Shown here: positions 1 through 60,744 of the stretch, piece by piece
Position numbering within the stretch: position 1 is the first letter of the stretch
Layout of the letters: each line of letters opens with the position of its first letter
Assembly (NCBI GenBank): GCA_002239025.1
Contig: MPNM01000017.1
Location: forward strand, 1-60,744
DNA: 60,744 nucleotides
Origin: Chloroflexi bacterium bin125
GTDB lineage: Bacteria > Chloroflexota > Dehalococcoidia > Bin125
Direction: 5' to 3'
Translations under genes and position numbers: made by a program
The notes under the pieces: generated by a model
What the model saw: only the letters and a program-made list of their open reading frames with translations
What the model was told of the DNA's origin: nothing
The model's database searches: none

Positions 1-2
1 CC

Positions 3-614
3 GGCGTCAAGCCCAACATCATCGCCGCCTGCCGCTCACTCTCGCCACGCATCGCCAAGCTCCCTCATCTATCGGCTCCGTACCTCCTTCATGATCTCAC
101 ACATTCATTTTTCAGCAGCCTGCTAGGGAGCTACCACTTCAGTTTGTTGGGGGCGATTCAACACGGCAATCGGCTACTGACCTGTTCGATCAGTAGCGAA
201 CAAGATCTGCAATGGCTTCAAAGACAGAGCGATCCGCCGTTGGATGCTGATAATGAAGTCGTCGTTGCAAGCGACTCAGGCGCAGATCTGTTGTGGGCGA
301 TCGATCCGGACGCCTGCAGGCATATCGTGACTGGCCGAGTCCAGTCAGCCTCCGGCGAACCGATGACAGGCCTAACGTTCAATCGCTGTCCTCGCCCAGG
401 CGGACTGTGCCCATCGGTCACGACTGATCGAAACGGTGAATTCGCGTTCCTGGCTGATGTCGTCGGCGATGTTGTATTCGATCTCATGAGCAGTCGGAAC
501 CGTCAGAACCCATGTGAATACAGGTACTGGCTCGACTCTCGGCTTCCGGTCACGATCGACCCCAGGGCTCAGAATCACGTCATCTGGACACTTCCGCCGA
601 ACACCTGCGGATGA
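3..614 (+). CDS. C-terminal part of a secreted-type protein with a carboxypeptidase-regulatory-like domain (5' end outside window)
   Basis: The reading frame is open from the left edge, and the first usable start inside it is TTG at 144, so I treat this as the 3' part of a longer gene. From TTG 144 the protein has 156 residues. The stretch GRVQSASGEPMTG followed by TDRNGEFAF about 35 residues later is the pattern of carboxypeptidase-regulatory-like (transthyretin/Ig-fold) beta-sandwich domains found on exported proteins. Several Cys residues (CPRPGGLC, NPCEY, the final NTCG) suggest extracytoplasmic disulfides. The same domain layout and a Cys near the C-terminus occur in the lipoprotein at 4057-6087, so the two may be paralogs. 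The stop overlaps ATG 611 of the next frame (ATGA). Function of the missing N-terminal part is unknown. Confidence 0.55.
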   Translation, partial: GVKPNIIAACRSLSPRIAKLPHLSAPYLLHDLTHSFFSSLLGSYHFSLLGAIQHGNRLLTCSISSEQDLQWLQRQSDPPLDADNEVVVASDSGADLLWAIDPDACRHIVTGRVQSASGEPMTGLTFNRCPRPGGLCPSVTTDRNGEFAFLADVVGDVVFDLMSSRNRQNPCEYRYWLDSRLPVTIDPRAQNHVIWTLPPNTCG

Positions 615-640
615 GCCGACGCTGCGCCTATCATCGCCCC

Positions 641-1498
641 ATGACCAATCGACAGCACTTCGCCGACCTCGTCCGTTCTGGACAACCCATCCTTGCCCCC
701 GTTGCCCTCGATCCGCTCTCCGCTCGTCTCGTCGAGTCGCTGGACTTTGAGGCGGCCTACCTCTCCGGCGGCGGGTTCGGATTCCAGCTCTCCGTCTCCG
801 AGGCGCTGCTCACGACCACCGAGGTTGCCAACCTCACTCGACAGATCACTGCTCGCTCCGACATTCCCCTGATCGTCGACGGCGGCGTCGGCTTTGGCGA
901 CCCGCTGCACACCTGGCGCGCCGTACGCGAGATTGAGGCGGCGGGCGCAGCGGCGATTGAGATTGAGGACCAGGTCGCGCCGAAGCGCGCGCATCACCAC
1001 AAGGGCGTCGAGCACCTGGTGCCGATGGAGATGATGGTCGACAAGGTGCGGGAAGCCGTCGACGCGCGGCGCGACGAGGACTTCATCATCATTGCCCGCA
1101 CCGGTGCGGTTCGGAATGAGTCCTTCGAGCGAGCGCTAGAACGCTGCGCTGCCTATCGAGAGGCAGGCGCCGATGTGCTGATGCTGTTTACAAGCGATGA
1201 AGCTCAGATCGCCGAAGCAGGCAGGGTCCTGGGCGGACCGCTGTCGATGATGGCTCCCGCCGACCGCCTCGATCGGAAGACACTGACCAGTCACGGCTTC
1301 AACGTCTTGATCGACCCCTTCACAGGACAGGTCGCGGCCTACGGAGCAATGCGTGACGTCTACCGAAACATCGCCTCAAGCGGAACATCGGGCCGCGAGG
1401 TCGATGAGCTGATGTCGCTCTACCGCGAGGTTCAAGGCATGGCCGGAATGGAAGATCTTTACGCCATCGAAGAGCGCACGACGGAGCGGCCAAGCTGA
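641..1498 (+). CDS. isocitrate lyase/PEP mutase superfamily protein lacking the lyase cysteine
   Basis: This is a TIM-barrel enzyme of the PEP mutase/(methyl)isocitrate lyase superfamily (285 aa from ATG 641). The superfamily makes or breaks C-C or P-C bonds of small 2-oxo or dicarboxylic acids with Mg2+. Visible landmarks are LDPLSARL (about 23-30), the metal loop VDGGVGFGD (79-87, canonical form DADTGYG), and EIEDQVAPKR (107-116). Where lyases have K(K/R)CGH, this protein reads KRAHH (115-119), so the catalytic Cys is absent and the second metal-loop Asp is Gly. It is therefore probably not a standard (methyl)isocitrate lyase; oxaloacetate decarboxylase-like or another activity is possible. 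A start at 611 (ATGA overlap with the previous gene) is the alternative. I chose 641 because homology begins there. Confidence 0.85.
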   Translation: MTNRQHFADLVRSGQPILAPVALDPLSARLVESLDFEAAYLSGGGFGFQLSVSEALLTTTEVANLTRQITARSDIPLIVDGGVGFGDPLHTWRAVREIEAAGAAAIEIEDQVAPKRAHHHKGVEHLVPMEMMVDKVREAVDARRDEDFIIIARTGAVRNESFERALERCAAYREAGADVLMLFTSDEAQIAEAGRVLGGPLSMMAPADRLDRKTLTSHGFNVLIDPFTGQVAAYGAMRDVYRNIASSGTSGREVDELMSLYREVQGMAGMEDLYAIEERTTERPS

Positions 1499-1541
1499 TC
1501 GGCGACGAGTCGGACGACAGCTCGTTTGTATGCGCGACCAC

Positions 1542-1562
1542 GGGCAGCCACAAGGGCTGCCC
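1542..1562. repeat. hairpin repeat, family C (GGGCAGCC-ACAAG-GGCTGCCC)
   Basis: A perfect 8-bp stem with the loop ACAAG, followed by CCTACG, lies between two convergent genes. It is a variant of the GGGCGACC-ACAAG-GGTCGCCC repeats at 22595-22663, with the same loop and a stem changed on both arms. It could act as a bidirectional terminator. Confidence 0.6.
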
Positions 1563-1588
1563 CTACGGTTTCGGTTGGCTCAACAGGA

Positions 1589-2017
1589 TCAGTCAGTCGT
1601 CCAGTGGCGCAGGATTGCTTCGGTTTCCTCGACGTGCGTGGATTCGTCGCGGATGAAGTCTTCCAGCGTGATCTTGAGTCCGATGTCGCCGTATTCCTCG
1701 GCTTGTCGAGAACGCGTGACGTAGCGGCTGGCCGCGTCCCGCTCCATCTCCAGGACGCACTCGAGCATCGCGCGATTGCCCTTGGGCAACGGAATCTCGG
1801 CCGGTGTCGTCGTCGGTTCTCCGCCCAGCGTCACGATCTTGTTGGCCAGGTAGGCCGCATGGATCTGCTCGCCGTTGACTTCGGATGAAAAGAATGTCGA
1901 AAGTTGAGGACGATGCGGCCCGTCGACGCGGGCGGCGTAGGTGATGTAAGTGATGATCGCCGCCAGCTCGGAAGCCAGGTCCTCGTTCAATAGTCCGATC
2001 AGCGTGTCCCGATCCAT
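1589..2017 (-). CDS. ferritin-like / bacterioferritin-type diiron protein
   Basis: A 142-residue all-helical protein with the metal ligand pattern of the ferritin-like superfamily: Glu in NEDLASELAA (about residue 17), EVNGEQIHA (Glu plus E-x-x-H, about 45-54), Glu in MERDAASRY (about 90), and DESTHVEE (E/H pair, about 125). The final E-x-x-H belongs to the fourth helix. These residues normally hold a diiron centre used for iron storage or redox. It is shorter than bacterioferritin (about 158 aa), so it may be a Dps-like or uncharacterised ferritin-like protein. A purine-rich RBS (GGAGGCGAGGCGGAG) precedes the ATG. The gene is divergent from hisB. Confidence 0.8.
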   Translation of the reverse strand: MDRDTLIGLLNEDLASELAAIITYITYAARVDGPHRPQLSTFFSSEVNGEQIHAAYLANKIVTLGGEPTTTPAEIPLPKGNRAMLECVLEMERDAASRYVTRSRQAEEYGDIGLKITLEDFIRDESTHVEETEAILRHWTTD

Positions 2018-2130
2018 CTCCGCCTCGCCTCCTGTGTCCTCGCGATGTCTTTGATAATGAAGAGCGCGTTGGAGTGACGCAACCTACTCCGACACTGGAC
2101 ATCGCCGCGAGTGTGCGACAGAGTGGACCC

Positions 2131-2718
2131 ATGCGCAACGCAACCGTCACTCGTGAAACTGGCGAGACATCAATCACGGTCGAGCTGAACCTCGACGGCT
2201 CCGGCAACGCCAACGTGTCAACCGGAGTCGGCATGCTCGACCACATGCTGCACCAACTGGCGCGCCACGGTGGCTTCGATCTGAACGTACAAGCGTCAGG
2301 TGACCTGCACGTTGACGCGCACCACACTTCTGAAGACGTTGCCATATCAGTCGGCCGGGCCCTCAACGAAGCGCTCGGCGACCGGGCCGGAATCGCACGC
2401 TTCGCCGACCGCACGGTCCCGCTGGACGAGTCGCTGATCCACGTCGCGCTCGACCTGAGCGGCCGTCCGTATGCATCGATCAACCTGGACTTCCCTGCTC
2501 CGATGATCGGCGAACTGCCATCCTCGATGGCGAAACACATCCTTGAGACGATTGCCTACGAAGGCCGTCTCGCGCTGCACGTGAGGCAGCTCGCCGGTGA
2601 GAACGAGCATCACATCATCGAAGCAACGTTCAAGGCGCTGGCTCGGTGCCTGCGGGACGCAGTGCGGGTCGTTGACGAATCAGGCGCTCCAAGCACCAAG
2701 GGCACGTTGAACAGTTAG
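2131..2718 (+). CDS. hisB: imidazoleglycerol-phosphate dehydratase
   Basis: HisB removes water from imidazole-glycerol phosphate to give imidazole-acetol phosphate, the sixth step of histidine synthesis, in the cytoplasm. The 195-aa product shows the duplicated Mn-binding signatures of the family: GMLDHMLHQLARHG, DAHHTSEDV, PLDES, and ENEHHIIEA, and ends with the usual KGTL. I chose ATG 2131 because homology (RNATVTRETGET) begins there; an upstream GTG at 2074 would add 19 unlikely residues. No other his gene is next to it. Confidence 0.95.
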   Translation: MRNATVTRETGETSITVELNLDGSGNANVSTGVGMLDHMLHQLARHGGFDLNVQASGDLHVDAHHTSEDVAISVGRALNEALGDRAGIARFADRTVPLDESLIHVALDLSGRPYASINLDFPAPMIGELPSSMAKHILETIAYEGRLALHVRQLAGENEHHIIEATFKALARCLRDAVRVVDESGAPSTKGTLNS

Positions 2719-2745
2719 CCGGACCTAGCCGACTATCACTCTGAC

Positions 2746-2813
2746 TCTCTCCCTCAGGGAGGGGGGGTGAGTCGACGGATCCCCTTCCGGTCCCCTCTCC
2801 CTCTGGGAGAGGG
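2746..2813. terminator. paired hairpins between convergent hisB and purS
   Basis: Two GC-rich inverted repeats lie here: CTCTCCCTC/GGGAGG around 2746-2764, and a perfect 9-bp stem CCCTCTCCC-TCT-GGGAGAGGG at 2793-2813. They sit between convergent 3' ends, which fits transcription termination. The sequence also resembles the C/G-rich intergenic repeats found elsewhere in the window. Its right flank supplies the stop codon and last residues of PurS. Confidence 0.55.
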
Positions 2814-3077
2814 TTAGGGTGAGGGGGCTCCCTCGACGACGCTGACCGCGTATTCCTCGATCACTGGATTCGCCAGCAATTGGTCCGACATTTCCTTGGC
2901 CTGACGCTCAGCCTCGCTGGCGGACTCCGCCTCAATCCAGACCTCGATGAACTTGCCGGCGCGTACCGCCTCGACACTCTCGTAGCCCAGCGAGTGCAGG
3001 CCTCCGCGAATCGCCAGACCCTGGGGATCGTTTACCGTTCGTTTCAGCGTGACGTGAATCTCGGCCTTGAACTGCAT
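2814..3077 (-). CDS. purS: phosphoribosylformylglycinamidine synthase subunit PurS
   Basis: PurS is the small structural subunit of the three-part FGAM synthase (PurS/PurQ/PurL), which converts FGAR to FGAM in purine synthesis. The 87-aa length is usual, and the sequence matches the family throughout: KAEIHVTLKRTVNDPQG, AIRGGLHSLGY, VRAGKFIEV, then ANPVIEEY. It begins 5 nt after the purC stop, so the two are co-transcribed. PurQ and PurL are not adjacent: the next gene downstream is convergent. The last four codons (APSP) and the stop lie in repeat-like DNA. Confidence 0.93.
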   Translation of the reverse strand: MQFKAEIHVTLKRTVNDPQGLAIRGGLHSLGYESVEAVRAGKFIEVWIEAESASEAERQAKEMSDQLLANPVIEEYAVSVVEGAPSP

Positions 3078-3082
3078 CTCGG

Positions 3083-3994
3083 CTAACCGGCCGTGATCAG
3101 TTCGCGGCCGGTCACACGCTCGAAGGCGGCGCGATAGCGCCCGCTGATGTTTTCGACCACGTCATCGGGCAACGACGGACCGGGCGGTTCCTTGTTCCAT
3201 CCGGTCGACGTGAGCCAGTCGCGCAGCGGCTGCTTGTCGTACGACGGCTGCGACTGACCCGGCTTGTAGATCTCGGCATCCCAGAATCGGGAAGAATCGG
3301 GCGTCAGCGCCTCGTCGATCAGGATGACCTCGTCCTCGCCCTGGTCGTTCTGGACCACGCCAAACTCGAACTTGGTGTCGGCGAGGAAGAATCCCGCCTC
3401 GTGCGCACGCGACAGTCCGTAGGTGTAGAGCGCCATTGAGCGGACCTTGACCGTGTTGGCGACGTCCTCGCCCACGATCCCTACTGCCTGCTCGTAGGTG
3501 ATGTTCTCGTCGTGCTCGCCCACCTCGGCCTTGGTTGAGGGCGTGAAGATTGGATTGGGCAGCGGCTCCGACTCCGTCAGGCCGGCCGGCAGCGGAATCC
3601 CGCAGACAGTGGAACTCCGCTGATACTCGGCCCAGCCCGAGCCCGCCAGGTAGCCGCGCACGATCGCCTCAAGATTCACCGGCTGCGCCTTCTTGACCAG
3701 CATCGAACGACCGATGTACTCCGGACCCAGCGCAACAGGGATGTCGGGATTGTCGGTCGAGTCGATCACGCGGATCATGTGGTTGGGCACCACAGTTTCG
3801 GTCGCGTCAAACCAGAAGGCCGACATCTGCGTCAGCACGCATCCCTTGTGGGGAATCGCCGTCGGCAGCACCACATCAAAGGCCGACACCCGGTCAGTCG
3901 TGACCAGCAACAGCCGGTCGCCGAGGTCATAGATGTCCCGAACCTTGCCCGAGTGCTTGGGAAGGTCAAGGTTGGATTCGATCATCACACTCAT
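3083..3994 (-). CDS. purC: SAICAR synthetase
   Basis: PurC joins aspartate to CAIR with ATP, giving SAICAR in de novo purine synthesis. The 303-aa product has the family landmarks SGKVRDIYDLGDRLLLVTTDRVSAFD near the N-terminus, RGYLAGSGWAEYQ, FTPSTKAEVGEHDENIT, LADTKFEFG and LIDEALTPDSSRFWD. An AAGGAG RBS lies 7 nt before the ATG. It forms a pair with purS downstream. The length (about 300) matches the longer plant/yeast-like and Chloroflexi forms rather than the 237-aa E. coli form. Confidence 0.96.
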   Translation of the reverse strand: MSVMIESNLDLPKHSGKVRDIYDLGDRLLLVTTDRVSAFDVVLPTAIPHKGCVLTQMSAFWFDATETVVPNHMIRVIDSTDNPDIPVALGPEYIGRSMLVKKAQPVNLEAIVRGYLAGSGWAEYQRSSTVCGIPLPAGLTESEPLPNPIFTPSTKAEVGEHDENITYEQAVGIVGEDVANTVKVRSMALYTYGLSRAHEAGFFLADTKFEFGVVQNDQGEDEVILIDEALTPDSSRFWDAEIYKPGQSQPSYDKQPLRDWLTSTGWNKEPPGPSLPDDVVENISGRYRAAFERVTGRELITAG

Positions 3995-4056
3995 CGCAAA
4001 CTCCTTAGGAAACGATCTTAGGTCAAGTAACCGTCACAGTCGGTAAGGAAATGCGC

Positions 4057-6087
4057 TCACCAACAGACATCGACGGCTTCCAACTCTTGGAGTGTGGCCG
4101 GCAACCGGATGTCGACGCCGGTTGTCCGACGTTTCACCTCGATGCGTGGAGCGTCCGATTCAAGCGAGACCAGAGATCCCTCTGCTCCAAGCAATCCCCA
4201 CCACTCGCAACCGGAATGCGCAGGACCTACGAATAAGCCAACGGTCTTGTCCGGTGTGTCGATCGCATACACGCCTGACTCATCAGTGATTGATCTGCCA
4301 CATCCTGATTCGCCACAGGCAAACACCAACACGTTCTTGACGACAGCCCCATCATGACCCAGCACCCTTCCGCGTAACGAATCGCTGCCTTCAGCTTGGC
4401 GGCAGGTTGACCGCCCGCTGAGCTGTTCAATCGGAGCAGGGAGTCGCAGGACGGTCTGGTCTTCTTGACCGCTGCCTGCGATCACCAAACTCGCCTCCAG
4501 CCATGTTGCCAGTTTGCCGCCCTCTCCATAGGCGCCGTACACGGTGCAATTGGTCTCGCTGAACAGCATCAACCGATATGAACCGGCCCCAAGGTCGATT
4601 GCGAACTCACCCTGCTTGTTGGTGAGATCGTTCCCGAAAGATCTGCCCACTGACGGATAGGCATGGATCTTCAGGTTGTGGACCGGTTGACCATCCTGAT
4701 CCAGTACCAATCCCTGAATGGCGTGCGGTCGTGGGCTGGCAAATTCGTTGGAGTGTTCGTCGAATGCTTCGTAAAACTCTTCCACCGTTGTCTCGAATGC
4801 GATCTCGAAGGCGAAACGCCAATGGTGTCCGGCCCGTGACAGCTGCCGCTGGAACTCGAATAGGGCGTCGTCTCCGACATGCGCAGCCAACCATTCTGCC
4901 GCCAGCATGCCCAGCGAGTATGTCAGTTTCGGGTCGATAGCCCGGAACTCCTCCGTTGATTCCAGTTGCGCCAGTGACAACGCTTCTGGTGCATTACTCA
5001 CCAACGCAATCGCCTGTCTTCTGGCGTCCTTGTACGGCTCATAGAGAATGGCATCCCGATATCGAGCGGCAAGATACTCCGCCATGCCTTCGATGAGCCA
5101 CGACGGATCGGTTCTCCACGGTGAGCCGTGGGTCCCACGCGCAAGTTGCTGTTGAATCACATGGATGTATTCGTGGTCGAAGGCAACTGGGTCGCGACAG
5201 TCGATTAGCAACCCGACGCCACCGCTCCAGCCGACGCCGCAGGCGTTGTCTGGCCACCAACTCACGTCGAACTCAGTTCTCGTCAGCGCTTGGTAGGGAC
5301 TCGCCATGGCACTTGTCTCCGTCAACAGCATCACGACGTAAGACTCTGCAGCCAGACCATATCGCGTGGCGACAAACCCACTGACTTCTCGAACCTGCTC
5401 ATACAACTCAGAGTGGTCAGCAAGGCCGACATCGCCAAACGACGCATAAGTGGGCTGCCACAGCCAGGACTGTGTCCAAGTGGCATCTCTGCTCAGCTCG
5501 ACCGCCAACAGATCACCAGGACCCAATCTGGCAGTGAGACGCTTTGGCTCGTTGAACATCGCTCCAAACTCGTGGTGGCAATGGTTCGTGAGGCTATCCA
5601 TGCGAGTGATGGACGTCACGCTGGATCCAATCCAATGAAATGCCTCACGAACAGACGTGCCTGGTTCACGGTCGCCGTACCAGCGCACGAGATTCATGCC
5701 CCGCTTGAGTTCGATCAGATTGCCCACCTGGTCGGTGTCAAACGTTGTCGGCGGGCCTGTTGTGCCATGCGGTTCTCGCCAGACCGTCATCACGCGGCGA
5801 AGGGATTTGAACGGCGCGCTCTGCAACGAGTCACCTCTTGCGCTGCGAAACGTGCCGTTCTGGGCGTCCCACCAGTGAAGCGCCGCAGTCTCGGGATGTG
5901 ATTCGAACCAGTCGCTCAGGTCGATGGGATCTTCGGTCCAACGCATCCAACCACAGGATGCATTGACCGTGGAATCTGCGGCCTGCGTAGTGTTTGGCGC
6001 CTGATCCGGGATCGCATCGGCGCAGGCGATCAAGATGAGCCCAAGCGCAGTCAATCCAATGAGTGCCGGCACCGCCTGCCACCGCAT
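4057..6087 (-). CDS. lipoprotein with gluzincin-type metalloprotease motif and two regulatory-like beta-sandwich domains
   Basis: This 676-residue exported protein starts with a lipoprotein signal: a hydrophobic run, then LILIAC with the lipidated Cys at residue 22. The centre carries HEYIH (305-309), the zinc motif HExxH, followed 23-27 residues later by LIEGMAEYL (Glu 333 or 337), the arrangement of gluzincin metallopeptidases. After about residue 455 come two domains of carboxypeptidase-regulatory-like type (GLVLDQDGQPVHNLKIHAYP and GRVLGHDGAVVKNVLVFAC), each with NKQGEFAI or DESGVYAI. It is probably an anchored extracytoplasmic protease or a Ca/Zn-dependent surface protein; the substrate is unknown. 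It interrupts the purine cluster between purB and purC and has its own upstream region. Confidence 0.75.
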   Translation of the reverse strand: MRWQAVPALIGLTALGLILIACADAIPDQAPNTTQAADSTVNASCGWMRWTEDPIDLSDWFESHPETAALHWWDAQNGTFRSARGDSLQSAPFKSLRRVMTVWREPHGTTGPPTTFDTDQVGNLIELKRGMNLVRWYGDREPGTSVREAFHWIGSSVTSITRMDSLTNHCHHEFGAMFNEPKRLTARLGPGDLLAVELSRDATWTQSWLWQPTYASFGDVGLADHSELYEQVREVSGFVATRYGLAAESYVVMLLTETSAMASPYQALTRTEFDVSWWPDNACGVGWSGGVGLLIDCRDPVAFDHEYIHVIQQQLARGTHGSPWRTDPSWLIEGMAEYLAARYRDAILYEPYKDARRQAIALVSNAPEALSLAQLESTEEFRAIDPKLTYSLGMLAAEWLAAHVGDDALFEFQRQLSRAGHHWRFAFEIAFETTVEEFYEAFDEHSNEFASPRPHAIQGLVLDQDGQPVHNLKIHAYPSVGRSFGNDLTNKQGEFAIDLGAGSYRLMLFSETNCTVYGAYGEGGKLATWLEASLVIAGSGQEDQTVLRLPAPIEQLSGRSTCRQAEGSDSLRGRVLGHDGAVVKNVLVFACGESGCGRSITDESGVYAIDTPDKTVGLFVGPAHSGCEWWGLLGAEGSLVSLESDAPRIEVKRRTTGVDIRLPATLQELEAVDVCW

Positions 6088-6172
6088 CGCGCGCCTGCCC
6101 TTCTCGCTGTGATCCTATGCAGGATGAGCCCACGGGAAGGTGCGAGCCGATGTTGCATCGAATTCTTCAGTG

Positions 6173-6192
6173 TGTTGTCACATGTGCCAACA
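6173..6192. promoter_or_regulatory. 20-bp imperfect palindrome upstream of the metalloprotease lipoprotein gene
   Basis: The sequence TGTTGTCACATGTGCCAACA reads the same on both strands at 18 of 20 positions. It lies about 85 bp upstream of the start at 6087 and downstream of the purB stop. The symmetry, length and position fit a binding site for a dimeric regulator (LacI/GntR-like size), but no regulator gene is nearby. Confidence 0.4.
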
Positions 6193-6220
6193 GCGCACAC
6201 AATGTCAGGAATGGCCCTCG

Positions 6221-7513
6221 CTACAGCCCCAGCCGTGCAAACGACTCGTCCACGTAGCGCGTGTAGTACCTCGGATCGAAGACGGCGTCCATTGCTTCTT
6301 CGTCGAGCGCTCCGGTGATCACATCGTCCTCTGAGATCAGGTCGCGGAACTGGATGCCTTTGTCCCAGGCTTGCATTGCGTAGGACTGGACTCGCTTGTA
6401 GGCGTCGTCTCGACGCACGCCCGCCTCGGTCAGGGCCAGCAGGACTCGCTGGCTGTAGATCAGGCCGTAGGACGACTCCATGTTCTTCTGCATCCGCTCG
6501 GCATCTATGACGAGGCCGTCGATGATCCAGGCCGACATGTCGGTGATGTAGTCGAGCGCGAAGCAGGCGTCAGGAATCGCGATCCGCTCAGCCGAGGTGT
6601 GTGAGATGTCCCGCTCATGCCACAGGGCGACATTCTCGAACGCGGTCATCGCGTTGGCTCGGATGGTCCGCGCCAGACCGCAGACGCGTTCGGCTTTCTC
6701 CGGATTGCGCTTGTGTGGCATCGCCGATGAACCGGCTTGACCCTCGGCGAATGGCTCGCGCACCTCTCGCACTTCGGTCCGTTGCAAGTGCCGGATTTCG
6801 GTCGCGAAGCGCTCTAGCGAGGCAGCAATCACGGCCAACGTCGAGAGAAACTGCGCATGCCGGTCTCGCTGTACCACCTGCGTCGAAATCGCTTCCACGC
6901 CGAGCCCGAGCTCGCGGCATACGCGTTCCTCGATGTGCGGCGGCACGGTTGCGTGCGTGCCAACCGCGCCCGAAATCTTGCCGACGGCGATTGCCTCAAT
7001 TGCGTCGGCCAGGCGTCGGCGGTTGCGACGCGTCTCATCGACCCATCCGGCCAGCTTGAGACCAAACGTCGTTGGTTCTCCGTGGATGCCGTGCGAGCGT
7101 CCGATGCAGAGCGTGTACTTATGCTCGACGGCGCGCCGGGTAATGGCCGCTTCGAGCCGTTCCAGATCGTCTTCGATGATTCGCGCTGCGTCGCGAATCT
7201 GCAGCGCCAGCGCGGTGTCCCAGACGTCGTTGGTGGTCAGACCGTGGTGGACCCAGCGCGATTCCGGTCCGAGCGTGTCGGAGACCGATCGCAGAAACGC
7301 CAGCGTGTCGTGATGCACTTCGATCTGGTAACGGTCGATGTCGGCGACGTTGTAGCCGGCGTTGGCTGCAATCAGTTCGGCGTCTTCTCGCGGGACGACG
7401 CCCTCGTCGGCCCAGGCGTTGGTGACGGCGATTTCGACATCGAGCCAGCGCCGCCACTTGGCGTCATCCGTCCAGAGCGCGGTCATTTGCGCGCGTTGAT
7501 AGCGGGGGATCAT
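6221..7513 (-). CDS. purB: adenylosuccinate lyase
   Basis: PurB cleaves fumarate from SAICAR and from adenylosuccinate, serving both de novo IMP synthesis and AMP formation. The 430-aa product has the fumarase/aspartase superfamily signature SSAMPHKRNP (262-271), the substrate-binding segment HHGLTTNDV (89-97), and RSHGIHGEPTTFG with the catalytic His near 141. The length is typical of the short bacterial form. The start overlaps the stop of the upstream cupin gene by one base (TAATG), so the two are translationally coupled. Confidence 0.96.
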   Translation of the reverse strand: MIPRYQRAQMTALWTDDAKWRRWLDVEIAVTNAWADEGVVPREDAELIAANAGYNVADIDRYQIEVHHDTLAFLRSVSDTLGPESRWVHHGLTTNDVWDTALALQIRDAARIIEDDLERLEAAITRRAVEHKYTLCIGRSHGIHGEPTTFGLKLAGWVDETRRNRRRLADAIEAIAVGKISGAVGTHATVPPHIEERVCRELGLGVEAISTQVVQRDRHAQFLSTLAVIAASLERFATEIRHLQRTEVREVREPFAEGQAGSSAMPHKRNPEKAERVCGLARTIRANAMTAFENVALWHERDISHTSAERIAIPDACFALDYITDMSAWIIDGLVIDAERMQKNMESSYGLIYSQRVLLALTEAGVRRDDAYKRVQSYAMQAWDKGIQFRDLISEDDVITGALDEEAMDAVFDPRYYTRYVDESFARLGL

Positions 7514-7860
7514 TAGGGGATGTACTCCTCGCGAGCCGGAGAGAAGATGTCGATCGCGACAGCGTCTTCGAGCGCGGTCACTTCGTGCGGGACCTCCGAG
7601 GGAATCACCCAGGAGTCGCCGGCGCTCAGTTCCTTAGTCTCGTTGCCGAGCTCGAACTTGACCCGGCCCTTGGCCAGGTAGCCGATCTGCTCGTGCGGAT
7701 GCGTGTGCATGGGTACAACGCAGCCTGCGGCGATCTCGATCTCGTGAATCGAGGTGTGCTCGCCGGCGTTGAGTGTGCGTCGTGCGACGCCGGGAAACAT
7801 CTCGATGCGTTGAGCCTCGTCGTGCGCTTGCAGGTTCGGCTTGATCGTGCGAGTGGTCAT
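7513..7860 (-). CDS. small cupin-domain protein
   Basis: A 115-residue single-domain cupin. Cupin motif 1 is visible as PMHTHPHEQIGYLAKGRVKFELG (about 54-76; His, His, Glu metal ligands) and motif 2 as GDSWVIPSEVPHEV (about 84-97; the final His is the fourth ligand). Such proteins bind Fe, Mn or Zn and act as dioxygenases, isomerases or sensors; the substrate cannot be read from the sequence. It sits between purD and purB on the same strand, has a GAGAGG RBS, and ends in a TAATG overlap with purB. Confidence 0.85.
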   Translation of the reverse strand: MTTRTIKPNLQAHDEAQRIEMFPGVARRTLNAGEHTSIHEIEIAAGCVVPMHTHPHEQIGYLAKGRVKFELGNETKELSAGDSWVIPSEVPHEVTALEDAVAIDIFSPAREEYIP

Positions 7861-7873
7861 GTCTGTACCTCTC

Positions 7874-9139
7874 TCATGACAGTTCTCTCAGGGCTATGTC
7901 TGTGCGATAAAACGATTCGTCGAACGTGATGCGTTGGACGTTGTCGTATGCGATTCCGCGTGCTTCCGTCAGCGTATCGGCGACGGCGTTGACGGCTAGC
8001 ACACGGCCACCAGAGGTGACGGTGCGTCCGTCATCGTCGATTGCCGTGCCGGCGTGGAAGACGTCAACGGTGTCGTCGACCGCGTTGAGGCCATGGATCG
8101 CCTTCCCGGTGACGTACGGTCCCGGGTATCCGCCGCTCACGATCGCCACACTGACTGACGCACGGCCGCTGTGCGAGATGACATCACGAGGAAGCGTTTC
8201 GCCTCTCGCCGACGCCGCGAGCACAGGCAACAGATCGCCGTCGAGCAACGGCAGCACAGCCTGTGTCTCCGGATCACCGAATCGAGCGTTGAATTCCAGG
8301 ACATTGAGCGCGCCGTCGTCGACCATCAGGCCTGCGTAGAGCAACCCTCGGAACTCGCAGCCCTGGGCGGCCATCTGTTCCGCTACAGGCTGATGGACAT
8401 CGCCGAACACGCTGTCGGCGTCGCCGACGAATCCGGGTGGGACGTACACGCCCATTCCGCCGGTGTTTGGGCCCTGATCGTTGTCCATGATTCGCTTGTA
8501 GTCGCAGCTCAGTGGCAGCGGCAGGATGTCGGTCCCGGAGACGATGGCCATTGCGGATGCTTCCATCCCCGAGAGTCGATCTTCGATTACGACTCGTTCG
8601 CCGGCAGAGCCGAACGCTCCCGCGAACATGTCAACAACGGCGGCGTGCGCGTCGTCGATGTGGTCGGGGACGATGACGCCTTTGCCAGCGGCGAGGCCGT
8701 CGGCTTTCAAGACTGGCAAATCGTCAGGTCCAAGGATCTCTAGCCATTTGTGCGCTGCTTGCGCTGTCTCGAACAATTCCCCGCCGGCGTGCGGCACGCC
8801 GGCCGACTGCATCACGGACTTGGCGAACCATTTCGACGACTCAATCTGCGCCGCTGCCTTCGATGGTCCGAATGCGAGGATGCCTCGCTCGGTCAGCGCA
8901 TCCACCAGACCGGCGGCGAGCGGCGCCTCCGGTCCGACGACCACGAGATCTATGCGGCGCTCGAAGGCTGCCGTACAGATGGCGTCGGTGTCGGAATCAT
9001 GGACGGCGAGATTCTCGCCCAACTCAGCAGTGCCGGCGTTTCCCGGTGCCGCGAACAGCGCCTCGCATTGAGGCGACTGCGCCAGCTTCCAGGCCAGCGC
9101 GTGTTCGCGTCCTCCACCGCCAACGATCAGGACTCGCAT
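7874..9139 (-). CDS. purD: phosphoribosylamine-glycine ligase (GAR synthetase)
   Basis: PurD couples phosphoribosylamine to glycine with ATP, the second step of purine synthesis. The 421-aa protein begins with the PurD N-terminal Rossmann-like motif MRVLIVGGGGREHALAWKL, followed by PGNAGTAELGEN, the ATP-grasp segment LKADGLAAGKGVIV, and FNARFGDPETQ, which carries metal ligands. Length and order of motifs are normal. TAGCCT lies exactly 6 nt before the ATG, so a leaderless promoter inside the end of the preceding gene is possible in addition to read-through from guaA. Confidence 0.96.
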   Translation of the reverse strand: MRVLIVGGGGREHALAWKLAQSPQCEALFAAPGNAGTAELGENLAVHDSDTDAICTAAFERRIDLVVVGPEAPLAAGLVDALTERGILAFGPSKAAAQIESSKWFAKSVMQSAGVPHAGGELFETAQAAHKWLEILGPDDLPVLKADGLAAGKGVIVPDHIDDAHAAVVDMFAGAFGSAGERVVIEDRLSGMEASAMAIVSGTDILPLPLSCDYKRIMDNDQGPNTGGMGVYVPPGFVGDADSVFGDVHQPVAEQMAAQGCEFRGLLYAGLMVDDGALNVLEFNARFGDPETQAVLPLLDGDLLPVLAASARGETLPRDVISHSGRASVSVAIVSGGYPGPYVTGKAIHGLNAVDDTVDVFHAGTAIDDDGRTVTSGGRVLAVNAVADTLTEARGIAYDNVQRITFDESFYRTDIALRELS

Positions 9140-9145
9140 GACTTG

Positions 9146-9151
9146 AGGCTA
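9146..9151 (-). promoter_or_regulatory. TAGCCT -10-like element six bases before purD start
   Basis: On the minus strand the order is TAGCCT, CAAGTC, ATG. This is the spacing expected for a -10 box whose transcript begins at the start codon itself. The same hexamer and spacing precede the MFS gene at 28556. It overlaps the stop region of the preceding gene, so it would be an internal operon promoter. Confidence 0.35.
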
Positions 9152-9610
9152 TCCGACGGCCGCCCGAAGGTCAGTTGTCAAGTCAGCCGGAATGCTGCTC
9201 AGATCGCCGTCGATCACAATCGGATCCATGGCCAGCATCTCGGAGCGATAGTTGGAGTCGGGCACGTCCTGCATCAGGTAAATCGGAATGTCGAGCACGT
9301 GCGCGAATCCCATTTCGAGGAAACTGTTTCCGCCGATGTAGTTGGGTTTGCCCGGTAGGTCCTCGTTGAGAACGAGAATGGCGTCGGAGATTTTGATCTT
9401 CTCGTAGTGGGTGCGGATCAGGTCCTTGTCGCGCTTGAGTTCGGCGCGCTCATGATCGTTGGCGCTCTCATAGTTGAACTCCCGAGTGTCAACCGGCGTC
9501 AGAACCTCGTGGCCAGCGCCTTCAAGCACCCGGCAAATCTCCGGCAGTCGGTGTCGGAGGGACATGCTCATGCAGATGGTGATCAGCACGGGACCGTTAC
9601 TCCCACTCAA
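9149..9610 (-). CDS. nucleoside 2-deoxyribosyltransferase-like protein
   Basis: A 153-aa Rossmann-like protein. The first strand PVLITICMSMSLRHRLPEI, the central DAILVLNEDLPGKPNYIGGNSFLEMGFAHVLDIPIYLM (an Asp, then G-x-S/N-x-x-E-M-G) and the following strand fit the nucleoside 2-deoxyribosyltransferase-like fold, in which the Glu of the FLEMG segment is the nucleophile. The true substrate is uncertain; related proteins also cleave nucleotide N-glycosidic bonds. The start is non-ATG (TTG 9610, or GTG seven codons later), because ATG codons further in would cut off the first beta strand. It overlaps the guaA 3' end by 14 nt and lies between guaA and purD, suggesting a purine-nucleotide role. 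Confidence 0.65.
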   Translation of the reverse strand: MSGSNGPVLITICMSMSLRHRLPEICRVLEGAGHEVLTPVDTREFNYESANDHERAELKRDKDLIRTHYEKIKISDAILVLNEDLPGKPNYIGGNSFLEMGFAHVLDIPIYLMQDVPDSNYRSEMLAMDPIVIDGDLSSIPADLTTDLRAAVG

Positions 9611-11198
9611 TCGTGCCCGGCGGCTTGGAGGTGATGTCGTAGACCACTCGGTTGATTTCGGGGATTTCGTTGACGATTCGATTGGCGATGGTGGCGAGGA
9701 CGTCGTAGGGGATTCGAGCCCAGTCGGCGGTCATCGCGTCGTCGGCGGTGACGGCGCGGAGGGCGCAGACCCAACCGTAGGTTCGGGCGTCTCCCTGGAC
9801 TCCGACCGTTCTGGTGTCGGTCAGGATGGCGAACGATTGCCAGAGGTCGTTGTACAGGTCGGCGTTGCGGATTTCTTCCATCACGACGGCGTCGGCGAGT
9901 TGCAGTACTCGGACTTTTTCGTGGGTGACCGGACCGATGATGCGAATCGCCAGACCGGGACCGGGATATGGTTGCCTACCGACGATTTCCTCGGGTAGGC
10001 CGAGTTCTCGGCCAACCTCGCGGACTTCATCCTTGAACAGGTGACGCAGCGGTTCGATTAGTTCGAAGCGCAGATCATCCGGCAATCCGCCGACGTTGTG
10101 GTGCGACTTGATCATCGCTGTCGCCGAGCCGTGACCCGAACCGGCGCTTTCGACGACATCGGGATACGTCGTGCCCTGCACCAGATAATCGACGCCGTGG
10201 TCGTCCTTCGCGATCTCGATGGCTGCTTCTTCAAAGACGGCGATGAATGTCTCGCCTATGCGCTTGCGCTTTGTCTCCGGATCGTCGACGCCGGCCAATT
10301 CTTCCAGGAACTGGTTGCCAGCGTCGACCGCGCGCAGATTCATGCGCATGTTGCGATCGAACGTGTCGACGACCTGTTCGGTCTCGCCCAGACGCATCAG
10401 TCCGTTGTCGACGTAGATGCAGGTCAACTGGTCGCCGACGGCTCGATGCACCAGCGCCGCTGCGACCGAGGAATCCACGCCGCCGGACAGGCCGCAGATC
10501 ACATGGTTGTCGCCGACCTGTTCGCGAATCTCTGACACGGTCTCGGTGACGAAGTGTGCGGCGTCCCAGTCGCCTGAGCATTCGCAGATGTCAAAGACGA
10601 AGTTGCTGAGCAGATGCAGTCCGTGCGGAGTGTGTACGACCTCAGGATGGAACTGGATGCCGAAGCGACGCACGTCGTCGCCCATCGCCGCGATTGGGAT
10701 ACTGTCGGTCCCGGCCAGCGCCTGGAACCCGTCCGGCATGTCGTCGACGCGGTCGCCGTGCGACATCCAGACAGGCATGGGCCGCGGCAGGTTGTCGAGC
10801 AGCGCCGAGTCGCCGCGCGGATAGATGTGCGCCGCGCCGAATTCTCGCTCACGCCCTGCTTCGACTCGCCCGCCAAGCTGGTTCGCCATCGTCTGCATGC
10901 CATAACAAATGCCCAGGACCGGCAAGCGACCATCCAACGACCAGTCGGGCGCGACCGGCGCGCCGTCGTCGTGGACGCTCGCGGGACCACCGCTCAGAAT
11001 GACGCCGCGAGGATTGAGCTGACGCACGCGCTCCCAGTCAGCCGTCGGAGGCACGAGTTCGCAATACACGTTGAGTTCGCGGACGCGCCGGGCGATCAGC
11101 ATCGCCGTCTGCGATCCGAGGTCGACAATGACGATCGATTCGTGCGAGGAAGCGCCCTGTGATGCGTGGTAGTTCACGTCATAATGATACGGGCGCAC
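9597..11198 (-). CDS. guaA: GMP synthase (glutamine-hydrolysing)
   Basis: GuaA aminates XMP to GMP using glutamine and ATP. Domains in order: class I glutamine amidotransferase (IVIVDLGSQTAMLIARRVRE at the start, nucleophile in GICYGMQ, FHPEV near 175-180), ATP pyrophosphatase (CGLSGGVDSSVAAAL), and the dimerisation domain ending GTIEWE, the family C-terminus. The reading starts at GTG 11198; another GTG at 11177 is equally plausible, since real homology begins at about residue 20. It is first in the minus-strand purine group and divergent from tsaC with only a short spacer. Confidence 0.96.
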   Translation of the reverse strand: MRPYHYDVNYHASQGASSHESIVIVDLGSQTAMLIARRVRELNVYCELVPPTADWERVRQLNPRGVILSGGPASVHDDGAPVAPDWSLDGRLPVLGICYGMQTMANQLGGRVEAGREREFGAAHIYPRGDSALLDNLPRPMPVWMSHGDRVDDMPDGFQALAGTDSIPIAAMGDDVRRFGIQFHPEVVHTPHGLHLLSNFVFDICECSGDWDAAHFVTETVSEIREQVGDNHVICGLSGGVDSSVAAALVHRAVGDQLTCIYVDNGLMRLGETEQVVDTFDRNMRMNLRAVDAGNQFLEELAGVDDPETKRKRIGETFIAVFEEAAIEIAKDDHGVDYLVQGTTYPDVVESAGSGHGSATAMIKSHHNVGGLPDDLRFELIEPLRHLFKDEVREVGRELGLPEEIVGRQPYPGPGLAIRIIGPVTHEKVRVLQLADAVVMEEIRNADLYNDLWQSFAILTDTRTVGVQGDARTYGWVCALRAVTADDAMTADWARIPYDVLATIANRIVNEIPEINRVVYDITSKPPGTIEWE

Positions 11199-11204
11199 TA
11201 CAAT
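11199..11204 (+). promoter_or_regulatory. TACAAT -10 element six bases before tsaC GTG start
   Basis: TACAAT is followed by AGATCT and then the GTG start at 11211. The -10 box is close to consensus and its position would put +1 on the start codon, so the mRNA would be leaderless. No good -35 box is visible at 17-18 bp. Confidence 0.5.
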
Positions 11205-11210
11205 AGATCT

Positions 11211-11879
11211 GTGTCATTCGATGAACTTGCTCAGGCAGTTGATCATTTGCGAAACAGCGGGGTGGTCGCCATGCCGACCGACACCCAGTACGCGCTGAGC
11301 GCCGTCGCCAACGACGATCAGGCGGTTGCGACCGTATTCCGGCTGAAACGTCGGCCGGGCGGAGAGAACCTGCCGGTCTTCCTGCCACCGACGCGCTGGC
11401 GCGAGCATATGGAGCAAATCGCGGAACCACTCGACTCGCGCATCCAGTCGTTGGCCGAGTCGGCCTGGCCGGGCGCGTTGACTCTGATCGTCAACAAACG
11501 CGACGACTGGCCGACCAGGGCCGTTGACGGCTCGACCATCGCGCTACGCATCCCCGATCATCCCGTCGCCACCTCCGTGCTCGACCTGCTGGATGAGCCG
11601 CTCACTGGCACATCGGCCAATATCCACGGCATGGAGGCTGCGCTGACGGCCGAGGATGTGCGCCAACAGTTCGGGTCCAATGTGCCTTCAACGGGGCATA
11701 GTGAATCACTTCACATACTTCCTGAAGAAGAGGTGATGCCAGCGGGCACTGCCTCTACTATCTTGGATTGCACGGGCCGGGTGCCGCGCGTCTTGCGTCG
11801 TGGCCCAATGCTCAGTGCGAAGGTCGGAGAGCTGCTCATGCAGCACTGGGGACTCTCCGATTTAGACTCGGTCTCCTAA
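11211..11879 (+). CDS. tsaC: L-threonylcarbamoyladenylate synthase (Sua5/YrdC/YciO family)
   Basis: This enzyme makes threonylcarbamoyl-AMP from threonine, bicarbonate and ATP for the t6A modification of ANN-decoding tRNAs. Motifs: VVAMPTDTQYALS (12-24), KRRPGGENLPVFL, WPGALTLIV, IALRIPDHP and LTGTSANIHG. The product (222 aa) has only the YrdC domain. The start is GTG 11211; in-frame upstream codons precede the promoter-like TACAAT and show no homology. A similar assignment as a general YciO-like protein cannot be excluded. Confidence 0.88.
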   Translation: MSFDELAQAVDHLRNSGVVAMPTDTQYALSAVANDDQAVATVFRLKRRPGGENLPVFLPPTRWREHMEQIAEPLDSRIQSLAESAWPGALTLIVNKRDDWPTRAVDGSTIALRIPDHPVATSVLDLLDEPLTGTSANIHGMEAALTAEDVRQQFGSNVPSTGHSESLHILPEEEVMPAGTASTILDCTGRVPRVLRRGPMLSAKVGELLMQHWGLSDLDSVS

Positions 11880-11888
11880 GTCCAAGGA

Positions 11889-12419
11889 ATGGGGCAACAA
11901 CACGTGCGTATCGCGATTGGCAGCGACCATGCCGGGTTTGAGCTGAAAGAGCGCCTGCGAGATCGTCTGATTGACCAGGGTCATAGCGTCCGAGACTTCG
12001 GACCAACCGTCCCCGATCCGACCGACTATGCCGACATCGCTGCGCCCCTGGCTGAAGCCGTCGTTGACGGACAACACCAGCTCGGCATCGTGGTCTGTTC
12101 CAACGGCGTCGGCGTTAGCATCGCCGCCAACAAGGTTCGCGGCGCTCGAGCAGCGCTCTGCACTGACCCTTGGTCGGCGCGACGCTCTCGCGAACACACC
12201 GACTGCAACATCCTCGCACTTGGCTCCTACGTGACTGGTCACGCGCTGGCCGGCGAGGTCGTGGACGCCTTCATCGAGGCGGAGTTCGAAGGTGGACGTC
12301 ACGTACGACGCCTGGCCAAATTGGCGGCCGTTGAAGCCAAGCACAGCGACGTTGCCGAGCCCATCACCGAGAGCGTCATCGAAGAACGCGGCACGCCCGA
12401 ACTCTCACCGATGGCCTGA
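11889..12419 (+). CDS. rpiB: ribose-5-phosphate isomerase B
   Basis: RpiB interconverts ribose 5-phosphate and ribulose 5-phosphate in the pentose phosphate pathway. Motifs of the LacAB_rpiB family: RIAIGSDHAGFELKERL at the N-terminus, DYADIA, the phosphate-binding/active-site loop VVCSNGVGVSIAANKVRGARAALC with the catalytic Cys, and REHTDCNILALGS. At 176 aa it has about 25 extra residues at the C-terminus compared with E. coli RpiB (149 aa). It begins 9 nt after tsaC, so the two are likely co-transcribed. GTG at 11904 is an alternative start. Confidence 0.92.
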   Translation: MGQQHVRIAIGSDHAGFELKERLRDRLIDQGHSVRDFGPTVPDPTDYADIAAPLAEAVVDGQHQLGIVVCSNGVGVSIAANKVRGARAALCTDPWSARRSREHTDCNILALGSYVTGHALAGEVVDAFIEAEFEGGRHVRRLAKLAAVEAKHSDVAEPITESVIEERGTPELSPMA

Positions 12420-12474
12420 GCGGACACATTCGACCCGACCTCTGAGGCTCGCGCCGACTCTGGATTGAATCAAG

Positions 12475-13704
12475 ATGAGCAAAGTTTCGATTCGCGACCT
12501 CGACCTGGCCGGGAAGCGTGTGTTGCTGCGCCTGGACCTCAACGTTCCGATGGATGGCGCTACGGTCGTGGACGACACCCGCATCCGCGCCGCTGCACCG
12601 ACAGTCAAGTACGCGCTCGAACAGGGCGCGTCGGTTGTCATCGGCTCGCACCTGGGACGTCCTGGGGGCGAGCGCAATCCACGATTCGACCTCACACCCG
12701 TTGCAGTCAGACTGGCCCGATCACTACGCATGAATGTGCGGATGGCTCCTGACTGCATTGGAGATGTCGCCACGCAGATGTCGAGCGAACTGAAGCCGGG
12801 CGAAGTGCTGGTCCTGCAAAACCTGCGCTTCCACGAAGAAGAAGAAGAAAACGACGAGGACTTCGCCTCGCAGCTCGCCGACCTGGCCGATGTCTACGTG
12901 AACGACGCGTTCGGTGCTGCCCACCGCGCGCACGCATCTACGCAAGCCGTGGCGACGATGATGCCGTCCGCCGGGGGGCTGTTGCTGGACCGAGAGATCA
13001 CCGCCCTCGACCCGATCCGCAACGGTGAGGCGGGCAAACTTGGATTCATTAGCGGCGGCGCAAAAGTCTCAGACAAACTGGGACTGCTGGAGCGGCTCGC
13101 TGCGATCTCTGAGGTCATCGCGATCGGCGGTGCGATGGCGAACACCTTCCTGCTCGCACGCGGCCTGCCGACAGGCGCATCGTTGCTCGAGCAGAACATG
13201 GTCGAAGCCGCCAACGAGATCACCGCAATCGCGGCCGAAGAGAACTGCAATCTGTTGATCCCGACCGACTGCGTCATCGCACATGGCGCAGACGAGCCTC
13301 CGCGTGCCAAGCCGCTGGTCTTCGGCGAAGAGGACTTGCCCGAGGACTGGCAGATTCTGGATGTCGGACCGGCAACCGTTGAGGCCTTCTCAGAGTCGAT
13401 CAAGGACTGCGACACAGTCGTCTGGAATGGTCCGCTGGGACTCTTCGAGCGCGAAGCATTCTCGGGTGGAACCCGAGCAATGGCCGAGGCGTTATCAAAG
13501 TTGGAAGACACGACCACCGTCGTTTGCGGTGGCGAGACCGCGGCAGCAGTTGCTCGATTCCGTCTAACGCCCAAGATGTCCCACGTTTCGACCGGCGGCG
13601 GCGCAGCCCTGGAGTACCTGCAGGGACTCGATCTGCCGGGCATCGCGGTGCTGCCCGATGCCGAACCCGATGACCGTGAAGAGAGTGAAGAGGACGACGC
13701 ATGA
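12475..13704 (+). CDS. pgk: phosphoglycerate kinase
   Basis: Pgk transfers the acyl phosphate of 1,3-bisphosphoglycerate to ADP in glycolysis. The 409-aa protein has the expected two-domain motif order: RLDLNVPMDGATVVDDTRIRA, IGSHLGRPGGERNPR, YVNDAFGAAHRAHAS, SGGAKVSDKLGLL, VVWNGPLGLFE, and CGGETAAAV followed by STGGGAALEYL. An acidic tail (EPDDREESEEDDA) is added at the end. Its stop overlaps the tpiA start (ATGA), giving translational coupling. Confidence 0.97.
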   Translation: MSKVSIRDLDLAGKRVLLRLDLNVPMDGATVVDDTRIRAAAPTVKYALEQGASVVIGSHLGRPGGERNPRFDLTPVAVRLARSLRMNVRMAPDCIGDVATQMSSELKPGEVLVLQNLRFHEEEEENDEDFASQLADLADVYVNDAFGAAHRAHASTQAVATMMPSAGGLLLDREITALDPIRNGEAGKLGFISGGAKVSDKLGLLERLAAISEVIAIGGAMANTFLLARGLPTGASLLEQNMVEAANEITAIAAEENCNLLIPTDCVIAHGADEPPRAKPLVFGEEDLPEDWQILDVGPATVEAFSESIKDCDTVVWNGPLGLFEREAFSGGTRAMAEALSKLEDTTTVVCGGETAAAVARFRLTPKMSHVSTGGGAALEYLQGLDLPGIAVLPDAEPDDREESEEDDA

Positions 13705-14456
13705 CCAGAACGCCAATCGCGGCCGGCAATTGGAAGATGAATGGCACCAACGCCGAAGCGCGCGCGTTGTGTCGCGGTCTGGCCGGAATTGACGCGATTG
13801 CCGGAGTCGATGTCGTACTCTCGCCCTCGTTCACGCAACTCGGTCTGGTCTGGGACTTCTGGTGCGGTACCGATGTCCACATCGCCGGACAGAACATGCA
13901 CACCCAGCCCTCAGGTGCCTACACGGGCGAAGTCTCGCCGGTTCAGCTCGCCGAGGTCGCCGATTGGGTCATCGTGGGACACTCCGAGCGCCGTCAGTTC
14001 TTCTGCGAGGACGACCAGGCGCTGGCGCTCAAGCTGCGAACCGCCGAAATGAACGGTTTGACGCCGATCCTCTGCGTCGGCGAATCGGACGCAGAACGCG
14101 AGAACAAGCGAACCGCCAACGTGCTGACACGACAGGTCAGTATCGCCCTCGGCGACGATCCTGCGCCCGACGGTCTGGTTGTTGCCTACGAGCCGGTCTG
14201 GGCGATTGGTACGGGCAAGGCCGCAACGCCCGACGAAGCACAGTCCGCCTGCACCCACATCCGCTCAGTGCTTTCGGACAAGCTCGGAGAAGAAGTAGCC
14301 GACGGGGTGCGCATCCTCTACGGAGGCTCGGTCAAGCCCGATAACATCGCCGACTTCATGGCTCAACCCGATGTCGACGGCGCACTCGTCGGCGGAGCCG
14401 CCCTGGACGCCGATGCCTTCCTCGCCATCACCCGTGCCATCGCCGCCAGCGGATAG
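13701..14456 (+). CDS. tpiA: triose-phosphate isomerase
   Basis: TpiA interconverts dihydroxyacetone phosphate and glyceraldehyde 3-phosphate. The 251-aa barrel shows GNWKMNG (catalytic Lys) at the N-terminus, VIVGHSERR (catalytic His), VVAYEPVWAIGTGKAAT (catalytic Glu, flexible loop), and ILYGGSVKPDNI with GALVGGAAL (phosphate binding). Order and length are normal. It is coupled to pgk by a 4-nt overlap, and the next gene, miaA, starts inside its 3' end. Confidence 0.97.
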   Translation: MTRTPIAAGNWKMNGTNAEARALCRGLAGIDAIAGVDVVLSPSFTQLGLVWDFWCGTDVHIAGQNMHTQPSGAYTGEVSPVQLAEVADWVIVGHSERRQFFCEDDQALALKLRTAEMNGLTPILCVGESDAERENKRTANVLTRQVSIALGDDPAPDGLVVAYEPVWAIGTGKAATPDEAQSACTHIRSVLSDKLGEEVADGVRILYGGSVKPDNIADFMAQPDVDGALVGGAALDADAFLAITRAIAASG

Positions 14457-15351
14457 GGACGCGGCAGAATCCGCCAACGGCGCATCGTCGCTCGTCGCGG
14501 TCGTTGGGCTCACTGCCTCGGGCAAATCCGATTGGGCGATGAGGATTGCGCGCCACATCGACGGCGAAATCATCTCGATCGATTCCCGACAAATCTACCG
14601 ACGCCTCGACATCGCCACGGCCAAGCCGACGGCGGCGATGCGAGCGGAAATCCCGCACTGGTGCATCGACATCGCCGATCCGACCGATCGGTTCACGCTG
14701 GGCGAATACCTCAAGGCCGCCCGAACAGCGATCGAAGACATTCAATCACGAGGCAAGCGAGCCATCGTCGTCGGTGGCAGTGGACAGCACATGCGAGCCC
14801 TGCTCGAAGGTTGGGTGATTCCTCCAGTTCCAGAAGATGCTGAACTGCGGCGCAGCCTCGAATCGCAGTCCACACCGTTCCTGCACGAGCAGCTACAAGC
14901 GGTCGATCCCCTGGCAGCCGAACGGATCGGACCGACCAACAAGCGTCGGATCATCCGCGCATTGGAAGTCCAACAACTCACCGCCAGACCAATCTCTGAG
15001 TGGCAAGCGCAGCGGGTGCCCGTCTCATATCGAGCCTGTGCGCCCGACATCGACCTGAACAAACTCGACGAGCGCATCGAGGAGCGCACGGCGACGATGT
15101 TCGCCGACGGCTTCGTCGATGAAGTGCGTACCTTGCTGGAGGACGGCATGTCCGAGGACGCGCCCGGCTTTGACTCCATCGGCTACCGCGAAGTGCTCGC
15201 CCATGTGCGCAGCGAAACGACGCTAGAGGAGGCGCAATCGGGAGTTGCACAGGCCACGCGACGCCTGGCGCGTCGACAACAAACATGGTTTCGGCGCGAT
15301 GATCCGGCGATTTGTTGGGCGGCTGATGTTCCGCTAGAGATGCTTGGGTAA
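14434..15351 (+). CDS. miaA: tRNA dimethylallyltransferase
   Basis: MiaA attaches dimethylallyl to A37 of tRNAs reading UNN codons. The P-loop VAVVGLTASGKSDWA, the substrate-binding IISIDSRQIYRRLDIATAKPT, and the DxxVVGGSGQH-type segment (IVVGGSGQHMRALLEG) identify it, with LARRQQTWFRRDD at the C-terminal end. The start is ambiguous: GTG 14434 gives 305 aa and a 23-nt overlap with tpiA; ATG 14413 or 14371 would lengthen a low-complexity Pro/Ser N-terminus that is only tpiA read in another frame. It is coupled to tpiA. Confidence 0.93.
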   Translation: MPSPPADRDAAESANGASSLVAVVGLTASGKSDWAMRIARHIDGEIISIDSRQIYRRLDIATAKPTAAMRAEIPHWCIDIADPTDRFTLGEYLKAARTAIEDIQSRGKRAIVVGGSGQHMRALLEGWVIPPVPEDAELRRSLESQSTPFLHEQLQAVDPLAAERIGPTNKRRIIRALEVQQLTARPISEWQAQRVPVSYRACAPDIDLNKLDERIEERTATMFADGFVDEVRTLLEDGMSEDAPGFDSIGYREVLAHVRSETTLEEAQSGVAQATRRLARRQQTWFRRDDPAICWAADVPLEMLG

Positions 15352-15378
15352 GATGCAAACAACGGTGAGAGCTTCGTC

Positions 15379-16278
15379 ATGTCCATCCCATTTCTCAAAG
15401 TCCAGGGCGCGGGGAACGATTTCCTGCTGATCGACGCCCTGGGCGAGAACGCGCATCGCAACCAGATCGACTGGTCGGCGGTCGCGCCGCGTATCTGCGA
15501 CCGGCACTTCGGCGTCGGCGCGGACGGCATTTTGATCGCCCAGGACACCGACGTCGCCGCGGCGCGGATGGTGATCGTCAACTCCGACGGCTCCGACGGC
15601 GAAATGTGCGGCAACGGCTTCCGCTGCTTCACCAAGTACTTGGTCGAACGCGCGGGTATGACTCCGACCGATGGCTCTCTGGCGATCGAGACCGGCGCTG
15701 GTGTACTCCACGCCGATCTCTCTGCCATGACCTCAACCGACGCCAGCGTTGACCGCGTCCGCGTTGACATGGGTCCGGCCTGGCTTGAGGCTGATCAGAT
15801 TCCCGTCGTCCACGAAGGTCCCGCGCCGATTCTCCACCACGAGGTTGAAGTCAACGGCCGTGTCTACGACCTGACCTGCGTGAGCATGGGCAATCCGCAC
15901 GTCGTCTGGTTCACCGACGAGGAAGTCGATGAGTTCCCGTTGACCGAGATCGGGCCACTGATTGAGACACACCCCGACTTCCCCAGGAAAACCAACTTCG
16001 AGATCGTCAACGTCCTCGCACCCGATCATCTCAAGATGCGAGTTTGGGAGCGCGGCGTTGGGATCACGCTGGCATGCGGCTCGGGCGCCTGCGCAGTGCT
16101 GGTCGCGGCACGGCTGAGAGGCCTGTCCGACGCTTCCGCTACGGTCTCGCTGCCCGGCGGAGACCTCGATATCGCCTGGGACGGACTCGACGATCCGTCG
16201 GCGTCGGTCTACATGACCGGACCGGCCACATTCTCCTTCGAGGGCCAACTTGATGCCAATCTGCTGAGTGTTCGCTGA
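15379..16278 (+). CDS. dapF: diaminopimelate epimerase
   Basis: DapF converts LL- to meso-diaminopimelate for lysine and peptidoglycan. The PLP-independent Cys/Cys active site is clear: EMCGNGFRCF (first Cys) and LACGSGACAV (second Cys), with the N-terminal KVQGAGNDFLLID and VSMGNPHVVWF. Length (299 aa) is slightly above the usual 275. DapL lies two genes downstream, so this locus holds the last steps of the aminotransferase (DapL) variant of the pathway. Confidence 0.96.
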   Translation: MSIPFLKVQGAGNDFLLIDALGENAHRNQIDWSAVAPRICDRHFGVGADGILIAQDTDVAAARMVIVNSDGSDGEMCGNGFRCFTKYLVERAGMTPTDGSLAIETGAGVLHADLSAMTSTDASVDRVRVDMGPAWLEADQIPVVHEGPAPILHHEVEVNGRVYDLTCVSMGNPHVVWFTDEEVDEFPLTEIGPLIETHPDFPRKTNFEIVNVLAPDHLKMRVWERGVGITLACGSGACAVLVAARLRGLSDASATVSLPGGDLDIAWDGLDDPSASVYMTGPATFSFEGQLDANLLSVR

Positions 16279-16322
16279 ATGCTCAGTTCGTTTTCCCGGT
16301 TTGACGAGCGAATGGACAACTG

Positions 16323-17255
16323 ATGGTCATACCTGACTACACGCGGCATGCACAGGACGTTGCGCCCGGCATGGTGCGCGACTTGCATGAAACTCTCGCA
16401 ACCAAGGCGCTGGCCTACCGCAACCAGCCCGACCTCGACTTCGACCAGCTCGTCCGCCTGCCGCGGATGCTGTCGACGCAGTGCGATGACGGCTACGTGA
16501 TAGGCGTGCCCTACGGGCGTCATCTGCGCGTCTTCTACGAGTTCGACACGATCAACCACATCCGCCTGCACCTGACCAACCTGCTCAACGAAATGGGCGA
16601 GCTCGCCAGCGAGCACTCGGACGCCGAGCTGATGGTCATCGACTACACCGACTTCCCTCATCGCCACTACGTCGAGCCGATGTTGATCGGCGCGGGGTTC
16701 GTTTCGCCCTCAGAGGTCGCGGTGATGCGTTGCCGCGATGTACGCGATCAGTCGCTGCCTGAATTGGCGCCGGGCATCAGCGTCCGCGAGGCGAATTCCG
16801 ATGACGCAGATGCCATCGTCGAAATCGAGCAACAGTCGGCCGGCGAAGCAGCGCACACGCCGCCGCTGGCCAATCAGTTCTTCGATGAGGCCGAGTGGGT
16901 CGGCCTTGCCGAGCGCGACGGCGCGCCCGCTGGCTACATCCGTACAGCACCCGCCGAGAAGCGCGGTGTGATCGCCGAAGAACTAATCGTGCATCCTGAT
17001 CAGGACCACTCGGAAATCTCGAGCGCATTGCTCGCAACCGCGATGCAGCGAGCTGCGGAGGCGAACCGGCGCGCGATGACTCTGAGAGTCTCAGGTGAAA
17101 GCGTCGGCGACGATCTGCTCAAAGAGTTCAACTTCCGTCACGTGACCAACGAACTCACCTACCAGCGCCCCGCCGACCCGGCCGAGGTTCAGCGCCGCCG
17201 AGACGCCAAGGTCACTACCTACGTCAAGGTCGGCAAAATCTGGGGCCGCTTCTAA
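16323..17255 (+). CDS. GNAT-family acetyltransferase, possibly tandem GNAT
   Basis: A 310-aa protein whose C-terminal half (about 150-295) has the GNAT layout: ISVREANSDDADAIVEIEQQS (beta1-alpha1), WVGLAERDGAPAGYIRT (beta2-4), and ELIVHPDQDHSEISSALLATAMQRA (acetyl-CoA-binding beta4-alpha3 region). The N-terminal half contains a second, more degenerate alpha/beta unit (HLRVFYEFD, LMVIDYTDFPHRHYVEPMLIGAGF). The substrate is unknown. It lies between dapF and dapL, which may be coincidental. I see no clear Shine-Dalgarno sequence. Confidence 0.7.
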   Translation: MVIPDYTRHAQDVAPGMVRDLHETLATKALAYRNQPDLDFDQLVRLPRMLSTQCDDGYVIGVPYGRHLRVFYEFDTINHIRLHLTNLLNEMGELASEHSDAELMVIDYTDFPHRHYVEPMLIGAGFVSPSEVAVMRCRDVRDQSLPELAPGISVREANSDDADAIVEIEQQSAGEAAHTPPLANQFFDEAEWVGLAERDGAPAGYIRTAPAEKRGVIAEELIVHPDQDHSEISSALLATAMQRAAEANRRAMTLRVSGESVGDDLLKEFNFRHVTNELTYQRPADPAEVQRRRDAKVTTYVKVGKIWGRF

Positions 17256-17301
17256 GCCGCAGTACGCCCCTGCCTCATGTCAACGCCGAAGGCTCCATTT
17301 T

Positions 17302-17340
17302 CTCCCCCCTCTGGGGGGAGATGCCGAAGGCAGAGGGGGC
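17302..17340. repeat. intergenic hairpin repeat, family A
   Basis: This copy reads TCCCCCCT-CTG-GGGGGAG, then TGCC-GAA-GGCA, then GAGGGGGC: two adjacent hairpins enclosed by a C-run/G-run stem. It lies just before dapL and makes a spurious upstream extension of that reading frame. Other copies are near 19.9, 31.75, 37.95, 40.9, 42.5 and 52.0 kb. Confidence 0.7.
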
Positions 17341-17366
17341 TCCCCTTCCAGTCGAAAGCAGCCCAA

Positions 17367-18530
17367 ATGCGCACAGCCCAACGAGTCCAAGACCTTCCTC
17401 CCTACCTCTTCGTCGAGATCTCCCGCAAAATCGCCGCCCAACGAGAACAAGGCGTCCGCGTCATCTCCTTTGGCATTGGCGACCCCGACCTGCCGACCCA
17501 TCCGCACATCCTCGAGGCTCTGCACGAGCACGTCGATGTGCCGGCCAATCACCGTTATCCAGAAACCGAGGGTCTGCCCGAGCTGCGCGAGTGCATCGCC
17601 CGCTGGATGGCCCAGCGGTTTGAGGTCACACTCGATCCGGCTACCGAGATCGTCCCGCTGATCGGGGCAAAGGAAGGCATCGCCAACTCGGCGCTCTGTT
17701 TCATCGATCCGGGCGATATCGCGCTCGTGCCCGATCCGGCCTATCCGGTCTACGCGATTGGCACGATGTTCGCCGGCGGCACGTCGCACTATCTGCCCCT
17801 GACCGAGGCGAATGGATTCCTGCCCGATCTCGACTCCATTCCGGCCGATGTGCGCGACCAGGCACGCGTGCTCTGGATCAATTACCCGAACAACCCGACC
17901 GGCGCGTTGGCCGATATCGACTTCTTCGAACGCGCCGCCCAGTTCGGCCTCGACAACGAGATCGCAGTCCTACACGACAACGCCTACTGCGATGTCACAT
18001 TCGATGGTTACGACGCGCCCGCCTACCTGCAGGCGCCGTCGGGCAAAGCAGCGGGGATGGAGTACTTCTCCCTCTCCAAGACATTCAACATGACCGGCTG
18101 GCGGCTCGGTTGGGCCTGTGGAAACGCCGAGCTCGTCGACCCGCTGCTGCGAGTCAAGTCAAACATCGACTCCGGTATTCCCCAGGCAATCCAGCAGATG
18201 GCCATCGCCGCGCTCGACGGCGACCAGTCCGTGATCGAAGCCAACAACGCCATCATCCAGAAGCGCCGCGACAAAGTCGTCAGCGCCCTCCGCTCAATCG
18301 GCCTGGAGGTCACCAATCCAAAGGCCAGCCTCTACATCTGGGCAAAGATTCCCGAGGGCGACACCTCCGCCGACTTCGCCAGCCGCCTGATCGAGGAACA
18401 AGGAGTGGTTGTCACCCCCGGAAACGGTTACGGCCCCGTCGGAGAAGGCTACATCCGCCTCAGCCTCACCCTCCCCGACGAAGAGGTCGACGAAGGCGTC
18501 GAACGCATTGCGGCGTTCACTTCCGGATAA
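17367..18530 (+). CDS. dapL: LL-diaminopimelate aminotransferase (class I/II PLP aminotransferase)
   Basis: A 387-aa fold-type I aminotransferase. PLP motifs: GAKEGIAN (phosphate loop), DPAYPVYAIGTMFAGG, INYPNNPTGA, HDNAYCDVTFDG, and SLSKTFNMTGWRLGWACG, which contains the Schiff-base Lys and Arg. The sequence GIGDPDLPTHPHILEAL near the N-terminus and proximity to dapF favour DapL, which makes LL-DAP directly from tetrahydrodipicolinate; another aminotransferase (e.g. aspartate) cannot be fully excluded. ATG 17367 is chosen because the upstream in-frame extension to 17277 is translated repeat DNA. Confidence 0.85.
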   Translation: MRTAQRVQDLPPYLFVEISRKIAAQREQGVRVISFGIGDPDLPTHPHILEALHEHVDVPANHRYPETEGLPELRECIARWMAQRFEVTLDPATEIVPLIGAKEGIANSALCFIDPGDIALVPDPAYPVYAIGTMFAGGTSHYLPLTEANGFLPDLDSIPADVRDQARVLWINYPNNPTGALADIDFFERAAQFGLDNEIAVLHDNAYCDVTFDGYDAPAYLQAPSGKAAGMEYFSLSKTFNMTGWRLGWACGNAELVDPLLRVKSNIDSGIPQAIQQMAIAALDGDQSVIEANNAIIQKRRDKVVSALRSIGLEVTNPKASLYIWAKIPEGDTSADFASRLIEEQGVVVTPGNGYGPVGEGYIRLSLTLPDEEVDEGVERIAAFTSG

Positions 18531-18613
18531 GCTGTACGAGAGCGCCCAACAAGGAGTGACGCTGCGACATGCGCTAAGAGATCCCGTCGACCGCTCTGGC
18601 TAGACTGATTCGC

Positions 18614-18640
18614 GTCCGACCGCCGTTGCGGTCGGGACGT
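18614..18640. promoter_or_regulatory. hairpin just upstream of the hflX translation start
   Basis: GTCCGACCG and CGGTCGGGAC form an almost perfect stem (one bulged base) around CCGTTG. It ends about 16 nt before the proposed AUU start. It may be a terminator for dapL or a 5'-leader control element for hflX. Confidence 0.35.
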
Positions 18641-18656
18641 AGCGACGGAGACTCTT

Positions 18657-19862
<1,206 letters not shown>

Positions 19863-19898
19863 AGTCGCAGAACTCCCTGAGAGGGATTGACGCCTAAG

Positions 19899-20036
19899 TC
19901 CCCTTCTCCCCCCTTGCGGGGGAGATGCCGCAGGCAGAGGGGGGTTCTGCGTTCCTACAGCTTTTCTGGTCGCCACCCGCCGCCCCCCCCTCTGTCACTC
20001 CGTGACATCTCCCCCCGCAAGGGGGGGAGAGGGGAG
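19899..20036. repeat. two family A repeats in inverted orientation
   Basis: Copy one (about 19899-19945) reads C-run-TTG-G-run, TGCC-GCA-GGCA, GAGGGGGG. Copy two (about 19982-20036) is the opposite strand form with GTCAC-TCC-GTGAC as inner hairpin. Together they can form a long cruciform. They fill most of the gap between hflX and the CoA-transferase gene; the rest holds only the promoter-like TATCAT. Confidence 0.7.
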
Positions 20037-20093
20037 TGCGCAGTCACAGGTCAGCCTCCCAGAGGGGAAATTCAAACAGGATCAACCTCCAAC

Positions 20094-20099
20094 TATCAT
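20094..20099 (+). promoter_or_regulatory. TATCAT -10 element seven bases before CoA-transferase start
   Basis: TATCAT, seven bases, then ATG 20107. A weak -35-like TTCAAA (20071-20076) lies 17 bp upstream. The layout predicts a leaderless mRNA and supports 20107 rather than upstream in-frame ATGs as the start. Confidence 0.45.
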
Positions 20100-20106
20100 T
20101 CAGCCC

Positions 20107-21369
20107 ATGACCACTCAAACCGCCGCCGGACCGCTTGCACCCTTTCGAGTGCTCGACCTCACCAATGAGTTGGGCCAGTTCGCCGGACGCATGCTCGGCG
20201 ACCTTGGCGCTGAAGTGATCAAGGTCGAGCCGCCCGGCGGCGACGAGTCGCGCTTCATCGGTCCGTTCCGCGGTGACGTCGTTGACCCTGAGCAATCGCT
20301 GCACTGGTGGACGTTCAACAACAACAAGCTTGGCGCAACCCTCGATCTCACCACCCTGCGAGGTCAAGAGCTGTTCAGTCAACTGCTGGAGCAGGCCGAC
20401 TTCCTCGTCGAAACCTGCCCGCCCGACGCGGCGGCCGCGCTCGGCCTCGGTGCGGAAAACATCCGCTCTGAGCATCCCAGCCTCGTTCACACGTCAATCA
20501 CTCCGTTTGGACGCGAGGGCCCATACGCCAATTGGAAAGCCACCGACCTCGTCGGCACGGCGATGGGCGGATTGTCGTCGCTCTGTGGCGCGCCCGGTCG
20601 ACCGCCGATTCGACCGACCGCCTCACAGGGATACACACAGGCCTCCGCACAGGCCGTCGTCGGCACGATGATCGCTCACTTCCAGCGCACGAAGACCGGC
20701 CGAGGACAGCACGTCGACCAGTCGATGCAGGAGGCGGTCACCTTCACCCACGACAACGCCATGCCGACCTGGGACATTCGCGGGATCAACAATGGCCGGC
20801 CTGGCAACGGTCGCCAGATCGGCGGCTACAAGTCGGGTCAATACGTCTACGAGGCGGCGGACGGCTACGTCGCCGCGCTCTCTTACGGCGGGCTATTCGG
20901 ACTGACCGCCAGGCAGACCGTTGAATGGCTCGACCATCACGGCATGGCCGGCGACCTCACCTCCGACGAGTGGATGGCCAAGCTCGATGCGACACAGGGC
21001 GTCCTGATCCCACCTGCTGGCGAGGATGGCGACTACCTGAACGACACACTCGTTGCCTTCTGCAAGCAGTTCACCCGATCCCAACTCGTCGCCGAAGCTC
21101 AGCAAATCCGCAACGGCTGGGGCATCGTCCATACGCCAGGTGATCTCCTGGAGAACGAACACCTCGCCGATCGCGACTACTGGGTCGATGTTCAGCACCA
21201 GGAGGCGCATCTCTCCTACCCCGGTCCGTGGGCCAAGCTGAGCAAGACACCGCTCTCGGTCCGGCACCGAGCCCCGCACATCGGTGAGCACAACTTCTAC
21301 GTCTACGGCAATCTCCTTGGCTTCTCCGACGATGAGATCATGGCGCTTTCTGACGATGGTGTGATCTAG
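20107..21369 (+). CDS. CaiB/BaiF family (type III) CoA-transferase
   Basis: A 420-aa type III CoA-transferase, moving CoA between carboxylic acids. Family motifs: FRVLDLTNELGQFAGRMLGDLGAEVIKVEPPGGDESR (N-terminal Rossmann part), FNNNKLGATLDL, ADFLVETCPP, and KTGRGQHVDQSMQEA. In the formyl-CoA transferase reference the nucleophilic Asp lies in the segment matching SMQEA, here Glu, so substrate or mechanism may differ from that enzyme. It is followed 9 nt later by a second family member; the two may form one heteromeric enzyme or act in one catabolic route. Substrate unknown. Confidence 0.88.
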   Translation: MTTQTAAGPLAPFRVLDLTNELGQFAGRMLGDLGAEVIKVEPPGGDESRFIGPFRGDVVDPEQSLHWWTFNNNKLGATLDLTTLRGQELFSQLLEQADFLVETCPPDAAAALGLGAENIRSEHPSLVHTSITPFGREGPYANWKATDLVGTAMGGLSSLCGAPGRPPIRPTASQGYTQASAQAVVGTMIAHFQRTKTGRGQHVDQSMQEAVTFTHDNAMPTWDIRGINNGRPGNGRQIGGYKSGQYVYEAADGYVAALSYGGLFGLTARQTVEWLDHHGMAGDLTSDEWMAKLDATQGVLIPPAGEDGDYLNDTLVAFCKQFTRSQLVAEAQQIRNGWGIVHTPGDLLENEHLADRDYWVDVQHQEAHLSYPGPWAKLSKTPLSVRHRAPHIGEHNFYVYGNLLGFSDDEIMALSDDGVI

Positions 21370-21378
21370 GAGCAACCA

Positions 21379-22575
21379 ATGACCACCGACAAGGTCTTCC
21401 AGGGCATCCGCGTCGCCGACTTCGCCTGGGTCGGTGTTGGACCGCTCGTCTCCAAGTACCTCGCCGATCACGGCGCGGAGGTGATCCGGATCGAGTCTTC
21501 GGTCCGTCCCGAACCGCTGCGTCGCGCGCCGCCCTTTGTCAACGATGAACCGGGACTCGACAACAGCGGCTACTACGCCGACTTTAACTCCTCCAAGAAG
21601 TGCGTCTCGCTCAACCTGCAACATCCGGACGGCGTCAAGATCGCCAAGCGGATTGTCGAGCACTGCGACATCGTGACGGAGTCGTTCACGCCCAAGGCGA
21701 TGCGCGCCTGGGGCATGACCTACGAGGACCTCTGCGAAATCCGTCCCGACCTGATCATGATCTCCATGCCGATGTACGGTCTGACCGGCCCCTGGTCGAT
21801 GTGGCAGGGCTACGGTCACGTCCTGCAGGCAGCCGCCGGCATCTCACATCTGACTGCATATCCCGACGAGGAACCGATCGGCACGGGCGTTGCCTATACC
21901 GACTTCCTCGTGCCGCACTTCGCCACGAGCGCGGTGATCGCTGCGCTGGACCATCGGCAGCGCACCGGCGAAGGTCAGAACATCGACTTCGGACAGATGG
22001 AAGCGGCCATTCACGCTACCGAGACGATGATCCTCGACTACACCGTCAATGGACGAGAGCAGCAAGCGCTCGGCGCCGGTCATCCCGACCACGACATCTA
22101 CGGCACCTGGCAATGCGCGGCCCGCGGCGACGATGACGACCGTTGGATCGCGATCACGGTGACATCGAACGACGAATTGGCGTCATTGGCCGAGGTCGCC
22201 GAACAACCGGGATGGACATCGCTTGAATCGGAATCGCTCAAGCAGCAAATCGCAGATTGGACACGCACACAACAGGCTGAAGACCTGATGCAGCGCCTAC
22301 AAAGTGCCGGCGTACCAGCCGGAGTCGTGCAGACCCCCGAGGATCTACGCAGCGACCCACAACTCGCTCACCGAGGCCACTTCTGGATGCTCGACCACCC
22401 CACGATGGGCCACCGAGCCTACGACGGTCCCTCCTTCCGCCTCTCCGAAACCCCAGCTGAGCTGACCAAAGCCGCCCCACTCCTGGGAGAAGACAACGAG
22501 TCCGTCTACAAGAACATCGTCGGAATGTCGGACGAGGAATACATCGAGCATCTGGTCTCGGGCGCGTTTGACTAG
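21379..22575 (+). CDS. CaiB/BaiF family (type III) CoA-transferase, second copy
   Basis: A 398-aa paralog of the preceding gene, with RVADFAWVGVGPLVSKYLADHGAEVIRIES at the N-terminus, LNLQHPDGVKIAKRI, CDIVTESFTPKAMRAWGM, DLIMISMPMYGLTGPW, GEGQNIDFGQMEAA, and the C-terminal GVVQTPEDL.SDPQL.HRGHF motif. As in its neighbour, Glu occupies the place of the reference catalytic Asp. The 9-nt spacing indicates one operon. The pair is diverged (different insertions), so it is not a recent duplication. Confidence 0.88.
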   Translation: MTTDKVFQGIRVADFAWVGVGPLVSKYLADHGAEVIRIESSVRPEPLRRAPPFVNDEPGLDNSGYYADFNSSKKCVSLNLQHPDGVKIAKRIVEHCDIVTESFTPKAMRAWGMTYEDLCEIRPDLIMISMPMYGLTGPWSMWQGYGHVLQAAAGISHLTAYPDEEPIGTGVAYTDFLVPHFATSAVIAALDHRQRTGEGQNIDFGQMEAAIHATETMILDYTVNGREQQALGAGHPDHDIYGTWQCAARGDDDDRWIAITVTSNDELASLAEVAEQPGWTSLESESLKQQIADWTRTQQAEDLMQRLQSAGVPAGVVQTPEDLRSDPQLAHRGHFWMLDHPTMGHRAYDGPSFRLSETPAELTKAAPLLGEDNESVYKNIVGMSDEEYIEHLVSGAFD

Positions 22576-22594
22576 GTCCGCAGCAGGAAGACGA

Positions 22595-22663
22595 GGGCGA
22601 CCACAAGGGTCGCCCCTACGACGGCTTTTGTGATTCCTGTAGGGGCGACCCTTGTGGTCGCCC
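22595..22663. repeat. two family C hairpin repeats in inverted orientation
   Basis: GGGCGACC-ACAAG-GGTCGCCC (22595-22615) is followed by CCTACG; the opposite-strand copy, starting GTAGGGGCGACC and ending GGTCGCCC, is at 22639-22663. Each is a perfect 8-bp hairpin. They fill the space between the CoA-transferase and the radical SAM gene. Confidence 0.7.
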
Positions 22664-22702
22664 GTTTCCCTCGCACACCCAACCTGTGACAACAAGGTCG
22701 AC

Positions 22703-23524
22703 ATGCCTCTCACGATCGAAACCTACGACGCCGGGCAAATCCTCACGCCCGGCGCCGGCTACCTCAGCGACTACGACTACTCGCTCAACCCGTACGTGGG
22801 CTGCGCATTCGGTTGCTCTTACTGCTATGCCGCATTCTTCGCACCTTTAGACAAACAGGACTCCTGGGGCGATTGGGTCCGAGTCAAGCAGAACGCTGCT
22901 CAGAAGCTGACTCGAATGCGTCGTTCCCTCGATGGCAAGACCGTCTACATGAGCAGCGCCACCGACCCCTACCAACCAATCGAGCGACGCCTCGAACTCA
23001 CGCGCTCTCTCCTCCCAATCCTTGCCGAGAAGGGCGCCCGACTCGTCGTCCAGACGCGAAGCCCACTGGTTACTCGCGACATCGACCTGCTCAGTCGCTT
23101 CGATCAGGTCTGCGTCAACCTCAGCATCACAACCGATTCTGATGACATCCGAAGAGCATTCGAGCCAAGGAACCCGCCCATCGCCGACCGCCTCGACGCC
23201 GCTGCCACGGTCGCAGAGGCTGGTGTTCCCGTCGCGATCACGATGACTCCGTTGCTGCCTCTCGCAGATGCGTCGGCATTCGCAGAGCGGGTCGCCGCCA
23301 CCGGAGCCACGCGCTTTGTCACCGAGTCGTTCGCATCCACCAACGGCCACTTCCGCGCCGGAACCGGCGAGTCGGCGAGGGATCTATCGACTGCGGCCGG
23401 CTGGGATCGAGCCGCATACGAATCTGCGCGCGACACTCTGCTGCGTGAGCTCGCGCCCAATATCCGTGAGGGTGAGTCGGGCTTCAATCCTGAGTATCTG
23501 CTGAGCAGTCCCGCGCCACGGTGA
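22703..23524 (+). CDS. SPL-type radical SAM protein
   Basis: A 273-aa radical SAM enzyme related to the spore-photoproduct-lyase-like (Rv2578c-type) group. The 4Fe-4S motif is CAFGCSYC (Cys 34, 38, 41), preceded by YSLNPYVG and followed by CYAAFFAP, the usual signature of this subgroup. Further segments VYMSSATDPYQPIERRLELTR and LVVQTRSPLVTRDIDLL are family-typical. The reaction is unknown. ATG 22703 has AAGG 5 nt upstream, and no homology precedes it. Its 3' end overlaps the convergent hydrolase gene by 41 bp. Confidence 0.87.
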   Translation: MPLTIETYDAGQILTPGAGYLSDYDYSLNPYVGCAFGCSYCYAAFFAPLDKQDSWGDWVRVKQNAAQKLTRMRRSLDGKTVYMSSATDPYQPIERRLELTRSLLPILAEKGARLVVQTRSPLVTRDIDLLSRFDQVCVNLSITTDSDDIRRAFEPRNPPIADRLDAAATVAEAGVPVAITMTPLLPLADASAFAERVAATGATRFVTESFASTNGHFRAGTGESARDLSTAAGWDRAAYESARDTLLRELAPNIREGESGFNPEYLLSSPAPR

Positions 23525-24395
23525 TCATTGTCTCGGCTACCGCGTCGGGACGACGCATGGGGATGAAGTGATCTGAGTCCTCTATGACGGTCTCGAAGGC
23601 GTTGGGAAAGATGTCGACGGCGCCTTGACCGGTTGGCGAACCATGACCTTGCGCCTCGCCCGCCCGCAGAATCAGTGTTGGTTGCGACGCCTGCGCCATC
23701 TCAGGCCACGGATTGACTGTCGCCGCATGCTCGAAGCACCAGGCTTCGACCTCGGGATCGCAGGCCAGTTCCCACTCTCCCAGCCGACCTGTCGGGTTGA
23801 GTCCATAGCGGACATAACTCTCGACCGCTTCGCGCGGCCAATGAGTGAACGCGCCGCGACCGGTCAGCGATTCCGACATCTCCTGCGGACTACCCCAGAT
23901 TCGCCGTCGCTTGCGAGCCGCCACAGACAATCCGTCTGGCGGCATCGATGGCGTCTCCCCCTGAGGATTGAACAGCACCGGATCGATCAGTGCCAGCGAT
24001 TCAATCCGCCTGCCCCCGCCCTGGAGCGGGGGGTCGCCCGTAGCCGCCGCAATCGTGCAGACGCAGCCGCCCATCGAGTGCCCCGCCGCAACGACATCGG
24101 TCAGCTCGCGCTGAACCAACCATGCGTTCAAGTCTGCCGCCATCTCGCGCCAGTCCGCGCCCGCTCTGTTCGGAGGCGATTGAGACGCCCCATGCCCGCG
24201 CATATCGAGCGCGAACACGCGCCAGTTTTCAGGCAGCAATTGCACCACAGAGTCCCACGTCCGGGCATGAAATCCAGTGGCGTGAACCAGAACGGCCGTG
24301 CGCTCGGGGTCGCCCTTGGCAGGCCATTCCCAGACTCGCAGCGCGTAGCCGCGAACCTGTGCGGTTGACGCAGTCGGTAGCGTTCGCATCGGCAA
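23484..24395 (-). CDS. alpha/beta hydrolase
   Basis: A 303-aa alpha/beta-hydrolase-fold protein. The nucleophile elbow is GHSMGG (about residue 108), the oxyanion segment is LVHATGFHARTWD near the N-terminus, and the likely catalytic His is in DSDHFIPM near the end, with Asp in DMRGHGASQSPP upstream. It may be an esterase, a C-C hydrolase or a CoA-thioester hydrolase; the position directly after a crotonase gene (stop and start abut) suggests acyl metabolism. No signal peptide is visible. Confidence 0.85.
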   Translation of the reverse strand: MPMRTLPTASTAQVRGYALRVWEWPAKGDPERTAVLVHATGFHARTWDSVVQLLPENWRVFALDMRGHGASQSPPNRAGADWREMAADLNAWLVQRELTDVVAAGHSMGGCVCTIAAATGDPPLQGGGRRIESLALIDPVLFNPQGETPSMPPDGLSVAARKRRRIWGSPQEMSESLTGRGAFTHWPREAVESYVRYGLNPTGRLGEWELACDPEVEAWCFEHAATVNPWPEMAQASQPTLILRAGEAQGHGSPTGQGAVDIFPNAFETVIEDSDHFIPMRRPDAVAETMITVARDCSADTQD

Positions 24396-25280
24396 CTACG
24401 TCCGACGCTTGAGCGCGCCGCGACCATCGCCGAACGGGTCGTCGCGCCATTCCAGCGCGACCTTGAGTCCCTTCTCGCGTCCGATGTTGACGAACTCGTT
24501 AATGCTTGGCGCTTCGTGCCAGATCGCATCGAAATCCGCGCCTTCGGACGCGGCCACACGCAGACCCATCAACTCGAACCAACGGTTGGTCGAGTGCTTG
24601 TGGACCGTCAGTCCATCCAGCGGCACGTTGGCGATCCGCTGGCAGTAGGCCATCGTTTCTTCGTCGAGCACCTCTTCTGGATAAGCGCGATTGATCATGC
24701 CGATTCGCTCAGCCTCGACGCCGTCCACGGTGTCGCCGCTGAACAGCAGTTCCTTCGTCTTCAGCATGCCAATCTTGGCCGGCCACATGCCCAGCGTCGG
24801 CGGGATCCCGATCGCGCGACCGGCAGGATGACCGAAGCGCGCCGTGTCGGAGGCGAAGACGATGTCGCAGGCGCCGATCATTTCGCCGCCGCCAGCCAGG
24901 CACCAGCCGTGGACCTGGGCGACGATCGGCTTGCGATAGCCCCACATCCACAGCCAGCGATCGACCGAGACGCGAAGATTCTCACGGTCCAGCGCAATCC
25001 GAGATTCGCCCAACTCCCAGGCCTGATCGCCGCTGCGCTGGTTCGGTCGCCAATTCATCGCCCCGCCGCCCGGTGTCAGATCATAGCCCGCGCAGAACGC
25101 GCGCCCCGCGCCCTTGAGCCGGATCACCCGGACCGAGTCGCCAGGATTCAGCTCCCGCAGAGCAGCCTCCAGGTCGTCGCGAAGATCCCCGGAGATCGCA
25201 TTCAGCTTCTCCGGCCGATTCAAGGTGATCGTCGCCACTGGCCCGTCAATATCGACGAGTACGTTTTCATATTCAGTCAT
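24396..25280 (-). CDS. crotonase (enoyl-CoA hydratase/isomerase) family protein, copy 1
   Basis: A 294-aa crotonase-fold protein: DGPVATITLNRPEKLNAIS (N-terminus), GAGRAFCAGYDLTPGGG (first oxyanion segment), VHGWCLAGGGEMIGACDIVFASDTARFGHPAGRAIGIPPTLG (second). The Glu of GGGEM matches Glu144 of rat crotonase, but the position of Glu164 is Ala (HPAGR), so classical hydration is unlikely; isomerase, thioesterase or another crotonase reaction is possible. The AAGGGG RBS is clear. It is very similar to 25654-26538, with the same length, and is a paralog from duplication. Confidence 0.88.
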   Translation of the reverse strand: MTEYENVLVDIDGPVATITLNRPEKLNAISGDLRDDLEAALRELNPGDSVRVIRLKGAGRAFCAGYDLTPGGGAMNWRPNQRSGDQAWELGESRIALDRENLRVSVDRWLWMWGYRKPIVAQVHGWCLAGGGEMIGACDIVFASDTARFGHPAGRAIGIPPTLGMWPAKIGMLKTKELLFSGDTVDGVEAERIGMINRAYPEEVLDEETMAYCQRIANVPLDGLTVHKHSTNRWFELMGLRVAASEGADFDAIWHEAPSINEFVNIGREKGLKVALEWRDDPFGDGRGALKRRT

Positions 25281-25335
25281 GGTTTGCCCCTTCAGTAGGA
25301 ATCAACCGAATGTTACTCGCCAACCAGTTTCTGTC

Positions 25336-25462
25336 ATTCCCGCGCTCCGACGCGGGAATCTCGCCGACTGCTGCACGACCGGTCGCGACCGAGAAACAGC
25401 TTAGATACCTCTACTGCACCCCCATTCCCGTCATTCCCGCGCACCGACGCGGGAATCTCGCA
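25336..25462. repeat. family B hairpin repeats (ATTCCCGCG/CGCGGGAAT), two direct copies
   Basis: Stem ATTCCCGCG at 25336-25344 pairs with CGCGGGAAT at 25351-25359; the second copy is at 25433-25441 and 25448-25456. Both are preceded by GTC and followed by CTCG. Partial reversed copies (CGCGGGTATGACGG-like) occur near 25563-25580 and 25610-25622. These repeats fill the 373-bp gap between the two crotonase genes; I see no gene in it. Confidence 0.7.
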
Positions 25463-25653
25463 GCGAACGGCAACACTGCCGGCAACGGGGAGGCCGTGAG
25501 TGGTCGCAGCGGCTCCGGTTGATCAGTCGTAGTGCACCACAAGTCGAGATACCTGCGACGAGCGCGGGTATGACGGAGCGGAGGCGCTGGTCTGACAAAG
25601 AGAGGGAATGGGTATGACGGGAAACTCAGTGCACGATAAAGACCAAAGTGGTC

Positions 25654-26538
25654 CTACCCTTGACGCCGAACCGCCCCACGACCGTCTCCAAACGGATCGT
25701 CGCGCCACTCCAACGCCGCCTTGAGACCCTTCGACCTTGAAATTTTGCCAAACTCCGCGATCGTCGGCGCTTCCGCGAAGATTGCGTTGAACTCTGCGCC
25801 TTCGATCGCTGACATGCGCAATCCCATCAGCTCGGCCCAGCGGTTGGTCGAGTGCTTGTGCACGGTCAGACCGTCCAACGGCACTTGCGCGATGCGATGG
25901 CAATAGGCCAGGGTCTCGGCGTCGAGCGCCTCCTCCGTGTAAACCCGATTGACCATGCCGATCCGCTCCGCCTCCACGCCATCAATCGTGTCGCCGCTGA
26001 ACAAGAGTTCTTTGGTCTTCAACATGCCGATCTTGACCGGCCACATGCCCAACGTCGGCGGTTGGCCCAGCGCCCGCCCAGCCGGGTGACCAAAGCGCGC
26101 CGTTTCCGAGGCAAAGATGATGTCGCACGATCCAACCAGGTCGTTGCCGCCCGCGAGGCACCAGCCATGCACCTGCGCGATGATCGGCTTGCGATACGAC
26201 CAGATCCACAGCCAGCGCTCGATCGAGTCGCGTAGGTGCTCGCGGTTCATCGCCGCCATCGACTCACCCAGCTCCCACGCCTGATCGCCAGTCCGTCGGG
26301 TCGGAACGAACTGGAAGTCGTTGTCGTCGGGCGTGATGTCGTATCCGGCGCAAAATGCCCGCCCCGCCGCCTTGATCCGGATCACCCGCACCGCGTCGCC
26401 GGGATTCAGCTCGCGCAGAGCTGCCGCAAGGTCATCACGCAGCGACTCCGAGAGAGCATTCAGTTTCTCGGGACGGTTGAGCGTGATCGTCGCTACCCCA
26501 CCGTCAACTTCGACGAGGATGTTCTGATACTCAGCCAT
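25654..26538 (-). CDS. crotonase (enoyl-CoA hydratase/isomerase) family protein, copy 2
   Basis: A 294-aa paralog of the gene at 24396-25280 with the same segments (GRAFCAGYDITPDD, GWCLAGGNDLVGSCDIIFASETARFGHPAGRALGQPPTLG). At the Glu144-equivalent it has Asp (GGNDL), and the Glu164-equivalent is again Ala. Its own AGGGGG RBS precedes the ATG. The duplicated gene pair separated by repeats suggests recombination between repeats created or maintains the copies. Confidence 0.88.
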   Translation of the reverse strand: MAEYQNILVEVDGGVATITLNRPEKLNALSESLRDDLAAALRELNPGDAVRVIRIKAAGRAFCAGYDITPDDNDFQFVPTRRTGDQAWELGESMAAMNREHLRDSIERWLWIWSYRKPIIAQVHGWCLAGGNDLVGSCDIIFASETARFGHPAGRALGQPPTLGMWPVKIGMLKTKELLFSGDTIDGVEAERIGMVNRVYTEEALDAETLAYCHRIAQVPLDGLTVHKHSTNRWAELMGLRMSAIEGAEFNAIFAEAPTIAEFGKISRSKGLKAALEWRDDPFGDGRGAVRRQG

Positions 26539-26598
26539 TTCAAGCCCCCTGGAAACTCAAAGGCGAAGCCAATCGGGTCGGGAGAGACGAGCGTGATT

Positions 26599-27471
26599 CT
26601 ATCTCTCTCGCCAAGAGTCTCCTGAGCCACCCGCCGACGTTTCTCGACGCTGCGCGTCCCGCCTGAACTCGATGTAATCGCGATAGTGCTTCTTGCAAAA
26701 TCGACGCTGACCTAACGGTGTCGAGACCGGCGATGACAGTCCGCGCGTCGCGCCGCACGCTTTCCAGGCGCAGTAGAGCGGCGAGTCGCTGATCTGTGGA
26801 TTTTGTCGTTCTCGCTCATGCTGTTCGCCCCTGATTCGTTCTTCACGTTCACGCTCGGCCAACATCTGCTGTCGCCTCGCTCGACGCTCGTGTTCAAGCC
26901 GCTCTTGTTCCAATCGCTCTTGCTTCTCCTGCTCGAGTCGCTCCAGCCGCTCCCGCTCTTCACGTTCTCGCTCGGCTCGCTTGGCTCGTTCCGCCGCGAG
27001 ACGTTGTTGACGTTCCTCCTCCTCGCGCTCTAACCACTCCCGCTCGGCCTGCTCCTCTTCCGCCGCCTCGAGCGCAGCACGCCGTCGTTCCATCTCAGCG
27101 CGGAAGCGTTGATTCTTCTGTTCCGCCCGTCGAGTCTGCCCCTGGACACTCGCCCGCCGCCGAGCTCGACGATGCTGCTCCGCCTCGCGACGCCGCCGAT
27201 ACGCCTGGATGATCTTCTCCTGCTGTTCCGGATCCACCTCAGGCGCCCGCCGGTACAGCGTCTCCGGCGTCGGAGCCGCCGGATCGCTTAAGCGTTCCAA
27301 CAGCAGGTCATACGAGGCCTTGAGCCGAGAAAACTGTTCCGCCGCGTCGGGAGCGTCCGAGACATCGGGATGAACCGTCTTCGCCTTGCGCCGAAACGCC
27401 TTGCGCAGCTCATCCTCAGACGCGCCAATCGGCACGCCGAGCAACTCGCGAGGGTCGTAAGACTCCTGCAT
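26599..27471 (-). CDS. J-domain protein with long charged coiled coil and C-terminal zinc-finger-like motif
   Basis: A 290-aa protein in three parts: an N-terminal J domain (about 6-62; helix II basic, HPD at 34-36, then FSRLKASYDLLL), which should stimulate a DnaK-type Hsp70; a long Arg/Glu-rich coiled coil (about 80-225); and a C-terminal C-x4-C-x19-C-x2-H pattern (Cys 234, 239, 259, His 262). It lacks the G/F region and the CxxCxGxG zinc domain of DnaJ, so it is a specialised co-chaperone whose client is unknown. Start overlaps the flavodoxin stop by one base (TAATG). Confidence 0.8.
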   Translation of the reverse strand: MQESYDPRELLGVPIGASEDELRKAFRRKAKTVHPDVSDAPDAAEQFSRLKASYDLLLERLSDPAAPTPETLYRRAPEVDPEQQEKIIQAYRRRREAEQHRRARRRASVQGQTRRAEQKNQRFRAEMERRRAALEAAEEEQAEREWLEREEEERQQRLAAERAKRAEREREERERLERLEQEKQERLEQERLEHERRARRQQMLAEREREERIRGEQHERERQNPQISDSPLYCAWKACGATRGLSSPVSTPLGQRRFCKKHYRDYIEFRRDAQRRETSAGGSGDSWRER

Positions 27472-27998
27472 TAGTTGCCAACCTCATGTAATCGCTGCGC
27501 ATACTCCGACACTCGAGCACCTAGCTTCCGAGCTTGCTCTCGATCCAGATCGGTCACCTTCCGCACCGCCGTCGCGCCGTAGTAGCTGCCCGAATGATTC
27601 ATCGTCGACGTCCAGGGCAACCCGACAATCAACATCCCATGCCCAATCAGCAGGTGTACCAACTGCAGCAGCGTAGCCTCCAGCCCGCCCGACGGACTCC
27701 ATCCAGCGCTGAACGCCGCCGCAGGCTTGTCGGCCAGCTCGCCCGTCTCCCAGAGGTCGCCCGTGTAGTCCCACCAGTGCTTGAGACGACCGGTAATACC
27801 GGTCCAGTTGGGACTACCTAGGATCAGCGCGTCGCATTTGACCAGCTCGTCCTTGTCGGCAATGTCCAGCGGCCGATCCCAGACTTCAACCCCCTCCACC
27901 GACGCAGCGCCCGCAACGACCGACTTCGCCAACTCGGCGACCAGCCCCTGCGAGTCGTAGAGCACCAACACCACAATCTTGTCTGAGTCGTCCGCCAT
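27471..27998 (-). CDS. flavodoxin/NAD(P)H:quinone oxidoreductase (WrbA-like)
   Basis: A 175-aa flavodoxin-fold protein. FMN-binding landmarks: VLVLYDSQGLVAELAKSV (phosphate loop), DALILGSPNWTGITGRLKHWWDYTG (isoalloxazine loop), and KPAAAFSAGWSPSGGLEATLLQLVHLLIGHGMLIVGLPW, the latter like the tetramer-forming WrbA/NQO-type proteins. It is probably an NAD(P)H:quinone reductase. It lies between PTPS and the J-domain gene with one-base overlaps on both sides (TGATG and TAATG), so all three are made from one mRNA. Confidence 0.82.
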   Translation of the reverse strand: MADDSDKIVVLVLYDSQGLVAELAKSVVAGAASVEGVEVWDRPLDIADKDELVKCDALILGSPNWTGITGRLKHWWDYTGDLWETGELADKPAAAFSAGWSPSGGLEATLLQLVHLLIGHGMLIVGLPWTSTMNHSGSYYGATAVRKVTDLDREQARKLGARVSEYAQRLHEVGN

Positions 27999-28507
27999 CA
28001 GAGATCAGTTTCAAACCAGGCCGCTTGTCCCGGCATTTCCTCGACCCCGACACGCAACCGCGCCAGCCCCGAAGGTCCCGACGTTCCCAGCGAATCAACC
28101 AGCCGACCCGCGATGTACTGCGACAGTCGTTCCGCCGTGCTGTTGTCGATCGGCAGTGCGGCGACATCGTGCTTCGGCAGCCGATACGGAAGTTCGTCGC
28201 GGTACTGCACGATGTAGTGCGTGTCGTCGTCGGTAATCGTCAGCGAGCGGGAGTCCATCTGCAGCAGGAACTTGTGATCCAGCGTCTCGCAAACCTCGCG
28301 CGTCAGCCGCTTAAGCAGCGAGAAATCGATCACCCACGACTCTTCCGTCAGCGGGCCGATCACTTCGACAAACACGTCGTAGTTGTGACCATGGATGGGC
28401 TCAAGCTCATCGGCAAAGGTGGCAAAATGACCGGCGGCAAAGCGCAGGCGTTGACGCTCGACCGTTACCGAGTGGGATGAAGACTGACTTGAGGGGTGAT
28501 CGGGCAT
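27998..28507 (-). CDS. 6-pyruvoyltetrahydropterin synthase paralog, Glu-type (PTPS-III), likely folate synthesis
   Basis: A 169-aa T-fold protein. Zn ligands: His 27 (FAAGHF) and His 39/41 (HGH). The catalytic Cys four positions before HGH in QueD/PTPS is Leu here, while a Glu sits three positions before it (E36-P-I-H-G-H). PTPS paralogs in which Glu replaces or accompanies the Cys are known to stand in for dihydroneopterin aldolase (FolB) in Chloroflexi and others, making 6-hydroxymethyldihydropterin from dihydroneopterin triphosphate. LDHKFLL and STAERLS follow as expected. QueD function cannot be fully excluded. TACGAT lies 6 nt before the ATG. Confidence 0.82.
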   Translation of the reverse strand: MPDHPSSQSSSHSVTVERQRLRFAAGHFATFADELEPIHGHNYDVFVEVIGPLTEESWVIDFSLLKRLTREVCETLDHKFLLQMDSRSLTITDDDTHYIVQYRDELPYRLPKHDVAALPIDNSTAERLSQYIAGRLVDSLGTSGPSGLARLRVGVEEMPGQAAWFETDL

Positions 28508-28513
28508 AGGCGT

Positions 28514-28549
28514 ATCGTATCGCGAGTCCAGCGATGCACCGCTTAGCCT
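28514..28549. promoter_or_regulatory. back-to-back leaderless-type -10 elements for the PTPS and MFS genes
   Basis: On the minus strand TACGAT (28514-28519) lies 6 nt before the PTPS ATG; on the plus strand TAGCCT (28544-28549) lies 6 nt before the MFS ATG at 28556. The whole divergent intergenic region is only 48 bp, leaving no space for conventional 5' leaders. Confidence 0.5.
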
Positions 28550-28555
28550 GCGTCA

Positions 28556-29866
28556 ATGAAGCTGCCAGCGCCGAGAACGATCGCCAACTGGCTCCGCACT
28601 TGGCGGCCGGTGATTCTGCTTGGCATCCTGACCTGCGGCGCGTACGGACTCGTCCTCTACGGCTTCGGCATCATGACCGGGCCGATGCAGGAAGACGAGG
28701 GTTGGTCTTCGGCGGCGGTCAATGCCGCCTTCATGGGGTCGTACCTTCTCGGCGCTGCGGCGTCGCTCGTATCTGGACGGATTCTCGACGCGTTTGGTCC
28801 TCGGCCAGTGCTCTGGACGGGTCTGATCGCCGGGACTGTGCTGCTGATGGCGGCCTCCTATTCGGAGAACATCTGGCTATTCATCGTCTTCTGGACGTTG
28901 GGCGGCGCAGTCACCATTGCCGGGCTCTTCTACAACGTCACGATGCCGCTCGCGGCGCGCCTCTATCCGAAGCGGCAGACGGCCGCGATGACCGTGCTGG
29001 TCACGACCGGCGGGTTTTCGTCGGTGATCTTCATGCCACTGACCGGGCTCTTCACGGAAGAGTTCGGCTGGCGCTGGGCCGTGCGGATCCTGCTAATCCT
29101 CGCTGCGGCAATCTCCTTACCGGCGGTCCTGACGGTTCGCCGGCTGCCGCCGATTCCTCCCCCCGACCCATCGCCGGCAACCGGTGGCGTCGAGCGCTCA
29201 AGCCAACGCGGGTTCGGCGGAGTGGCGGAAGCGCTGCGCTCTCGTGAAGTCCAGATCATGTTGGTGATGGTGATTAGCAGTTCCTTCGCGCTCGGCGCGC
29301 TGCTGAATCACTTCGTACCCGCTTCTACGGCTGCCGGAATGTCGATCACGACCGCCGGCGCGCTGACCGGATTGCGTGGATTCCTCTCGATCCCGGGTCG
29401 CGCGCTAATTGGCCCAATGGCCTCCTTGCTCGGGCTACGTCCGGCGCTCGGGGTTGGCTATGCAGTCATGCTGGTGGGCACGTTCGCGTTGCTCGCCGCT
29501 GGACCGATCTACTGGATCTACCTCTCGGCAATCATCGCGGGTCTGGTCTGGGGACAGACGATGCCCCTGCAAGGGCTGATTGCGTCCGATGTCTTTGGAC
29601 TGCGCCGGCTAGGCACGCTCATGGCGATGCAGACGGCCATGGGTAACGTCGCACTGGCAATTGGACCGTTCGCTGCAGGGCTGCTCCTCGATCTGATGAG
29701 CGATGACTATCAGCCAGTACTGGTTGCCATCGCCGGGGTCAACGCGCTGACGCTACTGCTACTCATCTTGATGGTGAAAGTCCATCGCAAGCCCTTGAAG
29801 CGACTGGCCGCTAATCTGATTGCGAGCCGAACTGCCCCTCAAAAGCGCAGGTTCGGCGTGCATTAG
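28556..29866 (+). CDS. MFS transporter, monocarboxylate/oxalate-type
   Basis: A 436-aa protein with 12 hydrophobic segments and major facilitator motifs: the loop between helices 2 and 3, SGRILDAFGPRPVLWTG, and the repeated GLRPALGVGY pattern at the 8-9 loop. The N-terminal YGFGIMTGPMQEDEGWSSAAVNAAFM resembles the MCT/oxalate-formate antiporter group of proton-linked anion carriers; the real substrate is unknown. Its last 30 codons are present again, as a fragment, before the second SDR gene at 30830. Confidence 0.87.
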   Translation: MKLPAPRTIANWLRTWRPVILLGILTCGAYGLVLYGFGIMTGPMQEDEGWSSAAVNAAFMGSYLLGAAASLVSGRILDAFGPRPVLWTGLIAGTVLLMAASYSENIWLFIVFWTLGGAVTIAGLFYNVTMPLAARLYPKRQTAAMTVLVTTGGFSSVIFMPLTGLFTEEFGWRWAVRILLILAAAISLPAVLTVRRLPPIPPPDPSPATGGVERSSQRGFGGVAEALRSREVQIMLVMVISSSFALGALLNHFVPASTAAGMSITTAGALTGLRGFLSIPGRALIGPMASLLGLRPALGVGYAVMLVGTFALLAAGPIYWIYLSAIIAGLVWGQTMPLQGLIASDVFGLRRLGTLMAMQTAMGNVALAIGPFAAGLLLDLMSDDYQPVLVAIAGVNALTLLLLILMVKVHRKPLKRLAANLIASRTAPQKRRFGVH

Positions 29867-29908
29867 TCGTAACTGGGTTCCAACAACCCACTGGACAGGA
29901 CACGAATC

Positions 29909-30700
29909 ATGGGACGACTCGACGGCAAAGTCGCGTTGGTGACTGGCTCTGCACGAGGCATCGGCAAGGGCATCGCTACCGAACTGGCCAAGGAAGGCGC
30001 GGATGTCATCGTCGCTGACCTGCTCATTGATCTGGCTTACCAGACCGCTGGAGAGCTGCAGAACCGCCACGGCGTCACCACTCTGGCGCTAGAGATGGAC
30101 GTCACCAGCGAGGACTCGATCTCGTCCAATGTCGAGAAAGCCATCGCCGAGATGGGGAAGATTGACATTCTCGTCAACAACGCCGGCGTCCCTCCCGACA
30201 ACTTTGGCGCTGACGAGACTGAGGCCGACTGGGACCGTTGCTACGAGGTCAATCTCAAGGGCATCTGGAAAGTGACCTCAGCCGTCGCACCCCACTTCAA
30301 GGAGCAGGGCGGCGGCAAGATCGTCAACATCGCCTCGATCGCCGGTCGTCTCGGAGGAGGCATGGCTTCCTACTCGGCTTCCAAGGCCGGGGCGATCAGC
30401 ATCACCCAGTCCCAGGCTGCCGAGCTCGGCCGCTTCAACGTCAACGTCAACGCGATCTGCCCTGGACTGCTCTGGACCGACCTCTGGCGCCAGATCGAGG
30501 GTATGTTCGCCGGCGACCACACCGAGGAAGTCGTCGATCGGCGCGAGCGCTTCGAGGCCGTGATCGCCTCCAATATGCCGCTCGGCCGCGAACAGACCCC
30601 CGAAGACATCGGCAAAGCCGCCGTCTTCTTCGCCTCCGACGATGCCAGCAACATCACCGGACAGTCCCTCAATGTCGACGGCGGCATGCGGATGAACTAA
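29909..30700 (+). CDS. short-chain dehydrogenase/reductase, copy 1
   Basis: A 263-aa SDR oxidoreductase. The cofactor motif is TGSARGIGKG (about 11-20), DLLIDL follows beta2, NNAGV is at about 90, the catalytic Ser is in NIASIAG, Tyr/Lys in YSASKAG, and NITGQSLNVDGG is the family C-terminus. The Asp after beta2 suggests NAD(H) preference. It resembles 3-oxoacyl-ACP reductase-like sugar/alcohol dehydrogenases; substrate unknown. A near-copy follows 1.04 kb downstream. Confidence 0.9.
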   Translation: MGRLDGKVALVTGSARGIGKGIATELAKEGADVIVADLLIDLAYQTAGELQNRHGVTTLALEMDVTSEDSISSNVEKAIAEMGKIDILVNNAGVPPDNFGADETEADWDRCYEVNLKGIWKVTSAVAPHFKEQGGGKIVNIASIAGRLGGGMASYSASKAGAISITQSQAAELGRFNVNVNAICPGLLWTDLWRQIEGMFAGDHTEEVVDRRERFEAVIASNMPLGREQTPEDIGKAAVFFASDDASNITGQSLNVDGGMRMN

Positions 30701-30829
30701 CTCGCAACCCGAGCGAACTCCTACTCAGCCCAGGAGAAGCCGGAGCGACTTTCGGCCTGCTTGACGATGTCCGGGATCAAATCGCCGTGAGCGGGCAGGG
30801 GCAGATCGCCTTAACGTTGAAGGCGAAGA

Positions 30830-30877
30830 TCCATCGCAAGCCCTTGAAGCGACCGGCCGCTAATCTGATTGCTAGCA
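30830..30877 (+). pseudogene. remnant of the MFS transporter 3' end carried by a tandem duplication
   Basis: The residues IHRKPLKR.AANLIASR are read here and match VHRKPLKRLAANLIASR at the end of the MFS gene (DNA match 29781-29826 to 30830-30875 with very few differences). Weaker similarity extends back to about 30805. The fragment has no start and shows that the second SDR gene arose by duplication of a segment starting in the MFS gene. The rest of 30701-30948 holds no other feature I can see. Confidence 0.85.
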
Positions 30878-30948
30878 GACATGTACAGCAACAGAACCGG
30901 TCAGCCGCGCCCCTATTGAGCACTGCTGTTGGGACAAGGACGTACTTC

Positions 30949-31740
30949 ATGGGACGACTCGATGGCAAGGTCGCGTTGGTGACTGGCTCGGCGCGAGGCA
31001 TCGGCAAGGGCATCGCCACAGTTCTGGCAAGGGAAGGCGCCGATGTCATCGTCGCCGACCTCCTGATCGACCTCGCGTATCAGACAGCGGGAGAGATCCA
31101 AAATCGTCACGGCGTCACCACGATGGCGCTGGAGATGGATGTCACCAACGAGGACTCGATCGCCACAAACGTCGAGAACGCGATCACCGAGATGGGCCGG
31201 ATCGACATCCTTGTCAACAACGCCGGTGTCGCACCCGACAACCTCAGCGAGAACGAGGTTGAATCCGACTGGGATCGCTGCTTCGAGGTAAATCTCAAGG
31301 CGATCTGGAAGGTCAGCTCGGCAGTGGCTCCGCACTTCAAGGAGAACGGCGGAGGCAAGATCGTCAACATTGCTTCGATTGCTGCCCGACAGGGCGGCAC
31401 GATTGCGGCCTACTCAGCTTCAAAAGCTGGGGCAGTCAGCCTCACGCAGTCCCAGGCGATTGAACTCGGACCGCACAACATCAACGTCAACGCGGTCTGT
31501 CCTGGTCTGCTCTGGACCGATATGTGGCGCAAGCTCGAAGGCATGCTGGTCGGCGATGACGCCGACGAAGTTGTTGATCGCCGCGACCGATTCGAGGCAA
31601 TGCTTGCCGCTGCCTGCCCGCTGGGACGCGAACAGATGCCGGAAGACATCGGCAAGGCCGTCGCGTTCTTCGCCTCAGACGACGCCATGAACATCACGGG
31701 ACAAGCGCTCAATGTTGATGGCGGCATCCGCATGAACTAG
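30949..31740 (+). CDS. short-chain dehydrogenase/reductase, copy 2
   Basis: A 263-aa protein colinear with the SDR at 29909-30700: TGSARGIGKG, NNAGV, NIASIAARQ, YSASKAG and ITGQALNVDGG are all kept, with changes mainly on the surface and in the substrate region (e.g. IAARQGGTIAAYS against IAGRLGGGMASYS). Both copies have intact active sites, so this is a functional tandem duplicate. AAGGA lies 9 nt before ATG 30949. The frame is open far upstream, but that extension is the antisense-free shadow of copy 1 and the MFS remnant. Confidence 0.9.
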   Translation: MGRLDGKVALVTGSARGIGKGIATVLAREGADVIVADLLIDLAYQTAGEIQNRHGVTTMALEMDVTNEDSIATNVENAITEMGRIDILVNNAGVAPDNLSENEVESDWDRCFEVNLKAIWKVSSAVAPHFKENGGGKIVNIASIAARQGGTIAAYSASKAGAVSLTQSQAIELGPHNINVNAVCPGLLWTDMWRKLEGMLVGDDADEVVDRRDRFEAMLAAACPLGREQMPEDIGKAVAFFASDDAMNITGQALNVDGGIRMN

Positions 31741-31751
31741 CGGATCTCTTT

Positions 31752-31795
31752 GCTCCCCCTCGCAGGGGGAGCTGCCGAAGGCTGAGGGGGACCCT
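31752..31795. repeat. intergenic hairpin repeat, family A
   Basis: CTCCCCCT-CGC-AGGGGGAG, then TGCC-GAA-GGC, then TGAGGGGG. It is the only feature seen between the second SDR gene and the next crotonase gene. Confidence 0.7.
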
Positions 31796-31862
31796 CCCAA
31801 CACAGCAGATCAATGCCAGAACTCTGAAACTCACCGCACCACGAAAGCGAAGGCGACAAACC

Positions 31863-32669
31863 ATGACCGAAGAACTGCTTTACGACGTCCAGGATCACAT
31901 CGCCGTGATCACCCTCAACCGCCCGGAGAAGCTCAACGCATTCTCCAACGACATGCTCGACGCCTGGCAGGAGTCGATCACCCGCGCCTCCGTTGACCAG
32001 GACGTCCGCGTGATCATCATCACAGGCGAGGGCCGGGGCTTCTGCTCCGGCGCCGATGTCGGACGCGAGCGCGCCGGCGCCGACGTGCTCGGTGGCGACC
32101 CTAACGCTCCAGCCGCCAATCGCAATTCGCTGCGACACTCCGTCCAGCGAGTCCCGCGAGCCCTGTTCAATTGCGAAAAGCCATACATCGCCGCCGTCAA
32201 CGGCGCTGCTGTCGGCGCGGGCATGGACATGGCCTCGATGGCCGACCTGCGTATCGCCTCCGACCGCGCCAAGTTCGGCATGGCCTACGTCCGCATGGCA
32301 CTCATCCCCGGAGACGGCGGCGCCTACTATCTGCCGCGCATCGTCGGCATGTCCAAGGCGCTCGAACTGATGTGGACTGGCAAGATCTTCACGGCTGAAG
32401 AGGCGCTCGAAATGGGATACGTCTCGCAAGTCGTCGAGCACGATGACCTGATGCCGGCCACGCTGGGCCTCGCCGAGCAGATCGCCAAGATGCCGGCAGT
32501 CTCGGTGCAGATGATCAAGCGGCTCGCCTATCGCTCCGCCGAGACTGGCCTGCACGAGTCCCTCGAAATGGCCGACCACGCGATGGTCATCGCCCGCTCA
32601 ACCCAGGACGCCGTCGAAGGCCCCAAAGCCTTCGCCGAAAAGCGAGAGCCAAACTTCAAGGGTTTCTGA
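31863..32669 (+). CDS. crotonase (enoyl-CoA hydratase/isomerase) family protein, copy 3
   Basis: A 268-aa crotonase-fold protein: DHIAVITLNRPEKLNAFSNDML, GRGFCSGADVG, and NGAAVGAGMDMASMADLRIASDRAKFGMAYVRMALIPGDGG. The two hydratase glutamates are replaced (Asp at the 144-equivalent; the 164-equivalent falls on Tyr/Val), so it is more likely an isomerase-like or thioesterase-like member than a true enoyl-CoA hydratase. GAAGG lies about 10 nt before the ATG. It is not closely related to the pair at 24-26 kb. Confidence 0.88.
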   Translation: MTEELLYDVQDHIAVITLNRPEKLNAFSNDMLDAWQESITRASVDQDVRVIIITGEGRGFCSGADVGRERAGADVLGGDPNAPAANRNSLRHSVQRVPRALFNCEKPYIAAVNGAAVGAGMDMASMADLRIASDRAKFGMAYVRMALIPGDGGAYYLPRIVGMSKALELMWTGKIFTAEEALEMGYVSQVVEHDDLMPATLGLAEQIAKMPAVSVQMIKRLAYRSAETGLHESLEMADHAMVIARSTQDAVEGPKAFAEKREPNFKGF

Positions 32670-32685
32670 CAGGCTGCATGACGAG

Positions 32686-33078
32686 CTAGATCGACTCGAT
32701 TTCGACTCCGTCGATCCGCTCGAAGTGGCGCACGTTACTGGTCAACACTATGAGATCGTGCCGAATCGCGGTAGCACCTATCAGTAGGTCCATGTCGCCG
32801 ATGATGAATCCGAGCGAGCGCAACCGCTGGCGTTCGCGACCAAAGATGCGCGAAATCTCGATGTCAACCGGCAAGACTTCATGTTCTCCCAGGAAAGCGA
32901 GCAGCGCTGATTCATCCTGGGTTGGATCGTACGAACCGAAGACGCCGTCGTATAGCTTAGCGACTGAAACAGCGCTGATCGCGATACCGAGCGGCCTGAG
33001 TTCCTGCAAGCGCAGGCGAACGGGTTCGACCCTATTGAGCGACTGAATCGCCCAATCGGTGTCCAGCAGATATGGCAC
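32686..33078 (-). CDS. PIN-domain protein (VapC-like) with substituted acidic residue
   Basis: A 130-aa PIN-domain RNase-type toxin. Visible conserved points: LLDTD (Asp 6), GDMDLLIGATAI (Asp 95/97), and the LTSNVRHFERI tail motif. At the place where VapC proteins have Glu in a S/T-x-x-E-L-x-x-G motif, this protein reads SVAKLYDG, with Lys 41 instead of Glu. Loss of that Mg ligand would be expected to weaken or remove nuclease activity. The gene lies 3 nt downstream of a DUF104-like antitoxin gene, the usual antitoxin-first order. Confidence 0.85.
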   Translation of the reverse strand: MPYLLDTDWAIQSLNRVEPVRLRLQELRPLGIAISAVSVAKLYDGVFGSYDPTQDESALLAFLGEHEVLPVDIEISRIFGRERQRLRSLGFIIGDMDLLIGATAIRHDLIVLTSNVRHFERIDGVEIESI

Positions 33079-33081
33079 CGG

Positions 33082-33321
33082 TCAGGGATCTTGCGGAATT
33101 CGCGTACCTAGTCGACGCGCTTCGTGTATCACTTTTATCGGATCGCGTCCGTCAGGCTTCTTGCCCCATACTGACCCTGGGGCGGATTGCTCCGAGGTCA
33201 GCTGGGATTCATATCCATCTGGCTCTGGAACGGCAATATTGAACTCCTGTGCCTCCTCCAGGCAATGGTCGCCGAGAGGCTTGAGCACTCCATCTTCGTA
33301 GCGGACCCGAAGTACCTGCAT
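33082..33321 (-). CDS. DUF104-type antitoxin
   Basis: A 79-aa protein whose N-terminus VRYEDGVLKPLGDHCLEEAQEFNIAVPEPD matches the DUF104 (AF2212-like) antitoxin pattern: Y-E-D/N-G-V-x-x-P-L, then L-x-E-G/A. The C-terminal half (IKVIHEARRLGTRIPQDP) should bind the PIN toxin encoded 3 nt downstream. The pair forms a compact type II toxin-antitoxin module. Confidence 0.75.
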   Translation of the reverse strand: MQVLRVRYEDGVLKPLGDHCLEEAQEFNIAVPEPDGYESQLTSEQSAPGSVWGKKPDGRDPIKVIHEARRLGTRIPQDP

Positions 33322-33387
33322 GAGAGTCCTTGCTCCAAGTTCTGGAACTCAGCGTACCAAGATTGGGCCGGACAAAGCGTAGACTCG

Positions 33388-33765
33388 CTAGTCGTCAGAA
33401 ACGTAGATCGTCCCGTCTGAGACGCGCGTCTTGAACGTCTGGATGGCGTCCGGCTCGATCTTGTTCTTGATGAACGGCGGCGGAGTCGGCAACAGCTTGT
33501 GGATCACGTTCCAGACGCCGGTGGGCAACCACGACTTTGTCTTGCCCGTCCGCATGTCGAATTCTGAGTCGTGCCAGGGACAGACGATGTGCGCATTCTT
33601 CAGCTCACCCACAGAGAGCGGCGCGAACAGGTGCGGACACTTGTCCTGGACTGCAAACACTTCACCGTGCACATTCGCGACGCAAACTCGGGTACCGTCA
33701 AGATCAGCAGCGGTGACTTCACCCGGTCGCAGTTCCGACAACGGACAAACGGCGGTTTCACTCAC
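33388..33765 (-). CDS. Rieske [2Fe-2S] ferredoxin-like protein
   Basis: A 125-aa single-domain Rieske protein. The cluster ligands are CPH (Cys 43, His 45) and CPWH (Cys 62, His 65), with the usual CPHLFAPLSVGELKN...CPWHDSEFDMRTGK spacing. It may be the ferredoxin of a ring-hydroxylating or nitrite reductase-type system, but no oxygenase lies next to it. The start is GTG 33765 with GGAGG 5 nt upstream. A palindrome lies just before the RBS. Confidence 0.88.
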   Translation of the reverse strand: MSETAVCPLSELRPGEVTAADLDGTRVCVANVHGEVFAVQDKCPHLFAPLSVGELKNAHIVCPWHDSEFDMRTGKTKSWLPTGVWNVIHKLLPTPPPFIKNKIEPDAIQTFKTRVSDGTIYVSDD

Positions 33766-33776
33766 GGTGGCCTCCC

Positions 33777-33789
33777 TGACGTAACGTCA
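33777..33789. promoter_or_regulatory. perfect palindrome TGACGT-A-ACGTCA upstream of the Rieske gene
   Basis: The 13-bp palindrome begins 12 bp upstream of the Rieske GTG start and directly precedes its RBS. It lies in the 146-bp divergent region shared with the S49 protease gene. The position suggests an operator that could block Rieske transcription or translation start. Confidence 0.4.
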
Positions 33790-33911
33790 AATCAAGCTGC
33801 TGCTGTCACTGATCATCGCGTGGACGGCTACCACAGTCAACGCGCCTACTCTCGGAGCGATGCGCGAAGCCGCCCCGCTCATACACTGAGAAAATCTCCC
33901 TGACAGTCGGG

Positions 33912-34757
33912 ATGAACGGATATTCAATCATGGACTTCGAGCATTACCTCTTTCCTCCGCGCGTGGCCATTGTCGAAGTGGCCGGACAGATCGGCGCAAG
34001 GATCAATCCACGCGAACTCTCCCGCACCTTCAACAGCATCGCTGAGAACCCGCGATATCCCGCAGTCGTACTCGACATCGATTCGCCTGGTGGAGGCGCA
34101 GCCGCCTCGGAGGCGCTGTACCTTGCGGCCAAGCGACTGTCCGACAAGAAGCCGGTCGCCGCAGCGATCCGGGGCGTCGGAGCATCGGGCGGCTACATGA
34201 TCGCCTGCGCAGCCAACCCGATCTTCGCCCTGCCCACGTCAGTCGTCGGTTCGATCGGCGTGATCTGGACCGCGCCAATGATCTCCGAGGCGCTCGACCG
34301 CGTCGGAGTCAAGATGCGGACTCGAGCCGCGGGTGAATACAAGGACATGGGCTCTCTCTTCCGCGAGAACACGCCAGAGGAAGACCAGAAGCTCGACGCG
34401 CTGATCCACTCCGTTTACGAGCGCTTCGTCGACATCGTCGCCGAAGGACGCCCCGATCTGGAGCGTGATCGCGTCGCCGAACTGGCCTCCGGCGAGATCC
34501 ACACTGGAGCCGAGGCACACGAACTCGGTCTCGTCGATCAGCTCGGAGACCTCAGCGACGCGATCGAGTGGGCTGCCGACGCCGCCGGCATAGAAAAACG
34601 AACCACACTCGTCCGCCCCAAGCGAGGCCTGCTGCAAATGCTCATGACCCAGGGAGCCGACTCCCTGGCCAACGCCCTGGTCGACAGCTTCATTGAGCGA
34701 GTCGACGCAGCAAAATCAGAGCGACTACTCGAAGCTCGGATGCGCATCAATCGATAG
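33912..34757 (+). CDS. S49-family (SppA-like) serine protease
   Basis: A 281-aa protease of the signal-peptide-peptidase A type. The nucleophile is Ser 92 in GASGGYM, and the general-base Lys 144 is in AGEYKDMGS; the 52-residue spacing equals that of Bacillus SppA (S147/K199). LDIDSPGGGAAASEAL and VGSIGVIW are further family segments. Unlike typical SppA it shows no signal peptide or membrane anchor at its N-terminus, so it may be cytoplasmic or peripherally bound. A second in-frame ATG lies at 33930. Confidence 0.88.
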   Translation: MNGYSIMDFEHYLFPPRVAIVEVAGQIGARINPRELSRTFNSIAENPRYPAVVLDIDSPGGGAAASEALYLAAKRLSDKKPVAAAIRGVGASGGYMIACAANPIFALPTSVVGSIGVIWTAPMISEALDRVGVKMRTRAAGEYKDMGSLFRENTPEEDQKLDALIHSVYERFVDIVAEGRPDLERDRVAELASGEIHTGAEAHELGLVDQLGDLSDAIEWAADAAGIEKRTTLVRPKRGLLQMLMTQGADSLANALVDSFIERVDAAKSERLLEARMRINR

Positions 34758-34812
34758 CAGCCCAGTCCCCGCTTCACGCAAGGACCTGCTCCCGCTCGGT
34801 CAGACCACTGTC

Positions 34813-34899
34813 ATACCCGCGCTCGCCGCGGGTATCTCGCCTTGCGAGGCACAGACGTCGAGCACTTCACTGCGAGATTGCCGCGGCAAGCGCGGCAAT
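34813..34899. repeat. family B hairpin repeats in inverted orientation
   Basis: ATACCCGCG/CGCGGGTAT (34813-34835) and ATTGCCGCG/CGCGGCAAT (34877-34899) are hairpins of the same family as those at 25.3 kb; in each, a stem base differs on both arms so that pairing is kept. A partial relative of the 42.6-kb element (CAGTCCCCGCTTCACGC) lies at about 34765-34781. Confidence 0.65.
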
Positions 34900-34964
34900 G
34901 ACGGAGGTGGGGACAATCGCCAGCGCCAATCGAGGGCACTAACCGACGAGCGCACAAACCTTCA

Positions 34965-35507
34965 TCACAACGTCCGCATCATCGTCGGACCGTTGATGAT
35001 GTCATCTGCGTGCTGATTGTCGTGCAACGCCCAGGCCTCTAACAGCGACAGTCCGTTGCCCGCAAATCCCATCCGCATCAACACTTGGTCCTCGGTCAGC
35101 GCTGCGAAGTACATCGTTGACTTCTCCGCGCCCGCCTGTAACTGCTCCGCCAACGCGTCCACCGACTGTCCCTGAAATCTCTCTGCTCCAAGCGCGTTGG
35201 CCCGATCAAGTTCGAGACTCGGGACCGACGGATCCGGTTTCCACTCTTCCAACGGCGACCCATTGAGCACCGCAATCAACACATCGTGATAGCGACGGTC
35301 CGAGGCCGCCAAGTGAGCCAAGACATCGCGCCGAGACCACGCAGGCGCTGCCGAATCCTTGAGCCAGACCGGACCAGGCAACGACTCCACCATCTGTATC
35401 AACCGTCGGCGAGCACGCAACGCCCGGGTCAGTGGTACCCACAGGGCAGGGATAAAGTCGTCGGCCGGTAGTGGCGGTTCCGTCGCCAGCAGCGGACGGT
35501 CATCCAT
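34965..35507 (-). CDS. DinB-like four-helix protein
   Basis: A 180-aa protein of the DinB/maleylpyruvate-isomerase-like superfamily. Metal-ligand type histidines appear in WSRRDVLAHLAASDRRYH and at the C-terminus in LHDNQHADDI, the standard first and last His positions. Such proteins are often mycothiol/bacillithiol- or metal-dependent S-transferases or unknown. It follows the flavin reductase gene by 8 nt on the same strand, indicating one operon. Confidence 0.75.
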   Translation of the reverse strand: MDDRPLLATEPPLPADDFIPALWVPLTRALRARRRLIQMVESLPGPVWLKDSAAPAWSRRDVLAHLAASDRRYHDVLIAVLNGSPLEEWKPDPSVPSLELDRANALGAERFQGQSVDALAEQLQAGAEKSTMYFAALTEDQVLMRMGFAGNGLSLLEAWALHDNQHADDIINGPTMMRTL

Positions 35508-35515
35508 CGTGGCAG

Positions 35516-36025
35516 CTACCAGCTCATCGACGGGTCGGGTGGACCCATCTTTCGATAGTTGCCGCCGTAGAACAGGATTGGCTCATCGTCTGACTGCTTC
35601 ACAAACGCCTTGACCTCGCCAATGATGATCTCATGGTCGCCGCCATCGACGACTGAATGAATGTCGCAATCGAAGACCATCGTCGCTGCCGCCAGCCGCG
35701 GCTGACCGGTCTCACCGAGCACGTGCTCATGCTCGTCGAATTGGTGAGGCGGCGGCGGTCGCTTGCTGCTGGCGAAGAAGTTGGACGTATCCATTGCCGT
35801 GTCGGGCAGAATATTGACCGTGTATGCCCCTGTCTCCTTGAGCAGCGGCAAGACGCTCGCGCTCTTGTCGACGCAGACCAGCACCAACGGGGGATCAAGC
35901 GACAGCGACGAAAACGACTGAGCCGTCATCCCAACGAAGTTCGGATCAGTCCCGGTCGTAACGACAGTGACGCCGCTCGGGAACATCCCCAGTGCATTGC
36001 GGAACTCTCGGTCATCGAAGTCCAT
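35516..36025 (-). CDS. flavin reductase-like FMN-binding protein
   Basis: A 169-aa split-barrel protein. The N-terminal FRNALGMFPSGVTVVTTG...GMTAQSFSSLSLDPPLVLVCVDKSAS is the signature of the flavin reductase-like domain (HpaC/two-component monooxygenase reductases), which reduces FMN or FAD with NAD(P)H. The end (ILFYGGNYRKM) is family-typical. It could supply reduced flavin to a monooxygenase outside the window. A strong AAAGGGAG RBS lies upstream. Confidence 0.9.
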   Translation of the reverse strand: MDFDDREFRNALGMFPSGVTVVTTGTDPNFVGMTAQSFSSLSLDPPLVLVCVDKSASVLPLLKETGAYTVNILPDTAMDTSNFFASSKRPPPPHQFDEHEHVLGETGQPRLAAATMVFDCDIHSVVDGGDHEIIIGEVKAFVKQSDDEPILFYGGNYRKMGPPDPSMSW

Positions 36026-36064
36026 GGTGGCTCCCTTTCGACGTTGATCCGGCGGATGCTCAGT

Positions 36065-37024
36065 TTAACGCAGCGGCAGATCGAGCACCGTCATCAACCC
36101 GCGCCGAGTATGAGGAATCACCCGAGCCGCCCGCAGCGCCGCCGCCGCCGTCGCATCGTCGCCAAACACTCCACCTTCGAACCGAAGTTTGAGCGGCGGC
36201 GTTCCGTCGACCACGATCTCGTCGTACTCCTCATCAACAGACGCGTTCGCTTCGAAGTGCAACCGCACCCGATGCCCGTCGTACGTCGAGCCCTCGAGCG
36301 TCTCCAGCGTTCCTTGCACGAGCTCCTGACCTGCGACCTCGCATGGGACCATGTCGTGCTGCCAATCAACGAGCTTCCAGCCCAGCGAGTAAGCAAGCAA
36401 CCTGGCCGACTCCACCAGCCCTACATGACCGAATCCACCCGCGTCGCGCTTCTCTTCCCACTGCGCCAGCGATATCCCCATCCCCACCTTCTCCTGGAAC
36501 GGAACCCGCCGCCGCGATGGGTCCTGCACACGCCGCACCGAGACCGACTTGATGCTGTGCGAAATCGCCGACATCGACGCCGGCAGCGCATCCATCAGGA
36601 ACCCCGGATTCACTCCAGTGCCAACGACCGTGCGGTCAGCCCGCCGAGCCAGCAAGTCAAGCCCGGACGCGATCTCTGGATGCCGCGCTTGGGCAAAGGA
36701 CAGCTCCTCGCAGGTCGAGACGACATGCAAGTCCTGTCGTAGAGCTTCCTCAATCTGCGGCGACACCTGCTCGAGGTACGAGCCGGTGCAGTGAATCAGA
36801 ATTCCCCCATCCGATCGCGCATCGACCCGCGCCGCTGACACGGCCTGCCGGATCACGATCTCGGGAGCGCCATCGATGAAATCGGACAGCGGCTTGCCGA
36901 CCATGTCGGGATTGATCTCGACTGCGCCCACGACTTCAAGGAACGGATCACTCAGCGCCGCCTCAGCGATCCGCAGTCCGATCGGTCCAAGCCCTTGCAC
37001 GATTACGGGAAGCGGAGCGCTCAT
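36065..37024 (-). CDS. dihydrodipicolinate reductase-like / 2,4-diaminopentanoate dehydrogenase-type oxidoreductase
   Basis: A 319-aa NAD(P)-binding protein: VIVQGLGPIGLRIAEAAL (Rossmann glycine motif), VVGAVEINPDMVG, ILIHCTGSYLEQVSPQIEEAL, VVSTCEELSFA and VGTGVNPGFLMDALP. This order is typical of the 2,4-diaminopentanoate dehydrogenase/DapB-N family of unknown or amino-acid-degrading dehydrogenases; it is not DapB itself. The GGAGG RBS supports ATG 37024. It lies 39 nt upstream of the flavin reductase gene on the same strand. Confidence 0.78.
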   Translation of the reverse strand: MSAPLPVIVQGLGPIGLRIAEAALSDPFLEVVGAVEINPDMVGKPLSDFIDGAPEIVIRQAVSAARVDARSDGGILIHCTGSYLEQVSPQIEEALRQDLHVVSTCEELSFAQARHPEIASGLDLLARRADRTVVGTGVNPGFLMDALPASMSAISHSIKSVSVRRVQDPSRRRVPFQEKVGMGISLAQWEEKRDAGGFGHVGLVESARLLAYSLGWKLVDWQHDMVPCEVAGQELVQGTLETLEGSTYDGHRVRLHFEANASVDEEYDEIVVDGTPPLKLRFEGGVFGDDATAAAALRAARVIPHTRRGLMTVLDLPLR

Positions 37025-37105
37025 CCGGTACCTCCAGCACGTCGTCGATATACGGTGATAATCTCACTGGTCTGCGCATACGGTAGCAACGAAATCGAGT
37101 CCGTC

Positions 37106-37921
37106 ATGGTCGACTACCCGGACCACAACGCCGAATCGATCGAAGCATGGGAACAGAACGCCGAGTTCTGGGACGAAGCACAGGGCGACGATGGCAACTA
37201 CTGGCAACGGGTGCTGGTTTTTCCCAACACGCTCGATCTCCTGCAGCCGCTGCCGGCTTCCGTAGTGGAAATCGCCTGTGGCAACGGAAACTTCGCGCGA
37301 CAGCTCGCAAGGCTGGGAGTCTCAGTCACCGCCACCGACGGCTCTCAGGCTCAGCTCGACGCTGCCCGCCAGCGCTCCGAGGGCTTGCCGATCAACCTGT
37401 TCAAACTCGACGCCACCGACCGCGCCCAACTGGCTGCTCTCTCAGGCGCAAAGGACGCTCCGTTCGGAGCCGCTGTATGCAATATGGCGCTGATGGACAT
37501 CGCCGAGATCACGCCAATCTTCGATATGCTGCCGCTCGCCCTGGCCGAGGGCGCACCGTTCATCTTCTCCGTCCTTCACCCAGCGTTCACGCCAGGCCCA
37601 CACGTGCGTCTGTTTCAGGAACGCACCGAGACCACGGACGGGCGTCTGATCGAAGAATCGGGAGTCCGCATCACCAGTTATCACAATCGAGGTGTGCACC
37701 AGGGAGTCGCAGTGTTTGGTCAACCGGCCATCCAGCCATACTTCGAGCGAACCCTGACCGAGCTCTTCGAAACCGCCTTCAACCGAGGCTGGGTACTCGA
37801 TGGAATCCGGGAACCCGCCATCACCGATGGAGGAAAAGGAGACGCCGAGGGTCGGCTGAGCTGGGACCACCTGCCCGACATCCCACCAGTAATGGTCGCC
37901 CGCCTGCGGCATCGGGGCTGA
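37106..37921 (+). CDS. class I SAM-dependent methyltransferase
   Basis: A 271-aa methyltransferase. Motif I is VVEIACGNGNFARQLARLG (about 55-73), followed by TATDGS (motif II acidic residue), the FGAAVCNMALMDIAEI post-motif segment, and FIFSVLHPAFTPG. The substrate is unknown. ATG 37106 is chosen since homology begins soon after; upstream residues in frame cross the divergent promoter region. Confidence 0.85.
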   Translation: MVDYPDHNAESIEAWEQNAEFWDEAQGDDGNYWQRVLVFPNTLDLLQPLPASVVEIACGNGNFARQLARLGVSVTATDGSQAQLDAARQRSEGLPINLFKLDATDRAQLAALSGAKDAPFGAAVCNMALMDIAEITPIFDMLPLALAEGAPFIFSVLHPAFTPGPHVRLFQERTETTDGRLIEESGVRITSYHNRGVHQGVAVFGQPAIQPYFERTLTELFETAFNRGWVLDGIREPAITDGGKGDAEGRLSWDHLPDIPPVMVARLRHRG

Positions 37922-37925
37922 GAGG

Positions 37926-38049
37926 AGCTCCCCCCTTGGGGGAGCTGTCACGAAGTGACTGAGGGGGCCACGGTTGGTTTAACCGCCAAGTGACTGCGAG
38001 TCTCAGACCATCACTCCGCTGCTGCGCGGCACCTCCCCCAAGGGGGAGG
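37926..38049. repeat. two family A repeats in inverted orientation
   Basis: Copy one (about 37928-37969) has C-run-TTG-G-run, then GTCAC-GAA-GTGAC, then TGAGGGGG; copy two (about 38014-38049) is a half copy in the opposite direction ending CCTCCCCCAAGGGGGAGG. They lie between convergent genes and may end transcription. Confidence 0.65.
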
Positions 38050-38063
38050 CCCAACGCAGGCGC

Positions 38064-38390
38064 CTATGGCATCGGCGACCATTCGGTCGGCTGGAGGAGC
38101 CGATTCTCGATGTGGTGCACCAGCGGACCATCCTCCTCCGACGCGGCTCGCGCGGCTTGCCACTCCGGATCTGCGGCGAAACTCTTCCAGGCTTCCTCGC
38201 GCTGGCCGTGATTCTCGTAGCTGAGGATGTACCAGAGCTCGTCCGAGCGACCGCCGACCGAGTTCGTCCAGTAGCCCACGTTGTGGATCCCGTGGCGCTC
38301 GAACAGCTCCATCGTGTGGTCGCGGAAGCGCTTCATCAGGCTGCCCATCTTGCCCGGGTGCGCCGTGTAGATTCGCAGTTCGTAAATCAT
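38064..38390 (-). CDS. NIPSNAP-family protein
   Basis: A 108-aa ferredoxin-like-fold protein with the NIPSNAP pattern: MIYELRIYTAHPGKMGSLMKRFRDHTMELFERHGIHNVGYW at the N-terminus, then ELWYILSYENHGQREEAWKSFAADPEWQAARAASE. Biochemical role unknown; bacterial members often sit beside catabolic genes. It follows the CocE hydrolase gene by 21 nt, so the two are probably co-transcribed. Confidence 0.88.
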   Translation of the reverse strand: MIYELRIYTAHPGKMGSLMKRFRDHTMELFERHGIHNVGYWTNSVGGRSDELWYILSYENHGQREEAWKSFAADPEWQAARAASEEDGPLVHHIENRLLQPTEWSPMP

Positions 38391-38411
38391 CAGTCGTTCC
38401 TCTTTCTGTGC

Positions 38412-40145
38412 TCAGTCGTTCAAGACGTGCATGCGTAACGCCGACGGATACTCTCCGCCACGACGAATCGAGTTGATCGCCGGCAGCATCTCGGTCGCCG
38501 AGTTGACTGATCCGCCGTCATTCGAGTTCGCCATGAAGCGAGGGTAGTTGCTACTGGACACTTCCAACCGAATTCGGTGTCCAACGTCGAATCGATGCCC
38601 CAGCGACGCCAGCTCTACGGTCACCTTGACCACTTCGCCCGGGGACAGGAACACTTCGCGGTCAAAGCCTTCGCGGAAGCGAGCCCGCATAATCCCGTCA
38701 ACCAGCGAGACCGCCTTGCCGTCCGGATCAACATCGACCAGTTTGGCCGTAATGTCGGTGTCCGGACGATCGCTGGAGAACCAGATGTCAACTTCGACCG
38801 GCCCAGCGACATCAACCGCTTCGGTGAACGGATCGCTGGTGTAGCAGAGCACATCGTCTCGACTCTCCGCACGGCTCTGGTCGCGCGGACCCGGCATGCC
38901 AATCGCCTGTTGCAACGTGGATCCGCCATTGGTGATCACTGGCTTGTACCCCGTGTAGAGGTACTCGTCCCAGCGAAGATCCTCCTCGGGACATTCTGGA
39001 GTCAGCCGGCCATCGCCATAATGCAAGTTGCCGCCTCCGTGAGAACCGAGGTAGAGCGTCTGTTCCTCTGCATTCGGCGGAGGCCACGATTCCGCGGTGC
39101 GCCACTCGTTCGCGCCCATCAGGAACCAGCGCACGTTCGACAATTCGCGATCGCGGCCCTTCAAGTGTCGATCGAGGAAGACATTGATGTCGGCGATCAC
39201 ATTCGCCGCGGCCGCCGCGCCGGTCGGGCCGAACTCCAACTCGCCCAGCCAGCGGTCGTAGTTGGTGTGCGCCCAGGGACCCATGATCAGGTGCTGCTCG
39301 GGATTTCCCTCCGCCGAGATGCCGCGGAAGTTACGCACCGTGCCAATGCCAAAGATGTCGAACCAACCGCCGATATGCAGCATCGGCACCTGGAAACGCG
39401 AGTAGTCGGCGGAGTGCCTGACCGATTCCCAGTAGTCGTCGCGAGTCTCATGCTCCAGCCACTCGTGCCAATAAGCAGCCACACCGTCCTGGGAAATCCC
39501 CGGCATCGAGTTCAACGGACGGCTGCCTAGCAACTGGAATCCATTACCCATCACTGCCTCGGTCAATTCCGCCGCAGCATCCGTCGGACGAGTATGGTCC
39601 TGCTGCAAGTACCCCGTCGCCGCCAGACCGCTGCCCCACAATCCGACAAACCCGAGCTGAAACGCGCCGCCCTGATACGTCCAGCCGTCGTAGTAGTCGT
39701 CGGCGGTGATGATCGGAATCGCGCAACGCAGCGACGGTGGACGCTCGCGAGCCGCCAGCATGGTCGTCGCGCCGACATACGACGGCCCATAGATCGCCGT
39801 GTTGCCGTCGCACCAGGGTTGCTCGGCGACCCATTCCAGCGTGTCGTAGCCGTCCGGCCCTTCCTGGTGGAAGGGTTTGAAATCGCCCTCAGAGGCGTAG
39901 CGCCCGCGCGTGTCGCAAACGACCACCGCATACCCACGTTCAGCCAACTTCAACGCGCTCGGCATCACCGCGACGAGGCCCGCACCAGACATTTCCTTGT
40001 CATATGGCGTCCGCGTCACAATGCCGGGTACAGCCTTGCCTGGTTGGTCAGTGTTCTCTGGGCGATAAAGGTCGGCGCGCAGGATGACGCCGTCACGCAT
40101 GGGGATATCGAGGTTCTTTTCGACGATTACGCGTTCGACGGCCAC
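38412..40145 (-). CDS. CocE/NonD-family hydrolase (X-Pro dipeptidyl-peptidase-like)
   Basis: A 577-aa serine hydrolase. The N-terminal MRDGVILRADLYRP, DTRGRYASEGDF, and AIYGPSYVGATTM (nucleophile Ser in G-x-S-Y-x-G) define the CocE/NonD alpha/beta-hydrolase domain; the C-terminal jelly-roll part includes DRPDTDITAKLVDVDPDGKA and LASLGHRFDVGHRIRLEVSSSNYPRF. It may hydrolyse esters, amides or acyl-peptides. No export signal is visible. Start is GTG 40145 with GGAG upstream. Confidence 0.9.
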   Translation of the reverse strand: MAVERVIVEKNLDIPMRDGVILRADLYRPENTDQPGKAVPGIVTRTPYDKEMSGAGLVAVMPSALKLAERGYAVVVCDTRGRYASEGDFKPFHQEGPDGYDTLEWVAEQPWCDGNTAIYGPSYVGATTMLAARERPPSLRCAIPIITADDYYDGWTYQGGAFQLGFVGLWGSGLAATGYLQQDHTRPTDAAAELTEAVMGNGFQLLGSRPLNSMPGISQDGVAAYWHEWLEHETRDDYWESVRHSADYSRFQVPMLHIGGWFDIFGIGTVRNFRGISAEGNPEQHLIMGPWAHTNYDRWLGELEFGPTGAAAAANVIADINVFLDRHLKGRDRELSNVRWFLMGANEWRTAESWPPPNAEEQTLYLGSHGGGNLHYGDGRLTPECPEEDLRWDEYLYTGYKPVITNGGSTLQQAIGMPGPRDQSRAESRDDVLCYTSDPFTEAVDVAGPVEVDIWFSSDRPDTDITAKLVDVDPDGKAVSLVDGIMRARFREGFDREVFLSPGEVVKVTVELASLGHRFDVGHRIRLEVSSSNYPRFMANSNDGGSVNSATEMLPAINSIRRGGEYPSALRMHVLND

Positions 40146-40216
40146 ATCACACTCCAGTTCGTAAACCTGTCTGACGAACGCTATGCTAGAAAACGAGAGT
40201 TGGACAGGGGAATCCG

Positions 40217-40825
40217 ATGACCACCAACGTGGATGCAGGCGAACTGGGTATCACATTCTCGGATGTGGCGCGCTCAAAACTGGTCGAGGTCTTGACCGGT
40301 TATCCGGAAGAAGTCGCTGGGTTACGCCTGAAGATCACCGGGCGTACCTCGGAAGGATTCGAACACGTCCTGACGATCGTCGAAAAGGGCATCGAACCCG
40401 AAGACGACGCGACCGTCCAGTATCCCGACTTCCTCCTCTACGTCGAGGGCGAACACATCGAAGATCTGCGCGGCACCAACGTCCACTACGAGTTCAAGGG
40501 CCCCAACGTCTCCGGCCTCGAATTCCATAACCCCAATCCCGTCTGGCGAGACCCATTGGCGCAAGAAATCCAGCGCATCTTCGACGAGCAGGTCAACCCC
40601 CAAATCGCCGCCCACGGCGGGTTCGTCCAACTGCTCGAACTCCGAGGCAAGCGAGCCTACATCGAAATGGGCGGAGGCTGCCAGGGCTGCGGTATGGCCA
40701 ACGTCACGCTTAAGCAGGGCATCGAAGTCGCCGTCAAAGAAGCCCTCCCCGAAATCGAGGAACTCGTCGACGTCACCGACCACCAGTCAGGCGACAACCC
40801 CTACTACCAGCCCTCCAAGAAGTAG
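40217..40825 (+). CDS. nfuA: NfuA-like iron-sulfur cluster carrier protein
   Basis: A 202-aa two-domain protein. The N-terminal half (about 8-95) resembles a degenerate A-type (HesB/IscA) domain: ITFSDVARSKLVEVLTGYP, LRLKITGRTSEGF, without its three Cys. The C-terminal half is a NifU C-terminal domain with QVNPQIAAHGGFVQLLEL and MGGGCQGCGMANVTLKQGIEVAVKEALPEI, the CxxC that holds a 4Fe-4S cluster between two subunits. It delivers clusters to apoproteins. AGGGGA lies 6 nt before the ATG, and TATGCT (about 40180) is a possible -10 box. Confidence 0.85.
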   Translation: MTTNVDAGELGITFSDVARSKLVEVLTGYPEEVAGLRLKITGRTSEGFEHVLTIVEKGIEPEDDATVQYPDFLLYVEGEHIEDLRGTNVHYEFKGPNVSGLEFHNPNPVWRDPLAQEIQRIFDEQVNPQIAAHGGFVQLLELRGKRAYIEMGGGCQGCGMANVTLKQGIEVAVKEALPEIEELVDVTDHQSGDNPYYQPSKK

Positions 40826-40878
40826 CTCCCTCCGTCCTCGCTGGCAAGCGCTCCACGAGAAGCACGGCCTGGCTCCGC

Positions 40879-40920
40879 GCTCCCCCTTGCACGGGGAGCT
40901 GCCGCAGGCTGAGGGGGTCC
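40879..40920. repeat. intergenic hairpin repeat, family A
   Basis: GCTCCCCCTT-GCA-CGGGGAGC, then TGCC-GCA-GGC, then TGAGGGGG. It lies in the 203-bp space between nfuA and the radical SAM gene; the rest of the space holds only a leaderless-type promoter. Confidence 0.65.
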
Positions 40921-41016
40921 CACTCCCCACAAGCCAACTAGCGAGATCCAACTTTGCCCTTCAGCCCTCACGCGATCATGTTCAAGGCCCAGCGCTAGTG
41001 GCATCCTGGCCCGCGA

Positions 41017-41022
41017 TATGGT
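41017..41022 (+). promoter_or_regulatory. TATGGT -10 element six bases before the radical SAM gene
   Basis: TATGGT, GAGTCC, then GTG 41029. As in several other genes of the window, the spacing places +1 at the start codon. No clear -35 box. Confidence 0.45.
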
Positions 41023-41028
41023 GAGTCC

Positions 41029-42330
41029 GTGACACAAGTCCTCCTCATCTCCACCTATGAACAAGGCCACCAGCCACTCAGCATCGCCGCGCCTGCCGCA
41101 GCATTGAAGGCAGCCGGACACCAGATCCGAGCGATCGATCTCGCAGTCGAGTCTGTCCAGTCTGAAGTACTTATCGCTCAGGCTTCCGATGCCGACCTGA
41201 TCGCCATCTCCACTCCGATGCACACCGCTGCCAGACTCGGCACACGTATCGCTCGGACGCTCACCGGAATGTCGGACAAGATCGCCTTCTACGGTCTGGC
41301 AGCCAACTCGTTACGCGACTCAGGCCTCGGAGCCGCAATCAGCGGCGACACGGACCTGCAGCTCGTCGCCATGGCCAACGGCGAGTCGCCGTCGACGGTG
41401 CCGCTCTTCGACCGCGAGAGTCGGCTGATCCCCGACCGCTCGATCCTGCCCTCAATCGACCAGTACGCGAGGTACCGCGATGCCAGCGGAGTCTCACATC
41501 TGTCTGGCTACGTCGAGTCCACCCGAGGCTGCGCCCACCGCTGCACCCACTGTCCGCTGACGCCGATCTATGCCGGTCGGCTCCGCCTCAACGGCGCCGA
41601 AACCGTGCTCGCAGACATCGACCAACAGGTCGTCGTCGGCGCAGAGCACATCACCTTCGGCGATCCCGATTTCCTCAACGCGCCCGACCAGGCCATGCAC
41701 CTCCTACGCGAAAGCGCGGGCAACCATCCAGGCCTGACATTCGACGCCACAATCAAAGTCGAGCACCTGATCGAGCATCAGCAGCTCCTGCCGGAAATGG
41801 CCGAACTCGGCGTCAGCTTCATCGTCTCCGCCTTCGAGTCTGTTGACGACCAACTGCTCGAAGTCCTCGACAAAGGCCATACCGCCGCCGATCTCGACAC
41901 AGCGCTCCAACTGACAGACCACGCCGGCATCGCCATCCGTCCAACCTGGCTGCCATTCACACCCTGGACCTCGGCGCAGGACTACCTGGACCTGCTCAAG
42001 TTCGTTGAGACACGGCACCTGGTCGACCTAACGCCCCCGGTCCAACTCGGCCTGCGATTGCTCGCGCCGGCAAATTCGCCGCTGGTCGAACCGATGCGCG
42101 ACATGGGTTCGCTGGTCGATTACGACATCGACGGCCTAACCTGGCAATGGCGACACAAGAACCCAAGGATGGACGATCTCCAGTCGCAGATCGCGAGCAT
42201 CGCCGAGCGAAGCGGAACGTTCGCCGACATCAAAGCGGTGGCTTGCGAGACCCTTGGCGTCAATCCATGGCCCAACGTCGAGGCTCTGCACGTTCACAGA
42301 CCGGGCCTGACCGAAGACTGGTTCTGTTGA
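41029..42330 (+). CDS. B12-binding-domain radical SAM protein
   Basis: A 433-aa protein. An N-terminal cobalamin-binding-like Rossmann domain (MTQVLLISTYEQGHQPLSIAAPAAALKAAGHQIRAIDL, then DADLIAISTPMHTAARLGTRIA) is followed by a radical SAM domain with ESTRGCAHRCTHCP (Cys 168, 172, 175) and ADIDQQVVVGAEHITFGDPDFLNAP. It is a class of largely uncharacterised radical SAM enzymes that may methylate or rearrange unactivated carbons. The typical B12 His motif DxHxxG is not visible, so it may not bind B12 base-off. Confidence 0.83.
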   Translation: MTQVLLISTYEQGHQPLSIAAPAAALKAAGHQIRAIDLAVESVQSEVLIAQASDADLIAISTPMHTAARLGTRIARTLTGMSDKIAFYGLAANSLRDSGLGAAISGDTDLQLVAMANGESPSTVPLFDRESRLIPDRSILPSIDQYARYRDASGVSHLSGYVESTRGCAHRCTHCPLTPIYAGRLRLNGAETVLADIDQQVVVGAEHITFGDPDFLNAPDQAMHLLRESAGNHPGLTFDATIKVEHLIEHQQLLPEMAELGVSFIVSAFESVDDQLLEVLDKGHTAADLDTALQLTDHAGIAIRPTWLPFTPWTSAQDYLDLLKFVETRHLVDLTPPVQLGLRLLAPANSPLVEPMRDMGSLVDYDIDGLTWQWRHKNPRMDDLQSQIASIAERSGTFADIKAVACETLGVNPWPNVEALHVHRPGLTEDWFC

Positions 42331-42446
42331 GCCGAGCCCACCGGGGACCAGTTGGCCCCTCTCAGCCCCGACCAATCAGTCAGCCCAATCAGCCTGATCG
42401 AGCTGTAAACGTCCTGCTCAGGAGGCACGCGCCTGATTTCCCCTCC

Positions 42447-42562
42447 CTCCCCCTCGCAGGGGGAGGTGCCGAAGGCGGAGGGGGTCCCGCTCCGCCTTCC
42501 TTTGTCCGGTCGATACGCCAGAGTGACCCCCTCAGTCACTCCATGACAGCTCCCCCTGCGAA
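42447..42562. repeat. two family A repeats in inverted orientation, the second split by a MITE-like insertion
   Basis: The first copy (42447-42487) is complete, with TGCC-GAA-GGC as inner hairpin. The second, reversed copy begins at about 42527 (GACCCCCTCAGTCACTCC), reaches CTCCCCCTGCGA at 42562, and is interrupted there; its continuation CCCTGCGAGGGGGAG is found at 42750. These and the inserted element fill the 475-bp gap between genes. Confidence 0.65.
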
Positions 42563-42749
42563 GAGACTGATACATAACTGAGATTCCAGTCCCCGCTTTA
42601 CGCGGGGACCCGCTTTGGCCAGGCCGCGGCAGCACCGACTGGTTGCGGTTGACCAGATACATAGGACAACTATGTCTGCTGCGCAGGAGCAGGGGAAGGA
42701 GCGGGTCCCCGCGTAAAGCGGGGACTGTAGATTGGGTTATGCATCGGAC
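42563..42749. mobile_element. MITE-like element with 28-bp perfect internal inverted repeats, inserted in a family A repeat
   Basis: Perfect 28-bp inverted arms lie at 42588-42615 and 42701-42728 (starting CAGTCCCCGCTTTACGC), with weaker pairing extending to GATACATAAC/GATGCATAAC near both ends. Inside are two more hairpins, CTGGT/ACCAG and CATAG/CTATG. CCCTGCGA occurs directly on both sides (42555-42562, 42750-42757), an 8-bp target duplication that restores a normal family A stem when one copy is removed. No coding capacity; a transposase elsewhere would be needed. Confidence 0.6.
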
Positions 42750-42805
42750 CCTGCGAGGGGGAGCGCGATGGTGTGCGAGGCTGCCACAGATAGACTCTCC
42801 GGTCG

Positions 42806-43933
42806 CTACACCCCCTCCAACCGACGCAACCGATCCACCAGCAGCTTCGCATCATCCAACACCGCCTGCTGATGCGGTTGCAAATCCTGACCACCGGCCG
42901 TCGCCGAGTTGTCCTCAAACGGATCGCCTGCAATCGATCGCACGCCACTCATCTCCTCGACAACCGCCAGGCCACAGAACGGCACGTACGTCGGGCTGTA
43001 GCCGCCTTCATGACTCATCACCAGCCGTCCCGAGCACAGCTCATCGGCGACCGCCATGAGATCTCTCGTCATTTCCCGATACGTCTCCGAGTACGCCATC
43101 ATCCGACCCAGCGGGTCATACATGCTGCCGTCAAAGCCAGACGGAATCAGGATCAGGTCCGGCTTGAACGCCTGCATCGCCGGTACGACGACCTGGCGAA
43201 TCGTCTCGACATACGCGCCATGTCCACTGCCAGGAGGCAACGGGATGTTGATGTTGTAACCGTCGCCCTCGCCCTCGCCCTGGTCTTCCATCGCGCCACT
43301 GTTGCGCGGATACCACTGATCCTGGTGGATTGACATCGTCAACACATCGTTGCGGTCATAGAACGCCTGCTGGGTGCCATTGCCATGATGGACATCCCAA
43401 TCCAGCGTGGCCACTCGTTCGATCCCACGCTCAGCCAGCGCATGCATTGCCGCGATCGCCACATTGCCAAAGATGCAGAAGCCACGCCCACGGTCACGCT
43501 CAGCATGATGCCCGGGCGGTCGAGTCAATGCATACGCATTGTCGACATCGCCATCAAGCACCGCATCGACAGCCGTGATCGTCCCACCGGCCGCTAGCAA
43601 GGCAATCTCATAGCCACCGTGCGAGAACGGTGCCCCCTCACCGGCGTCACCGCCATCTGCTGCCGAGAGCTCGCGGACGCGGTCGACATACTCAGGAGTA
43701 TGGAACCGCAGCACCTGCTCAAGATTGGCCGAACGCGGCTTGAGTTGTACCAGTTGCTCTGAGAACTCCGAGACATCGAGCAGATTGTTCAGGCGACGCT
43801 TGGTGTCAGGATTCTCCCAGTGCTCCCAGGCCTGCATCCAGCGCCGCAACTGCGGATCCATTGCCTTGGTCCGCCCCGTGTCGTGCCACATGTACAGCTC
43901 GTGGTACACCCATCCCGTTCGCCGTTCAGCCAT
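42806..43933 (-). CDS. histone deacetylase-family protein (acetoin utilisation/amidohydrolase type)
   Basis: A 375-aa zinc-dependent deacetylase-fold protein. Active-site segments: ALTRPPGHHAERDRGRGFCIFGNVAIAA (His pair), VATLDWDVHHGNGTQQAFY (Asp and His Zn ligands), and IPSGFDGSMYDPLG (second Asp), with SHEGGYSP near the end. Bacterial members remove acetyl or aminoalkyl groups from acetylpolyamines, acetylated lysines or similar amides. A start region with WVYHELYMWHDTG is typical of the polyamine-deacetylase-like group. GAGAGG RBS. Confidence 0.92.
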   Translation of the reverse strand: MAERRTGWVYHELYMWHDTGRTKAMDPQLRRWMQAWEHWENPDTKRRLNNLLDVSEFSEQLVQLKPRSANLEQVLRFHTPEYVDRVRELSAADGGDAGEGAPFSHGGYEIALLAAGGTITAVDAVLDGDVDNAYALTRPPGHHAERDRGRGFCIFGNVAIAAMHALAERGIERVATLDWDVHHGNGTQQAFYDRNDVLTMSIHQDQWYPRNSGAMEDQGEGEGDGYNINIPLPPGSGHGAYVETIRQVVVPAMQAFKPDLILIPSGFDGSMYDPLGRMMAYSETYREMTRDLMAVADELCSGRLVMSHEGGYSPTYVPFCGLAVVEEMSGVRSIAGDPFEDNSATAGGQDLQPHQQAVLDDAKLLVDRLRRLEGV

Positions 43934-44047
43934 GACATTGCCTCTCGTCAGCCGCGGTTGGCGGCGGTATCTCCAGAAGATTCTGAGGCAGTCTAGTCAG
44001 GCAGCGCACACTGCGCGGAATGAGATCGGTCGTATTCTGAATCGGCT

Positions 44048-45423
44048 TTGTCCAACTCTCCGACCAGCCCAGATCGATTCGAGCTCCCACCGCACCGACC
44101 ACTAGCGGCGCGTCTGTTGCCCTCCAACTTCTACTACGGCTGGGCCATTGTCTTCGCCTGTGCCGCGCTCCTGTTCGTTTCCGTCGGCGTCGGCTACTAC
44201 GGGCTCGCGGTTTATCTCGGACCTCTGCGCGAGTTGCACGGCTGGAGCAACTTCGAAGTCTCATTCGCAACGGGCCTGTACTTCGCGTTCTCAGGACTCT
44301 CGTCGGCCGTCATCGGGCCCCAGATCGACCGCCACGGCGCGCGCCGTTGGATGATTCCCGGGCTGCTACTCATCGGTCTTGCCTCGGTCGGTATTGGCCA
44401 CGTAACCAGCCTCTGGCAGCTCTATGCCGCTTACATGGGACTGGCATGAGCGCAGGCGTCGCGGTAAACGCAACACTGGCTCGCTGGTTTCTGCATCGAC
44501 GCGCCTGGGCCATGGCCGTTTCGTCTACCGGCGTTTCGCTCGGAGGCGCTGTCCTCTCGCCGCTCAACACCACGCTCATCGAGAACTTCGGACTTGACAT
44601 CGCCACGCCGGTAATGGGTGGGCTGATCCTCATCGTCGGAATCCCCATCGTCATCTTTGTGCTCGTCTGGGATCCACGCCAGATGGGGTTGCCCCAGGAC
44701 GGGCTCAGACGCGCGACCACGATGGTCACGAACGTGGCCAGGTCAACCGCGAATCAGACGCGGACGTGGACCATCAGGCAAGCGATGGGCACGGTGCCGT
44801 TCTGGGCGATCTTGATCAGCTTCGTCATCGTGTTGTTAGCCCAGACCGGGTTCATCCTCCATCAGGTAGCGTTCCTCGAGCAGCGCCTCGGCTCACTCAC
44901 CGCAGCAGGCACCACACTCTCGCTGACAGCAGTGGGTAGCATCATCGCGCGGCTGATTGTGGGACGCTTCTTCGCCGACCGAGTGGATCTGCGCATCCTC
45001 ACCGTCATCATGTTCCTCGTGCAGGGAACCGCAGCCCTCGCTGTGATTCACATCGAGCATCCAATCGCCACGTTCATCTCCATCCTCATCTTCGGCTTCA
45101 CCATCGGTAATGTTTACATGCTGCAGTCACTGCTCACTTCCGATGTCTTCGGCTACGTCAGTTTCGGCGCCGTCTACGGTCTCATTGCGATGGCCACACA
45201 ACTATCCAGCGGCTTCGGACCATTGCTTATCGGGGCTCTGGAAGACATCACGGGTTCCTACGACTTCCCACTCACGCTCGTCGCCATCCTCACCTACGCG
45301 GCCCTCATCCCAATCTACTTCGCCAAACCGCCCAGGATGCTGCTCCGACGAGCGGTCAGCCGGCTGATCACAAGGGCCGCTCCCCAACAAGCAGCAGGAG
45401 GTCGGAGTATCCTGAACCCATAG
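44048..45423 (+). pseudogene. MFS transporter (monocarboxylate-type) broken by a one-base frameshift
   Basis: The N-terminal part (44048-44449, about 133 aa: NFYYGWAIVFACAALLFVSVGVGYYGLAVYLGPL, GPQIDRHGARRWMIPG) ends YMGLA-stop. The rest continues at once in the next frame from GMSAGVAVNATLARWFLHRRAWAMA to 45423. Inserting one base in CTGGCATG at about 44442-44445 gives YMGLGMSAGVAVN, the expected helix 4 of this family. The total would be about 458 aa with 12 helices. It may be a recent pseudogene or a sequencing/assembly error; nothing slippery suggests programmed frameshifting. Start TTG 44048 is tentative. Confidence 0.8.
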
Positions 45424-45446
45424 AAGCAAGAAGCGGAGCGCCCCTG

Positions 45447-45581
45447 ATGCCAGGCCTCAGACGACGACCATCGAAGCCTAAGCAAGACTCGAAAACGCCC
45501 TCCGCCGACGCCAAGCCCTCGCGAAAGCCAAGCGATCCTCCGCCTGGAGTTCCATTGATCATCACGAAGCGAAGCTTCTAG
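45447..45581 (+). CDS. possible 44-residue basic protein
   Basis: A short frame begins at ATG 45447, 8 nt after GGAG, 23 nt beyond the MFS stop, and encodes a Lys/Pro/Ser/Arg-rich peptide starting MPGLRRRPSKPKQ and ending ITKRSF. The RBS and spacing are good, but length and low complexity make it uncertain. It ends inside the terminator hairpin. Confidence 0.3.
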   Translation: MPGLRRRPSKPKQDSKTPSADAKPSRKPSDPPPGVPLIITKRSF

Positions 45582-45592
45582 CTTCGTTATTC
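45570..45592. terminator. hairpin terminator between convergent genes
   Basis: CGAAGC-TTCTA-GCTTCG, then TTATT on the plus strand. The stem plus T-rich tail lies where the plus-strand MFS transcript and the minus-strand interrupted gene converge, so it could stop both. Confidence 0.5.
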
Positions 45593-45784
45593 AGTCAGTA
45601 TCAGCGAAGCAACCAGCGCACCAAACTCAAGCAACAATCCAGCAGCCGCAACTTGTAGTGCTCTGTTTCGGCGATTCAGAACCCCCGTGTTGAGATCTAT
45701 CCCTACCAGCAAAGCGGCCAATCCGCGTGCCTTCATGATTTGGACCGATGGCTTCTGCCAGCTCCGGTACCAGTGCAAATCAAG
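45587..45784 (-). pseudogene. 3' part of a small membrane-protein gene split by the IS element
   Basis: This part encodes LDLHWYRSWQKPSVQIMKARGLAALLVGIDLNTGVLNRRNRALQ... and a final hydrophobic helix (VAAAGLLLEFGALVASLILTE), then TAA. Removing the element and one 8-bp target copy joins it in frame to the 5' part at 48091-48407, giving a 168-aa protein with three membrane helices. No start of its own is visible, so it is probably not expressed. Confidence 0.85.
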
Positions 45785-45809
45785 GGGGATTATATCGGAT
45801 AGTGCCCAC

Positions 45810-45839
45810 TTGCGCTGAGTGATTTCATTGCTGTAGAAT
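45810..45839 (+). promoter_or_regulatory. likely transposase promoter inside the left end of the IS
   Basis: TTGCGC (45810-45815) and TAGAAT (45834-45839), 18 bp apart, lie just inside the left terminal repeat. A second copy of ATAGTGCCCAC from the terminal repeat (45799-45809) is at 45838-45848, overlapping the start point, so transposase bound there could repress its own gene. Confidence 0.4.
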
Positions 45840-45865
45840 AGTGCCCACAGGGAAAGGGGCACACG

Positions 45866-46804
45866 ATGGTTACCGCTCACGCACCGGGGAAGTTTTACCG
45901 CACTGGCATCAGTCTGGTCGAGCTCTTTCAGATGTTCCCGGACGATGCGACGGCTGAGGCGTTCTTTGTGGCCGAGCGTTGGCCTGATGGTCCTGAGTGC
46001 CCCTACTGCGAGTCCGACAACGTTCAGATCGGTGCGAAGCACAAGACCATGCCGTTCCGCTGCCGCACCTGCCGCAAGCGCTTCTCGGTCAAGACCGGCA
46101 CGGTCATGGAAGCGTCCAATATCGGCTACCAGAAGTGGGCACTGGCTGCATTCCTACTGACCACGTCGCTCAAGGGCGTCAGCAGCATGAAACTGCACCG
46201 CGATCTCAACGTCACTCAGAAGACCGCCTGGTTCCTGGCTCACCGGATCCGAGAAGCCTGGCTCAGTGAACAGGACCCGTTCGATGGTCCGGTCGAGGCG
46301 GACGAGACGTTCGTGGGTGGCAAGGAAAAGAACAAGCACGCGAATAAGAAGCTCAAGTCTGGTCGCGGAACAGTCGGCAAGACTGCCGTCGTCGGTGTCA
46401 AGGATCGTGAGACGGGCAAGGTTGCCGCGCAGGTCGTCCCCGGCACGGACGCAGCATCCTTGGTGCCGTTCGTGACCGACCGGACGGAAACCGATGCGCT
46501 GGTCTACACCGACGAGCACAAAGGCTACCTGCCCTTGCCACGTCGCCGTGAAGTAGTCGCGCACTCGGTCGGCGAATACGTCAACGGGCAAGCGCACACG
46601 AATGGGATCGAGTCGTTTTGGTCAATGCTCAAGCGTGGATACGTGGGAACCTACCACCACATGAGCCCGCAACATCTGGATCGCTACGTGACTGAGTTCG
46701 CTGGGCGCCACAATCAACGCCCCGCAGACACGATTGACCAGCTGCGAGGCGTCGTGCGCGGCATGGTCGGCAAGCGCCTGCGCTACTCCGAGCTGATCGG
46801 ATAG
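45866..46804 (+). CDS. IS1595-family transposase
   Basis: A 312-aa transposase. An N-terminal zinc ribbon (CPYCESDN...CRTCRKRFS: two CxxC pairs, about 46-70) precedes a helix-turn-helix-like region (SMKLHRDLNVTQKTAWFLAHRIREAW) and the ISXO2-type DDE domain: VEADETFVGGKEKNKH (first Asp), ALVYTDEHKGY (second Asp) and HTNGIESFWSMLKRGYVG (Glu). It cuts and joins the 24-bp ends of this element. AAAGGGG lies 8 nt before the ATG. All catalytic residues are present, so it should be active. Confidence 0.95.
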   Translation: MVTAHAPGKFYRTGISLVELFQMFPDDATAEAFFVAERWPDGPECPYCESDNVQIGAKHKTMPFRCRTCRKRFSVKTGTVMEASNIGYQKWALAAFLLTTSLKGVSSMKLHRDLNVTQKTAWFLAHRIREAWLSEQDPFDGPVEADETFVGGKEKNKHANKKLKSGRGTVGKTAVVGVKDRETGKVAAQVVPGTDAASLVPFVTDRTETDALVYTDEHKGYLPLPRRREVVAHSVGEYVNGQAHTNGIESFWSMLKRGYVGTYHHMSPQHLDRYVTEFAGRHNQRPADTIDQLRGVVRGMVGKRLRYSELIG

Positions 46805-46835
46805 ACTGGAAGCATGGCCAAGGTAATCTTGAAAC

Positions 46836-47048
46836 TCAAGCCCGGTCTTCTGTGCGACGAATGCGCGCGACGGCTTGCTGGATTTGATCAGCAAGAATCT
46901 GGGCCTCAGAAACCGACAGTGGAAATGTCATTTCCAGCTGACGATTTGCGACAATCCTCAAATTGACGGTTTGTTCAGATTCATCTGCAAGAACCTCGAA
47001 TTCATTGCCACTTAAGTTGTAGAGATCGTCACCCGACACCCTAGTCAC
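46836..47048 (-). CDS. 70-residue protein of unknown function, IS passenger
   Basis: A GTG-started frame encoding an acidic alpha/beta protein (EFEVLADESEQTVNLRIVANRQLEMTFPLSVSEAQILADQIQQAVARIRR). I do not recognise the family. Two beta-strand-like segments followed by an amphipathic helix suggest a compact domain. The start overlaps the stop of the small gene before it (GTGACTAG), so the two are translationally coupled. It lies antisense to the transposase, just after its end, inside the IS. Confidence 0.5.
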   Translation of the reverse strand: MTRVSGDDLYNLSGNEFEVLADESEQTVNLRIVANRQLEMTFPLSVSEAQILADQIQQAVARIRRTEDRA

Positions 47049-47151
47049 CCGTCGCGGTCGGCTTGGGCTTCTTCTTTCCGCCGCGCAGCATTGCCTGGAT
47101 CACATCGCGCGTCGGCGCCGGGATCCTCAGGTCTTTCTCTGGTGCAGCCAT
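47041..47151 (-). CDS. 36-residue basic small protein, IS passenger
   Basis: ATG 47151 has AAAGGA 7 nt upstream and opens a frame encoding MAAPEKDLRIPAPTRDVIQ... and ending in GGKKKPKPTATGD. The tail is Lys-rich. Its stop overlaps the GTG start of the 70-residue gene. The good RBS and overlap support a real two-gene cargo operon; the function is unknown, and a small DNA-binding or toxin/antitoxin-type role is only a guess. Confidence 0.45.
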   Translation of the reverse strand: MAAPEKDLRIPAPTRDVIQAMLRGGKKKPKPTATGD

Positions 47152-47264
47152 GATTCATCCTTTCTGCTGCCGTTGACGCCACGATACCCCAATGTGCCAA
47201 ACTAGGTCGTCCTCCGTCAGCCGAACGGCGTGCTCGTCCCCACCCTGATCCTGCTAGCGTGCCG

Positions 47265-47361
47265 GTGCCAGCCAATCGAACTCGCATGAACATCCACCGA
47301 ACCAGGCGTGGTGTCCATGCTCCCTCCGTGGTGTTCACGCGAGTTGTCGGTTGGCTGGCAC
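47265..47361. repeat. imperfect inverted repeat inside the IS (27/29-nt arms)
   Basis: Left arm 47265-47291 (GTGCCAGCCAATCGA...) and right arm 47333-47361 (...TCGGTTGGCTGGCAC) pair with only four or so differences around a 41-nt loop. It lies in a 309-bp stretch between the divergent cargo genes with no coding sequence. It could be a cruciform, a bidirectional regulator, a structured RNA, or the fossil end repeats of an older insertion. Confidence 0.6.
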
Positions 47362-47460
47362 TAACCACGCCTCGTGCCAGGGAGGGAGCCAACGTGCTCA
47401 CTTATCCCGTCCATCTTGACCCCCGTTTCGGGCACGCCACCGGGAAGCTTGGGACTATCC

Positions 47461-48045
47461 ATGCTCGGAAAAGCCACAGCCGCGATCGCGGCGATCCTGA
47501 TTGTCTTCGTTGGAATGCTCGCAGTTGCGAGCACTGCACTCGCCGATTCGCCATTCGACGAGTTTCCAACGTCCGAGTGCGGCGCGAGACAGGTGGTCTT
47601 TGCCATGACGCCGAACAGCGCCAATCATTCGGTGTTTCTCAATCTCCCTGCGGGAATCTACGGGGCAGTTCTGGCCGCAGACGGAGATGTCCAACTCGGA
47701 CCGTTCGCAGAGAGACAATATGAATGGCAGAAGATCAAGCCGAGTGAGCCCTATGTCGAAGTCACCAGTTGGAGGAACTTCTTTGACGATCCGAATGGAG
47801 ATCTAATGACGCGAAGAACTGCGCGCGTCGGTGGACGCACCGTGACCATCTGGCAAGGACTGCTTGCCACGCCAGGCGGCGACGCACGCTTCGGAGTTCA
47901 TTTCTTCGGCTACCCCGACAACTTGGATGAATGGCACCGGTCATCTTCGTGGTATTGGATGATCTACAGGCTGAGGATTTGCACACCACCCGAGAGGGAT
48001 GATGGCTCTACCCTTCCCCCACTTGCAATATCGACGCTGCACTGA
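47461..48045 (+). CDS. secreted protein of unknown function, IS passenger
   Basis: A 194-aa protein with a clear signal peptide: MLGKATAAIAAILIVFVGMLAVASTALA, cleaved after the ALA at about residue 28. The mature part (about 166 aa; VFLNLPAGIYGAVLAADGDVQLGPF, RRTARVGGRTVTIWQGLL, FGVHFFGYPDNLDEWH) looks like a beta-rich extracytoplasmic domain with two Cys. I do not recognise it. It is the last gene of the IS, 21 bp from the right terminal repeat, and so travels with the transposase. Longer in-frame starts upstream add residues without signal-peptide character. Confidence 0.6.
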   Translation: MLGKATAAIAAILIVFVGMLAVASTALADSPFDEFPTSECGARQVVFAMTPNSANHSVFLNLPAGIYGAVLAADGDVQLGPFAERQYEWQKIKPSEPYVEVTSWRNFFDDPNGDLMTRRTARVGGRTVTIWQGLLATPGGDARFGVHFFGYPDNLDEWHRSSSWYWMIYRLRICTPPERDDGSTLPPLAISTLH

Positions 48046-48090
48046 CAAGATAGTGACCAAATGACTTGGGCACTATCCGATATAATCCCC

Positions 48091-48407
48091 AAATCAAGAC
48101 TCGACGCCCAACTCCTGGGCCACAAGGCGAAGGTACCCGCCGTTACCACAAGCGATGCCCCAACAATCACAACGGAAGCGACGATTCCTGGACCAGAGAA
48201 ATCAAACTCGCGACTCCTCGCTAGCAGCAGCGTGCCGACACCAACGATGGCCCAACCAACGATCGCGACGATTCTTGAGTCAAGCGCAGAGAACTGTTGC
48301 TGGTCGGAATCGAACCTTCTTTGAGCTTCCGAGAGCAAGTGATCGACTTCCTGCTCCTCAAGCGACTCTGTCCACTTCACTACGTCTTGGATCTGTTCCT
48401 CATTCAC
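48091..48407 (-). pseudogene. 5' part of a small membrane-protein gene split by the IS element
   Basis: The ATG at 48407 overlaps the stop of the ATP-grasp gene (ATGA). The frame encodes a charged N-terminus (MNEEQIQDVVKWTESLEEQEVDHLLSEAQRRFD) and two membrane helices (VAIVGWAIVGVGTLLLA; VASVVIVGASLVVTAGTFALW) before running into the IS at SSLDL. Reading continues 42 codons into the IS to a stop at 47964, so a hybrid protein could be made. The intact gene would end at 45587. Confidence 0.85.
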
Positions 48408-49627
48408 AGAACAAACGCGATCTTGGACCAGGCCTCCCGCAACGCCGACTCCACCTCAGCCGGATCCTCGCCTCTTGCGAAGATGAAACCGGGATAGTCG
48501 GCGCCCTCCGGCAGCGGGACCAGCATGTCGCCGACCCGCGCCTCCATCTCGATGTCCTCAATCAAAGGAACTGCCGCAGCCTCGTCCAGACCGACAATCG
48601 CCCGGATTCTGCCCCGACCCACGATCGGCATCATCATCACTCCGGCCGCGGTCGCTTCGCGATTCAGCGTCTCGAGCGGCGCGTCGATCGCGTGGCGCAA
48701 AACAATCTCCTCAAGCGACATCCCCGCGCCAAATCGCAACGTCCTCGCACACAGCCCACCAATCGTGCGCGCCGCGACATCTACAGGCCAGGCGCCAGCC
48801 TCGTTCAGTCTCAGTTCCGCGTGCAACGGACCGTCACGCAATCCCAACGCCTCTGCAGATCGGCTCGATGCCTCAACCACTTCCTCCACATCCTCGTCTG
48901 GCAGCCGGGACGGAGTCACATAGATGGTCTCTTCAAAGAACGGACCATCCAGTGGATCAGGCTTGTCAAACACGGCGAGGGTGTGCAGCTCTCCATCTCT
49001 CAACAACCCTTCGAGCGCAACCTCGACACCGGGAATGAAACCCTCGACCAGGTAGCGATCAACCAGATCGCCGCATTCCTCTGTTGCCGACTTCGATTGA
49101 AGCATCCGAGCCAACCGAGCCAGCGCGCGCTCAAATGACACCGAATCATTCGCCCGCATCACTCCGCGAGATCCATTCAGTCCCAGCGGCTTGATCACTA
49201 CTGGATAGTCGAGGTCGGATGCCGGGGATGGATCGTCAAATCGGAATACTCGCCACCAGGGAGAGCGAACGCCATGCGCGTCCAAGGCACGCCGCAAGGC
49301 CGACTTGTCTCTCGTGCCGATCACCGATTCAGGGCTATTGCCCGTCAGTTGCAGCTCCGAGCTGGCATATGCAGCGAGCACGGTCCCCGGATCATCAACC
49401 GCCACGACCGCGTCGAGCGGAAATCGATCGGCATATCGCGCAACCGCTCGCGCGCCTTCTTCAAGGTCGTGATACGGCAGCGTCAACCAACGACCGGGAT
49501 ACATGTCGGCCAATGGCTGATCGATGTCCGATGCAACGACTACATCGAGACCAAGTTGGTCGGCTGCCGACATAAAGTCGGGTGCGCGGTAGGAAGCGGT
49601 GGGAATCAACAACATGACACGTGGCAT
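48404..49627 (-). CDS. ATP-grasp domain ligase
   Basis: A 407-aa ATP-grasp protein of the carboxylate-amine/amino-acid ligase type: N-terminal pre-ATP-grasp part (VMLLIPTASYRAPDFMSAADQLGLDVVVASD), DYPVVIKPLGLNGSRGV (ATP-binding loop), LVEGFIPGVEVALEGLL, and GPLHAELRLNEAGAWPVDVAARTIGGL (metal-binding E/N). The layout resembles L-amino-acid alpha-ligases (BacD-like) and related peptide-bond formers; substrates unknown. It was translationally coupled to the membrane protein that the IS has broken, suggesting a linked role. TAGGCT lies 6 nt before the ATG. Confidence 0.85.
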   Translation of the reverse strand: MPRVMLLIPTASYRAPDFMSAADQLGLDVVVASDIDQPLADMYPGRWLTLPYHDLEEGARAVARYADRFPLDAVVAVDDPGTVLAAYASSELQLTGNSPESVIGTRDKSALRRALDAHGVRSPWWRVFRFDDPSPASDLDYPVVIKPLGLNGSRGVMRANDSVSFERALARLARMLQSKSATEECGDLVDRYLVEGFIPGVEVALEGLLRDGELHTLAVFDKPDPLDGPFFEETIYVTPSRLPDEDVEEVVEASSRSAEALGLRDGPLHAELRLNEAGAWPVDVAARTIGGLCARTLRFGAGMSLEEIVLRHAIDAPLETLNREATAAGVMMMPIVGRGRIRAIVGLDEAAAVPLIEDIEMEARVGDMLVPLPEGADYPGFIFARGEDPAEVESALREAWSKIAFVL

Positions 49628-49633
49628 GGCGTC

Positions 49634-49663
49634 AGCCTATCCGCTGACCCGGAGACATATGCT
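49634..49663. promoter_or_regulatory. divergent leaderless-type -10 elements for the ATP-grasp and copper ATPase genes
   Basis: On the minus strand TAGGCT (49634-49639) lies 6 nt before the ATP-grasp ATG. On the plus strand TATGCT (49658-49663) lies 7 nt before ATG 49671 of the copper ATPase. Only 43 bp separate the two starts. No copper-regulator palindrome (CopY/CsoR type) is obvious. Confidence 0.45.
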
Positions 49664-49670
49664 GCAACCA

Positions 49671-51917
49671 ATGACCACCGCGACTGAACGCCAGACCCAG
49701 ACCATACAGATCGAAGGCATGCACTGCGCTGCCTGCGTCAGGCGAGTCGAGCGGGCGCTGGTCAAGGTCGATGGCGTCTCCGAGGCCACGGCCGATTTCA
49801 TCGCCGGACGGGCGATCATTGAAATCGATCGTCCCATTGAACAACCAATGCTGAGCGCAGCCATCACCGGCGCCGGCTACGAGTTGATCGACTCCGACGA
49901 TGAGAACGAGCAACCCGGCATCCGTGAGATTCGCCCCCAACTGCTGAGGGCTGTTCCCGCGCTGATCGTCGGATGGGGCATCTTCTTCGCGATGCAGGCC
50001 AACCGTTGGGCCGACATCAACTGGAACCCGGACACCGTCTTTCCTGTCTTTTTCGTCCTGGCCACTCCAACGTTGGCCTGGGGCGTCTGGCCGATGCTCC
50101 GAAACGCCGCACGAGCCGCCGCCCGACGTACCACCGACATGGACACCTTGATCGTCCTCGGTGTCGCCGCCGCATGGGGATACAGCACGGTCTCGGCGCT
50201 GGCGCCTGTAACATTCGAAGGCGCCGATGCTTCACGAGACGTCTTCTTCGACACCGCCCTGATCATCGTCGGCTTCGTCAGCCTCGGCCGAGCGCTGGAA
50301 GCCCGCGTCCGCCTGCGCGCAGCGGCGGCACTGACGCGCCTCTTGGAACTCGCCCCACAAACTGCGCGAGTCGTTGAAGACGGCCTCGAGCGAGACATCC
50401 CCGCATCCGATGTCCAGGTCGGCGATACTGTCCGGGTCCGACCCGGAGAGCAGATCGCGGTCGACGGCGTCGTCGTCAGCGGCGAGAGTTCCCTCGATGA
50501 AGCCCTGCTTACCGGCGAGAGCGTCCCCGTCACGAAGGCACGCGGTGACACGGTCTTCGCCGGCACAATCAACGCCGAAGGCGCATTCACCTACCAGGCG
50601 ACTCAGGTCGGATCGGCAACCGCGCTGGCACGAATCACGGCGACTGTTGAACGCGCACAGGCCTCGAAAGCGCCAATCCAACGCCTCGCCGACCAGATCG
50701 CCAGCGTCTTCGTCCCGATCGTTGTCGTGATCGCAGTAATCACATTCATCGCCTGGGCGGTGTTTGGAGACAACGCCAGTTGGACCTCAGCCGTCGTCAG
50801 CGCCGTCGCCGTGCTGGTCGTTGCTTGCCCATGCGCCCTCGGACTGGCGACTCCCGCAGCCGTCGCCGCCGGCTCCGGCCGAGCTGCGAGGCTGGGCATC
50901 CTCTTCCGCGACGCCGAAGCACTTGAATCGGCAGGCAAGATTGACACCGTCGTCTGGGACAAAACCGGGACACTCACGAGCGGACGACACGAAGTGACGT
51001 CAGTCCAGCCAAACGGCGTCGAAGATGACGAACTCATCCGACTCGCCGCCACAGTCGAACAGGAATCGGAGCATCCGCTGGCAGCAGCCATCGTGGCTCA
51101 CGCCCAGGATCGCGGTCTGGAGCTCGGCAACGCAGTCGACTTTCGCAGCAGACCAGGAAGCGGCGCGACCGCCATTGTTGACGGCCAGCTCCTCGTCGTC
51201 GGCAACGAACGCATGATGTCTGAGCACTCAATCACCATCGACGACCCAGAGTCGGTCTCGACTCCTGTCTACATCGCCCAAGAAGGCAGATTGATCGGAA
51301 CAATCCGGCTCAGCGATCAACCTAAGCCAGGGGCAAGTGAGGCCGTGAAGTTGCTGAGTACACGTGAAGTGGATTCCGTGCTGATCAGCGGCGACACCGA
51401 GTCAGTTGTCCGCTCTATTAGTGAAGCAGTAGGAATCGCGAGCTATCACTCCGGCGCACTGCCATCAGAAAAAGCAACGCTCGTCGCAGAGCATCAGACC
51501 AGCGATCGCCGGGTAGCGATGGTGGGCGACGGAGTCAATGACGCCCCAGCGCTCGCACAAGCCGACCTCGGCCTTGCTATGCGCACCGGTTCCGACATCG
51601 CTCTCGAGACCGCTCAAGTCGCGCTGATGCAGTCCGATCCTCGGCGTGCCGCCCAGGCAGTCCTACTGGCCAGAGCCACCCGATCTGTCATCCGACAGAA
51701 CCTGGCCTTCGCCTTCTCCTACAACATCCTGCTCATCCCGCTCGCCGCCGGACTCGCTGTACCCATCTTCGACGCTGTCGGAGGAGTTCCAGGAGGCATC
51801 CACTGGCTCTTCGGAGACAGAGGCCAGTTCGAGCCCATTGCCGCAGCACTGGCCATGGTCGCCAGCTCCCTCTCAGTCCTCACCAACGCCCTACGCCTCA
51901 GCCGCTGGCGAGCATAA
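49671..51917 (+). CDS. copA: copper-translocating P1B-type ATPase
   Basis: A 748-aa P-type ATPase (from ATG 49671). Order: N-terminal heavy-metal-associated domain with GMHCAAC (Cys 19 and 22), membrane helices, actuator TGES (about 281), the metal-transport motif CPC (386-388) in VVACPCALGLATP, phosphorylation site DKTGTLTSG (Asp 430), the P1B-specific SEHPLAAAI (HP motif), and GDGVNDAPALAQADLG. CPC with the HMA points to Cu(I) export. ATG 49659, 4 nt after GGAG, is an alternative start. No chaperone or regulator gene is adjacent. Confidence 0.95.
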   Translation: MTTATERQTQTIQIEGMHCAACVRRVERALVKVDGVSEATADFIAGRAIIEIDRPIEQPMLSAAITGAGYELIDSDDENEQPGIREIRPQLLRAVPALIVGWGIFFAMQANRWADINWNPDTVFPVFFVLATPTLAWGVWPMLRNAARAAARRTTDMDTLIVLGVAAAWGYSTVSALAPVTFEGADASRDVFFDTALIIVGFVSLGRALEARVRLRAAAALTRLLELAPQTARVVEDGLERDIPASDVQVGDTVRVRPGEQIAVDGVVVSGESSLDEALLTGESVPVTKARGDTVFAGTINAEGAFTYQATQVGSATALARITATVERAQASKAPIQRLADQIASVFVPIVVVIAVITFIAWAVFGDNASWTSAVVSAVAVLVVACPCALGLATPAAVAAGSGRAARLGILFRDAEALESAGKIDTVVWDKTGTLTSGRHEVTSVQPNGVEDDELIRLAATVEQESEHPLAAAIVAHAQDRGLELGNAVDFRSRPGSGATAIVDGQLLVVGNERMMSEHSITIDDPESVSTPVYIAQEGRLIGTIRLSDQPKPGASEAVKLLSTREVDSVLISGDTESVVRSISEAVGIASYHSGALPSEKATLVAEHQTSDRRVAMVGDGVNDAPALAQADLGLAMRTGSDIALETAQVALMQSDPRRAAQAVLLARATRSVIRQNLAFAFSYNILLIPLAAGLAVPIFDAVGGVPGGIHWLFGDRGQFEPIAAALAMVASSLSVLTNALRLSRWRA

Positions 51918-51957
51918 GGGAATCCTCACACCACAGAAGAGTGTCTCAGCCCAGATC

Positions 51958-52121
51958 CCCTCTCCCCCCCCCCTTGCGGGGGGAGATGTCACAGAGTGAC
52001 AGAGGGGGGGTCGGCCGGCGATGACCAGATAGGGCCAAGAGGCAGGGAACCCCCATCTGCCCCCGGGTCAAGCCCGGGGCAGTCTCTCGGCATCTCCCCC
52101 GCAATGGGAGGAGAAGGGAAG
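51958..52121. repeat. family A repeats and a further hairpin between copA and glpD
   Basis: A family A copy with GTCAC-AGA-GTGAC inner hairpin is at about 51958-52010. TGCCCC.GGG/CCCGGGGCA forms a separate hairpin at about 52059-52082, and a reversed half copy follows at 52089-52121. These explain most of the 295-bp gap between the convergent genes. Confidence 0.65.
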
Positions 52122-52212
52122 TTTATCCAAGGGTCTCCAAAGGGGAGAAGCGGAGAAGGCAATGGTCTTAGTAGAGCGGGCACTGGGAGTGGCGTGTGAC
52201 AATGCAACAGGC

Positions 52213-53850
52213 CTATCCGCCCAGTCCCTCAACTCCGTCGACTTCATCGGACGACAACTCCTCCGACGGCGGAATGCCAGCCGAAGAGTCAATCACCACA
52301 AACCGACGATGTAGCTCGGCAAAGTAATCTCGCACCGCCTGATCCCGTACCTCGTCAGACCAGCCCAGCCGGCGCGCCATGACCTCGGCTGTCGGACCCG
52401 CCGCGCTGCGACCCAGGTCCTTGGTCAAGCCAACCACCGTCCGCCGAAGCAGCACATCAGCCACTGTCCGAGCCCCCTCATGTTCAACCGCGTACGCCAC
52501 CTGTGCCCCGATATCGCGATGGTGGGCCGAAACAGGCGCAGCCAACGACGAATCGGAAGCCGCATACGCCGCGACCTCCGGCGCTCTCGGCCCGTACACC
52601 ATTCGCAGATGCTCCTGCGTTTCGGGCGGCAGGAACACCGCGCGGCTGGTCGGCACCTTTGGTAAGGCAGCGATGCCACGCGCCCTCGGACGACCAATCT
52701 GTTGCGCCACTGCCTCCGCCGCCGACCGTCCGAAATCGGCCGCAGTCGTCAGCTTGCCGCCCACCAGCGAGACCAGCCGCTCCACACCTTCCGACGCGTG
52801 ATCGGCCACGATCGAACGGCGAGATATGGCGCCTTCAAAGACTCCGTCGCCAGCCCGTGCCAGCGGACGAACTCCCGAGTAGGCGTACAACACGTTGCGA
52901 TGCTCGATTCCGAGACCGGGCAGAATCCGCGCCGCCTCGGCAATCATGTAGTCGATTTCCCAGCCGGCCGCGCGAACGTCCGATGGATCCTCATCGTCGC
53001 GAACATCGGTCGTACCAATGATGTGGTGATCCAGCCACGGCGTGACGAACATCGGCCGAGCATCCGACTTCGCACTGGCCAGCACCGCATGCTTCGGGCC
53101 TCGACCGTTCAGGTCTATCACCAGGTGCGATCCTCGCGTCCCACCGATCCGCCGCTTCAGCGAACGTCCAGTCGCGTCGAGCACTGCATCCACCCACGGC
53201 CCCGCAGCATTGACCACAAGCCGCCCCGATGCCGTCGACCGCTTACCGGTCAGCACGTCGTGAAAATCGACGCCTCGCGCGCTCCCGCCATCAACAATGA
53301 TATAGTCAACCGCCGCATGATTGCGCAGATCGGCGCCCGATGCCCGTGCCTGCGCGAGATACTCCAGCGTCAGCCGCTCCGGCGACCAGACCTGGGCGTC
53401 GTGATAGAGATACGCCGCCTTCAGCCGATCCGTAGAAATCGAAGGCTCAAAGCGCTGCAACTCCCGCTCAGAAAACGATGAGTGCCAGGGAGACACTTTG
53501 CGAGGAGACAACAGGTCATACAACGCAAGCCCCGAGCGGATGTACCACGCGGGCCGAGGATCGCCCTCGTAGACCGGCAGGATGAAGCCCATCGGACGCA
53601 CCAGGTGCGGCCGTTCACGCAACAGACGCTCGCGCGACTGCAACGACGTATGAACCAGTCGCGCGTCTCCGGTTTCGAGATAGCGCAACCCACCATGAAT
53701 CAGCTTGGTCGAGGCCGATGTCGTGCCTGAAGCAAAGTCGTCCTGCTCGAGCACCAGCGTCCGATATCCGCGAGCAGCAACCGAAGACGCAGTCGCCGCG
53801 CCGTTAATGCCGCCGCCGATGATGATGACGTCGTAGTCCGCCGTAGCCAT
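52213..53850 (-). CDS. glpD: FAD-dependent glycerol-3-phosphate dehydrogenase
   Basis: A 545-aa membrane-associated flavoenzyme that oxidises glycerol 3-phosphate to DHAP and passes electrons to quinone. The FAD motif VIIIGGGINGAATASSVAARGYRTLVLEQDDFASGTTSASTKLIHGGLRYLE is the GlpD signature; GTTDVRDD, GVRPLA and LVGGKLTT (all family-typical) follow, with the C-terminal GlpA/D domain. It follows glpK by 12 nt, so glycerol kinase and dehydrogenase act in sequence: glycerol to G3P to DHAP. Confidence 0.95.
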   Translation of the reverse strand: MATADYDVIIIGGGINGAATASSVAARGYRTLVLEQDDFASGTTSASTKLIHGGLRYLETGDARLVHTSLQSRERLLRERPHLVRPMGFILPVYEGDPRPAWYIRSGLALYDLLSPRKVSPWHSSFSERELQRFEPSISTDRLKAAYLYHDAQVWSPERLTLEYLAQARASGADLRNHAAVDYIIVDGGSARGVDFHDVLTGKRSTASGRLVVNAAGPWVDAVLDATGRSLKRRIGGTRGSHLVIDLNGRGPKHAVLASAKSDARPMFVTPWLDHHIIGTTDVRDDEDPSDVRAAGWEIDYMIAEAARILPGLGIEHRNVLYAYSGVRPLARAGDGVFEGAISRRSIVADHASEGVERLVSLVGGKLTTAADFGRSAAEAVAQQIGRPRARGIAALPKVPTSRAVFLPPETQEHLRMVYGPRAPEVAAYAASDSSLAAPVSAHHRDIGAQVAYAVEHEGARTVADVLLRRTVVGLTKDLGRSAAGPTAEVMARRLGWSDEVRDQAVRDYFAELHRRFVVIDSSAGIPPSEELSSDEVDGVEGLGG

Positions 53851-53862
53851 TTCGATCTGAGT

Positions 53863-55326
53863 CTATTCAGTCAAATCACCGTCGGGTGACAGTGTCTGTA
53901 TCGCCCGACGTGCGGCGCTCCAGCGTTGAAACGCACTCTCAAGATCGGCGTTTGGCTCAAACCGATCTTCGTCCATCTCAATCACCGCATCTAGTCCGCT
54001 GACCTCCATCGCCAGCCGAGCAACGCCGAAAGCCGTGGTCTCCTGCGTGGCCGGCCGGACAATAGGCCGTTGCAGCGCATTGGCCTGGATCTGCAACATC
54101 TCGTCGCTCGACGTCATCCCACCATCAACCCGTAGCTCCGCAATCGGACCGGCCCCAGCCTCCATTGCTTCAAGTATCTCGCGCACCCGAAACGCCACTG
54201 CCTCCAGCGCTGCACGTGCGATCTGCGCCTTGGTCGTCCCCCGAGTCAACCCCAGGATCGCACCGCGTGCGTCGGGATCCCAATGCGGAGATCCCAATCC
54301 GGCCAAGGCCGGAATCAGCATCACTCCTCCGGAGGTGTCAGTTGAGGCCGCCAGGGCTGAAATCTCCGACGCCGAAGGAGCCAACTCCAGTTCGTCCCGC
54401 AACCACTGCACCACCGATCCCGCCGTGAACACGCCGCCTTCAAGCGCCAGCCCGCCATCCACAGCCGCAGTTAACAGCAGGCCATCAGGAGTCGATTCGG
54501 CATCGGCCTCTGGTTCGGCATGAGAGAGCAGGAACGCTCCGGTCCCATACGTGCACTTCGCTGCGCCCGGACTCGTGATCCCATGTCCATAGAGCGCCGC
54601 CTGTTGATCACCAGCAACCGCCAGAATCGGCAGAGCCTTGCCCAGCAGCGACGCCTCAGTCAACCCATATTCGCTTCCACTCGGACGAGCCTCAGGCAGC
54701 ATCGACATTGGCACGCCCTGCCAGGAGCAGAGCTGCTTGTCCCAATCACGGTCACTCAGATTCCACAACATCGTCCGAGAGGCATTAGTGACATCAGTAG
54801 CGTGAACCGCGCCGCCGGTCAGCTTCGCGAGCAGCCACGTATCGACGGTGCCGCAGGCCAACTCGCCCGCCTCCGCTCGATCCCTGGCACGTAGCGCCGG
54901 ATCAGCGTGGTTGAGCAGCCACGAGAACTTGGGTCCAGAAAAATACGCGTCGGGCTGCAAACCGGATCGAAAGCGAATCTGTTCACCGTGAAGGTCGTCA
55001 AGCTGCGCAGCAACACTCGCCGTACGGCGACATTGCCAGACAATCGCTGGCCCGATCGGTTCGAGCGTGGCACGCTTCCAGATCAGCGCAGTTTCACGCT
55101 GATTGGCAATCGCAACGGCGCGGATTCGCTCAACGCCGACCTGCGCTGCGACCTGTCTGGCCGCCTCCAGTTGCGTGTCCCAAATCTCGCTCGGCGACTG
55201 CTCAACCCAACCAGGTCGAGGAAAACTGGACTCGACGCTGCGTTGCGCGCTGGCAACCACACGCCCGCCCTCGTCCCAGACGAGGGCGCGGCTGGACGAT
55301 GTCCCTTGATCGAGCGAGAGGAACAA
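53863..55326 (-). CDS. glpK: glycerol kinase
   Basis: GlpK phosphorylates glycerol with ATP. The 487-aa FGGY-family protein starts LSLDQGTSSSRALVWDEGG (phosphate 1 loop), then NQRETALIWKRAT, IVWQCRRTA, GTVDTWLLAKLTGG, GDQQAALYGHG, TYGTGAFLLSH and GGMTSSDEMLQIQANAL (adenosine loop). The start is TTG 55326, because the conserved N-terminus begins there. No glycerol facilitator (glpF) is adjacent. Operon with glpD. Confidence 0.95.
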   Translation of the reverse strand: MFLSLDQGTSSSRALVWDEGGRVVASAQRSVESSFPRPGWVEQSPSEIWDTQLEAARQVAAQVGVERIRAVAIANQRETALIWKRATLEPIGPAIVWQCRRTASVAAQLDDLHGEQIRFRSGLQPDAYFSGPKFSWLLNHADPALRARDRAEAGELACGTVDTWLLAKLTGGAVHATDVTNASRTMLWNLSDRDWDKQLCSWQGVPMSMLPEARPSGSEYGLTEASLLGKALPILAVAGDQQAALYGHGITSPGAAKCTYGTGAFLLSHAEPEADAESTPDGLLLTAAVDGGLALEGGVFTAGSVVQWLRDELELAPSASEISALAASTDTSGGVMLIPALAGLGSPHWDPDARGAILGLTRGTTKAQIARAALEAVAFRVREILEAMEAGAGPIAELRVDGGMTSSDEMLQIQANALQRPIVRPATQETTAFGVARLAMEVSGLDAVIEMDEDRFEPNADLESAFQRWSAARRAIQTLSPDGDLTE

Positions 55327-55334
55327 CCGAGGAG

Positions 55335-55433
55335 TTACGCCTCGTCCTCTTCGTCGCGGCGACGACCCATCACGACTCGTGCGACTGCGGCCAACACAGC
55401 AAGGATCGCTCCGACACCAATAATGCGCTTCAT
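55335..55433 (-). CDS. possible 32-residue single-helix membrane protein
   Basis: A short frame starting at ATG 55433 encodes MKRIIGVGAILAVLAAVARVV followed by a charged tail with RRR and DEEDE before the stop. One hydrophobic helix with positive residue at the start and a charged cytoplasmic tail is a typical small membrane protein. It ends 8 nt before glpK and may be co-transcribed with it. The RBS is weak; the function is unknown. Confidence 0.4.
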   Translation of the reverse strand: MKRIIGVGAILAVLAAVARVVMGRRRDEEDEA

Positions 55434-55540
55434 TGTGCGTCCAGTTCTGCTTGCGACCGCACCATCAGGCGGCCTGTGCTTCTCGGCACAATATCACGAC
55501 CAACCTGCCTCATAGACGGGCAATTCGCAGTGCAGTTTGC

Positions 55541-56113
55541 CTATTCCGGCAACAATGTGGCGGGAATTAACACTTGATGCCCGAGCTCGATTCCCATTTC
55601 TGCAAACCGACCTCGGGGCACCTCCAGCACAAAGAAATAGTCCTGCCGCGGACGCTTCGTCGTCTCATCCTCCGCAAGCAGAATCGAAAACTCCAGGATC
55701 TCGCCATCCCGGTCGAGCCAGGCCACATCAAGATCGATCGGCACATTCTGGTTCCAGAACCCACCGCTGCGAGCGCGTGTCTCTTCCCAGATGAAAATCA
55801 TCCCACTATCCGCTGGCAGACCGCTCCAGTACATCATTCCCCTGCTGCGTCGGTCGGGGGTGTTCGCCACCAGCACACCCAGCGCAAGATCGTCCGAATC
55901 GCGCCGGACCACCACTTCCGACCACGGAAACACGACCTCACTCACCAGCGCCGGCAAGTCAAGCCGGCCCGCCAGCTCAGCCGGACGTTCCACCGCCGGA
56001 GGAATCACCCCACCTCGAGTCGCTGGGTCACCCGAAGGCCCGCAAGCCAGCACCAGCAGTGCGGCCAACCCAATCAGGCCAACAAAACTCATCCGCCAAG
56101 TCAAAGAAGGCAT
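55541..56113 (-). CDS. DUF192-family lipoprotein
   Basis: A 190-aa exported protein: signal with LLVLAC lipobox (Cys about residue 24), then a linker and a DUF192 domain (about 65-190) with VLVANTPDRRSRGMMYWSGLPADSGMIFIWE, FWNQNVPIDLDVAWLDRDGEILE and DYFFVLEVPRGRFAEMGIELGHQV. The GMMY/GLMF and pro-rich M-x-F segment is the family signature. Biochemical function is unknown. TACGAT lies 6 nt before the ATG. Confidence 0.88.
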   Translation of the reverse strand: MPSLTWRMSFVGLIGLAALLVLACGPSGDPATRGGVIPPAVERPAELAGRLDLPALVSEVVFPWSEVVVRRDSDDLALGVLVANTPDRRSRGMMYWSGLPADSGMIFIWEETRARSGGFWNQNVPIDLDVAWLDRDGEILEFSILLAEDETTKRPRQDYFFVLEVPRGRFAEMGIELGHQVLIPATLLPE

Positions 56114-56119
56114 ACAAGG

Positions 56120-56125
56120 ATCGTA
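56120..56125 (-). promoter_or_regulatory. TACGAT -10 element six bases before the DUF192 gene
   Basis: On the minus strand: TACGAT, CCTTGT, ATG. The hexamer and spacing match the PTPS promoter at 28514. It predicts a leaderless mRNA. Confidence 0.4.
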
Positions 56126-56171
56126 GATCAGGCGCTCGATAGACTGACCCAGTACCAGGAGAAATCCCCAG

Positions 56172-56247
56172 GGGCCGGTAGCTCAGGGGTCAGAGCAGGC
56201 GGCTCATAACCGCTCGGTCGCTGGTTCGAATCCAGCCCGGCCCACCA
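56172..56247 (+). tRNA. tRNA-Met (CAT anticodon)
   Basis: The cloverleaf folds fully: acceptor stem GGGCCGG (56172-56178) with CCGGCCC (56237-56243), D-arm GCTC/GAGC, anticodon stem GGCGG/CCGCT around CTCATAA with anticodon CAT (56205-56207), T-arm GCTGG-TTCGAAT-CCAGC, discriminator A and encoded CCA. The first acceptor pair is G-C and the anticodon stem lacks the three G-C pairs of the initiator, so it is an elongator Met tRNA, or an Ile tRNA read after lysidine modification. The serine recombinase frame ends inside it on the other strand. Confidence 0.92.
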
Positions 56248-57824
56248 TCACGTACTGAACTGCGAACACCCTCCGCAAGCGCCACTTCGGCGGTGTCCTT
56301 GCGCCCGATGGGGCTGTCCTCAGGCATCGGAATCGTGTAGTGGATTGTGGCCCGGCCGGGCTCGACGGCGATGCGCTTGATGAATGTCCTGAGGAACGCC
56401 TTCGACTCGGTGATGTCGCTGGTGCGCAGGAAATCGGCCATGTCGGCGGCGAACTCGGCCACGACCTCCGCCTTGTCCAGCAGCACGCGGCGCTCGGCTA
56501 AGGCATTGCGAGCCTTTTCGGCGGCGAGCTCCAACTGCTCCTTGCGCGCCATATGCTCGCGGATGCGCGGTGCGGCGTCATCGACGTCAAGGTCGGTCTT
56601 CTCAATCACGCGCCAGATGCGGTCCAGCATCAGCCGGATCTCGCGCAACTCGGCTTCGATCGTCTCCAGCCGCTCGCGCTCTTCTCGGGCGGCGCCGTCC
56701 ATCTCCTCGTCCAGCATCTTGACCAGTTCGCGGATGTTGCTCTCGGTCAGCACGTGGTCCCGCAGTTGGTCGAGGATCAGGGTCTCGAACCGCTTGGCGT
56801 TGAGCCTGGGCGTCTCGCAGCTGCCTGAGCCGCGCTTGAGCAGCGAGCCGCAGACGTAGTAGGAGTAGCGCCCGCCCTTGGCCTCGGCGGCGGTGAGCTT
56901 CTTCTCGCAGAGCGCGCAGGCGACGAGGCCGGAGAGCAGGTAGGGGCTGGCCGCGCGGCGCGGGTTGGTCTTGGCCGGCGCGCGCGCTTCGAGCATCGCC
57001 CGGACCTGCTCGAACTCTTCCCCGGAGACGATCGCGGGCACCGCGTTCTCGACCCGCACCGGCTCTGAGCCGTCGGTTGCCTTGAGCCCCCAGACCAGGG
57101 TGCCCATGTAGACCTCGTTGGAGAGCATGTTGTGCACTGTGGTCTTGAGCCAGCGTTTGCCCGTGGCCGTAGGGATGCCTTCCTTGTTGAGCGTCTTCAC
57201 GATCTCGAGGATGCTCTGGCCGCGCAGCGCCATCTCGAAGATGCGTCTGGCCAGGGCGTCCTTGGGCGGGTCGAGTTCGAGCCGGGGCCGCTGCTTGCCG
57301 CCGTCCGGGACGTAGACCTTGCGGTAGCCGAAGGGCGCGACGGAGGAGAGGTAGAAGCCGCGCTGGGCCGATTCGCGCATCCCCCGGCGGACCTCCTGGG
57401 CCAGGTTCTCGGAGTAGAACTCATCGACGCTCTCGATGATCGCCTCCATCAGTTTGCCGGTCGGGGTGTCGTCGGCGTGTTCGGTGATCGAAGTCACGCG
57501 GACCCCGCGCCGGCGCAGCATCGACTTGAAGGCGACGGCGTGTTCGCGCTTGCGGGTGAAGCGGGAGAACTTCCAGACCAGGATCTCCTGGAAGGGCGAC
57601 TCGGTCTCCGAGGCCTCGTTCAGCATCTTGCGGAACTGGGGCCGGTCGGCGACGCGTCCCGACTCGGCCTCGTCGATGTACTCGCGCACGACGCGGTAGC
57701 CGTTGCGCTCGGCGAAGTCGCGCAGGGCGCGGAGCTGAGCGGCGACGGAGAGGTCGACGTCCTGGCGGTCCGAGGAAACGCGGGCGTAGAGCGCGGCGGT
57801 CGTCGCTTGGTTTAGCTCTTGCAT
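56190..57824 (-). CDS. large serine recombinase (site-specific integrase), ending inside tRNA-Met
   Basis: A 544-aa recombinase from ATG 57824 (TTG 57836 possible). Resolvase catalytic domain: ALYARVSSDRQ (catalytic Ser 17) and WKFSRFTRKREHA; then the recombinase domain (APFGYRKV...SILEIVKTLNKEGIPTATGKRWLKTTVHNMLSNEVYMGTLVWG), a zinc ribbon (CALCEKKLTAAEAK...YYVCGSLLKRGSGSC) and a long coiled coil. The last residues GWIRTSDRAVMSRLL are antisense tRNA translated, so the gene's 3' end overlaps the tRNA. This is the layout of an integrated element whose attachment core lies in the tRNA 3' half. By eye it is richer in GC than its neighbours. Confidence 0.92.
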   Translation of the reverse strand: MQELNQATTAALYARVSSDRQDVDLSVAAQLRALRDFAERNGYRVVREYIDEAESGRVADRPQFRKMLNEASETESPFQEILVWKFSRFTRKREHAVAFKSMLRRRGVRVTSITEHADDTPTGKLMEAIIESVDEFYSENLAQEVRRGMRESAQRGFYLSSVAPFGYRKVYVPDGGKQRPRLELDPPKDALARRIFEMALRGQSILEIVKTLNKEGIPTATGKRWLKTTVHNMLSNEVYMGTLVWGLKATDGSEPVRVENAVPAIVSGEEFEQVRAMLEARAPAKTNPRRAASPYLLSGLVACALCEKKLTAAEAKGGRYSYYVCGSLLKRGSGSCETPRLNAKRFETLILDQLRDHVLTESNIRELVKMLDEEMDGAAREERERLETIEAELREIRLMLDRIWRVIEKTDLDVDDAAPRIREHMARKEQLELAAEKARNALAERRVLLDKAEVVAEFAADMADFLRTSDITESKAFLRTFIKRIAVEPGRATIHYTIPMPEDSPIGRKDTAEVALAEGVRSSVRDGGPGWIRTSDRAVMSRLL

Positions 57825-57909
57825 GGGGTGTTCCAATCGTGATGATGTTCATCTGACCGTGCGCCCGTTGTCGGCAGCGAAGCATGGCCTGCCAGCGCGC
57901 AGCAAGCGT

Positions 57910-57926
57910 ATGTTCGAAACATCTTA
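57910..57926 (-). promoter_or_regulatory. candidate promoter/operator of the recombinase gene
   Basis: Minus strand: TAAGAT (57921-57926) overlaps and is followed by ATGTTTCGAACAT, an inverted repeat ATGTT-n3-AACAT at 57910-57922, about 90 nt before the recombinase start. It could bind a repressor at the transcription start. The rest of 57837-58097 shows no gene. Confidence 0.3.
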
Positions 57927-58097
57927 TGCGACATCGAAGGGCTGCGCCTTCGCGTCCTCGTCGAGCGGTGTGGTCGTATCGCTAGCCTTATCGCAACGTC
58001 CAGATTCCAGCATCCGCTTTGGTGCGGCACAAGGCAACCAACTGCGGGTCGTCGAGCCCAGCACGACTGCTGAGCGACCGACAGAGCGCCGGAGGGG

Positions 58098-60744
58098 CTA
58101 GGATGTGTCGTCGCCCGGCTGGGGCAGCATGGCGTCGAAGAGTGCGCCGAGCACTTCACCGCCCGTTCCGAGATTGCGGCTCAGTTCTGTGCCGTCGGCG
58201 GCTTTGATTGTCAGGTAACCGCCGCTGGCGATGTCGACCAGCATCACGGCGGGAATCTCTGATGCGCCGTGGGTAGCTGCCACCACTAACCAGCTCCGGC
58301 TCGACGCGAGCACCAATGTAAGCGAACTTCCGCTGCGCGAGACGGTCGCTGTGCCGCCGCCCCAGACTGCGATGCAGGGGTCTGCGTCAAGATCGAGCCG
58401 GAAGGACCCTCCTTCGGCCACCGCGCACGCCTGCTCTGCCTCCGCCTGTTGTGCTGCCACCTGCGGTGCGGCCTGGCGGATTGATGCGGCGATGGCCAGC
58501 AGGGTCGCGTCCGTGACGCCCGTGACCGTCGGCCCGCTCGAGGCGCTGTGGGCGGGCAAGCTTCCTGGATCGACGACCAGTTCCGCCCCGTTCGAGCTGC
58601 TGAAGACCGCGGCCTCGATCCCTGATCCGAGCGTGCGCGCGCTCAAGATGACCGTCGCGCCCTCAGGCACAGCGAACGTGAAGGCGTGCGCACCCCAAAC
58701 GAAGTGGTAGGAACCGGCCTGCAGCCTGGCTGCGGGAGCGGTAGCGGCGCTGCCAGACTGACCGCTTGCTGTGCCGTCGGCAGGGCTTTGTAAACAGCGC
58801 TGAGAGCGCCCGGTCCGCGTCCAGGAGCTCCAGTGGAACGCGCCCGGCGGCTCGGTGAAGTACGGCCTCGGGTTGCGCCGTCCGTCGAGCCAAGCGTGCG
58901 CGGAGTCGCTCCAGACGTGCGGCCGCCGATGATAGGAGTAGCGCACACCGGTCCGGCTCTGCTCCTCCAGCAGGCAGAAGACGCCGTCGTCGATCCGCAC
59001 CCAGCGCGTCTGGGTCGTCGTCTGCACAGTGACCCGCACGACATCGTCGGACGGCTTGGGTTTCGTATTGCCCGTGTCGCTCCAGCCCGACCAGAAGTAC
59101 GTCGCCCGGCCATATTGGCCGGTCTGCCAGGCGCAGAGCGTCTCGTCCCAGGTCACACTGCGGCTGCGGCGTTGCATTCGGACTCGAATGACCTCGTGCG
59201 CGGTCATTCCGCGCAACTGCCAGTCCAACTGCGTTCGGCGGGGACTGACCTCTTCAACCAGCGTTCCGGCTGGCTTGGCCGGCGCGGTGCGAATCCTCCC
59301 CGTCGAGCTCCACGGGGTCCAGGCAGGCGAACCGACATTCCCCCAGGAACCGGTGATCCAGGCGCAGTCAGCTGCGTCCCAAGACACTCTCCGGCTTTGC
59401 CGCTGGACCAGGTCGCGCTGTTCTTCCGCCGTGTTGCCTCCGACTGGTTCGGCCCAGCGCGTCTCGCTGCGCACGACGATGGTTTGGCTGTCGGAGGGCT
59501 TGGCCGGCGCGGCGCGGGTTACGCCGGTCGGTCGCCACGGGGTCCAGGCAGGCGAACCGACATTCCCCCAGGAACCGGTGATCCAGGCGCAGTCCGCCGT
59601 GTCCCAGGACACTCTCCGGCTTTGCCGCTGGACCAGGTCGCGCTGTTCTTCCGCCGTGTTGCCTCCGACTGGTTCGGCCCAGCGCGTCTCGCTGCGCACG
59701 ACGATGGACTGGTTACCGGACGGCTTGGCTGGCGCGACGCGGGTCACGCCGGTCGGCCGCCACGGGGTCCAGGCAGGCGAACCGACATTCCCCCACGAAC
59801 CGGTGATCCAGGCGCAGTCCGCCGTGTCCCAGGACACGCTCCGGCTCTGTCGCTGTACCAGATCGCGTTGCTCTTCGGCCGTGCGTCCGCCGACTGGTTC
59901 GGCCCACCGGGTCTCGCTGCGCACGACGATGGTCTGGCTATTGGCCGGCTTGGCCGGCGCAGCGCGGGTCACGCCGGTGGGCTTCCACGGCGTCCAGGAA
60001 GGCGAACCAGGATCTCCCCAAGCACCGGTGCTCCAGGCACAGGCCGTCTCGTCCCAGGTCACGCTGCGGCTCTGCCGTTGGACCGAATCGCGTTGCTCCT
60101 CAGCGGTCCGTCCGCCGACTGGTTCGGCCCAGCGCGTGTTACTGCGCACGACGATGTTCTGGCTATCGACCGGCTTGGCCGGCGCAGCGCGAGTCACGCC
60201 GGTGGGCTTCCACGGCGTCCAGGAAGGCGAACCAGGATCTCCCCAAGCACCGGTGCTCCAGGCACAGGCCGTCTCGTCCCAGGTCACGCTGCGGCTCTGC
60301 CGTTGGACCGAATTGCGTTGCTCCTCAGCGGTCCGTCCGCCGACTGGTTCGGCCCACCGGGTCTCGCTGCGCACGACGATGGTCTGGCTATTGGCCGGCT
60401 TGGCCGGCGCAGCGCGGGTGACACCAGTGGCTGACCACAAAGTCCAGGAGGGCGGGCCGACGTTTCCCCAAGTACCGGTGCTCCATGCGCCGGCCGTAGT
60501 GTCCCAGGACACGCTGCGGCTCTGCCGTTGGACCGAATCGCGTAGCTCCTCAGCGGTCCGTCCGCCGACTGGTTCGGCCCAGCGGGTCTCGCTGCGCGCG
60601 ACGATGTTCTGGCTATCGGCCGGCTTGGCCGGCGCAGCGCGGGTCACGCCGGTGGGCTTCCACGGCGTCCAGGAAGGCGAACCAGGATCTCCCCAAGCAC
60701 CGGTGCTCCAGGCACAGGCCGTCTCGTCCCAGGTCACGCTGCGG
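58098..60744 (-). CDS. large Trp-rich tandem-repeat protein (5' end outside window)
   Basis: The frame is open to the right edge; 881 residues are visible. From the edge to about 59155 it consists of at least seven 75-residue units (225 bp period) plus an eighth, divergent one. Each unit holds VSWD/VTWD...CAW...TG.WG..G.P.WTPW..TG.TR..PAKP.. then ET.WAEPVGG.TAEE.RD.VQRQSR, with about six Trp and usually one Cys. A ninth, degenerate unit (AWLDGRRNP...WSSWTRTG) is followed by a unique C-terminal part (about 250 aa: Ala/Ser/Gly-rich with FRLDLDADPCIAVWGGG). I recognise no family. It is probably a surface or adhesin-like protein. It lies on the tRNA-linked island beside the recombinase. Confidence 0.8.
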   Translation of the reverse strand, partial: RSVTWDETACAWSTGAWGDPGSPSWTPWKPTGVTRAAPAKPADSQNIVARSETRWAEPVGGRTAEELRDSVQRQSRSVSWDTTAGAWSTGTWGNVGPPSWTLWSATGVTRAAPAKPANSQTIVVRSETRWAEPVGGRTAEEQRNSVQRQSRSVTWDETACAWSTGAWGDPGSPSWTPWKPTGVTRAAPAKPVDSQNIVVRSNTRWAEPVGGRTAEEQRDSVQRQSRSVTWDETACAWSTGAWGDPGSPSWTPWKPTGVTRAAPAKPANSQTIVVRSETRWAEPVGGRTAEEQRDLVQRQSRSVSWDTADCAWITGSWGNVGSPAWTPWRPTGVTRVAPAKPSGNQSIVVRSETRWAEPVGGNTAEEQRDLVQRQSRRVSWDTADCAWITGSWGNVGSPAWTPWRPTGVTRAAPAKPSDSQTIVVRSETRWAEPVGGNTAEEQRDLVQRQSRRVSWDAADCAWITGSWGNVGSPAWTPWSSTGRIRTAPAKPAGTLVEEVSPRRTQLDWQLRGMTAHEVIRVRMQRRSRSVTWDETLCAWQTGQYGRATYFWSGWSDTGNTKPKPSDDVVRVTVQTTTQTRWVRIDDGVFCLLEEQSRTGVRYSYHRRPHVWSDSAHAWLDGRRNPRPYFTEPPGAFHWSSWTRTGRSQRCLQSPADGTASGQSGSAATAPAARLQAGSYHFVWGAHAFTFAVPEGATVILSARTLGSGIEAAVFSSSNGAELVVDPGSLPAHSASSGPTVTGVTDATLLAIAASIRQAAPQVAAQQAEAEQACAVAEGGSFRLDLDADPCIAVWGGGTATVSRSGSSLTLVLASSRSWLVVAATHGASEIPAVMLVDIASGGYLTIKAADGTELSRNLGTGGEVLGALFDAMLPQPGDDTS
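59155..60744. repeat. 225-bp tandem repeat array within the Trp-rich protein gene
   Basis: The 225-bp unit recurs at a constant spacing. A block of about 90 bp starting GCTTCCACGGCGTCCAGG is identical at 59981, 60206 and 60656, while the unit between (about 60431) is diverged. Units at 59391 and 59616 form a second subtype nearly identical to each other. The array continues past the window edge. Confidence 0.9.

Follow-up and report, generated by a model that had tools for sequence, protein, structure and literature searches.

Periscope proteins such as SasG, Rib, and Sgo_0707 have stalks built of near-identical repeats (PMC8201768), and fibrillar adhesins, for which criteria have been listed (PMC8286594), include many proteins with no known anchor. 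We identified a Trp-rich tandem-repeat protein that partly resembles both groups, encoded at one end of a 60,744-nucleotide stretch of DNA from Chloroflexi bacterium bin125 (the window), which is the full length of contig C62 in a source genome of 3.68 Mb and 66 contigs. It shares with periscope proteins a series of tandem near-identical units, extracellular relatives, and a constant C-terminal end, and its units are similar enough in DNA for their number to change; but its unit family differs, and it has neither an LPxTG anchor nor a known N-terminal ligand-binding domain. The relatives resemble fibrillar adhesin-like proteins in being extracellular and in having a long chain of fn3, Ig-like, and InlB-repeat modules, but no listed adhesive domain or known anchor was found in them or in the window protein; the published criteria (PMC8286594) apply to them in part only. 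Proteins with InlB B-repeats (Internalin/Listeria-Bacteroides repeats) are a further point of comparison, since one relative has four of them upstream of its Trp units; but the Trp units and the C-terminal domain fall outside those families, and the sequenced part of the window protein has no InlB B-repeat. The WxxW motif, the spaced Arg in short beta strands, and the small repeated extracellular modules also give a resemblance, and no more than that, to thrombospondin type-1 repeats (PF00090): our units give no Pfam match to them even at E 10, the regular units have at most one Cys each (versus six), and they are 75 (versus about 55) amino acids long.

The repeat gene (Table 1) is an open frame that has its stop at 58098 and extends off the contig end; what we see is the C-terminal part of the protein, and the N-terminus lies past the contig end. 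TRF detected a period of 225 bp in this gene (6.4 copies, 87% matches, score 1800, far above chance). Six units are complete (59277-60626), each with exactly six Trp; the TRF result, the unit profile, and the 881-residue frame all bear out the initial annotation, which had described a Trp-rich 75-residue tandem-repeat protein with about six Trp in fixed places. The complete units share 73-93% pairwise protein identity, with 47 of the 75 positions invariant, and the DNA units of the array are 74-96% identical to one another; the consensus of the six is KP...Q.IV.RS.TRWAEPVGG.TAEE.R..VQRQSR.V.WD....AW.TG.WG..G.P.WT.W..TG..R.APA. They are preceded by a seventh unit, cut by the contig end: the "at least seven near-identical units" of the initial annotation are reached if the cut unit is counted, but only six are complete and some pairs differ by 27%. 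Similarly, the CAW motif ascribed to each unit is present in all but one, which has GAW. Two divergent units follow downstream, and then a separate C-terminal domain, about 225 residues long, that the earlier description lacked; Trp makes up 7.8% of the repeat region, and the C-terminal domain is low in Trp. Elsewhere in the window, the contig end recurs exactly over at most 127 bases, within the array (127 is a common k of short-read assemblers), so the simplest account of the contig end is that the assembly broke at the repeat. A profile search of the source genome found no contig with units besides C62 and C46 (see below); therefore the missing N-terminal part is either carried by a contig that has no units or not in the bin at all.

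Table 1. Features of the repeat gene and the neighbouring recombinase in the window.
Feature	Position	Strand	Basis
tRNA-Met (CAT), integration target	56172-56247	+	ARAGORN; conserved in genus
Large serine recombinase (integrase)	56190-57836	-	Pfam Resolvase/Recombinase/Zn_ribbon_recom; PHROG 95 integrase, E 3e-113
Probable att core: final 16 nt of tRNA, then about 20 nt of arm	56232-56267		junction alignment
Trp-rich repeat protein, C-terminal part, 881 aa	58098-60743	-	open frame; pN/pS 0.30 between units
C-terminal domain, common to C46 paralog, COS3_bin_15 protein, and other family proteins	58098-58787	-	alignments, profile search
Most divergent, last unit; two conserved Cys	58788-59045	-	unit profile, E 1.0e-20; alignment
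Divergent Trp-rich unit	59052-59273	-	unit profile, E 7.1e-21
75-aa Trp-rich unit	59277-59501	-	unit profile, E 1.5e-28
75-aa Trp-rich unit	59502-59726	-	unit profile, E 1.9e-27
75-aa Trp-rich unit	59727-59951	-	unit profile, E 2.5e-29
75-aa Trp-rich unit	59952-60176	-	unit profile, E 5.8e-29
75-aa Trp-rich unit	60177-60401	-	unit profile, E 7.0e-29
75-aa Trp-rich unit, 6 Trp	60402-60626	-	unit profile, E 1.5e-26
Incomplete unit at contig end, final 39 residues	60627-60743	-	unit profile, E 1.7e-13

The protein had been called unrecognised, and our searches agree: nothing scored above the Pfam or NCBIfam cut-offs for the window protein, the repeat proteins have no PADLOC match, and the unit profile matched no sequence in the PDB (a longer profile gave only matches at E about 0.1, to an mRNA export factor). 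The units fall outside the known stalk families, since they have no Pfam match. We discounted a match of the window protein to PHROG 33578 (E 1e-5), which spans 20 residues and in which no individual region passes. Structure prediction, which the initial annotation had proposed as a check, was run with AlphaFold on three units but reached a pLDDT of only 40 (pTM 0.22; pLDDT 41 for the C-terminal half); at this low confidence the unit is predicted to be mostly beta, with two long strands and short ones. Foldseek searches with these models found none at E <= 0.001, and the top matches, T4 gp34 and the staphylococcal biofilm adhesion protein 4fum, had TM < 0.2 and were not used. C-mannosylation of Trp was considered because of the WxxW sequon, and a search of the genome for Dpy19 (PF10034) found none. 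Going by the libraries searched, the 75-residue Trp unit and the C-terminal domain are previously undescribed domain families, although the kind of protein that contains them is known.

Two relatives extend the picture upstream. The paralog on contig C46 of the same genome, 2350 residues long and also open at its N-terminus, has four fn3 domains, He_PIG, an M23-like domain, Ca_tandemer (an adhesin repeat, below cut-off here), four divergent Trp units, and the C-terminal domain of the window protein; the two proteins are 48% identical over the last 360 residues. The second relative is encoded by Chloroflexi bacterium COS3_bin_15, of a different genus of the same bacterial family; it has an N-terminal signal peptide (MIRAKVLTAVLIASAAALGTLGTVAA), fn3 and He_PIG domains, and four divergent InlB B-repeats, together with three Trp units and the C-terminal domain. 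The N-terminal halves of these two relatives are clearly unlike each other, and in all three proteins the units directly precede the common C-terminal domain; the alignment also has two Cys in the last, most divergent unit that are kept in all three. The neighbours differ across the three loci: the recombinase in the window, a KAP NTPase on C46, and, in COS3_bin_15, a probable secreted metallopeptidase with a HEFAH motif (L019 4837-7413) and the same C-terminal domain. Of 393 genomes of the class, 2 were found to contain Trp units, the relatives being confined to the same bacterial family, and of 400 genomes of a phylum sample only the window's own did; none of the 14 other genomes of the genus carries a Trp-unit gene. 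By profile search, the C-terminal domain is present in 4 of 20 genomes of the family. A search of plasmids found no relative.

We give a probability of about one half to the reading that the window protein belongs, as the C-terminal part, to a large protein that is secreted to the cell surface, fibrillar, and variable in length, because the signal peptide and extracellular modules of the relatives, the C-terminal domain that stays constant, and the array of near-identical units all fit it. Secretion of the window protein itself is suggested by the signal peptide and extracellular-type modules of its relatives, and it is likewise a prediction that the protein is rod-shaped, anchored, adhesive, and variable in length. 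The near-identical Trp/Arg-rich beta-units would stack as an elongated rod that serves as the stalk, and aromatic and arginine side chains exposed on the rod may make it sticky in itself. The C-terminal domain would be the constant end, by which the protein is probably kept at the envelope, and the missing N-terminal part would point outward and, like the relatives, may carry modules that resemble fibronectin-III, Ig, or M23 domains. Recombination between DNA units of such high identity could change the unit number, and the gene would ride as accessory cargo on a serine-recombinase element inserted at tRNA-Met. The array has the highly similar tandem units of periscope proteins, with their folding predicted; its length variation is a prediction from the array of a single genome. 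The window protein has no SLH domain, sortase-type or LPxTG-like end, or C-terminal transmembrane segment, and no Pfam adhesive domain was found in it or in its relatives (the window protein and the C46 paralog lack sequenced N-termini); the "surface adhesin" of the initial annotation is, going by the relatives, the best-fitting candidate.

The strongest alternative, although an unlikely one, is a secreted lytic or competition protein, in which the M23-like peptidase of the paralog would be active and the Trp units would target cell-wall or polysaccharide ligands, as other aromatic-rich binding repeats do. Trp-rich modules often bind glycans, and the M23 match in the C46 paralog retains the HxxxD and HxH motifs, but its score is just under the Pfam cut-off (26.4 versus 28.7). 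The COS3_bin_15 protein keeps the HxH motif, but not the first M23 motif (HxxxD), and although the neighbouring metallopeptidase has the same C-terminal domain, the 881 residues of the window protein contain no catalytic feature.

The genomic context bears on the gene's mobility. The recombinase adjoining the repeat gene has all three domains (resolvase, recombinase, and Zn-ribbon), and its frame ends inside a tRNA-Met that is empty in most relatives inspected, which upholds the initial placement on a tRNA-integrated island beside an integrase. All 15 genomes of the genus have the tRNA/DUF192 locus. Its downstream side was compared in seven relatives, one of them (G002) readable for 427 bases only, and the same recombinase is at the tRNA in one of the seven (G008); the window genome (G000) and G008 are the sole carriers at tRNA-Met among the downstream sides read. 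For recombinase elements on other contigs, homology to the window begins at 56231, inside the tRNA, and the arm beyond the tRNA reads CCAG(C/T)CCGGCCCACCATCACGTAC(T/C)GAACTGCGAAC. G+C content is 66.7% in the recombinase, 68.6% in the repeat gene, and 61.7% in the chromosome part. The far end of the island was not located: a duplicate of the tRNA 3' end was searched for and not found, and the flank of one relative matches in scattered pieces only. Because of the recombinase/tRNA context and the raised G+C, the repeat gene is most likely accessory cargo of a serine-recombinase element at tRNA-Met. On contig C48 of the same genome (L056 605-3747), a pair of large serine recombinases converge on an att-like sequence resembling the window's tRNA-Met junction, with similar recombinase pairs in G003 (L062) and G014 (L063); the C48 pair possibly represents the joined ends of a two-recombinase element. 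The window also contains an IS1595/ISXO2-type transposase (45866-46804) and two neighbouring, similar enoyl-CoA hydratase genes (24396-26538), probably a tandem duplication.

A bolder proposal, which we regard as rather doubtful, is that the units have a new fold, a Trp/Arg-ladder beta-module joined head to tail into a sticky rod, and that the protein would be an exchangeable surface fibre moved between related Chloroflexota by serine-recombinase elements.

As cargo of a mobile element, the gene could instead belong to an anti-phage defence or bacteriocin-like island, and the candidate defence family PDC-S20 indeed has a match (E 6e-102) in the KAP NTPase beside the C46 paralog (L004 7282-8838). 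Contig C48, which also has a 92% identical recombinase, encodes a Type ISP restriction-modification protein (L056 6280-9027), which points the same way. We consider this improbable, since PADLOC recognised none of the repeat proteins, the neighbourhood is different at each of the three loci, and the secreted architecture of the relatives is ill-suited to intracellular defence; the "defence/competition factor" of the initial annotation is left without direct support.

That the protein is a tail fibre or other tail protein of an integrated phage, also proposed initially as a "phage-like fibre", is very improbable: the adjoining integrase and PHROG tail matches in the C46 paralog would agree with it, but those matches lie on the fn3-like regions, off the units, the sequenced part of the element has no phage structural genes, and no relatives were found in 50,697 phages or in IMG/VR viral contigs (the latter with a single-protein query).

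Finally, the repeat frame is translated, as the differences among units reveal: pooled between the six units, pS is 0.367 and pN 0.111 (ratio 0.30) in the gene frame, and the differences fall at third, first, and second codon positions 319, 155, and 115 times. The two other sense frames contain stops and have pN/pS of 1.3 and 1.7; of the antisense frames, one is open too (ratio 0.40), which makes the test clear within the sense strand but less clear-cut against that frame. What settles the matter for the sense frame is that it stays open in two distant relatives at other loci, over 1517 and 2350 amino acids. Decaying or out-of-frame repeat DNA with no protein product, which would have undone the initial annotation and could be argued from the truncation of the gene in the assembly and from translation evidence drawn from sequence alone, is scarcely credible, as both the ratio and the third-position bias contradict it for the repeat region and the frame is open in those relatives.

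The locus adds two undescribed domain families, the 75-residue Trp unit and the C-terminal domain, so far found in a single family of uncultured Chloroflexota with a cell surface that has received little study, and it presents a giant repeat protein that is probably mobile cargo. If the protein is length-variable, the periscope idea, which comes mainly from pathogens, would reach an uncultured environmental lineage.
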